Positions 1-52,640 of a stretch of 52,640 nt of DNA are shown here, one piece after another. This DNA is from Chromera velia (taxonomy: Eukaryota > Sar > Chromeraceae), in assembly GCA_018398765.1 (NCBI GenBank), contig JAHBMJ010000249.1, positions 1 through 52,640 on the forward strand, written 5' to 3'. Every line of letters begins with the position of its first letter. The stretch's first letter is position 1. Under the pieces are notes generated by a model, which saw only the letters and a program-made list of their open reading frames with translations, was not told where the DNA came from and searched no databases. Made by a program: the position numbers and the translations under genes.

Positions 1-1247
1 GGTCGAACGATGAAAACAGAAATACATCGACAGCGCGACGCATTCAAAGAAGCCATGCACAGAACCTTGACCATCACAGCAGCAGAGAAACCTTTCACAA
101 AAACCTTACAAAGGAAATAACACAGCAAATCGCTGAATGGACCGAACTGACGGAGTGGACGCATCAAGATTGTATTTATATACACATGAGTGTGGGTGCA
201 TGTCTCTGAAATGTCGCGTATCCTTGTATGTAGGAAAAGAGAGTTCCACTATGTGAACACAAAGAAACAAATGCTGACCTCTTCACCCCAAAAATCAATC
301 AGCGAGACCAGAAAAATTATCTGCGGACAGGTGGAGGAGCAGATGCCGAGCTTATCCGATCAATCCCCTCTGGGTTGACACACAGAGAAAAGTATATTAT
401 CAAGGTCAGACAGTTCAAATGAAGCATGCATGCACGAGAAGAGACAATATGTCCACCCACTGACAATGGAGGCAAGCTTCACCCTGTGGACCCAGGGATC
501 TCCTGATTCGCCTCTTGGACTGGAGATCGAGGTGCGCTCTGCGAACTCGCTTTGTCTGTTCAGACGGGCGGCAAGGGACCGCCCGGTCACTACTGAAGCA
601 GCGTGGTGTCCGTACATGACCTTTCGATCGATGTGACGGCTGGTCCACGTACACGTAATCCCTGCGGTGGTGGAAGGAGAAACAGCAGAATCGTTCCACT
701 TTTCTTGGACTGCAGATTGTCGTCGAACATGACGGTCGTCACTCATGTATAGCGTCGAAAGACAGTTGCATCGATGCCATCGAAAAGGTCCGAGGGATTC
801 AAGCTTATAAGATGTGCTGTCACCCCTATAGCTGCATGGACTGGGACGCAGTGCTCCCCACGCGGCCGGGCGCCGCCGCGCGCGAGGGTGCATGGCGAAA
901 TGCGCCGGCCGAAGAATCGATCGAGCATCGATCGAGCATGATCGAGCCATGCGCATGCATGCATGCTCAGGGCATGCTCGTGAATGATTCTGGTATGATT
1001 CTGGTGATCGACGTCGATCAGACGGACATTCTCTCATGACCGTGCACAGAGAATCGGTTGCATTGGAACATCATGGACCGTGGTGGCGGTGAGTGCCAAC
1101 ACAGGAGATTCAACAAGACAAAGTGCACGTTCAACTCGCCTTTCTTGACCAGAAAAACGAGTTGGCCATCTTTGCATCTGTTTTTCTTGAGAGCCGTCTC
1201 TCTCGACTTCCTGTAAGCGGTGCTGTAAAGCTTCTCACTTCGCCGCT
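1..1247. other. Upstream region without a recognised gene
   Basis: I see no reading frame here with recognisable protein features; the ORFs overlap on both strands and are rich in rare residue runs, as expected of non-coding DNA. The stretch around 905-975 is built from repeated GATCGAGCAT and GCATGC palindromic words. The block at 860-890 is very GC-rich. The last few hundred bases presumably contain the promoter and 5' UTR of the hydrolase gene that starts at 1248, but no promoter motif can be named. Confidence 0.5.
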
Positions 1248-2254
1248 ATGGAAGCACAAGTACCAGCTCCCGCAAAGCGGCGCAACTTTTTGTTTCGATT
1301 CCTTCAGACTTTGGTGAAGATTCCACCTCGTCTTGTCTACTCTTTGGTTGTGGAAACGCTCCTCCCGCTGAAACATGACCCTGTACTGTTGCACGCGTTT
1401 ATCGGCGTCCTCGTGATTCTTCTCCATGCACACATGAAGAGAGTCAGGAAGTGCAAAAAGCCACGGAGAGCACTGTACCCCACAAACATCCATGCGAACT
1501 TCATGCTGAGCTCTACTGGCGACTTGTGGTTACGTAGGTGGGAATGGCTGGCGTCCCCGTCTCCCTCATCGGCTTCCCCGTCTCCATCCGTGCCGTCTCC
1601 ACAGTCCGGTCTTGGAAAGGGAAAAAAGAAGGAGAAGGACTTGGTCTTTTTGTTCCACGACTTTGGTGAGCACTCATTGAGACACGAGCACTGGATCAAG
1701 GAACTGTGTGGGAGGGGATACGACGTGTACGCCTTGGTCAGTTGAGTGAGCAGTACAAAATAATCAGACGATGCCCTCGTCAATACAAACAGTATCAATA
1801 CGTGATTCATGGCAAGTATGCTCTCTGCACTGGACCAAGAAAGTGTGAAGGTCGAATACGATGCGTAAATTTCGGGACAGCATAACAGCAGAGTAAGTCA
1901 GGTCTGCAACACACGCACAGACAGAACTAGAAAGGATCCCTCATTTATTTTTTATGGCCCGGTTACATGGGGAATTCGGACCTCCTGGCTTGGTCTCGCC
2001 TCGCTCACCCCCGTTGGCTACTGACTCTCACTCTCAGCTGCTTAGTCAAACAGCCCACCTAACAGAGCGTAGACCTTTTGGGGTCTTTCACGTTGTTGTT
2101 CTTCCGTTCTCCGTCTTCTCTCCTGCTGGACCCTTCCTTTCTGGCAATTGGATGACCCATTCACATTCGTGTCATTGCATTATTTCTAGTGTAAGCATGA
2201 CTCACAATGAATTGCCCTGCTTCTTTTGCGGCGTCTTGTTGCTCTCTCCGTCCG

Positions 2255-2316
<62 letters not shown>

Positions 2317-5300
2317 GTGAATGGCCTGAAAGAAAACCTCACGACGAAATGCCCAGAAGACTTCTCCAACGAGGAATTGCCTTGTTGTGATCTCACTCAC
2401 TCGTCTTTTCTTTTCTTTTCTTTTCTTTCTGCAGGACATGAGGGGCCACGGTTTGTCCGACAGTGAGGCGGGAGAAAGAGCTCTCTGGGGCTCTTGCGAG
2501 GCAGTTGTGGAGGACCTGGTGTTGCACGTACAAACGGGTAAGCGGGTGGGGCGGTAAGTGTATGAGACAAAAGGTTTCTGCTTTAATCCTGTGCGCTTGT
2601 CCGAAAGTATGTTCATTCCATTCTTCGTTTTGGATCGCGTGTTCCTTTTCGAATTCAGATTTGCTTCTTTTGTCATTTTTCTCTCGTCGATCACTTTTCT
2701 GGTTTGTTCCATTTGTCTGTTCTTGTTCTCTCTTGGTTGTCTCTGTGAACAGTACCGTCTTTTCTGATCCTCCCCTTTTTCTGTTCACCGCAGTCCTAGC
2801 TAGCCGTCTGCGGCAGGAAGACGCAAACGAGCTGGCACCAGCAGAACAGAAGGATGAGTTTGAGAACGCGGCTGGAGATGGCGATTGTCCTCTTTCTGTT
2901 TTCCTTCCAAGGTTCTTCTTCGTTTCCTTTGGGGTCTCTTCTGCGCTTTCTGTCCTCGTTGCCTCCCGTCTCCGGTCTCTAAAGGGACAAAAGGTCGCGC
3001 TTCCGTTCACAGATGCCGCCTCCACAGCGGTGCAGGGGAGTGCATTTCCCTCGGCATCCCTGACAGCTGTGCCCAGTGCGGTCGTGATGTTTGGACCGAG
3101 ATTTGTTGGTGGGCAGGCAGTGGAACTTCCCGCAACACCCATGGGAAGAGGGAAAAGCAAGGCGGGGGCACTGCTGTCGCTGGGCAACTCTGTGAAATCT
3201 CTGGGCGTCTCGCTTGTGGACTCGATCGGGAGTCTGGCGTCCCGCTTTCTTCCCGAATTCCCTGCTGGTCTGTCTGTCTGTCTGTCTACCTCTCTGTCTG
3301 TTTCTGTCCTCTTCCGGAGGAGCACTCAAAAACCAAATGATGGTGCCTGTTCTCTCTACATAGGTATAAGCTTGTTCAAAATGCAGTTCACTGTCTTTTT
3401 CTCTCTCTTGTCTTGAGTGGAAGCAGCGAGAAGTAGCAAGTGAATTGAGTGATCACGTGAAGTCCCGTCGGAAGTTTCTGTGAATCCTGTTCTCTCTCTG
3501 TTGCAATTGCCCGTCACAGAAAATCGATTAAAGTCTCCCGTGATTGCCTCTTGAATCCCAAACAGTCCCCTGGGTGTGTGTGAAAGAATTCAGGCGAGAT
3601 GTATTTTCGGGGTCCGCTGTTTCTATCAGCATGAGTCGCTCGGTGTTTCTCTCGAAATCTTCTCACACAGTCCAACGGTCTCAAATGAAAATGCGGAAGG
3701 CCTGGCTGGCCTTGCAGTCTTTCGTCTGGTCGGACAGTCAATGAATGGAGACAATCCTGGCTCGTGTGAGGAAGGACGTACATTTGGGGAGACGGCAAGG
3801 ACCTAGCATGCACGTTGGAACATAAAATTATGCATGTGCGTGCGCAGACTGGTCGTGAAACAGCTAGTCCCGATTCCTCTCTTTCTTTTAATTCCTCTGC
3901 AGGGCACTTGAAGACAAAGGACCGCAGCTTTCTGCTACAGGTTGGCAGCCGGCCTCTGTCCCTAGCGACTTGGGTCGTTTCTATTCTTCTCTCCGTCTTT
4001 CTCTGTCTCTCTCTGTCTTTGTGTGTATGAGTGTGTGTCTTCTCCTATTTGTGTTTTTTATCTCTTCTCTTTGTAGTTTGAAGGAAGTCTGTGCGTCTGT
4101 TGCAGAAGTACTTTGCTTCCGCAAAAGGACGATTTGAAAATTGGGCACGCATCGCAGAGGCTTTTCAACGAATTGTCTTTTCTTCCGTGTTTCTCTTACT
4201 ACACTAACCGACGTTTCTCTTCGTGTCTTACTTAGTAAATCAGTGAGTGCATTGGAGTCCCTCTGTTCGCACGATTTCGAGATTGATTTGTCTTCCCTCA
4301 CTCGTGTTCGATTATTGTATGCGCGTGGATTTCCTGTGGCCTGATTTCTCTCCCTGCCTCCCTCTCTCCCTCTTTGTCTCGGCAGGTGGAGGAGCAACTG
4401 CAGCGGGTCGGTCGGCAGTCTGAGCTTGTTTGTGATGTTTTCACGCTTCCAGACAAGTGAACAGAGAATGAGAGAGCCATGGAGAAAGCCAGAGAAAACA
4501 AAAATGAAAAGTCAGAAGGTGCGCACAGAAAACGGTGGGGGGATGCAGGAGAGAGAAGGGAACTGAGAGACTGATGGCAGTAAGGCAGCCTGAGAAGAGC
4601 GCAAGAACGAGATGGTCCGAAGTGCCTGAGGGAGCTCAAAAAAAGTCAGTCAGTGCAGTCAGATGACGGCGGGCACGCAACTAGGCTCTCTGAGTGTCTG
4701 GTTGCTAGCAAAGGTAGAGAAGATAGAGTGAGGGACCGGCTTTTCTGGAGAACCAAACGGTCGCCTCCCTCTTTGAAGCTTCAATCTCAAGCATCCTCAG
4801 TTGCTGTTGAGAAGGCCTTGCAAGGAATTGAGTCCGCCGATGGCTTTTGTGAAGTCTTTTTTGAAAACAGTAAACTCCCGAAGTCCTTGCTCATTGCTGG
4901 ATTTTGTTGTGTTCGATTGATTCGAGGTGGTGGATCTACTTAACAACTTTTCATGCGATGAACACTACAACGTGTGGAGAAGCGTTGTTCCTCCCTTTCT
5001 CCTTCCTGCATGCCACACGCTGGCTACATAATGGCAGGACCCGCTCGTGCTTCACGGAGCTGTTCCGCTTCGGTCGGTCGGCTTGTTCTGCATGTTCGTT
5101 CCCCTCTTTTCCTTTTTCTTTCTTCATCGTCTCACGCATGTCCCTCTAATATCCTTTTTTTCTTTTTGAGATGGCGCTCTCCCAAGTTTCCTCGCGCCGC
5201 CACTCTTCACCTCTGTGCTGTACGCTCTGCCCACACTTCTCTGCTTGCTTTTCCTCGCTCAAACAGCGAATGAATGCCGCCATTTCTTTGCTTTTCTGTC

Positions 5301-6450
5301 TGTCTGTCAACTTGGAGTTTTTGCTTTGACCCCGGGTGTGGAGCCTACTGCTGCTCTTGCGCTGCCCTCCGCTTACCAAAGCGGTAAGGCTTTGTTTGTC
5401 TCAAGGTCCTCTTCGCAGCGTGACTTGACTGGTTGGTTTGGACTGGAGAAGGCGTAATGCTGACAACAATGATGCTGCACTCATTTGAATCTTCCTTCAT
5501 GTGGAGCGCAGAAGCCTGGTGGAGCTACGGAGAGCGGCTGTGAGGGCTGTGAGGATCGCAAAGGTCAGTCTGTCTGCCTGCTTCCCTGTCTTCTGCCTGC
5601 GTATTATTCGCCCAACATGACTCCATCAAGCCCTCGTTGTTTGTTTGTCTATGTGATGCTTCAATGTGTGAAAGCTGACTGACACATTTGTCTCTGGTCC
5701 GTTCTGCGTGCATCATGCAGGACATGCCGCTGCCTCTCCTGGTTGTCCACGGAGAGAGAGATCGCATTGCGTCACTGCAGGGGTACGCAGCTGCATGGAG
5801 TGCTGAAAATGTGAAAGAAATATCTCTCGTGATTCGCAAGGAGACAAGAGGGAGAGGATGGCCTCTACAGAGAAGGCTGTGGATAGCTTTCTTTCTCTGT
5901 GGGAGGGAGGGAGAAAACATTTGTGTGATAGTTCATGAATAACTAGTTGGCTGGCTGAGCTTCGAGTCATTCCTTTTACTTGACAGAGTCGATTGGATGG
6001 AATAACAACGAAAAAAGAGTCCTTTCTTCCGGTCTTCAAGATGGATGCATGCATGGTTTGCCTCCCCGGTCTTTGATTTGCCTACGTGTCTTCTCTTCTC
6101 TTCTCTTCACTGTTCCCCCTCTCTCCCTTCGGTTCTTCCTGGAGTGATGCCTTAAGGAAGGCAGGTTCGACTCCGGCCCCCTGCAGGGGAGACTCTACCT
6201 GTCGGTGTCTAAAAGGAGTTTCGTGCGTTTGCGGCATGTGTCCGATCTTCTTGCCTAAGCACCTTCCTTCCGTCCTTCCTTCCTTTCTTTCTTTCCTTTT
6301 TGCTCAGTCGGATCAAGTGAGTGAGTGAGCGCGTCTATCTGTCTATCTGCCTGCAGGGCTGCTGCGTTCGCGGCTCAGTGGGGGGCAGCACTGCAGACGT
6401 TGTGGGTGATTCCCAACGAAAAGCACGGTCAGCTACCGAATCAAGTTTGA
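1248..6450 (+). CDS. Alpha/beta hydrolase, monoacylglycerol-lipase-like (multi-exon)
   Basis: Likely serine hydrolase of the Hydrolase_4 / monoglyceride lipase type. Proposed exons: 1248-1736, 2435-2537, 2794-3267, 3903-3940, 4106-4174, 4386-about 4427, about 5507-5563, 5721-5782 and 6357-6450. Phases agree at every join except the poorly defined one between 4427 and 5507, where another exon may be missing. Exon 1 encodes an N-terminal hydrophobic segment, then FLFHDFGEHS and RGYDVYAL. Exon 2 continues with DMRGHGLSDS, the family's typical strand-turn. Exon 3 has a strand followed by GVSSA, a possible nucleophile elbow with Ser about residue 246. The exon at 5721 gives LLVVHGERDR (acid Asp), and the last exon gives NEKHGQL (His). 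The start ATG 1248 lies just after a short pyrimidine-rich leader. The protein would be about 475 residues, longer than human MGLL (about 300), mainly through the N-terminal extension and exon 3. The substrate is unknown. Confidence 0.75.
2257..2314. repeat. (CT)15(GT)14 microsatellite in hydrolase intron 1
   Basis: An uninterrupted run of CT units changes directly into an uninterrupted run of GT units. It lies inside the intron 1737-2434, upstream of its polypyrimidine tract and CAG acceptor. Confidence 0.95.
3408..3472 (+). repeat. Dispersed intronic repeat R1, copy 1
   Basis: This intron segment matches 52289-52356 on the same strand, beginning with CTTGTCTTGAGTGGAAGCAGC and including AGTGATCACGTGA, with scattered mismatches and small indels. 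Both copies lie in introns in the sense orientation of their host genes (the hydrolase here, the MFS transporter there). It is therefore a dispersed repeat rather than coding sequence. Confidence 0.75.
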
Positions 6451-6763
6451 TAATCAACTGCGCAGAGATTCATCACGGATACTGAGGGAACCGCGTAAGC
6501 ATGTCCAACTATAGTTGACGGCGGCAAACGTGCATGTGCACTCAAGTAGACACGTGCCTCGTTGACCGATGTGTGCATACAATCCTGCTGCGGGACTGCT
6601 CTCTCTCTTTTTCGTTCATTCAGGTGCAGTTTCTCAGTCCACTAGAATGCCGTCTGTTCAGTCTTTCTTTCCTCTCGTCGCGGTGATCCATTTCTGCTGA
6701 GCCAATCACTCACCATAACTCTCTCTCATTGACGCAGACGGGATGTGCGCGTGTGCCTGTGGG

Positions 6764-6794
<31 letters not shown>

Positions 6795-6827
6795 GAGACT
6801 GACAGACAGAGAGACAGACAGACAGAG

Positions 6828-6860
<33 letters not shown>

Positions 6861-6861
6861 C

Positions 6862-6901
<40 letters not shown>

Positions 6902-6957
6902 CCACAGACAGACAGACACGACAGACAGACAGACACGACAGACAGACAGACAGATAG
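6764..6957. repeat. (CAGA)n tetranucleotide tract
   Basis: About 190 bases are almost entirely CAGA units, with a few GAGA, CACGA and TAGA interruptions. The interruptions themselves recur, for example three ACACGACAGACAG blocks near 6857-6945, which suggests larger-scale slippage or duplication within the array. Confidence 0.95.
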
Positions 6958-7039
6958 ACTGCCTTTTGTTCCTTGATCACTCCTTTACACAGTCAGTGCC
7001 TTCTCCTCCGTCAGGGACACCGCGCCCCCATCTTCGCAT

Positions 7040-7137
7040 CATTGAGTGAGGGCACACATGCATGAATGGATGGAGATGGATGGATGAACATTGAGTGAGG
7101 GCACACATGCATGAATGGATGGAGATGGATGCATGAA
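7040..7137. repeat. Tandem duplication, 49-bp period
   Basis: The sequence starting CATTGAGTGAGGGCACACAT at 7040 recurs at 7089. The two copies are identical for about 40 bases and diverge only at GGATGGATGAA versus GGATGCATGAA near the end. It looks like a recent two-copy tandem duplication in non-coding DNA. Confidence 0.9.
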
Positions 7138-7500
7138 TGCAGAGGTTCTTCAATCCGCCTGTTGGCGAGAGAGGGTCCGAGAACTCGACAGCTGGATGCA
7201 GAAAGTGAAAGATCGAGGAGATGCCATGTGAGCTTGCAAGAGGACCGGCTGATCGAAACCAAACCATACAGAAAGGACAGGCAAAGAGGTGCAAGGGGAT
7301 CTGAGAGGACATCTACAGTTGCGTCAGTTATGTTTATCCGCTTGGTTGTATTCGGAACCTGAAAGACATAGTTTTGCATCAGCTGTTGATTTGTCGAGCG
7401 GTTTTTTGAGGGACCGGGGCGACCCGATCTGATGAGATCTGATGGTGATCATTTTCTGGAAACAAGGGGGGGTTCGGAGGGGCGTTCGGCGATGAAGCAG

Positions 7501-9850
7501 GCGCATGTTGGACCCCGTCTCAGTGACTATTGGTGTTCCTGGTGCTAGAGGTTACGTACTAACCTAGGTTAGTAACGTAACCTAGATTTTTTTGAACCCG
7601 AGGGTAGGTTAGCGATAAAACCTAGGTTAAAACCTAACTAAACTAGTAATTGGAACCTCAACCCCAGGTTCAACCCCTCAGTTACCCCCGCAACTTCCAA
7701 ACTTATAACTTTGAAGACTTATATGTATTCAGTTTCATCTCAACTACCTTTTACTATAGTATATTTAGTATTGATTTAAATAACACATTGACATTTAATC
7801 TAGTATTTAATGTGATTTAAAATCTATAGATCGAGGAGTACGCTCATCCAGGAGTCATCCTCCTAGACGCCGACTAAACCGTAACGAAAGGCATAGGATA
7901 GGATAAAGTAGGATAGGAATCGATAGGATTTTATGTTCCGGGAATCCCCATGGTCTACTGCCAGATATTGGTTTGCATGCATCATGCAATGAAAAAAGGG
8001 GAGAGATCGATAGATCAGTCTAATTAGAGATCAGTGTGATCAGGTAAAGATTGGTACGACGGTACCACTGGCACAGACTAGGGCAAAGAGTCAAACATTT
8101 ACTAAAACACTTATAATATACAAAGCATACGTAGAAGTAACTTAAGGTAACGCTATAGGTACCCCTGCTAAGAACTTATACTAGAGAGATATGTCCCCCA
8201 TGGACTTCAACCTGAGGACTAGTAGAAGGATCAAATCGCATAGATGTGTTTAATATATTAATATGAATGTACTATGTACACCAATCCTGTAGGGTTACAC
8301 AATCACTTTTTTTAAAATGTTTTGTTACACATTGTTTTATAACTTTTCTTACATATTTTAACAGAATTGTGATGAATGAATTAGTACACACTCTAGTGTG
8401 CATTAATTCAAACTATCACTTTTAGGAATACATTATTACAAGAAGAAAATCGGAGGAGACGGCGAAAATCTGGGGGCATGACTCGATGAGGGTTTTCTAC
8501 CTAGATCAGGACGGCAAATCATAAGTATGCACATGCCATGGAGCACTTCAGGAGGGCTGTGATGGCGTGAGTTTCTCAGTATAGAAACACCGGTCGGGGA
8601 AAAGCAAAGAGAATAAAGAAAAAGAGAAAAAGAGAGAGATGAGATAGAAGAAGGTGGGTAGCTTAGCTCCCCCTGGCCATCTTTTAATCCTACAGACCAG
8701 CGTTTAAAGCCGACCTTTTCTCATAGTTCAGGACAAGCCTCTTTTAAGCCGCTGGGGGTCATTTATCGTGTTTTTGCGTATGCTTTCTCTTTTGAGGGAG
8801 GGCTGCCGAGCTTATCTCTTGCCGAACGTTGGAAGCCTCGAAGGCTAGGCCACTAGTCTAGGCAGACAACGATGACGACGATCATGACGTATGATAATGA
8901 TGATTATTATTATATACTTTAGTATATATTAATTCTAGGTTGGCCTGCTTCGACATGCTTTTGTTCTCCTTTGTGATCATGAACGTTCTCCCATTCAAAA
9001 AGGAAAAAAAGTTTTATCTTCGTCTTCTTCTTCATCTTCAGGATAGTTTGAACTTGATGATACCGCTTTTGGAGCAATAGTGTCGTCAACAACGCGGCAG
9101 CGAGAATTTTTAAACACTGGAGGTAGGGGTAAAAGAGCAGATGCGGGAGCACGGGGGGTGGGAGAGACGGTATTAAAAAATTAGTGTAGAATTATTACAC
9201 ACTAATTGTTACACCCTTTTATGTGTAACAAAAGGGGGGTCAGGGGGACTCAGGGGTAATTGTTACATGTTTAACTTTGTGTAACACTAGAGGATTGGAG
9301 TAGTAGTACTATAGTTTCTACATCTAGTAGTTCCATATCGATTTCGTTTTTAATTGAGAGGCTAACTTTGAAGATATGATAGGATTCCTAGTATAGGATT
9401 CGTGTTTGGACGACTAGTTAGACGATATTAACCTCCTGGCTCTTAGTCAGGCTCCTGCACCTAATCATACTCACTGACCTATACTAGGACCTACAGTCAC
9501 TAACAATCAATCAATGCCGAGCGTTTGATAGTCTATAATCAACTATAGCTAATCAACGCCGATTCAACGGTCGTTTAATAGTCAAATCTAAAGTGAAATT
9601 CAGTAACAAGAAAACGGTCTTGTTTAACTCGCTTCTGGATCCGCTTTTTAGTTATATGAAGGAGAACATATTGTGCCTTCATTAACTAGTTCATTAAAAT
9701 TGAAGTTCATTCATTTTCATCCCCTGATCTTTAATATTAATTGGTCTAGTTCGACCAGACTGTCTGACGCTGTCAATTGACTCCATCAGTTCGAACGAGT
9801 TCGTCCTTATTCGATCCATCGATCGATCGATCGATCAATCCGAGTCCTTT
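7501..9850. other. AT-rich gene-free island
   Basis: The composition drops sharply in GC relative to both flanks and no coding ORF is visible. The left edge has a near-perfect palindrome at 7551-7581 with a perfect core ACTAACCTAGGTTAGT. A second imperfect palindrome spans 8369-8419 (GTGAT...ACACT-CTAG-AGTGT...ATCAC). Words such as TGTTACAC, TAACCTAGG and (GATC)n near 9820 recur. It may be a degraded non-autonomous transposon or a nest of such elements, but I could not define both ends or a target duplication. Confidence 0.45.
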
Positions 9851-12180
9851 TCCGGCAGTGTCAGTTGGACTATGATTTACAAACGGGGGTATGCGCACAT
9901 GTCCGCCTAGCTAGATGTCCGCCCCTCTTTCGAATTCATTTTCTATGCTGCGCTGCAACCCCAGTGTAGGCACACAAACGCCGCACACACGCGACGGGTC
10001 GGTCCCGCCTCTTTCTCTTCATCCATCCAAACCAAACCAAACCAAGCGTTTCATTCCTCTAGCTGCTTTCTCATTCTTACAATAGGCATACAAAGCCAGC
10101 CCTCCGCTTGGCTACATGGGCTGAAAAACAGCCGACCTTCTTACATGGAAAGAGCCCTCCCGCGCAGGGAGGCTTCTTCCCACTCTTTCCCTCTCCTTCT
10201 CGACCATTTCGGCTGTCAGCACTGTGACAGAAACGACCTTCCTTCCAACTGTGTCCCCCGGACCAAAGAACCATTCAAACTTGCTCCCCGCCTCTCAGAG
10301 ACCATACGATGAAATCACATCCATCGTGATTCTCCCCCTTCCCTCACATCCGAGGGCCTTTCCCTTCGATCTGTCTCGACCATCCGAAGAAAAAGACCAG
10401 ACGAAGCAAGTAAGGAAAGCCAACAGACAGAAAGAAAAGAATGAGAGAAACCCCCCCCCCAACCAGCCCTCGCTGCGTCTCCTGCAGTTCTTCGCACGCA
10501 CGGAGTAGCGAGGTTACATGCATTCATTGTTTGCTGGTTTGTTCGGAATTTCTGTCTGTCTGTCTGACCGTCTGTCTGTGTGCCTGCGAGCGTGATGTGC
10601 CCCCCTTCTGCTTTTTGTTCTCTCTCATTCACCATTCACGACCCCGAAACCCAGTGCCCATCACATTCCCTCGCTCTCTCCCCAACCAACCGAGAGAACA
10701 AAAGCAGAAGTATGAGCAGAGAAATGCCCAGACAGACAGAGAGAGAAAAAACGAGAGAGAAGACAACTCATGGCACTGCCAGTGAACGACAGCCTGCCCG
10801 CTTGTGCCACCGGCGGCTGCGAGGCACAAAGAGGCAAAGAAGAAAAGAGCAAGAAATAGATTGAAGAAAAAAAATGCCTTTCTTCACGCGTACATACAAC
10901 ACAAAGACGGAGCAGGAACTGAGAAGGAGGAAGGAAGCAAGCAAGCAGCCACACACAGTTTGAATTACACGACGCGCCGACAAACGGACACGTACAGAGT
11001 CGAGTGAAGACAGTCTTCAGATGAGAGAGAGAGAGAGAGGAATGAGGCAGCAGCGCAACTCAATCAATGAAGTCAGCTGGCAAGTTCCGGTGTGTTTTGT
11101 TTTTCTTCTGCCTCTTTTCACCCGACAGCCAAGCAGCCTTTCACGTTATGGAAACGCAACTGATGGGTCGGTAGACAGAGAGGGCAATCAAAAGGCACAA
11201 AGCTCTAATTCCATGCATACCACACGGAACTCTCCCTGCCAACACGCCCCTACATGGGCCTCCTGAATGAGTAACTGACTGACTGACCGACTCAGGAAGA
11301 CAAATCGAATTCCAGACAACAACCATGTTCTCTCTGTGCGTGTGTGTGTAAAAGTGTGTGTGTGTGTGTGTGTGTGTTCGATCGACCATGTGTCCAGAAT
11401 TAAGAGTCAGTCGAAGTCAGTCATGCAAGCAGGAAGGCGGTGGAACGAAAAAAGTTCCTTCTAGCGGGAGCTGCGTCGTCTGTTCTCTTCTCAAGTGGGG
11501 GCTAAGTCTCGCGTCTCTATCGTGAGACATGTGAATGGATCAAAACCCAGTAAATTGAGAAGGGCGGAGGAGAAAAGAGAAGGGATCAGATGAGCGGAAA
11601 ATGACTATCCCTCTCCTTTTAATACCTTTCCTTCGGCTCATACTGACTGAATTCTTTTTTTCTTGAATTCTCTTCAATGTTTTTGTTCCCCCAAACAGAC
11701 AGCGAGAGAGAACAACAAAAGGGATCAGGAAGGAAAGAGCTGAACAGCAGTTGCAAGGAAGGACCCCATTCTTCAGGCGAGGGGCCACCCCGAGGAACGG
11801 TCGAGACAACCCGCCCTCCCACTCCTCCGTTGAACGTGCATGTTGTTTTCTCTCCCTCTTCATCGAGGCACCTCTGGCAGCCTGCCTGCCTCTAGGGCTT
11901 CTTCACCTCGTTGTTTCTTACTGCAGTGCCACCACACCCCTCTCCTCCTTTTCCCGTTTGAGGAGGCTGTCGTCCCCCTACAGCCTCTTTCTTTCTCGCG
12001 ATCTCAGTCTCTTTCTTTGCTGTTTGGGAGGGAAGAGATGCAGAGGTCAAGGCAAACTGAAAACGACTTAGAGAATTCAAGGCGCGCAGTTTCCGTCAGG
12101 CAGGCAGGATGCGTTAAACAAAAGATCACAGGGACGAAGCTGCAAAGCTTCCACTGACAGGTGTACAGAGACGAAAAAAG

Positions 12181-12217
<37 letters not shown>

Positions 12218-12414
12218 GGAGAGAACGAGAGGTATGAGAACACAGAGAGGAGAAGAAAGCGAGACATCAACAGGTGCAGAAAGGAACCTCCCCACCACTC
12301 AGAAGAGGAGCAATGAGGAGAGAGAGAGGGAAGATGGAGAATGACCAGCCCGCTTCATCATTCACAAACGGATGAACGAACGAAGAGGTATGCACGCAAG
12401 GGCTTTCTTCTCTC
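9851..12414. other. Spacer downstream of the large AP2 gene, no gene seen
   Basis: I find no supported coding region. The sequence is polypurine and polypyrimidine with a GT run near 11354-11377 and (GA)15 at 12185-12214. It probably contains the 3' UTR of the minus-strand AP2 gene that ends at 12415; no poly(A) signal can be assigned. Confidence 0.5.
12185..12214. repeat. (GA)15 microsatellite
   Basis: A pure GA dinucleotide run, read as CT on the sense strand of the nearby minus-strand AP2 gene. It lies just beyond that gene's stop codon. Confidence 0.9.
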
Positions 12415-15400
12415 TCACTTTTCCTCCTCTTTCTCCTTCTCGACTACCACTGCCCCCTTCTTGTTCTTCGCACTGTTCAGAGCCTCTAGGGCCCTCGCGC
12501 GAGCTCCGTGGTATCCGAACCGGAGGGCAGAGAACGACAAAGGAAAGGAGAAAGAGGAGGCAGAAGAACTCGGTGTGATTGTGGCAGCCTCAGCTTCCAC
12601 CTCAGACATCATCACGTCTCCCGTTCCGTCTCCCACCTTCCCCCCCCCCTCCTTATTCTTTCCTTCGTCCCTCTCCTTCGAGCTGGAGGCAGCACGCTCA
12701 GCCCCGAATCCCTCGGACTCCGCCCCTCGTTCTCGCTCTTCTTCGGCCAACTCGTCTTCCGAGTCGCTGACTGCGTTCTCGGGGAGTCTGCAGGGAGAGG
12801 AGAGGAGAGGAGAGGGGTGTGGATGAGTGAGAGAGTCTTTCAGTCAGAGCGCATGGGAGAGTGGGAACAGAAAGGGAGGAAGAAGGAAAAAATTGAGCCT
12901 AAACAGAATCAGCGAGAATAAAGAGAAGCAGGCCGATCGCCAGCCCGTGACAGGCAACAAAAAACGGAACGCCTTTGTGGCTCTCCCTGTTTCCTGTGAG
13001 AGCATCAAGGTATGCGTGTGCCGCCAAGTCGGTCTCTCAAAGTCCAAGCCCATGACTTGCATATTTCTGCCATTGCACACTTCTCAGCCCTCACTCCCCT
13101 CCGAAAATGATTGAGCCAACACCAAAGGGAAGAGAAGAGAAGAGAAACCAAGCACAGCAGGACAGGAAGGAACGGACAGACCTGCAACACCACGCGTAGG
13201 TTCTCTTGTCGAACCAGAGGCAATTCGCAGGCATTCCTGCTGCTGTCTCTGCAGTCGGGGTGGCTGCTCCGTACGGAGGCACGACCTCAGAGTTCGTCTG
13301 GACCTCTGCCAGGAGGGCTGCAGGGAGGGGGAACAAGGAGTACCCCGAGCCTACGCTGTCGTGCAGCAGGCCCCCATCGGTTGAGAATGAGTTCGAGTTT
13401 GTGTTTAGCGCAGTTGCAGAACACGAACCAGAGGACCGTGATCCTGCTACTACCCTCTGATCTTTCTCTTTCTCCATCTCCCCTGCACCACTCCTTCGTT
13501 CTCTCACATCCTTAGCTCGGCCCCTGCCGCCACGACCCCTGGGTTCCTCTGCTAACGCCCCTGTCACGCCCCCGAATGCATCCACAGAGAAAGAGGCCAT
13601 CACCCCTGTACTCTCATCCACGCCCACACTGGAGGCGAAGACTGCCGCAGCGGGCGGGGACGCTTCCACTGCCATGGCTGCTGCTGCTGCTGTTCCTGCT
13701 ACAGAAGGTGAGGGGGCTTTGCGGGATCTCTTTGAGTTTCTTCCCGTCCCTGCGCGTGTCGTGCTGCCCCCCCCCTTCGTGGTAGACGAAGGACTACCAG
13801 CAACGGTGCCGCGCGAATTTGGGTTTCTTCTTGTTTCTTTTTCCCCCTTCGTCTTTGGGGAAGCAGCTGCCTGGGCCCTCCTCTGCTTTCGACTTGCCAG
13901 ACACATCTCGTCGTCCTCATCCAAGTCGGCAGGGTGCTGGGAGTAGGAGTTTGAATTCGAATGGGTGGCAGCAACAGCGGCTGCTGGGGCAAGGAGGGCG
14001 AGGGGTGTCTCTTCGTCATCCGATTTGACTCCTTTCACCTTCAGAGGGAAGAAGGGGGAGGGATCCGCCCCCGATCCTTTTTTTCCCTGCTGCTGTCTCC
14101 GGCCCCCCCCTCCCTTCCTTCCCCTCGCAGGCTGGGCATGCTCTGCTTCGAAGCTGTCTGCGAATGGACGCAACTCTGCTCCTTCCAAACCGCCCCCACT
14201 TCTGTGGCGCTCTGGGAGGGGAAGAGAAAGAGGGATCAGAGTAAGGGGAGCCGCGCCTCCCTGGGTGGCGTTGGCGTTGCGTCGGGTGGGTGCGGAGGTT
14301 GTCGAGGGGGACAGAGCAGCCGGGCCCAGGGGTGTGTCTGAGGAGCCGGCCGGGGACCCCCTCCGTGCAGTCCCCCCTACAGCTGCACGACCAGCAGACG
14401 CCCCCCCCAAGCCCTCGCCATCCCCCCAATCATCATCTTCGGCCAGGTCATCCTCAATACCTAAGTAGTCGTCACTCCTGCTTGCACAAAGAAGAAGAAG
14501 GAATAATAGTATGTATGTGTACTGATGGACGGGCAATGCAATACTCAATGTGATCCATCCCCAAGCAATCATGCTTTTTCGGAATGCGCAGAAAAAGACT
14601 GACGAAGTGCGCGTAGAGAGGGCGGCAATAATGTTTCTTTCTTATCCTCCACCATAAGATCAATTTTTAACCGGCACTCTAACAATCAATCTCCTTGCCC
14701 ATTTGTCCGTTTCTTCTTCTGTCTGGGCCCAGGCCTTTCTCCCCATCATTTGGTTGTGACCGTCCAGTCTGTCGGTCTCTCTCTTTCTCTCCCTCTCTCT
14801 CACACACACAAACGTACACACTGGAACTTCTGTCTGTCTTTTTGTGTTCTGTCTGTCTGTTTGTTCGAAGGAATAAGAAAGAGGAAAGTCATATACCCAG
14901 TCTGTCTGCATGTCTTCCTGTCTGTCTATGTGTAAAGTGCTTCTCTCTCTTCTCTCTGTCTCTTTAATTGTCCTGATGCTGCACTCTACCTTCTACCTGA
15001 GTCTTTCCCCTCGTTCTGCGCACCTGAGCTCTCTCACTCGCTGACTCACCCTTTTCTGCCTCCTCCTCTACGCGGGTGCATCTCCTCCCCCTCCTCGCTG
15101 GACGTGCACATCCAGTCACTCAAATCGGGGTCGTAGTCCGGGGACCGTCTCCTCTTCCCCCCACCCCTACCTGCCCCCGCCTTGCCCTTCAGACGGGCGG
15201 ACGTGCGGCACCCGGCCCTCATTTCCTGCAGCGAGGCCCTCTCCTGCTCATGCTCCCACTCTTCATCAAAAAAGTCAACGTCACTCCCTGGACCCTCAAA
15301 AGAACGACGACGCCCCCCACCCGAACGACCCCCCCTCCCCCCACCCCGAGCCCTTCCCCCAGCATTCAAGGGAGTGTCCATATGGGGCGATCCTGTGCCG

Positions 15401-16092
15401 ATTTCTGTTCGGAACTGTTTGGCAAGTTCCAACGCCTCGTGGAACCCGTGGGTGGCAGCGAAGAAGTACTTCTGCGTACGCTTACCCCCCCTCCGTGCCA
15501 CAGCCACCCATGCCTTCCTGAACGTGCACCAATTCACCCCCTTCATGCCACTCTGATGCTCGGCTCTCGAAAAATTCTGCCTCATAATTCCCTTATTTCT
15601 TGCTTTCTCCATACGCCAATCGATGGCAAGGCGCTTCGCCTGCTCGTACCCCCACTTGCTGACTGAAAAGTTCTTCATGGCACGTCGTCCGTCAATACAG
15701 CACTCAACTCTCCACACATGTAGACGGTCTAGATAGTACACACCCCTCACGTTGCTGTTGTGGATGTCTTCCTCGTTCTCATCATCCTCCTCGTCATCGT
15801 AATACTTGAAGTGACCCGACGGGACGTGGGTCTCTTCCGTTTCTGTCGCTTGCAGACGCGACATTCCCCTTCTGCCTAGCTGCATCTCTTCTTCGTAGTC
15901 CTCCATCAACTCGTCCTCTATGATCTCCTCGTCATCCAACAGCATCTCGTCAGTCTCCGGGTGGAGCAACTGACTCAGATTCAGGTCGCGCTGCACGTCG
16001 GAATCGGGAGAAGCCGACGCTGCCAGGCCGGCAGGATGGATATCGGCTGCCCCCACGGCTCCTGGTGGCAGTTGCACCTTCTCACCACGCAT
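12415..16092 (-). CDS. AP2-domain DNA-binding protein, large paralogue (3 exons)
   Basis: Putative nuclear DNA-binding regulator of the ApiAP2 type. Exons on the minus strand: 16092-15050, 14477-13182 and 12787-12415. All joins are phase 2 with GT/AG sites (donors GTGAGT and GTCTGT, acceptors CAG; the last acceptor follows a long pyrimidine tract), giving 903 residues. Exon 1 encodes an acidic N-terminus rich in Asp and Glu, then AP2 domain 1 from about residue 117 (GVYYLDRLHVW, then SVSKWGY) and AP2 domain 2 from about residue 185 (GVNWCTFRKAW, then KYFFAATHGF). A Gly/Arg-rich basic tail follows. Exon 2 is low-complexity Ser/Ala/Gly/Lys sequence ending in an AP2-like beta unit, LWFDKRTYAW. 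Exon 3 has an acidic stretch, then FGYHGARARALEAL, which resembles the AP2 helix. I chose ATG 16092 because the codons upstream of it look like a polypyrimidine tract and splice acceptor, suggesting a 5' UTR intron. The gene is divergent from the AP2 gene at 17486. Confidence 0.85.
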
Positions 16093-17485
16093 CTTGAAGG
16101 AAGAAGCTTGGAAGAAGAAGAAAGAGGTAAGGTAAGACAGGATTCTTGGCTGGGACAAAGAAGGAATTCCAACACCTGCAGAAACGAGAAAAACAGGGAG
16201 TGATCAGACCAGCTGCATTGCTCAATGAAAGAAATTTGTGAGCTTGGGAACCCAGAAACACCTCAGCTGAGAGATAAACCGGGATCAAAATATGTTTTCA
16301 CTCGGGAAAGTTGAATAAGCAATTGTCTCATCGCCCATGCTTGCTCACCTGGTCAGATCGGCCTTTAGCAGCGGCAAGTCTGAAACTTCATGGCTCCCAT
16401 GCAGGTATACAACAAGAGGGCAATACGACGGTAAAACGGCCACGCTTATGGAGCCAACCCTAACCGGGGAAGGCACAAACTTCTGACAGGAAAGCTGAAG
16501 GGCAAGAGCAGATCACTTGCGAGTTGCTGTTGCTTCAAAATGATTGAAAAAAGACTTCGTTCAGGCGCAAACTTGCGTGATCGGAATCGGAAGCCACCTA
16601 AGAATTGCGTCTAAGCGATTCTGCAGCTGTGCAAAAAGCGGTCTTCGCGGAACAACGGGACCGGTGTTCACTATGCAGGTCAGTCGTGATCAACGCAGTC
16701 TTTGTTCATCAACTCACACAAAAAAATGTGCCTTGCAAGGCACTGAGCGCCCATGCACACGTGCGCAGAATTTAAGAGGGTCCGCGGCATGGGTGAATTC
16801 CTCGGATGGCTCCACGGCGTGCACATTAGGCACTTTTCCGTATTGCATTTATTTATATTTTTAGGGTGACTCAGCGGGCAGTTCACTTTTCACAGTAAAG
16901 GCCCTTTCCGCATCAATATTTGCGTACGTGGCGTGAATATTATCTAGCTTAATTAATTAATTACATATATATGCAATTAATTAATTAAGTTGATTGGTTG
17001 GCAATTAATGCGAGGCACTCATCCAGCGCGGTCAAACGAAGCCCGGAGGAACAACCGATACAGAAAAGGTGTGTCTCGTGCTTTCTGTAGAAAAATCATT
17101 ATTAAAAATTAATTAACCTTTTTTTTTCACGCGCGCATACAGGAGTACGAGCATGTCCGTACGAGCCGTCTGATCACCAGCCAGCTCACTGCATGATAAA
17201 TGAGCGAATCTATACAAACTCCGCCTTGCTTTCCCTGTGTAGGTGTCCACCAAAGGAAGAGCGCACTGCACAGCAGCAACTTGAAGCTTTAAGATAGAGA
17301 ACTGTGGTCCCGTACCTCGATCCGAAGGAATTTGCGGACCAAGCAAGCGTATCGATCCAGTCAGACCCAGACACACGCACAGTCTGCTTGCTTGACCAGA
17401 TCAGAAGTCTAAGCTCCTCTAAGAATTCGATCCTCATAGTGGTTTGCAATTCACTCCCCTCTCCACCAATCCTTCTTTCTGCAAA
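16093..17485. other. Intergenic region between divergent AP2 genes
   Basis: About 1.4 kb separates the two start codons, so the region must hold both promoters. No gene is visible. A probable 5' UTR intron acceptor of the minus-strand gene lies near 16170 (TTTCTGCAG on that strand). An AT-rich segment from 16900 to 17120 contains a perfect 15-bp inverted repeat, listed separately. Confidence 0.5.
16948..16989. repeat. Perfect 15-bp inverted repeat in the AP2 promoter region
   Basis: The arms CTTAATTAATTAATT (16948-16962) and AATTAATTAATTAAG (16975-16989) are exact reverse complements around a 12-base ATATAT-rich loop. It sits in a short AT-rich patch between the two divergent AP2 genes and could be a cruciform, a relic of a foldback element, or a regulatory site. 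Confidence 0.85.
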
Positions 17486-17994
17486 ATGACAATGCGCACA
17501 AGAGGTAAAGCCAGGGCGGCAGAGGCGGCGAGCAAGAAGGTGCTCCGCAAGGATCACCTTATCGCCTCAGTCCAAAACCCAGCAGACCCTGACTCAGACT
17601 TGATGGAGGAGATGCCCGACATGCCAGCCGAGGACATCCACTCGAGCAGCACTCACCCCTCTGGTTCCTCCGATACGTGCCTCGGTGCTTCGGCAGCCTC
17701 TGGCCTGTCCCTTCAGAGTCACACTGACGACGCCCTCATGTACGCACCTCAACATCATGCTGCACCCAACCCAAACACAGTCAGTCTTGGAACAGATGCG
17801 TTATACTCCTTCGAGCTTTATTTAATAGCATCTTTTTCTCTCTTCTTAGCTGTCAGTCGTTCTGTCCCATGTCTGGCAGTCAGTCGTTCTGCCCGCTTGC
17901 CTGCCTGCTGATTTGATATCTGGACCATGCCTCTTGGAGAGGATTCACGTTCATCCAGCCTGTCGAAGAGTCTTGATGATGCACCTGAGGCGCG

Positions 17995-18049
<55 letters not shown>

Positions 18050-18708
18050 CTCTAAGTCGTCTACCCTCATGCCGGCATCCGCTGGCTGGGTCAGTCCGTG
18101 TTTCTGTTCCATCTTCCATCTGAATCCCTCCATCCGGATATCCAATGAGAGTGTGCAATGATGTGCAGGTAAGCCTTTCTGATGACGCCCTCGCGGGAGG
18201 GGAAGACGAGGACGAACCCTTCGAACCCCCCTTCTACAACGAGGAGCTGGCGGGACTAGAGGAGGTTCCCATCAGGGGCGTGTACTACCTTGATAGACTT
18301 CGCGTGTGGCGTGTTGAGTGCTGCATCGATGGAAGGCGAGCCATGAAGAACTTCTCAGTCAGCAAGTGGGGATTCGAGACTGCTCGTCAGAGGGCAATCA
18401 GCTGGCGGATTGAGAAGGCACGCAGCAAGGGGACACTGCGGCAGAGCTTTGCCAAGGCCGAGCATCAGAGCGGTGTTAAGGGGGTGAATTGGTGCACGTT
18501 CAGGAAGGCATGGGTGGCTGTGGCACGGAGGGGGGGCAAGCGTACGCAGAAGTACTTCTTCGCTGCCACCCACGGGTTCCATGAGGCGTTGGAACTTGCC
18601 AAGCAGTTCCGACAAGAGATCGACTACAGCAAGCTCGTGGAAAGCTCGGCAGCCCATGCTCAGGCCGAGAGTGCCAGCCCGTCCTCTGCCTCTTCTTCAT
18701 CATCATAA
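17486..18708 (+). CDS. AP2-domain DNA-binding protein, small paralogue (2 exons)
   Basis: Exon 1 is 17486-17779 and exon 2 is 18169-18708, joined in phase 0 (donor GTCAGT, acceptor GTGCAG), giving 277 residues ending in a Ser-rich tail and TAA. Two AP2 domains are visible, at about residues 135-186 (GVYYLDRLRVW, then SVSKWGF) and 203-250 (GVNWCTFRKAW, then KYFFAATHGF). The N-terminus is basic and then acidic. The protein is a clear paralogue of the minus-strand AP2 gene beginning at 16092, sharing the same domain pair and spacing but lacking its long C-terminal extension. ATG 17486 has a good AAAATG context; an in-frame ATG at 17444 would add 14 residues. A nuclear role in DNA binding is inferred from the domain; targets are unknown. 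Confidence 0.85.
17999..18046. repeat. (CA)24 microsatellite in AP2 intron
   Basis: An uninterrupted CA run lies inside the single intron (17780-18168) of the small AP2 gene, upstream of the acceptor. Confidence 0.95.
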
Positions 18709-19094
18709 CTTCCTTCCTTCCTTCTCGTGTGTTCGTGTGTGTGATTGAATTGGAAGGAGGAAGCATGCATTATTCTCGTCCAAGTCCATCTATCAACTTT
18801 GCACTTACTTGATGAACGTTCATCGGCCTGCATGCATGCCGCAATTCTGCGTGCACCCATGCCCATGTTTGCCTGTGTGTTGTACTCTGTCCATTAAAGT
18901 GACTGCCATCCGGTGATTTTTCTTTCCTTGTTCGCGTGCGCTCGTCGGGCTCGCTGTGTCGATAGAGAGGAGGGGGGGGGGGCGTTGACAAAGGAGGGAG
19001 GGACGAAATGGTCTAAGCGAGCTGTCGTGGCCAGACAGATGGGGCGGGCGAGATGTGTGTATGCAAGAAAGAAAGAAAGAAAGAACGAAGAAAA

Positions 19095-19130
<36 letters not shown>

Positions 19131-20922
19131 AACGGAGACTCCATTGACGCCTAAGGGAAAGAACTGGAAAGTGGGTGGAAAGAAAGAAAGAACGAAAGGA
19201 AGACATGCTCTTCCCTTCATTCATTGAGTGACTGAATAGGTGTGTCCGTGAGCGTGTGCGCAAAGAAAGAGGCAGAGACAGTCATCGAAAGAAAACGGTT
19301 GGGGCCTTTTGTCATCCGCCCTTGCTGCTGTGTTTTGGTTGCACGCATGGGTTTCGTGGCATCCCCCCAAACACTACCGTTGTAGTGAGCGCGCGTGAAC
19401 GTTCGAAACTTTTCGCTTTGCATTCTGTGTGTCCTTTCTTCCCCTCTCCCTCTCTCTCTTCTGTGTCGTACGGGATGCCAAAAAAGAAGAATCAGAAAGA
19501 AAAACGGGCAGCACAGAACAGACCCGAACTAACTGAGATGAGGAAAACCTGCTCATCCACTCAATCAGTCCAACAGTCTAACAGGGTCCTTCAAGAAAGC
19601 AGAGGAGACGCAAGAAAAAAAAGCAATGAAAAGAAAGAAGACTGAGTCGGGGAGGCGTTGTGGGAAAGAAGGTTGACTCGAGGTGTGTTGAGAGGAAGGG
19701 GTGAAGGGGGAGAGGAATCGATTTGAAGTCAAGCAAAGAAACTGCAAGAAGCAAAAATAATTCAGGCAGCACAGACCGGAAAAGTGATTTCCAATGTCTG
19801 GTCTTGTTGCGGCTGCCCCCGCGGTCCAGGACAAATGGACGGATGGATCTTTCGCTCTTTGTCTTCGTCTGAGTCCTTCTGCTTGTCCGCATGCGAGAAG
19901 ATTCGCCCACAGATACAGGAAAGGACAAAACAAAAGAACAGAAGGACAGCAAGAAAGAGAGCATGGGGAGGACGAGAAGGGAGACCTAAGCTTACGATAA
20001 GGTACGCTACGGCACACACCCTGTATATGCACACAGAAAAGACTGTCAGAAAGAAAGAAAGACAGAAGGAGGAAATCAAGAATTCAGATATGCCCACTCA
20101 TTCCACAGCCGCTTGCGCCCATTCCTGCTGGGTCCTATTCTCATCTGTTTTCCCTCATTTCCTTCCTTCATTCTCCCCCTCGTCTCCTTTTCAAAAGCAC
20201 CAACACCGGCTCCTTTCGGGAGCACACGAACCGAACAAGAAAAAGGGGAGAGACGCAGGGTAGGAGGGGAACGAGAAGAATGAAGGGATTGAAGGAAGAA
20301 AACAGAAAAGGAACAAAGTGGGGAAAGGAGGCTGTTGGTTTCGAAAACGAAACGACACTCACAAAGAAAGAAAGCAAAACAGGCAGGAGAATATTGTGCG
20401 TATCGTTGTCGTAATGATCACGTGTCAGTTGTTACTTCCCTCTCTTGACCTCTTTCCAACTCTACTTTCCAACTTCCCTCCTTTCTTTTTTCCTTCCTTG
20501 TTTCTCTTTTCTTTGGGTCGTGCATTCTTCTCTCTGTTGATCTTTCCTTCCACTGTCAGTGGTGATCTTTCCGTCCGTCTGTCTGTTGCTCGATCGCTTG
20601 AAAAAAGGAACGAATCAACGACAAATCTCGTCTCTGTGTCTGCAAAAGACAACCAACACGAATCCTTCAAAAAGAAAGTAAGGAAGGGGAAAAAAAGGAC
20701 GGGCATGAGATAGGATGGGGAACCTGCAGAGACAAACAGTCATGCAGCGGAGATGTCCTGTCTGACTGTCCGTAAGAACGGTGAAAGTGTTGAAAGAAGA
20801 CTTTGCCCTTCCATAATGAGGCAGTGCGCCTATCGCAAAGAACTGGCTCTTGTCCAATCAACCTTTTCATTCTATCGGAAGTGCCTTCCATCGATGCAGT
20901 CTCTCCTCTCTTTTTCCCTGCC

Positions 20923-20954
<32 letters not shown>

Positions 20955-22989
20955 GAATGCAATTGAAAAGTTGTTCCGGTTGTCACAAGGGTGGCGGGGG
21001 AAGATCATCGCGTCCCGCAGTACTGAGGAAACTTTCGGGTTTTACCCCTCTGTGTTGCGTGGACAATTGTGTGTGTCTTTCTTTCTTCTGCCTGCCTGCT
21101 TGCCCGGGGCTCTCTTTGCTGTGTGTGCGTGTCTGTCTTGTTGGACAGCGTGCGTGGTCGCATTTGCGTTCTTGTGAATCGTACCTACTTGCATGAGGGG
21201 CGGGTGCGCTCCTTCCGTTTGCCCAGTAATGTATCGTTGGTAGGGAAGGTAGGTGCGTGTGTGCGTGCGCGTCCGAAGACTCCATCTCAAACTGCAGGTG
21301 AGAATGAACGGCGGTGAGGGTCGATGGGGGCAGGCGGCGAAGAGGGAAGGTCGGGTGACAGCTAGCCGTCGTATTTTTGTTGGTAGACAGACTGACAGAC
21401 CGTGTGTGCGATTTTTGCTTGTCTTCCGCTGTGTGTTGAACAGCGTACCCGTCCGTTTCTCCTCCACCCCCTCCCTTCTCCTCTCCTCTCCTCTTTCGTG
21501 TCTGTCCGATACCTAAATTCGTGGTTGTCTGCTTGACTCCGTGAGCCGTGCCTCTCTATCTTGTCTTGGCGTCAGAGAGAGGGAGAACTTATCCACACAT
21601 CGCAAGACAGTGAAAGAATATGAAACCAGGAGGGCAAAGAAAAGAGTGGGGTGGGAGGCGAGCAGAGAATCTGGCAGGGGTGAAGGGGGGGATGGCGGGT
21701 GGTGGGGGGGGAAGTGAATTCTGAATTTGAGAACAGGAACATGCAGAAAAGAAACAGATCGATCCGGATGGAAGACAGACGATCGAAAGAAAGGAGAGAA
21801 GGGATAACAAATGATATCTTTTCTTTCTGCGCCTTGTTCCGTTCGCACCCTCTTCAACTGAAAACCATCGATTGATTGCTTGAGTGCTTGAGTCAACTTC
21901 GAGGCATTCGTTGTTGATTCATTCATTCCACTTCATTTCAGTAAAAGAACGAGTGAACGAACGAACGAAGAGAAGGAGCTGTACAAACTGATTCATTTAA
22001 TGATTCATTCGAAAAAGATCGATCAGAGGGGGAAAAATTAAGAAGCGAAATTCTTTATTCTGTTTGTTTGTGGTTGGTTTTGCATCCAAAAGTAAACAGA
22101 CAACCCATACCTGAATTCCAGTTCACCATAACGTCTAGCCCTTCTCCTCTGTCCTGTCTTGTCTTGTCTTGTCTTTTTCTTCTCTCTGGATTCCAGAAGA
22201 TGCACTTTCGTGACTGTTCTGTCCTTCCTTTCTCGTGGGCATTGAACAGATAGAGCCGGGTCGTTAGTGCTTTCACGTGAATGAACTGTTGACTAAGTGA
22301 GTGCATGAAACCACCTGAGAGAAAAAGTGAGTAACTGGCTGCGTGAGTGAATGAGTGAAATGACTTTTCATCGCTTGGCCTGACTTGGTTGACTGCCTGC
22401 CTGCCTACCTGCATGCCCCCGTGTTTCCGCCCGCCGTCTGTCTAAAAAATGCATGGTTGTTTGCTTCAATGCATGTGCACCGACGACGGTTTTTTGACGG
22501 ATCATGGGGGCTTTAGAAAACCAAAGACGTACAAAAAAAAGAAGAAAGAAGAGAAGGGGGTCAAACAAAAACAGCGAGCTGATTCTTGAAACAGAAGAGG
22601 AAAAAAGGGATCAACGCGGTCGATCGACACCATACAGTCGGTCTGAAAGAGTGGAAGGGCAGTGGTCGACCGTCGTTCGGGCCTCTCAAATCGCATAGGT
22701 AGGATAGGATCTTTACGCGTACGCAGGTTGTTTGACTGAAGCGGCTCTATGTCCATCCCAATTTTCTTCATTTATTCATTCATGCATCCACTGTCTCTCT
22801 GACAGGCTACGCAGAAGCATGAAAGCATTCAGACGTGCAGGCAGGCAAGCAGGCAGTCGGTCCCATGCAGACGCAGATCATGCAGGACATGTTTCGATAA
22901 AGAACGGATGAAGTCATTGCGAGCTAAGTCGAAACGGTGGAGAAGATGGAGGAAGGTCGCGAAGAACGATGCTCCTTCAAATCTGGCCC
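18709..22989. other. Repeat-rich intergenic region, no gene recognised
   Basis: Many short overlapping ORFs exist, but none shows a recognisable domain or plausible composition. The region includes a GAAA-rich stretch at about 19062-19127, a (GT)14 run at 20926-20954, long pyrimidine blocks, and short tandem words such as TGAATGAGTGA near 22340. Part of it may be UTR or intron sequence of the neighbouring genes, or a gene I could not recognise without transcripts. Confidence 0.4.
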
Positions 22990-23890
22990 GCGCTGCCGTG
23001 CATGCATATAAGCTTGAAGCTTCCATTAAATCTTCCATCAATGGATCAATTGACTAATCTAGTGATTAATCATCATCAACTTAAATTCTAGGATTAATAA
23101 AAATTTGAGAGACTGGGGTTTGAATTAGGATAGGGTTTAATCATATGATTATTATGATTGATTCTAGGGTTGTCACCCCCTGGGTTGAATGATTAATTGA
23201 TTGATTCAAATTTGATCGATTGATTACACCTAAAGTTTAAGCAGTGTAATAAGCGGAGCTACACCACATAAAATTTGGCGTTGAATTAATTGAGCGTATA
23301 AGAAATTGGGAATCCGCTTAATAGGGAATCCGACTCCCGAATTTTAACGCATTTTAACGCCAAATTATGCCAAATTTTGAAAATTAGGCATTCCTATAAT
23401 GACTTTCATAAAATACGTGGAGTATTCATTGATTGATTGATTAATTAATTGAGTATAAAGGGTTAGAACTAGGGTTAGAACTTGAAATTTAGCATGTAAG
23501 CTAGACGTCTAACTAGATCGTAGCTTAGACATAGGCCGTGTCAAATCTAATGTCAAATTTAGCCTAATTTAGCCCCATGTTTAGAAGATTTACTTTTTAA
23601 TATTATAATAGTTGGCCAGAGCCCTAGTGCCAGCCCTTACGACTGCTGACCGCTAGGCTAATCAGCTTTAACCATCGAATAACCAACTTAAATCAATGAC
23701 TCAATCAATCGTTTATATAAACCCTTTTTGAATGTAGTTTTTCTACTAAGCCCTTCTAGTCAGAATAAGTCAGTGCTAATAGTAGTCTGATCAACATGCA
23801 CCTCAACCTGGAAGAAAGCTTTCACCAAACACATGCAAGGCTGATCGGCGGACCGACGGCGGTGATCGCTATGGCGCATAAAAAAAGCCG
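22990..23890. other. AT-rich island upstream of the HGH1-like gene 3' end
   Basis: GC falls abruptly and no ORF is supported. TGATTAATTGATTGATT words recur, and AGGGTTAGAACT is duplicated in tandem near 23460. AATTTGGCGTT near 23273 and AACGCCAAATT near 23358 form an imperfect inverted repeat. It resembles the other AT-rich islands of the window and is probably a transposon relic, but no ends were defined. Confidence 0.4.
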
Positions 23891-24017
23891 ACACGTATAG
23901 TTCGCACCAGCCACCGCCGGCCGCCGGCTAGCAGTCGGTCGCATGAAACCTTTGACTTTGCTTTTTCATAGTCTTTCTTCCCTTCGCTGGTCGGCATTTC
24001 TGTCATGAAAGAAAGGC

Positions 24018-27000
24018 TCAGTCCAGCTCCATCATTTCCTTCTCTCCTTTGGTCTCACTATCGATGCACCCATTCCCCCCCCTTTCTTGCGTTCTCACCT
24101 CCCCTTCCTTGTCGGACTCCTTGATGTCGGACATCGTGAATGCTCCGTTTCTATTCCCACTCGCACTCTCAATGTCGTCAAAGAGTCCCGTCACAGATGC
24201 CGTCTCGGACACACAGTCGGCTTCTGCCCCTGTCTCCTTCTCGTTCTTCTCCCCCTGTTGAGGAACCTCACTCAGACTCTCCTCGTGCGGCTGGGCTTCC
24301 TGAATAGATGGGGTCGTCTTCGCAGAGGAATTCTCCTCCGCGGCTTTCTTTGATGCCTTTTCCTTTTCCTGCTTGGCCTTCTGCTCAGCCTGTTTCTGCC
24401 TCATTTCCTTGTCCTGCTCTTCCAGCTCTTCTTCGGAGAAGACTAGGAGGTGCACTATCTCACTAATCCCTTCCCTGCAATTAAGCATTCATTCGGTCAG
24501 AGAAAGAAGAAGTCACCTGTATTTTGAGCTTGAGTTGAGGAAGTGAGGAGGGCTTTTCGAACTCTTTCACCCCACTGCATTTTTTCTTTTCCTGTCAATT
24601 TTGCCTGAAAGGCATTCATTTGCTCGTGCGTGCGTCAACCCGCCTCCCAAGGTCGCAGATTCGTGTTTTCCTTTTTGTCTGCGTGCCTGTGAGCACTTCG
24701 TTTAGCTGGATTGATTTCTGTCTGTCTGTCTGAGACTATGAACCTGGTTCAGCATAACTGCGAGCCCACCTGACTGACTGACTTAATTTCTCCAGTCTCC
24801 TCAGAAAGGTCCCAAATTCTCAGAACGTCGAAGAGACCCGCCTTCCTCCCTGCCTCCCTTCCCGACTTAGTCTTCAGAAGCTGAGTCACAGAAGAGAGCA
24901 AAGACCTCCGGGCCTCCAGAGATACGGGGGGCCCACAGGCCTCCCGCTGCAGAGAGAAGAGACAAACGGAATTGGCAGACAAACAGACACTGACACAGAC
25001 AGACAGGCTATATGTTTCTTCTTCTCCCTTCTTTTCTTCATGAACACAACAGACAAAAAGAAAGAAAGAACAAAGACAAAAGAACAACACAGACAGACAG
25101 ACAGACGGAAAGGGAAGACAGACAGATGCATGCGAGGCCCCTTCCATATTGAGGGATGGAAAGGGAAAGGACAGACCGCGAGCCTCAAGAGACACGCGAG
25201 CGCGACACAAGGAAGGGGTGTGCTCTCGAAAGGAATCTGCGAACCTAGCACGAAAAGAACTCAAAGATCAAAACAGAACAGGCAGAGTGACTCTGGCAGC
25301 AGAACGGAAAGGAAGGATTAGAGAAAGGAAAGGAAGGACAAGAGAAAGGTAAAACATAGACAAAGAGAGTCAGACAGGGAAAAAAAAAACAGAAGTAGGG
25401 GAGGGAAGGTCGAGCGAGAACGAACTTACAAGAATGAAGGGGTGTACACTCGTCAAGTCCTCCTTATCCTCTTCAATCACCTCCACCCGCATACTGCCGG
25501 CATTCTCGTCTGAACAACCCGCGCCCTGCCCAACCATCCCCTCTCGTATGTGCGTCTTCGCTCTGAGTCTTCTTCTCTTATCCCCAGAAGGTGGCAGCAG
25601 AGCAGCACCAATCTGACACACAACCCCGGCAGCCTCAGAGACCTCCTCCCCCTCCACAACTCCCATCGCCTCATGACACTCCGCATCCGCACACAGATTC
25701 CAGAGAAGCTGCAGACATGCCTCGCGTCTTGGCAGCGTCACTCGGGCAGGATTGTTTTGTGGCGCTCGCAGGAAGCAAAGCAGCGAAGAGAGCAGAGCCC
25801 CGCCTCTGGCGCTCAACTCGTGTCTGCCCTTCTTGGAGGCGCTGATGTTCACTAGCAAGTGGACCGCGTGAATGTACTTGTCAGCCATCTCTCTGCAACA
25901 TGAATCACGTATGTATGAGTGTTGGAAGACTTCGGCCACAAGCCGAACAGACTCACTCGGCTTGTTCTGGCACCCGCCCATCTGCGCTCTCCTCGATGAT
26001 GTCTGTGCGTGTGATTCTCTCTCTCCCCCCCCCTCTCCCTCTCGCATTCACGAGTCAGTCTGGGCGATGGACTAGTTCGTTGCCCTCATTATGAATAACA
26101 AGAAAAGTATGTGTGCACACTTAATTCCTCTGGCCACCCAGATAGATACCTGTCAGAAGTCGGCTCAATGGGGCGGAGACACAAGTCGCAGATCAAGTTC
26201 AGAAACATTCCCTTCAATGCCTCGTCTTTTTCGGTCAGCTGCATCAGGGGGGAGGGATAGAAGCTACATCAGTTGCTTTCCAAGCAGAAATCATTTATGT
26301 CTTTTCAGCAGCGTCGGCGCAATCATTGCTTGGCTTTGCCAAACGTCGAGCAAGGGGCGATTCGGGAAGGGAAAAGAAATAAGGACATTTTTTACCTTTT
26401 TGGCGTGCGAGGCAGACGGAGCAGGATCGCAGGGCAAGAAAGGAAAGGACGATGAGAGATACTGCAAAGAGACGCCGAGGAAAAGATACGGACTCGCTCT
26501 CTCGGACTGAGAATTGGCCGAATTCAGACTTTTGAGCTTGCCTGCAATAGAGCCGCCTTCCCCGTGTCCAGCTGAGTCAGGTTAGTGAGCAGCATGAGAT
26601 GAAGGTGCTCAAAGTTTTGGTTGGCCGTCTTCCGTTTTGCCTGTTGACGGAGGGAGTCCATCACTCTGGCTACTCCTCGAGACTTGAGCATCCTTTCACC
26701 TGCAGTGCAGACACAACACAAGAGCATTTGAGGCAGGCAAAGTGGACACACACACGTGCAAACTCAACTGAAAGAAGGCAGAGATGACCAACACAGTTGG
26801 TGTGACTCTGCCAAGTTGATCATAGTCTTCAGGGACGTCTTGGCAATCTCCACGTTCTCATCGTCAACAGCTCTGAGGAGGCTCTTGATGGCTGTTTTCT
26901 CGTTCTCTTCCTTCTTCAGGAAATCGAGCAGAACGGACTGTTGGGAAAATGCAAGAACGGCATCAAACGCCTGGCTTCTGAGGTCCTCTCTTTGTGCTGA

Positions 27001-27051
27001 GAGGAAACCGATCAGGTCACGAAGATCCTCCTCAGAGACGGAGACTGACAT
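24018..27051 (-). CDS. HGH1: HGH1-like armadillo-repeat chaperone homologue (7 exons)
   Basis: HGH1/FAM203 proteins are armadillo-like chaperones that help fold eEF2 in the cytosol. Exons on the minus strand: 27051-26793, 26699-26542, 26461-26396, 26238-26150, 25892-25430, 24946-24783 and 24474-24018. They join in compatible phases and total 1,656 bases, or 551 residues. The first exon encodes an ARM-like helical region (DLIGFLSAQREDLRSQAF). Exon 2 contains MLLTNLTQLDTGKAALLQ, matching the family's conserved NLT segment. Exon 5 contains LLVNISASKKGRHEL and the RREACLQLLWNLCADAECHE block, the counterpart of the RR...NcCF region. Exon 6 gives FDVLRIWDLSEETGE, the counterpart of the family's VLR segment. 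The protein exceeds the usual length of about 390 because of an acidic, Lys/Glu-rich tail after the last helix and an insert in exon 5. Exon 2 ends at CAG|GCAAGC, so intron 2 is probably of the GC-AG type. Intron 5 contains a dispersed repeat. Confidence 0.85.
25008..25085 (-). repeat. Dispersed intronic repeat R2, copy in HGH1 intron 5
   Basis: Read on the minus strand (the sense strand of the HGH1-like gene), this segment runs from GTTCTTTTGTC to AACATATAG. It is almost identical to 52427-52507 and similar to 52003-52052, all ending in AAGAAACATATAG followed by CTGT units. About 65 bases align to the copy at 52427 with one mismatch, apart from one AAG unit of length difference. Confidence 0.9.
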
Positions 27052-27342
27052 CGCGTTGACAATGAAATCAGATTTATGAATCGAGTCGGGAAAAAAGGAC
27101 AGGCAAAGTCAAAAGGTACGCGTCTGGTCTTTCAGTAGGAGTCAGATACATGCTTGTCTGACAAGAAGCTATAGCTTAACACAAAGATCACTGTCTGAAT
27201 CATGCAGTTGTTAATGCGTGCACGAACCCGATTCTATTGTGCATGAAATCCGATTATGGTACGTCTTGCTGGCCGGGGCCCTGAGCTATACGTTCGCGTA
27301 TAGGGCCCGGCACGGATATATGGCAGCCGCCCGCCGGCCAAG
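27052..27342. other. Spacer between the HGH1-like start and the Helitron-like element
   Basis: This is the short upstream region of the HGH1-like gene. It contains a strong hairpin at 27273-27310, listed separately. No gene is seen. Confidence 0.5.
27273..27310. other. Strong GC hairpin with TTCG loop
   Basis: An outer stem (CCGGGGCCC paired with GGGCCCGG, one bulged G) and an inner stem (TATACG paired with CGTATA, TTCG loop) are separated by a 5-base bulge. It lies 30-70 bases before the first ATG of the Helitron-like reading frame. Helitron-type elements carry terminal hairpins, so it may mark an element end, but no CTRR or TC terminus could be proven. Confidence 0.6.
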
Positions 27343-28800
27343 ATGCCGGGGCTCTTTCTGGGCCAAAGGACCCCCCAAAAAATTATTATTAATATTATCA
27401 CAGACAGTGAGGATGAGATAATTCCGTCTGCAAAAGTTCCGTCTGCACTTCATACTCTGTGCTGCTGCAGTTGCGAGATGAGTTTCGCTCATTGCGTCGA
27501 CGACAACGCTGTGACTTTCCCCGTACATACCCGTACACCAACTGTGGAAGAGTATGCCGCCGCGGTGAAGGAGTGTTGCGACTTAGACTTGCCAAATGCC
27601 TACAGAAGGTTCCCTTACGCATGTTGCGGGACACAGGTTGGGTCTGGACTGCGAGTCTCTATCTTAGCTTTCTCGAAACTAGCTTCGGGCATCACAGAGC
27701 CGAAACACAGGGAAGCCACGGCTAAGGTAAAAGAAGCAGTGCAGTCCGCAATGGCTAAAACCTGCACACATTGTGGCCTTCATTCTTTCCTCTGCGTTGA
27801 AAATCGGTGTAGAAAGTATGCAAAGCGCGGGTGCAGTTACTCAATTGAGGCAGAAGAGAAGTCAGTCTGAGATGTCTTCCAGTGGGAAAAGTAAAAAACA
27901 GTTGTCAAAAAAAGAAATTACCGGCATGCTGGGAGAGCAGATCCTGACCACGAGACCAACACAGGAAGTGATAGAGAGGATAGCGAAAGTGATGAAGACG
28001 GAAAGGCAGAGGAAGATGAAATAGAAGCACTAAAGGAGCTGAGAGTCAACAGTTTCTGCTGGCTATCGAATCTTTTCCTGTCTGTTGTCGTCCAGAATGC
28101 TCCATGGGTGTTCGACTACCCCAAAAATTTCTCCGCCTTGAACGGACTGGTCCTCTATTGCAATAGGTTGAGGACGGCCAACGACGACCCCGTGCCTCCT
28201 TCCCAATTTCTTCCTCTTCAAGGTGAGAACGATGCATACTGGCACTGCACGGCCCATCAATGACTTCTTGATTGTTTAAAATGTTTTCAAAAGCTCCTCT
28301 TGTTAGTCTTTGATCTCAATCCATGCACTAAAAGCTGTTTACGTGATTCAGACTACCTTCGACATCCAGATACAAGACTCTGGCGTCTTCTTCCCAGCTC
28401 TAGCTGCCTTTGTATTTACGTCTATTGCATATAATTCTCAAAATATTTTAATGCGTGCTTGACGTAAATGCGATTGCTCCATGCTGCAGGAGATGCAATA
28501 ACAGAAAATTATCTCCTGGTCTGCCATGAATATGCCGAAGCCATTAGTCACAGACGTTAACCACCGAACGTGTTAGTTCTTCATTGAAATGGCGACCCTC
28601 ATATGAAGGAAGCCTACGCTCCCCATGAAACCGTCCTGGAAGTGCTCCAACCGGATTGGGCACAGGCCATCACACCGATTGAAGCAGCACTTGTCAGCAA
28701 GGTCGGTGCACAGGAACAAGCGACTGACTGCGATGCCCTAGGGCGATACCAGCGACTAACTCCTAGTTTTGCGGGCGCATCTCGTACCTACCTTCCATAG
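27343..28800 (+). pseudogene. Helitron-like protein, Cys-rich N-terminal part
   Basis: From ATG 27343 the frame encodes Cys-rich segments (CCCSCEMSFAHC, CTHCGLHSFLC, RCRKYAKRGC) that look zinc-binding. It meets TGA at 27868 and TAA at 27892, then continues in the same frame with an acidic stretch and NAPWVFDYPKNF. It leaves through a GT donor at 28223 and resumes in frame after the acceptor at 28489 with GDAITENYLLVCHEYAE. Further stops occur at 28558 and 28585. The next part, ITPIEAALVSKVG, resembles the pre-Rep region of Helitron proteins and ends at TAG 28798. The frame is conserved across the stops, so I treat this as one inactivated gene. Confidence 0.55.
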
Positions 28801-29639
28801 ATGTTGGCATGCAGAGGGGGGTAAATGAAAAAACTGCTGACATGCTTTTGTGTGTGTTTTCATATCAATGCCAACTTCCTCGGACCAGTCAAATACTCGA
28901 AACTTCATTTCTGCAGGTTCGCATGGCTGCCTAAATTTATAAAATGACTCCGGCAGGTATCCGTGTGAGCCGGCAGAGCAAACTGCGGAGCTATCATCAC
29001 ATCCAAAGCACCATGACGTTCTTTCCACAAGACATCAAATTTTTTTTTTGAATCTAGTAGACGTCAATGCGATCTACGAGTGCTTGGAGGCACATGAGCG
29101 AACTCTCCCTCGACCTCTCAGCTCCCTCTGAGGTACCATGAGGATCTTGTACAAAGGCAAAAAGGATGACCTGGCTTCTCAGTTGAGACATTCCCTTTCT
29201 TTTGATCCCTAAATCGTCCTGTAAGTAATCCGTTGGAAGTATAAATACGATCATCGGTACATTGCAGAAGGGTGGTCAGTTGACGAAGAGGGAATTCAAG
29301 AGATGGAGGAGTTTATGACTCATGCGGAGGCAAAGGGCTCCCACTAGATCATGATTAAACTGGGGCTTGTAGAGGAAGAAAAAAATGAGGAAGAAGAAGC
29401 AGAAATTAATGGGCGGCAGAGCCACGCAGGTTCGACACCCGCAAACTTGTAACCTGCCCAGCATGCTTCTCAGACAAGCTTGAAAGGACGACCAACGTCC
29501 ACTTCCCATGCTCGGGGTCAATGTGGTGTGCACGTTGGATCATAGAGAGCTTCTCGGCAGTACCGACCCGCCTCTCAGACGTGTGCTTCCAAAAAACACT
29601 GACCGTCGCAGAAATATACAACGATAGAGACTCACACAG
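28801..29639 (+). other. Poorly resolved internal part of the Helitron-like element
   Basis: Only short reading frames are found here. Candidate acceptors (TTCTGCAG near 28917 and CATTGCAG near 29268) suggest one or more introns. A Glu-rich fragment (near 29270-29400) could be a short exon. I cannot define joins. Confidence 0.3.
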
Positions 29640-32053
29640 ATACCGATGATCCCCCTCCCCTTTCCGCTTCGGAAGATGAAGACGAAAATGATGATTCCCC
29701 TGAAGCTCCCCTTTGCGCTTCAGAAGATGAGGATGGAGAGGAAGAACCGCCTTCTCTCGTGAATTCAGACGATGAAGAGTCGGACACAGAGACAGGGTCT
29801 GTATCAAAGCTGCTCGTTGTTCGCTGGAAAGTCTCTGGCATGGTAGACCGTGGCTTTTGCGGCGTTCCATCACACCAATGTACTCAACACGCCATAAAAC
29901 GCGAAGCAGCAGTCGCGCGAGCAGCCATAGAAGAAGCAACACGCAGAGAAACAGGGAGGCAAACCCACCGTCCCCCCTCCTCTGCAGCGTTCCGTCGCGC
30001 AGGTCTATATTCACGCCCTCGGGCAACGGACCCGCCTGAACCCACCCGAGAAGAGAAAGAAAACATAGAGGAGAAAACAAAACTGCCTGAGGAGTATGGG
30101 ACCTTAATCATGCCCCCCAGCAGCCATGAACCACTAGATACCTACACGTCCTCGTGGTTGCTCGTGGATGCCTACCCAGAAGTGTTCTTGTATGGTATTA
30201 GCGGTTTTAAGGATGTAGGAAATAAGTGAAAAAATATGGCCGTCCCGGAATGTGAATACTTCCCCCCTCTTAGTCTGCAGGCCCGCGCCCGCATCAAACT
30301 AATGAATGTCCGACAGAGTGCAGCCCGATGCCCATCTTTCCCCTTCTCAGTCCTTTGCATCTTACAAACTCAGTAAGCCCACTGTGAGTCTTATCTTGCA
30401 TTCTTGCATGGGTGGCAAGAGACGGAAATCATCAACACGCTCGATACAAAGGAAATAGAACAGCTTGCAGAGGCGGTCAAAGCACAACAAGGCAGTCAGT
30501 CAAGCACGCAGAGCCATCTGCCGAAAAAGCTGCAGAAGCTGTTGAACTCCCTGACTACGGCCTCCAAAAAAGTGATGGGAACTGTTATAGTGCTTGGTTG
30601 AATGTCATGGCGTTCATTGATGCGATCGATGATCGTGTACGCAGGACCCCTTCTCTTCTTCCATACACATAACCCGAACGAGTTTCAGACGGCGTTGGTG
30701 TGGAGGCGTGTCAATCAATTTTTCAGATTCGAGTTTCCTCATAAGTTGACAACGGAAAACCAGCAGGTTACCACAGAATCCAATCCTGTCGCGGTCGCCC
30801 AGTTTTTCGAAGACCGCATGCAGTCCCTCTTTCGATTGTTTCTAAGACTCCCAGCCGTTGCCTCAGCCCCTATGCATAAGAGGCTGGTGCATCCCGGAGC
30901 TCGATGTTCTTACACAGCAGCCCCGTGTTCAGGTGACTGTCCTCCCAGTGATGCCCATCACAATCCCGTCACTGTTAGAGTTTAAGGTTCCACGCCTGCC
31001 GCAGCGCATCCCTGCCCATCATCCCCTATCGAATCCTGCACCGAGCAGTCAGACAACCATATCTCCTCATCTGTCCCCGTTAAAAATCCTACGGCTCCCA
31101 GAAAAACTCTTGGTAGCCTCCGGAACGGTCTGAAGGCAACGTTGAAGGAACTTGAAGAGGAGGTGGAGACGGAAGGATAGGATCCCGCCGGGGTCGGGGT
31201 GTTAGACCCACTGGAGGCAGTCTTCTCCACCGTTGAGACGGGGACAAAAGGTAACCCGCACGCCCACCATCCATTGTGGGCACGTCGTCTGCTTCCAAAC
31301 CATGAGCTGATTCAATGCCTCGATGAAGAACCACCATTCCGCAAGGAAGTAGAGGGTTTTATCTCAACCACAGTGCAGGAAGACTTCTGCCAAATAGCAG
31401 AGTTTCCTCCGGTTTGTCCTATAGATTTTGGTCTGACTGCTTTGTCATCTCCAGAAAGCCGAGAGCAAAGGCAGGCATTGCAAGATTGGGCGAAGGCGAT
31501 AGAGATGCCGGAGGGGGTTTTAAAGTCAATCCTTGAAGCTCTTGATTACGAGGAAGCCGGAAAACTACTGATTACGTGGGCACACACAGAGAATGAGCGA
31601 GATACTGTGGCATTAGACATGGAAGAAGATCCCCTCACTCTGGAAGTAGAAGATATGGGGGGCTTCAATATTGTTAATCAAAGGGGGGCTGTCGGACTAA
31701 CAGGTGCACGTCTTCTTCACGCTGCTAGAAAGTTTGTTCTCCACAAGATTACTCACACACCAACGTGTTTCAAAACCGTTTGGAGCCGCCTTAAGAACAT
31801 CTGCCGCTTCGGATTGCGAAAGGCTTTGATTGAGTTTACAGAGTGGAAGGTGAAAGAAAGGATGGTAATTGAACGCAAGTATGGCTGGTCGACAGGTTAT
31901 AATCATTGGATCCTTCTTGCCCATATCCACAACCATGACCTCAAGCCCCTCCTTGGTCGAGCAGAGCGCGTAAATGCAACTATCGCTTACGGGTGTAACT
32001 ACTCCAGCAAAGCCGAGCTCTCCTACTTCAACTTTTTGATCTTTTTCGCTCAT
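29640..32053 (+). pseudogene. Helitron-like N domain and HUH Rep endonuclease
   Basis: One reading frame runs through this segment and is broken by stops at 30227, about 30371, 30599, 30983 and about 31178. It encodes an acidic stretch, then DAYPEVFLYGISGF, which matches the Helitron LFPyGxGG region. The Helitron-like N domain at 30602 contains YAGPLLFFHTHNPNEF and ESNPVAVAQFFEDRM. The Rep nuclease follows. NPHAHHPLW at about 31253-31276 supplies the His-x-His of a HUH nuclease. CFKTVWSRLKNICRFGLRK is the Helitron C...CRFG segment, and HNHDLKPLL is the conserved NHD region. Two tyrosines spaced Y-x3-Y-x2-K (31988 and 32000) match the catalytic tyrosines. The segment ends at a GTAAGC donor in phase 0. 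Confidence 0.75.
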
Positions 32054-32276
32054 GTAAGCACAGAAAGATACAAGCACGACAACACTCTTGACCTTCAAGT
32101 CCTTTGACTTTCTCACCATGCAACCCTCTGCCGTATAATTAAAATGATATTTCCTTTTGTTCGATTTCTCGTCTGAAAATTAAGATCATGAAAGACGCTG
32201 CCATGCACCACATGCAGGTATTAACGACAGATCCAAACATACTTGATTGCTCTGTTTTATGCATGTTTTCATGCAG

Positions 32277-34908
32277 GCGCGATCCTGGATGCTCGCCAAA
32301 GATGACAAGGAGTCTGACGAGGTAGAAGCAAAGTGGTTCATGAACGCGCTCCACAATGCCCTTCGGTTAAAACAGCAGATGAGTGCACCGATGGCGTGTC
32401 ATTTGCTCCTAAACTGGACTCCCGACACAAATCTTTCCCCCAAAATGAATCGAAGAGACCGATTTTCATAGTATACTTTTTCTACGCTTTATGTCAGCAA
32501 CGTCCTTTATGCGCTTCATTCCTTGCTGAGGGTGGACACCAAAAAATCGGACGCTGTGTCAAAGCCTGCTTCGGCGTCCCCTGCCCCGTCAGCACCTCTT
32601 TTCACCGCTGACAGCTTACCTCAATGGAGGGAAACCTTTCTGTTCCAGTTTACCGACTTGTCTCCAGTGTTTGAAGCCCCCAACTCAGAAGCAATGGATG
32701 ACCGCAGTCATGGCGATGCAGGACGAACCCCGCGTCGACCATATTCTGCACCGCCTCCTCGGCGCCGCAGCTTTGACACTGCTTTTTCCGAAGAAGCAGC
32801 GTCTGAGGCAGAAGCCTCCTTAGATGAAACCTCCGAGATGCAGCTGACATCAAATCTAACTCCAAGGTCTTGTATCCCTCCAGTGGATACGACAGCTGGT
32901 TCTCACTTAGAGTCAGCCATTCAACAAGATACTTTTCCTATAGTTGACCGCCTCTCCCGTCGACTCTGTTATGGAGAATCGCTTCCAACAGACTCTCCGA
33001 TGCTAATGACCCGTCGGGTGAGATTCATAGACTCATTTGAGGTCTGCGATCGGCTGTAAGAGGACAGCCATAGCCCTGTTCATGTCGAATGGGCCAAACT
33101 CTTGCAAGAAGATCGGGCAGAGGAGACAGACTTTGGTATTGTTAATGATTCGGGAGCACATACAGAAGACCGACCTGGCAATAGACAGGGAGAAGAGGAA
33201 GAAGAACAAGAAGAACTTCAAAAAGAAGAAGAAAAAGAAGAAGAAGCCAAAGAAGGGGTAGAAAGAGCTAACGGGGAGGCTCAGGACAAGGCCGAGCTAG
33301 AGGGAGAAGCTCCTATTTCTGAGGAACACCTGTCCTCATGGGAGTTTTTCAACCCCGATAATGTACCTAAGTGGGCATCTAGAAGGGCTCTTCGCCTTCG
33401 GAGGGGAGAGCTTTTCCTGCATGACCGTTTCAGTCTCTATTATGCCTGCCCGCCCGCTCTCTCCTCGTTCTCCCTATTCAAGTTTTGTATGTGGGTCAAA
33501 ATCGTTCTTGCACCAAGACGTGCTTCTGATGGAGTCGCGTTTGAGCGCTCGTTGTCTCATCAAAAGAAAACATTGACCACAGACCCTGAGGGAGATACAC
33601 TAAAACGCGGTTTCGTCCCTATTCCCCCAAAGGAAGCAGATGACGGTCTTGGATGGGAATTTGGAGGATGGTACATAGAGTTTGAGAGGGAAAGAAGGGG
33701 TGCTTCCCACCACGGCAAAGCCGAATTGAGACTTCTGGACCGACCCCACATTTCTAACCTCAACGGACTCTCTTTACGGTCCGATAGCTGCACTGGTGCC
33801 TTAGACGCCGCTTCCCTCCTGGGACTCTTCCTTTTTACCCCTCACTACAATTTCCGTCAGCTTACCAGAAAGGTCCTCGAAGCATCACCCATTGCAACTA
33901 CGTACCAAGAGGAGCTGTAGCAAGACCTGCCTCCGCACTCTGACAGCATCTTTCTTGACAAGACACCAACTCTTGCACTGCAGCCAGAATTCAGAGGTAC
34001 TTTCATTGTAGGTGCAGTAGAGCAATTCTTTGGTTCGCCTTTATCTGACCACTGGCAGCTTTTGGTTCACAAAAGTTGCACCCGCCTCCATGAGGAGATA
34101 CAAAACCTCTCCTCTCCGCTGGTGCTCCTCTATGAACGTTACTTCTACTATGCTAACCTGTTGTCATTGCAGCGACGTCACTCCAAAATCGAAGCCGACA
34201 TTGCAGACAGAAAAAAAAAAGAAGATCACGCTGCAGTACACGACCCTTACGGTCCTCAACGGCAGGCAATCAAAGACAACTGTCGGGGAGGGCTGAGTAG
34301 AGATGATGAAGGAACCTATAAAGTTTCCTTCCAAAAATTTGAACAGAAAGGCCCATGCAGGCCGCAAGCCCTCCTCAAATCCCTCATTGCACCCACCCAA
34401 GGCTCGTCTTCAGCAGTGAGCACCGGTATCATCACCGAGACAATGGACACCCTGAAGTCCCGCATCGCTGCAATCGAAAAAAGGTCTGAACAGCAGCAGT
34501 CTGACAAAAAGAAGCCACGCACCAATCCCTTTCTCCTCTCAGAGGACACTTCGGTGACGTCGATGCACGACTTTCTTTACAAGCTCTCGCAAACAAAACT
34601 CGATTTCAAAGTGGCCGAACAAAAACGTATCGCACAACTGAACAACAAGTTGAACACGTTACAGCAACCGTCCGATGCTTCAGCTTCTTCCCAACCTCCA
34701 CCCCCTCGAACAGGGTCCGACAAGTCTGCATCTATCTGGAGCAGCGCCGCATATCCAAACGCTCAGCCACAGCATCCTGTCTTCGACAAAGACTTTCTGA
34801 AGAAATTGATTGAAGACGAGATCGATAAGTACACGACAAAGCTGAACGATCTCCAACGTCTTGCCGTTCGTATCTGCTTTGAAGGCCTTCTCAGTGCAGA
34901 TGACGAAG
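32277..34908 (+). pseudogene. Helitron-like protein, linker between Rep and helicase
   Basis: After the acceptor at 32276 one frame runs for about 2.6 kb with only three stops (TAG 32469, TAA 33057, TAG 33918) and no frameshift. The first part, ALRLKQQMSAPMACHLLL, corresponds to the post-Rep helix of Helitron proteins. A Ser/Pro-rich region and a Glu/Lys-rich coiled stretch (33190-33260) follow, then an unrecognised domain at 33300-33917. The last part contains coiled-coil-like sequence and ends with LNDLQRLAVRICFEGLL, which resembles the LNxxQ motif at the start of PIF1-like helicases. The exon ends at GAC GAA G before GTTAGT. Confidence 0.6.
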
Positions 34909-35274
34909 GTTAGTTTTCGTGTTTACATACCGTTTCTGTTTTTTTCGGTTTTGAAATTCTAGTATATCATCTTTGGCTTCCTTTAGAGCCTTTCACACGT
35001 CGGCATCAAAACGTTCTATATCATTCAGACAGCTTTCAAAAACTTGTAACAACAATGTGTAAGATCAGCTCAGGACCCTGTTTTCTTTCTTTACAAGTCT
35101 CTTACACTTGCATCTGCAGCATACGTCATCTGAACTATGTTTACTACAACAGGCATCAAGACGCTATTATATTATCCATCATCGTGCAAACCTTAGACAG
35201 TCCATCTCACTTTTAACAGATCGTGCATATCTCTAACACCCGAGTTTTTTATGCTTTACACTCCCTTCTTGCAG

Positions 35275-37255
35275 AGCTGGATAGCATTTGGGCATTCATT
35301 AGAGGTGAGGGAGGGACCGGGAAATCCGAAGTCATTCACACTATCTTGGACGTCCTCAAGAGCCTCAGCCTCGCCCACTTATGTCGCACATCAGCACCGA
35401 CTGGAATTGTAAGTATTGCTGTGGAGGGGCGCACCACTGCCTCTCTTTTCCACAAATACCACCAAAACGATGCGACGCTCGGACAAGTTCCAAGGCAAAA
35501 GAAGCAGCTTGAGGAAAATATGGTGAATGTGAAGCTGTTGTTCCTTGACAAGTTGTCAATGCTTGGGCTTGAGTCCCTCGGGCTTTGCTCCAATCGGATA
35601 ATGATGGGTAAGGGGAACACACAAGTGTTTAGGGGCATACGTGTGGTGTTCGTTGGAGATCTTTTCCAGCTGCCAGCTGTCCTTAAGATACCCCTGTATA
35701 CCTGCTCGCTGAAGAGCCCCGACGTGCTCAAAGAAAACCGTCCTGGAGGCATATACGCCCGCGCCCATTTAGAAACTGGCTTCAAAATTTTTAACCACCA
35801 GATCCATCATGCAGTTATCCTGAAGGAACACATGCGTGCTCTGGGCGATCCTGTTTTCTCTGCATTGTTAAAGCGGCTGTACGACAGCGAGATGACACAG
35901 GCTAATATCACCCTTCTTCAGTCCTTCATTCTGGATAATAATTTTTTCGATCGGATGGATGAAGAACAGGCAGCGTTATTCAAGACTGCTCCTATCATCA
36001 TGCAGTCCAACGACGTCCGCTTGGCCGTGACACTTCAGCTTGCACTCAAACATGCTGCAAAACTCGATGCCATGGTGTATATTTCCACCACCTGGGTTGG
36101 TCATACTGGGCGATCCTTCACAACGGCTGAGATCGCACAGCTTCTCCGCGAGAGTGAGACCCACTACCATGGCTTTCCAGGCATCGGTTTGTACTTCATT
36201 GGAATGCGCTGCATGATCTACTACAACCAGTCAGCGCCACTTACTGTTGCTAATGGCCAAAAAGGTGACATCGTTGACATCTTCCCCTCCGAGCAAGATC
36301 TCGATATAAAGCCAGTGGAGACCATAATTTTAGGTCCGCTCTGTATATATGTGTATGTCTTTTATTCCTTCAATGAAGAATCGACTTCATACAGCTTTTC
36401 ATATTCTAAGTTTTGCAATTTTTTGATACACGTCGATCATCCTTCGAGTCAAAGTGTAGCGCCTGCATGCATAATAACAGACCCATTTGAATTTCAGCAT
36501 TGTTTTCAAAGTACAAGCACCGTATGTGAAAACACCACTTAATTCGAAAACAGGAACTCACTATCAAAATTTTGAAACAGATGCATAAGAACAATAAATT
36601 GAATCATACCTTCTTCTTACCTGAATGTAGGAATTCGTGTGAAAGCAAAGTTTTGTAAAGCGCCCCTCATAGGTGTTGATGTGCGCTCTCATGTTCCTTT
36701 GTCGATTGCGGATCAACTCTCCGCTAAGTACAGATCAGATCCGACCCCCACCTCAACGCGTTCTGCTTCTTCAACCGATACCTCTCAAGCAATACGGTCT
36801 CAGGCACCATCTGCGAATCTAGGCACAACAAATCGCAGAAAACTGGTTCAGGTCACCCTACCAGTTATGATGAGAAAGCCTACCCTGTCAAACGAAAGGC
36901 ATATTCAGATGGCAAAATCTATTTCTTCCGTAGAGGCTTGTGCGTTGTGCCCCTCTACAGTTTTACTTACTACAAGGGAGAAGGAGCGTCTCTCGATGCG
37001 GCAATTTTGGATCTCCTGCCCACCCAAAGGTTAAAACCAGGCCGCGTGTGGGTGGCTTGGTATGTGATGCTTTCAAAGCTCACTAAACGTCGTGGCCTTA
37101 GCATTCTTCACCAATTCTTACCGTCAAATGCTTTGAGAGACTTGGATGCCTTTCTGCGCGAACTCCGTCCCCCAGAAGCTCTCATCACCATGATAAAACG
37201 GATTGAGAAGATTGCCAAAGCCACCGTCAGAAAGTTTCGTGCTTATGCACACTAA
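35275..37255 (+). pseudogene. PIF1-like helicase domain of the Helitron-like element
   Basis: Exon 35275-36333 is fully open. Walker A GEGGTGKS is at 35304-35327. Walker B reads FLDKLSML, where DE is expected, so the catalytic Glu is Lys (codon 35550-35552). Motif III VFVGDLFQLPAV and the NGQKGDIVDI segment are present. A GT donor at 36334 and an acceptor at 36630 join in phase to a second exon. That exon has IRVKAKFCKAPLIGVDV and then probably shifts frame near 36870, because the conserved C-terminal motifs YSFTYYKGEGASLDAAILD and WVAWYVMLSKLTKRRGLSIL are in another frame, ending at 37255. Helicases of this type unwind DNA during Helitron rolling-circle transposition; this copy is probably inactive. 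Confidence 0.8.
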
Positions 37256-37898
37256 CCATGTGCCTAACATTGTTTCTACACATATTATTATTATACTTTA
37301 TAGCCAGTATAGAACAATTTCATTATATTGAATTTAATCATTATTCTTTTTAAACTCGGTTTTCTACAAAAAGATTTAATATAGATTTGTTTTAAACAAT
37401 TAGTGTTACCTTAGAAATTGCGTTACTTCAAACAGCTGTAACGTATGTCCTAACCGTCTCCGCACTGTGCTAGTAGGCGGCAGCGCTGTGTTCAGTGGAA
37501 GAGCAGTCCTTCTACTCGAAATCTCACATGCCTGTATCTCAGTACGCATGTATAGATAGACGGATGCATGCCAATTCGATGCCAAATACACGTACGGCGC
37601 GAAAAATCAATAAATCTCGGCATGGCTCAAACACCACCCCGTGAACGATCGGTCGCGCGCACAATTTAAAATCGTCCTGGCACAAGCCACAGTACCAATG
37701 CGCACACTCTCCATCCTGACATACCAGACAAGCAACCGCAATTCCAACACACAACATCACGCGCGACCCCCCCCTTCGGTCTCGCCAGTGTCTTTTTTCT
37801 ATCGCTTCTGGCTCTGTGTGCTACGTAAAAGAGACGTTCGATCGAAGATCAATAGGACAAAAAGAATCGAAATAAGGAAGATACACATATAAACATAT
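37256..37898. other. Spacer between Helitron-like element and RT gene
   Basis: The first part (37256-37420) is AT-rich and may hold the 3' end of the Helitron-like element or of the minus-strand RT element. No coding region or clear terminal hairpin with CTRR was found. Confidence 0.4.
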
Positions 37899-40271
<2,373 letters not shown>

Positions 40272-40559
40272 TCTCTTCTTACTGAGAAGTGACAACAGAA
40301 GCGAGCGGAAAACAAAGATTGCTGTGTTCGTAGGGCCGGAGATTGTACCTCTTCCCCCCCTATTCCCGGTAGATAGACTCCCCCCCCCACCCCCAAACCC
40401 CCCCACAGCAGATAAACAAGCAACACGGGAGAACGCAGTCCCTCCTCGGCTTACCGTCGCCACCGTAATCCTCCTCCTAACCGTAAGGAATTCCAACAGC
40501 TTGTCCGAGCAGATCGAAACACCTCTACGTCCGGAAGCCAACCTTTCCGACCTCCTCAA

Positions 40560-41461
40560 AGCCCCATCCCCCCAATATTAATTCTCATTCAAAAAAATCT
40601 TTTAAATAACATTCATGTTAAATTATGCATGTTTTTTTCGTTGAAATTTTCGATTGATTCTAATTTAATAACGATTGTAAAAAAATCATAATTCTTCATA
40701 TTTTTATGAAAAATGATTATATTACATTGTGTGATAATGCATGTCTTGGCTAGCCAAAACCCAAATGATGCTAATATGCTATAATATACGCTAGTAGGCC
40801 CACTTTGGGGCCGGTTTTGACCACAATAATTATAATCACAATCAATGAAGGCTGAAAAAAAATATTAAGTAATCAAGTATACAAATGACTTAAAAAAGAC
40901 GCATCATGTTATACCATGCATATTAAAATTTTAATTCTCAAAAAATATATATAGCCGTCCGGGAGCTTAGAGCTCCAACAGGGGTTAGACATTCTCTAAC
41001 TAACTAATAAGTAACACAGTATTCCTTGTAAGATAGTAGTTTTTACATACATACCTGTAACTACCTATAACTGAAATTTGATTCCAAATTTTTTAATTGT
41101 AGACTTTGATCTAAATATATGATGATTGAGGTTTTTATTATGCATGCCGCATCCCCGTGTATGAGGAGCAGATCTCGCCTAGTCTGTTAAAAAGTTCCGG
41201 TTCGTCCTATCTGTTCTAAATCTAAGAACACTGCTCATTGATCACTTTTATTGTGGCTTATTTCTTAAGTGGCGATAGAGTAGGACTCGGAAAACAACGA
41301 AAAGAGGGGGGAGACAGGGCAAAAACTTTCTAAAAGTTTGTCCCCTTGGCAAAGGCTACCCTTTGACGGCGGAGAACAACTTCAAAGAGACCCTTCCGAT
41401 TAATTTACCCCTTATTTTCTCAACCTTCTTTTCTTCCTTTCTTTTGATACGCTTGCCCCCT
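40560..41461. other. AT-rich spacer between two retroelements
   Basis: Low-GC sequence without coding potential separates the 5' end of the RT ORF from the 3' end of the next retroelement, both on the minus strand. It includes homopolymer-rich stretches and ATATAT words. No repeat ends were identified. Confidence 0.45.
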
Positions 41462-41588
41462 TTTCTTTTTTTTTTTTCCTCCTTGTTTGTATACAAAGAA
41501 TCAATCATAAAAGGATTACTTAGTTTGCACCCTCCAAGTCGAAAGATCCAGAGAACGCTGCGACCTCCCTACTGAGAAGGCACTTAGG

Positions 41589-42774
41589 CTAGAAAGGCCC
41601 TCTGGTTCCCCTCCTGCTGTGAATTGAACAGAGAAGATTTGTGGCAACAAAACGCTGTAATGTGTAGGAAAGAACTTTATAATACTGGTCCATCAGCCTT
41701 GTTTGCACTGCCTCGTCTCCCTCTCCTCCTCTCACTCTTCTGGCCCCCAACTTCGCCATCTCTTTTAAAAAACGAATTGTCCCCTCTCCTGGTCTCCCAT
41801 ATGTCTCAAACACAAGAGGAACAAACTGAAATCCGATTTTATGACAGATCTCACCGTACCTGTCGTTTTTGACCTTCTCTATCGCCTTTGCTGCCAACTC
41901 TGCTGTTTTTGCAAATCTTCGCAGGCGGTTGGCATCAATTGAGAATGGATGGGTCACTGCGACGTCTTCTAGTACGGTGTCTCCTGATGGGAGACCTACA
42001 AGGAAATCGGAATGTTTCTGTCTCTCATTGACGAAACGGGTAGGAGTAGACAAGCCTAGCTGTCCGAAGGTTGGCTCCCTTGTTACATAGCAATGACAGA
42101 GCCCCTGCAAAAGAGAGCAGAATGCATCTTTCATCTGTTCATGTCTCCACCATACACACACCCTCGTGCCACAAGTCTGTACATGCTAGCCTTCATGGTC
42201 CAGCGTGGCCCCACAAGCACAGATCGGGTTCCGTTTGATTTCTGGGATGGGAAGACCAAAATGGAGACGAACGGCGGTGGTGAAGAGCGTGGGGGAAATT
42301 TTTGTCCATCCAGGGACGGCATCACAGTGAGCCAAGCTGAGGCCCCTGTACCCGAACAGGACTTCAAACGTGCCTTCTCTGGAGGGGACAGCATATTCAG
42401 AAGTTGTTCTCTACGAACAAGGTGGAGGGTTTCAATCATCAAGTGCTGCATCTCCCCCCTCTTATGAATTAGGAAATCATCAATTCTCTCCCCCCACTCA
42501 CTTTGCAACACCTGGGGAATATGGTTCTGTCCGAGTTCCCTCTGCACCCCCCCTCTGCAGTCTGTATATGCCTGTGCCACTCTTTTTACCCAATGCAGGC
42601 CGGCAAAGTCCGATCGTGTTGGCGTTGCAAAACCTTGATCGGTAAGCCTGCTTCTGACTGCGGCGAGGGTTTGTGCACCGCAGCCTACTAGCGCTGCCGG
42701 TACGATATGATGGAAGAAAGGGATTCCTAACCCCCCTGGCACAACGAGAGATAGATCTGCTCCTTCTTTTGGGT
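41589..42774 (-). pseudogene. LINE C-terminal zinc motif and RLE-like endonuclease domain
   Basis: On the minus strand, GGLGIPFFHHIVPAALVG follows the RT thumb. GASAWLTVMPSLDG is a segment conserved in this retroelement class. After a frame change near 42230, NPICACGATLDHEG and HVQTC form a C-x-C...H...C zinc motif, interrupted by TAG at 42188-42186. The next part reads HSDFLVGLPSGDTVLEDVAV, then KAIEKVKNDRYGEI and FQFVPLVFETYGRPGEG. The spacing of D, D-V and K matches the PD-(D/E)XK-like nuclease found at the C-terminus of RLE-type LINEs. The domain ends at the stop at 41589. Frameshifts near 42775 and 42230 show that this copy is inactive. Confidence 0.7.
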
Positions 42775-43790
42775 TCATTCTTCTGGGGTCAGACGCATAG
42801 TACTACGGGCAAAAGAGTCCCCCAACTCCTTATTCGCCCACTCCCAGACGTCAGTGTGCAGTCTGTCTGCCATCACTCGGGCCAAGTAGACGAGTTTGGG
42901 GAAGATGCAGTACCTGAAGAGCAGACTGCAGCCCGGGGGGTCCCCATACCCTTCCACCAGCTTTCCAAGCTTGGTGGCCTCCCCCAACTTCTTTTCAAAC
43001 AGTCTGTTAACAAATGTGTTTCCCCCTCCTGCTGCCCCCATCAGTTTGTAGCCCTCTGTCGAAACCTCAAGTCCCGGGGGACGTTGTTGCAGAATCTCCC
43101 TCTCCGTTTTTCCCCTCCAACTAAAAGAGAAGGCTGCGCTCTTATCTTTGCCTAGATTAAGCGTCAAGCCGTATTCTCCTAAAATTTTGATACAATCTGA
43201 CCACGCAGAGGTCAGACAATCAGCAGAGCTGGAAGGAAAAATGAGGGAGAGGTCATCCATATATGTATCTATAAAGCATCCTACCCTCCCGTGCTTCTCG
43301 TGCAGCCTCTTTTATAACTTTTTTAGTACCGGTTTTAAGCCAAGACAAAAAAGAAGCGGTCCTGCCACATCTCCTTGCTGTATCCCCTCTTGACTCAAGA
43401 ACGTGCGCAGTGTGCCTTTCTGATCATGAAAGAAGATGGGGACAGAGGTGCCATATCAGAGGGAAAAGAAACGATAGAGCTTAGGGAAATGCTCCCGTAA
43501 TTGATCTATCGCTTTCTGTCTATCACACGTGTTGAACGCATTGTTTGTATCTATTTGAAGAAGGATGGAGTTAGGACAGAACTGCAAGTAGGTTTGGACG
43601 GTTCAAAAAATTTTATCTGCCCCTGCGCTAGTTCTGACCGCATACTGAAGAGCACCGAGGTACTCCTCAAACTTCTCCCCGTACTCAATCAAGATAACCT
43701 TGGTCACCTATCTTTGGAGCACGTCCCCGATGGTGATTGGTTTTACTTTATCCCCTTTTGTATCCTTATTAAGGGCAAAAGACCTCCCAC
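42775..43790 (-). pseudogene. LINE reverse transcriptase domain
   Basis: On the minus strand one frame contains ALNKDTKGDKVKPITIGDVL (RT motif 1), then LLQIDTNNAFNTCDR (motif A, 43551-43531), EGIQQGDVAGPLLFCL (motif B), TYMDDLSLIF (motif C, YMDD at 43263-43252), GLTLNLGKDKSAAF (motif D) and YKLMGAAGGG (motif E). In-frame stops occur between these blocks, including a TAG in motif 1, two TGAs and TAA at 43314-43312. The frame itself is preserved to 42775. It is a clear RT of the LINE class, inactivated mainly by nonsense codons. Confidence 0.8.
43783..43790. repeat. Left 8-bp target site duplication
   Basis: CCTCCCAC directly precedes the left inverted terminal repeat of the hAT-like element and recurs at 44816-44823 directly after its right end. 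Confidence 0.8.
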
Positions 43791-44815
43791 CCTAGTTACA
43801 TGATGGCCAGGTAATTACCGGGTAACTGGTTACCTGGCCGGGCTAGACCAATTTTTTAACAATGGCCAGGTTACCGGTTTACCGGCCATATAATTAAAAA
43901 AAAAAACAAAAATGAAAATCTAGAAAAAAAAATTAAAAAAAAATATAGAAAAAAAAATTATAGAAAAAAAATTAAAAGAAAATCTGGCCGCATTCGAAAG
44001 ACGCGGAAACTTTTAAATCCTAAAACTGTTTTTCTTTCACGCATAAAACTCATATGCATACACAATAAGTAAATAACATGCATGAAAATCGATGAAACAC
44101 ATTCATGCGGCATAAAAGCACACACACATGCACAAAACACGCGTGAAACACATGCACAGTCAACTCGACGCGATAGCTGTATCTGAACAAAAACCAGTTG
44201 AGGGATTTTGATCCATCAACTGATTTGTGCAGATACTTTCTATCTAGCGCCTCTTCTCAGACTCTTCTTGGCATTGACGATAGCCCGAGGCTGAGGCTAG
44301 ACAAAATCGATGACTTCCTCCCCTCCCCCTCTTCTGACGCCCGCGTGAACGTTGTTTGCCCACGTCTCTGGAGACAACATCCATCCAGCAGAGTGGAAGG
44401 GGCTGTGGCCTTACTCTGTGTGAACAGTTTGCCTTTCGACATCTTGAAACTTCTAAGTTTGGCTTCTTTGGGGAACAACTGCTCAATCAAGAGCAAAACC
44501 AACGTTTCAACAACACAGGGTCGCGACGTTTCCACATAAGAAAGTGACTAACCTTTACATCACTGAACGATCACATTCAATTGCGACAGGAGACTGCATA
44601 CAGGCGTGCACGGGTATCGCAAGCATGCTTGACGCGCCGGGCGCGGTCGCGGCGGCCCCCATTACGCCAAGGCCGCGCAGCGGCCACACGGACATCGATC
44701 GGGCCGCGGCGCGGGCCCGCGGTGCCGCCGCGACTCGGCCGGCCAGGTTACCGGCCAACCTGGTAACCACCCCCCTATTTCTGGCTGACTACCAAGTTAC
44801 CAGGATGTACCTAGG
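43791..44815. mobile_element. Non-autonomous hAT-like DNA transposon inserted in the LINE
   Basis: The 1,025-bp insertion is flanked by the perfect 8-bp repeat CCTCCCAC (43783-43790 and 44816-44823), the target duplication length of hAT elements. Its ends are imperfect inverted repeats: CCTAGTTACATGATGG at the left and CCTAGGTACATCCTGG as the reverse complement of the right, 13 of 16 matching. Subterminal GGCCAGGT, GGTTACC and CCGGCC words recur at both ends, typical of transposase-binding repeats. The interior has an A-rich block (43893-43975) and a GC-rich block (44630-44760). No transposase was recognised, although short ORFs occur at 44198-44539. Removing the insert and one repeat copy restores a continuous LINE reading frame across the site. 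Confidence 0.8.
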
Positions 44816-44823
44816 CCTCCCAC
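44816..44823. repeat. Right 8-bp target site duplication
   Basis: CCTCCCAC here matches the copy at 43783-43790. The base two positions before each copy is also shared (G), with one mismatch between. Confidence 0.8.
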
Positions 44824-45340
44824 TTGCTAGCAAGCGGAAGAGGGACGGAGGGGCATTGCCCGCTGTAAGGCACTGTACCACCATGAAAAGAGCACACGAT
44901 CCTGCCCCCCCCCTTTAATCCGTCACCAGGGAGAAAGAAGCAGATGTGTTCGTAGCACCACCCTGAAATGCCCTGTGCAGAGCCACAGGCGGCTGAGCGA
45001 GCTGCTTGGAGGAGGGAGTCTAGTGTGAGCTCTAGCCGGGGAGGGTCTGCAGGAAGGGGCTTGGTCTCATATCGGGTCCTGTGAGGGGGGTGAAGTTCTT
45101 TCAGCTTGCGGTATGTTTTTATGGTTGGCGTTGCGATGCCCAGGGAGCCTAGGCGGGAGACAGCTTTCGAGAGCGCCCCATCTTTGATGGGGGACTCGAC
45201 ATGGCGGCACATGTTGTCTTTTATGGTTTGCTTTGACGGTTTTTTTCCTTTCCTCTTCTCCAGTTGCTTTTCTCTCATTTGAACAATATCCAATCTCAGT
45301 GATGAGATCAGAACTTCAAAATCCCGCCTCTAGAAGGCTG
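44824..45340 (-). pseudogene. LINE N-terminal pre-RT region
   Basis: On the minus strand, ALSKAVSRLGSLGIATPTIK, then LKELHPP and GSAQGISGWCYEHI match the segment found just upstream of the RT in this LINE class (a helical region, then LHP, then a GpsGw motif before the fingers). Toward the insertion the frame must shift once, near the codons for FHGGTVPYSGQC. The next frame reads LFRLLASGR up to the hAT-like element and continues on its far side as SFALNKD. No clear ATG start is defined; an in-frame ATG lies at 45278. Confidence 0.65.
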
Positions 45341-46156
45341 AGATTTGGTGTCTCCTGGCTGCGAGGGATGCGTTCCCCCCTCTCCTGTCGACCCTGAGGA
45401 AGAAGGACGGAAAATAGAAGAGCACTTTCCACCCCTGCTCCGCAACTGCAAGGTCATCACTTTGGATTCTCTGGGTGCACTCTTCTAAGATGGCGAGCAG
45501 TGCAGGGTGGAGGGTTGCACTGATGTGTTTATTGGTGTTTATTGGTTAGGATGTCAAGGTTGTCGGGGGCTTCTGCTTCTAGGTCTACGGAATTCCAAAA
45601 CTTCCATTTTTCCTCCCACTCTTCGATGGTTACGTCTGGCTCTTCTTCTTCCCCGTTTGCCCTGTCTCCCTCTCTTTTTCCTCCTCCCCCCCCTTCTAAT
45701 ATTATTGTTTTCTTCAGTGAAACCTCTAAATTTTGCCTTCAATCCATTTGTTTCGGTACAGATTTTGGTCTCAAGAATGTCTTACTGGGCCCCGGCATGC
45801 CACTGGAGCCTGTGAAAGTGGCATCCTGCATAATATATGAATAATAACTATTATAATAACTTCGACCACGCATTTTCTTGAGGGACAAGTTGAGGCACTA
45901 TGAGGCACTTAATAATCTGATGGACCATGCAGTCATATGCAGTCTGATTTCAAAGAGAATGAAGGACAAGACAAGACAAAACACGTCGTACCATCACGTG
46001 AACTTGGTGAGCACGCAGACCTTGCATAGTCTGTCTGGTGGTATGAAGAGACGGTTTATGCAGGAGGTCTGGTGTCAACTGTTTCCTGTTTAACCTCTGT
46101 GCGCTTGAGGTCCCCGTCTCCGTGTTTGCTTTTGATTACTTCTTGTGCCTGGCTCA
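45341..46156. other. Spacer upstream of the FtsH gene
   Basis: No supported gene. It may include the 5' end of the LINE (minus strand) and the promoter and 5' UTR of FtsH. A short AT-rich stretch lies at 45825-45860. Confidence 0.4.
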
Positions 46157-48523
46157 ATGTCGGTAAGGTCAACCTTGGGGCGTGTTCCCTTGCTATTCCT
46201 TTGTCTTTGCCTTCTTTTAGACAAAGGGGCTGGAGAGCAACCTGTCGGTTTTCTACAGTCCTCCCACCATGCTTCGTGTGTGAGACGGTCCAGACGCAGA
46301 CAGCCCCCCGGCCACGTCTGTTCTCCACATCCGATCAAGGATGATGCAGCAGTCTCCAAGGATCCTCTTGAAAAGACGTTGCTGGAAGCCTCAATGGCAT
46401 TGCCTGCAGTCCTCTTGGCAACCGTGTTGGATGCGTCAGCCAGTCAAGTCGCCCTCTCTCATAGTTCTCTGGTACCGGTCGAAATGACCTCCCCGTACAC
46501 AGTCGGGCAGTTTGTCCAGCGTCTGATGGTGACAGTCGGGCAGTTTCTCCAGCCTCTGATGATGACAGGCGGGCAGTTTGTCCACCGTCTGATGATGACA
46601 GGCGGGCAGTTTGTCCACCGTCTGATGATGACGTTGACTGACTCGAGACTTTTGTTTTTTGCAACCAGACTTGTATTTTTTTACGCAGTGTTTCGATTTG
46701 CCTCCGAAAAGTTGTCGTCTGCTATGAAATGGTTGGAGGAGGGCCAGAAGAAATGGTTGGAGGAGGGCCCCCCTGGAAGTAGCGTGAAAGAACTTCTGGC
46801 CAAATTCGTTTCGAAAAACACCACATTTTCTGACGTGGTTGGCCTAGAGGAGGCAAAGGAGGAGTTGAAGGAGATTGCAGACATGCTGAAATATCCCAAA
46901 AAGTATCGGCAATTGGATGCACGGATTCCCGCTGGTGTGCTCTTGACAGGCCCTCCAGGGTGCGGCAAGACTTTGCTTGCGAAGGCTTTAGCGGGAGAGA
47001 CCGACACGAAGTTCATTTCCGTGTCTGGCGCCGACCTCACGAGCATGTTCATGAATGTGGCGTCGGAAAAACTACAGAAAATTTTCAAAGCTGCAGATCA
47101 GGAGAAGAGGTGCATCGTATTCATGGACGAGTTCGATACCATCGCCAAGCAGAGGTTTTCCTCACCAGGCAGTCAAGGGGCTTCGATGGACAACGACGCG
47201 ACTGTGAACACAATCCTTACAGCGATGGACGGTTTTCATTCTAGAGCGCAGGAGGGAAATGTCACAATCGTGATCGCTGCGACAAACAGACCCCAGACTC
47301 TTGACGAGGCCGTGACCCGTGCCGGCAGATTTGACCGGAAGATAAGAGTGGGGCTGCCCTCAAAAGAAGGCCGGAAGTCGATGCTGGAGCTGTATCTGAG
47401 AAAGGTTCCCATGAGCAACGAGGCAAGGGAGCATCTTCAGTCTCTTGCAGGTAGGAGGGAAAGAGGGAAAGTGGAAAGATGAACTTGAGAAATCGACACA
47501 GGACTCGATGTATGATGACGTAGAATTACAGTTCGCATGCGGATTTTGATCGTGTCCATGCAAATCATACTCATGATCCTGCATGATGAATTGATTGCAG
47601 ATAGAACAACTGGGTGGAGTGGTGCTCTTTTGGAGTCCACAGCCAACGAGGCGAAGCTGAATGCTGGCCGTCGCTGCTCGTGGAAGGACGCGGGAATAGT
47701 AATGGGGGGTACGACGGTGATTCCGACAGGGAGAAACACTAAGATTGTATATGGAGGGGGGGAAATCCAAAGTGTGGAGGGCGGGAGGATCGCGGAGGAA
47801 GGTGAAGAGACGGAAGGGGAATGGGATCCAAATCTCCGCATCGAGGTGGATGATCTCGAACGTGCGTGGGAGAGGGTTTTGATGGGCCCTCGTACAATCG
47901 GACAAGGATGGCGCGCTCCGTACAACGCACAGCGGAATCGTTGTGTGGCAGTGCACGAGGCCGGCCATGCCCTGGTTGCCTCACTGATCCCTGACGGCCC
48001 AGTTGTTGAGTCTGTCAGCATAGTACCTCGATTGGGCATTGCAGAAGATGAGGGTGGTATTGTGGGTGGGTTTACCAGTTTCCGTCAGAGAGAAGGGAAT
48101 CTGGAGTCGTCAGACAGCTTGAAGGCGCAGCTGGCGACGAGTTATGGGGGGAGGGCGGCGGAGGAGGAAGTCTTCGGCGCGGCCGGGACGACGCCGGGGG
48201 CGTCGGCAGACATCGAATCTGCAACAAAGCTTGCGAAGCAAATGGTGGGATCCTTGGGATTTTCTCCCTTGATAGGTCCTGTGCATATGCCGTCCCTCGG
48301 GGAAGCGGCAGAGACTGAGATGTCACGGGAGGTGCAGGTGCTCTTGACTGAGGCCTATGATCGTGCCAAAAAATTGATGCGAGACAATCGACCTCTGTTA
48401 GATACAACAACAGAGCTTCTCTTGAAGAAGGAAGATGTCAGTGGAAGTGAACTCAGAGAGCTTGTGAAGGAGTTGGGGAAAAGGTCAGTGGAAGAAGTGA
48501 AGTCAGAGAGCCAGGGTGGCTGA
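46157..48523 (+). CDS. ftsH: FtsH-type AAA+ zinc metalloprotease, probably organellar
   Basis: FtsH proteases are membrane-anchored ATPases that extract and degrade membrane proteins, including photosystem subunits in plastids. Exon 1 is 46157-47450 and exon 2 is 47601-48523, joined in phase 1 (G|AT; donor GTAGGA, acceptor TTGCAG), giving 738 residues. Residues 1-30 hold a hydrophobic core (RVPLLFLCLCLLL) after a basic start and are followed by an Arg-rich stretch, as expected of a bipartite plastid leader. Four copies of an 11-residue GQF...LMMT repeat precede a membrane segment (LLFFATRLVFFYAVF). The AAA domain has Walker A GPPGCGKT (about 265-272), Walker B IVFMDEFD (about 324) and the second region of homology ATNRPQTLDEAVTRAGRFDR. 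After the intron come TTGWSGALLE and the zinc site HEAGH (550-554). PGASADIESAT supplies the third zinc-ligand region. I used ATG 46157; no in-frame ATG lies just upstream. Plastid location is an inference. Confidence 0.9.
46499..46630 (+). repeat. Four 33-bp in-frame tandem repeats in FtsH
   Basis: Four consecutive 33-base units start with ACAGTCGGGCAGTTT or ACAGGCGGGCAGTTT and encode 11-residue repeats of the form T-V/G-GQF-V/L-x-x-LM-x. The last two units are identical, showing recent duplication. They lie between the presumed leader and the membrane segment. Confidence 0.95.
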
Positions 48524-50640
48524 TTTTTCTGGTGGCCATAAAACGGTTCGGCCGGCCAGCCGGCCAAAGCCGGCCAAACGGTTTCTGGCTGATCAAAGCT
48601 CTCCGGTCAAAATTGGGTAGACCGTCGCCTCAACATTAACTGTCACTCAAAATTTATAGGTTGACAGACTGTGATAGTCTCTAAAGAGAAGTGCTAGAGG
48701 CTAGAGCTATAGTAGATCATAGTAGTGTAAAGTTACTATAAACTGATTATACATGAGATTATACCTCATAACTATAAAACTATTAAAAGTTGTATATATT
48801 AGTGATTACTACTACACTGATTAGTGATTATAGCCAATATACAGTCAAATTGTCAATCAATGAAGAAATAAAAGCCCTAGCAAAAGCCAGAAAAACACAA
48901 ATAAAGAAACTTTGGCTACGTTTTTAAGCTTACTGAGAGCCTTTTGTATGGTACTTTTTGGATTGCTCTTTCATTTTTTCGACAACCTGAAGGTATTGTT
49001 TCATTGAGTTGGAAAGTGGACATTTTGATAAAAATGTTTATCCACTTTTTGATGCACTGACAGAAAGCAATTTTGAAAGCGCCGCCTTTGGCGCCGGGCA
49101 GAGACCATCTCCGTTAAATTGGAGGCGTTTGGTCTACAGCTAGGCTCCACAGTGTTCCGGGGGTATATAGTCATAATTATTAAACCAAACTGAATCATAC
49201 CAGCAAGTGCCAGCAACAGTTTATATATGCTCTTTCTGAGCACGTATTTCCTGTCACTAAAAAAATTTTTCAGGATAAATAGTACACCAGAATTCTTCTT
49301 AAAAACGTGTTACAGTCCGACTTACAGATCTGATTCAATTTTTTTCATAGTACAAATCGCCCAGCAAATGTCCTATGCAGCTGTAATGTATATGGATTTC
49401 GGTCTTGTCTTTCACGCTCTGCTCAAGCTTCTGTTTTCATTTTTATGCTGTAAAACTGTTATTTGAACTTCCCACTAAGGACTTCATCTTCGACTTTATC
49501 AAGAGTGCGAATAAACCTTTAAATTTGCTCATTTTGCTTGTCTGGGGCGCTCTGGGTCCGAGCTGCTTGACTCACAAGACTCTACTTTAAACTCATAGAG
49601 TTGCTCCTTTCAATCAAAAATCTATGCGCCTGAAGAGCTTATCCATGTAGAAGCGTATAGAAGCGTGCGACTGCTGCATGATCCTCGTGTCCGGCCCCCT
49701 TCTTCGGATTTTTACTAACTGTCCTCTAGACTGGCTCCTAGAATTACCATCGATGTGCTGGACCAGCTTCCTTAAACCTGCAAACAACGCCAGATGCAGC
49801 ATTTTTCCTTCTACTGATCCTCCTGTTGGCTCCTTGCGATCGTCTATACCCCCTGAAAACTTCATTATCCTTTGTTCAAACAGCAAATGAGTTCTGATGG
49901 CGGCTGAAAGGTTGTAAGCTGAAGTCCTTTGGGCTGCCTTATAATCCTTCAGCCTCACACAGCTGGCGTGGGATGGTAAGTAAGCATATTTGGTAAGTAG
50001 AGTACGTCACTTACAAGCGGCTTGAGAGGTGACATCGGTCTATACCGCAGAAACGATGAAGCTGCTACCATAATTCAAGATCATATATATGAGTCTGATT
50101 GTTGTACCTTCCTCTATTCATATATATAACATGCGTACGACAAGAGATGCACGCGCTATGCATATATCTACATATATCCGGATTTGTCCAAAGAGAATTA
50201 ATTTGAAAGTTCACTTGTGCAGTATATACTTCCGACAACCGACTCTAATATATGCCCGGAGAGGCGGTAAGAGACTCCAGTCATGCAATGCATTCATGAA
50301 TGCAACACTCACCGGATGCGTGCAACATGACATTTGCAACATTTTTTCATGCAAAGCAACATGTAGCATGCAGCCGCGGCCCGCGGTGCATGCATGGTGC
50401 TCGCATAACATTCGCAGGACGCATCGTTGCGCTTCGTTACGTTCAGGTGCAATGATGGCGGTCAGCCTATCATCGAGGAGGAGCCGTCGCCACTTCTGCT
50501 GGAAAAGCTTCTCACCTATTCCGACTTGCTGCGAAGACTTACACCCTGCTCTACGTCAACCTTCGTCCCGCGCACTTCCGGTTTCTCGTCAAACTGATCC
50601 TGCACAAATCCTGTCTCCTGACCTTTGCCGCAGAGAACAC
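48524..50640. other. AT-rich island between FtsH and the transporter gene
   Basis: No gene is supported. Immediately after the FtsH stop lies a GC-rich patch of repeated GGCCGGCCA and AAACGGTT words (48545-48590) followed by TTTCTGGCTGA, resembling the right subterminal part of the hAT-like element at 44735-44790. The rest is AT-rich. A minus-strand reading frame at 49614-49958 of about 114 codons is the only sizeable ORF; it has no recognised domain and starts without a convincing ATG context. Palindromic TATATA and GCATGCATG words occur near 50100-50400. Confidence 0.4.
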
Positions 50641-50655
50641 ATGCAAGGAAAATGA
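50641..50655 (+). promoter_or_regulatory. Minimal upstream ORF overlapping the transporter start
   Basis: ATG CAA GGA AAA TGA begins 11 bases before the predicted start of the transporter gene, and its stop overlaps the main start as ATGA. If transcribed, such a uORF could modulate initiation at ATG 50652 by reinitiation. Alternatively the true transcript begins downstream of it. Confidence 0.4.
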
Positions 50656-51713
50656 AAGCAGACGGTGAAATCAGTGCCTACAAGGTTGCCCTCTGCTCGA
50701 CAGGTTTCGCAGCAGATGCCTATGACCTGTTCATCGTCAACCTGGTCGAGGCGTTCCTGACCGAAGAGTTCCCAAAACACTCTTCGCTGGACATCATGCT
50801 GCTCTCCTCATCTATGCTCTGGGCTTCGCTTGTGGGGCAACTGACTTTTGGCATACTGGCCGATCGTTTTGGCAGAAAGGCTCTGTACGTAACGACCGTT
50901 GCCCTCATTGCGGCTGGGTCCCTGTTGTCTTCCCTGTACTTTCCGGGAATGGGAATTGGGCCCTTCGTTTGGGTTCCCCTCTTCCGAGCGGTGATGGGAA
51001 TCGGTCAGTTGAACTGGCCGTCTACATGCATTTGCTTGGAATGATATTCATTGAGTCCGGCCGGAGCAATTTCTACAGCAAAGATACGTGCTTCCCTCTC
51101 TGTACAGCTCCCTGTCCTTCGCAAACCCAAAAGCTCCTCTTCAGCGGACAGACATTCATTGTCTGTTTTCAATTATGCACTCCGCGCACAAAAAGGCTGT
51201 GAAACTGGAGCGTTCGCCCTCCTGCCAACCACTTGATTCGCTCTCTTTCTCCCAGCAGCTAGATGCGAAATGACATACAGTTTTTCACTCTGGTCTGTCA
51301 GTCCGTCTATCTATCCATCTATTCATCTATCCATCTGTATCCTTCCATTTATTCATCAACATATCTATCGGTCTGTCTGTCTGTCTGTCTGTCTGGCTGG
51401 CTGGCTGATGCACACACGGACTACCTAAGCGACTGGCTAGCTGACTGACTGGCTATATGACTGAACGACCGATTAGCTTGCTGGCTGACTGACTAACCGA
51501 CTGGATCACTGAATCGCTGACTGAGTGCCTGTTGACTGACTGGCTGACTGACAGACTGACTGGCTGACACTCATGGTTGCGCTTCCTTTTTCTCTTCCGC
51601 TGTGTGCACTTCAGGGATCGGGGGTGAATACCCTCTGTCTGCCTCCGTGGCAAGTGAGAGCGTGGGACCGAAGACTGCAGGGAAACTTCTTGCAATCGTG
51701 TTCTCCTTTCAAG
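50652..51713 (+). CDS. MFS transporter, inorganic-phosphate-symporter-like, 5' part
   Basis: Major facilitator superfamily protein most like PHO84/PHS phosphate:H+ symporters of the plasma membrane. Exon 1 is 50652-51003 and exon 2 is 51615-51713, joined in phase 1 (GTCAGT...TTCAG). The gene continues past 51714 (GTGGGT) and probably beyond the window. Exon 1 encodes STGFAADAYDLFIVNLV (first membrane helix with the family's D-x-Y-D-L-F), then LWASLVGQLTFGILADRFGRK (helix 2 and the MFS loop motif G-x-LaDrxGRk) and further hydrophobic helices. The join gives MGIGIGGEYPLSA, the signature of phosphate symporters, followed by KLLAIVFSFQG. ATG 50652 is the first in-frame ATG before helix 1; a short uORF overlaps it. 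Substrate assignment is by family signature only. Confidence 0.85.
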
Positions 51714-52002
51714 GTGGGTGGGTGAGCGCTCATTCGTGTCCTCTTTCTCTGTCTCTCCGCCTCTGTCTGTCTGTCTGTCTGTCTGTCTGCCTGCCTGTCT
51801 GTCCGAAAGAAAGGAAGCGTTTCGGAAAAGGTGAAGTGAAGAAAAGACGACATAGTCTGTCTGTCTGTCTGTCCGCCAAAAGAAGAAAGAAAAAAACAGA
51901 AGAGAATGAAGAAGAAGAAAAAGGGAAAGAAAAGAGGATATAGTATGTCTGTCTGTCTGTCAGTCTGTCAGTCAGTCTGTCTATCTGTCTGTCTGTCTGT
52001 TT

Positions 52003-52063
52003 GTTTCTTTTTGTCTGTGGTGTTCATGAAGAAAAAGAGGGAGAAGAAGAAGAAACATATAGT
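52003..52063 (+). repeat. Dispersed intronic repeat R2, copy 2 (shorter)
   Basis: TTTCTTTTTGTCTGTGGTGT followed by CATGAAGAAAAAGAGGGAG and AAGAAACATATAG matches 52447-52507 and, as reverse complement, 25008-25070, with a few mismatches. It ends in CTGT units like the other copies. Confidence 0.9.
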
Positions 52064-52097
52064 CTGTCTGTCAGTCTGTCAGTCTGTCAGTCAGTCA

Positions 52098-52133
<36 letters not shown>

Positions 52134-52288
52134 CTGTCTGTCTCTGTCCGTCTCTGTCTGTCTCTGTCTGTCTCTGTCTGTCTCTGTCTGTCTGTTCGAC
52201 GGTGCCGGTCCCCGCGTGCAGTTCCTTTTTTCCTTTTTCTTTTTTTAATTTTTGAATTTTCTTGTCTTGTCTTCTTTTCTTCTCTTTC

Positions 52289-52356
52289 TTGTCTTGAGTG
52301 GAAGCAGCAGAGGAGTAGCGTGTGAAACCAGTGATCACGTGAAAGTCTGTCGGGAG
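52289..52356 (+). repeat. Dispersed intronic repeat R1, copy 2
   Basis: CTTGTCTTGAGTGGAAGCAGC and, further on, AGTGATCACGTGA match 3408-3472 in the hydrolase intron, same strand, with scattered differences. Confidence 0.75.
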
Positions 52357-52426
52357 GTGGAGAGGCAAGGGGCGCTTAACTCTCACCTTTCGGGCCCCCT
52401 GCCCACGCTGTTTGATTGTTGGTGCT

Positions 52427-52506
52427 GTTCTTTTGTCTTTGTTCTTTCTTTCTTTTTGTCTGTTGTGTTCATGAAGAAAAGGAGGGAGAAGAAGAAGAAA
52501 CATATA

Positions 52507-52514
<8 letters not shown>
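52427..52514 (+). repeat. Dispersed intronic repeat R2, copy 3 (long)
   Basis: This is the copy closest to the HGH1 intron repeat at 25008-25085 (reverse complement). It runs from GTTCTTTTGTC through GTCTGTTGTGTTCATGAAG to AACATATAG and CTGT units. Confidence 0.9.
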
Positions 52515-52542
<28 letters not shown>

Positions 52543-52590
52543 GCGTGTCTGAAAAAAAGGCAGAAGAAGAAACATACAGTCTCTCTGTCA

Positions 52591-52638
<48 letters not shown>

Positions 52639-52640
52639 GC

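Follow-up and report, generated by a model that had tools for sequence, protein, structure and literature searches.

The window, by which we mean the whole stretch of DNA analysed (52,640 nucleotides, the entire contig C248), comes from Chromera velia, a photosynthetic alga related to the parasitic apicomplexans. Open frames on its forward strand encode an HUH motif, paired tyrosines and a PIF1 helicase in Helitron order. The signatures on which the original prediction relied are all in place, as PHAHH (31256), AYGCNYSSK (31985) and a PIF1 Walker A motif (35304), and an HUH and two-tyrosine Rep followed by a PIF1-type helicase is the combination that defines the Helitron superfamily.

We searched the genome (177.8 Mb in 4040 contigs) with individual exons. 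The Rep exon recovered a copy in C3938 (hereafter A; 70% identical) and pieces in C3795 (hereafter B; 59% and 62%). The helicase exon recovered A (56%), B (50–53%), C3751 (86%) and a fragment in C2763 (83–84%), so the homologous copies that the original prediction proposed to look for do exist. A and B share the gene of the window at about 50–70% protein identity and are 92–93% identical to each other across their main blocks, and C3751 is a shorter relative of the window copy (93% identical). A search for relatives in viral contigs returned 40 pattern stretches and no relatives.

Domains, introns and decay of the Rep-helicase gene

Comparison with these copies gave the following gene model.

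27460..28222, + strand: exon 1, Cys-rich N-terminal region, frame broken (alignment to A)
28223..28489, + strand: intron 1, GT-AG (acceptor ambiguous in A)
28490..28701, + strand: exon 2 (comparison with A)
28702..28916, + strand: intron 2, GT-AG (equivalent place in A and B)
28917..32053, + strand: exon 3, with the region of the DUF6570 of A, Helitron_like_N (30311–30844), HUH (31256) and paired tyrosines (31985)
32054..32276, + strand: intron 3, GT-AG (acceptor lost in B)
32277..34908, + strand: exon 4, long linker with the conserved domain 33300–33917
34909..35274, + strand: intron 4, GT-AG (kept in C3751)
35275..36333, + strand: exon 5, PIF1-like helicase, Walker A at 35304
36334..36630, + strand: intron 5, GT-AG (kept in C3751)
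36631..37255, + strand: exon 6, C-terminal region, frame broken (alignment to A)

The Pfam match to PIF1 is strong in the window (5.5e-14), and a search of solved structures with the helicase piece matched PIF1 helicases. Helitron_like_N is marginal in the window, where one frame scored 20.1 bits (cut-off 28.9) and another search gave 28.4 bits, or 36.8 bits with the neighbours included. It is clear in A (41.6 bits, 2e-10), which also has DUF6570 (8.1e-8) and PIF1 (3.3e-10) above their cut-offs; the profile check suggested at the outset thus returned the predicted domain. The DUF6570 profile did not match the window, and its region there was assigned through alignment to A only. The single solved-structure match for the Rep piece of A (E 1.8) was rejected as not credible. 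No endonuclease was matched in a Pfam scan of the C-terminal pieces of the window and A.

Both the Cys-rich N-terminal module and the unusually long linker between Rep and helicase had been predicted. The former aligns to A. The latter, put at about 880 codons, measures 878 codons in the window and about 873 in A, and 337–341 codons or so in four other Helitrons of the genome (L003, L004, L007 and L008). The “unrecognised domain” that had been placed at 33300–33917 can now be described as a segment conserved in the protein (62% identity to A), with third codon positions changing fastest. Its resemblance to the equivalent place in another Helitron of the genome (40 columns, hhalign E 0.003, probability 10.5%) is suggestive only. 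An AlphaFold model of this middle domain from a single sequence had a mean pLDDT of 34.9.

Across five blocks aligned between the window and A, identity was 0.64–0.74 at first, 0.77–0.85 at second and 0.24–0.38 at third codon positions. Divergence was concentrated at third positions in every block (5/5), including 33300–33917, so the two copies share an ancestry under purifying selection at the protein level. The introns as delimited are 0.39–0.46 identical between the window and A, which is near-random.

As judged from their boundaries and positions, the interruptions of the Rep-helicase gene appear to be spliceosomal introns. All four introns originally predicted have GT-AG ends and are matched by GT-AG introns in A, but the count fell short by one, as the fifth (28702–28916) had been overlooked. 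The donor of intron 5 in A was read separately from the other intron ends. A and B have one further intron, absent from the window. It could be argued that, in a gene that no longer functions, the GT-AG gaps are inserted DNA or degraded coding sequence and not spliceosomal introns, given that the window copy is a pseudogene and that B has lost one intron acceptor. We consider this improbable, because five interruptions lie at matching places of the protein in two lineages, with GT-AG ends in both and intervening sequence only 39–46% identical, and because C3751 retains introns 4 and 5. The retention of introns in C3751 also indicates that, with the gaps read as introns, the copies spread as DNA and not via spliced RNA.

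The window copy has eight in-frame stops within 30098–34910, five of which (30227, 30374, 31178, 32469 and 33918) are inside blocks aligned to A, and at least three frame shifts relative to A. A itself has an in-frame stop and a frame change, and stops occur in B and C3751; none of the copies inspected (the window copy, A, B, C3751 and the fragment in C2763) is intact. A and B differ by 3.4–6.5% per segment (exon differences 183/138/155 at codon positions 1/2/3), and the window and C3751 by 2.7–7.2%. Neither pair has a third-position excess or a clear difference between exons and introns, indicating that these copies decayed after separating. The differences between C3938 and C3795 (L013–L016) are mostly transitions and are enriched at CpG and CpA/TpG sites, which would fit a loss of methylated or edited cytosines.

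Ends of the family and other Helitrons of the genome

The copies have ends in common, and the corresponding features of the window are as follows.

27344..27354, + strand: probable 5′ end, TGCCGGGGCTC, agreeing with the family repeat at 10 of 11 positions
45785..45797, + strand: CTGGGCCCCGGCA, the asymmetric inverted repeat at the 3′ end (family 5′ end, reverse-complemented)
45798..45823, + strand: 3′ hairpin, 7-bp stem TGCCACT/AGTGGCA

The family 5′ end, TGCCGGGGCCCAGGGCCTCGG, has 175 matches in the genome with up to three mismatches (83 forward, 92 reverse), compared with none forward and one reverse for the reversed-pattern control. The 3′ pattern, CTTACTGGGCCCCGGCATGCC, has 91 matches with up to two mismatches (44 and 47; control 0 and 0), and the window matches it exactly at 45781–45801. 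Among 100 of the 175 5′ ends and the 91 3′ ends, 48 pairs lie within 20 kb; 45 of these are on the same strand and correctly ordered, and three are not. The ordered pairs span 283 to 17,254 bp (median 2,944), with some ends counted in two pairs.

Family ends begin with TGCC and finish with TGCA. A 13-bp asymmetric inverted repeat starts at position 1 of the 5′ end. Its reverse complement forms the 3′ repeat, placed 33 bp before the 3′ end and directly followed by a hairpin. The last 46 bases of the window element and A differ at one position. In the 3′ hairpin of the window, a stem pair is changed on both sides relative to the subfamily with TGCCGC/GCGGCA. The putative 5′ hairpin of the family, which would include the repeat, has an 8-bp stem (z −2.1 and −2.4 versus shuffles); neither the window’s own 5′ hairpin (z 0.96) nor either of the two 3′ hairpins tested (z 0.79 and −0.17) folds more stably than shuffled sequence.

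Four matches to 10 of the 11 bases of the family repeat occur in the window versus 0.43 expected. The 5′ end at 27344 is probable only, because similarity hardly continues beyond it and the window copy lacks the leader, about 1.3 kb long, of A. That leader contains a 169-amino-acid Cys-rich frame (L013:4086–4592, C3938:20086–20592), absent from the window copy, with a weak match to zf-CGNR (7.6e-4, below cut-off). A long palindrome at 27271–27343 adjoins the probable 5′ end and is another candidate for it. It resembles sequence beside a 283-bp family element in C412 and is perhaps the end of another mobile element.

In A, the 3′ end lies 17.25 kb past the 5′ end, at 36789; an end at C3938:33835, where similarity between A and B stops, was thereby ruled out. 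B has no 3′ end within two mismatches. To look for gene capture, a 2.0-kb piece from the tail of A (C3938:33840–35850) was compared with the genome; it is unique there except for 72 bases at 81%, so no parent gene was found. One shorter family member (L080, C812:2002–6001) contains 3.2 tandem copies of a 705-bp unit; DINE-1-like elements also have central repeats.

The base preceding the 5′ end is A in 29 of 47 copies, and T follows the 3′ ends examined, although this T may itself be element sequence. We looked for an empty site of the 283-bp C412 element, and its joined flanks matched only pieces of the flanks, with no spanning site.

The same genome has at least two other types of element bearing Helitron_like_N and a second type with DUF6570. 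Legible Rep frames occur at six other Helitron_like_N matches (L001–L004, L007 and L008), whose motifs we take to be Helitron1-like; DUF6570 was not matched in seven scanned pieces of L001–L003. An element in C3436 (L093, C3436:37701–43000) combines DUF6570 with Helitron_like_N and is apparently also interrupted by introns. Its Rep is homologous to that of A (BLASTP 4e-12, 26% identity; profile comparison 4.8e-7).

Canonical Helitron1 elements have 5′-TC and CTRR-3′ ends, a single 3′ hairpin and an A/T target. The family has in common with them the HUH/two-tyrosine Rep, the PIF1 helicase and the rolling-circle mechanism that these would imply, and differs from them in its asymmetric inverted repeats and in the putative hairpin at its 5′ end. 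An A before and a T after the ends also resembles the Helitron1 target, and elements with presumably Helitron1-like motifs are present in the genome, so the family might be a canonical Helitron1 that has merely diverged. This is very unlikely. The ends are TGCC...TGCA rather than 5′-TC and CTRR-3′, with an inverted repeat at both ends. Moreover, the Rep is like that of the C3436 lineage (4e-12), and its resemblance to the Helitron1-like set is not convincing (0.5% probability and E 0.13 in hhalign).

Extent of the element and nested repeats

The element was originally delimited at 27343–37255, of which 37255 is only the end of the coding region; the element continues to 45830 and encloses two repeats.

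27344..45830, + strand: whole element including two nested repeats (exact 3′ family pattern; join in C3751; 5′ limit probable)
37401..40573, − strand: nested repeat 1, not part of the Helitron (absent from C3751; 676-amino-acid open frame)
41119..45697, − strand: nested repeat 2, foreign to the Helitron and with a weak resemblance to reverse transcriptases (absent from C3751)

In C3751, family ends lie at 70653 (5′) and 66377 (3′). This copy aligns to window positions 34653–37400, 40574–41034, 41024–41118 and 45698–45835 at 89–96%. Thus, the helicase is joined to the 3′ end, and 37401–40573 and 41119–45697 are insertions absent from C3751. After subtraction of the two nested repeats, the net length of the element is about 10.7 kb. 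The idea that the 3′ end at 45830 belongs to another element than the Rep-helicase gene, whose own element would stop near 37255, is hardly credible despite the 8.5 kb of mostly foreign repeat between them, given that C3751 joins the helicase region and the 3′ end without the repeats at 89–96% identity and that this 3′ end also closes A, at a distance of 17.25 kb from the 5′ end there.

Among the matches listed, nested repeat 1 has at least 37 matched pieces elsewhere at 91–96% and nested repeat 2 at least six at 90–92%; these counts draw on 44 listed matches, including the window itself, and on 40 scored of 916 first-look candidates. The open frames of nested repeat 1 (676 and 215 amino acids) had no Pfam match, and this stretch is probably another mobile element. 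Nested repeat 2 matched RVT_1 below the cut-off (E 0.003), and a stretch within it at 43.8–44.8 kb is missing from a match in C995. Just upstream of the element, 24752–26047 (− strand) probably holds a host gene, to which DUF383 and DUF384 match weakly, and an AP2-domain gene lies elsewhere in the window.

Comparison with known rolling-circle transposons

We conclude with high confidence that the window element, judged by its ends and domains, is a degraded rolling-circle DNA transposon of the Helitron2 type. The family is a new one of a known kind, not a new kind, and relatives sharing its unusual ends are dispersed over the genome. When active, the element would have had its gene spliced and would have moved by nicking and strand transfer, possibly with a role for the hairpin, and internally deleted elements with the same ends would borrow the enzyme in trans. 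Later, the window copy gained its stops and frame changes and took in the two other mobile repeats.

A literature search pairing “Helitron” with “Chromera velia” found no paper, and no title on chromerid Helitrons stood among the paper titles listed. The analysis gives the ends, partner elements and gene model of a rolling-circle transposon in Chromera velia, in a family that programs seeking canonical Helitron ends would miss. The presence of several Helitron types in one unicellular genome should also help in studying the evolution of non-canonical ends.

Like Helentrons, the family has subterminal inverted repeats, a 3′ palindrome and shorter partners, some with internal tandem repeats; it differs in that no C-terminal endonuclease was found in the window or A and no TT target was seen (PMC4067079). 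The proto-Helentron of Phytophthora infestans is similarly large (about 14 kb), encodes a Rep-helicase without an endonuclease and inserts between A and T, as the family may also do, but its ends are 5′TT and 3′CTAG, described as Helitron-like, and its ORF is intronless (PMC4067079).

Helitron2 elements are described with asymmetric inverted repeats, a hairpin at the 5′ end and, at the 3′ end, a repeat that precedes a hairpin (Bao and Jurka 2013, PMC3627910; PMC5148889). The family shares with them a 5′ end that starts with T, a 5′ asymmetric inverted repeat that may also form a hairpin, a 3′ repeat immediately upstream of the 3′ hairpin, a single Rep-helicase without an endonuclease, and shorter elements with the same ends (PMC3627910). 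Where Helitron2 has a repeat of 8–15 bp at 0–2 bp from a T-start end, the family has 13 bp at position 1, and the window has 10 of 11 bases at its probable end. Fusarium Helitron2 subgroups start with TGCCT, like the family ends (PMC5148889). The 3′ repeat, reported at about 20–30 bp from the end and at 20–51 bp in Fusarium, lies at 33 bp in the family, slightly beyond the former distance and with the hairpin after it as expected (PMC3627910; PMC5148889). A is favoured before the family 5′ end, whereas TTTT is reported for Chlamydomonas (PMC3627910). The long linker and the introns of the Rep-helicase gene are further differences, although introns are already known from genes of such elements, since the Fanzor genes carried by Chlamydomonas Helitron2 elements are described with 5 or 10 exons (PMC3627910). 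Tentatively, and with more doubt than belief, we suggest that the Helitron2-type ends, the DUF6570-bearing Rep, the long linker with its own conserved domain and the preference for A at insertion might together define a separate Helitron lineage in alveolate algae, rich in introns and intermediate between Helitron2 and proto-Helentron types.
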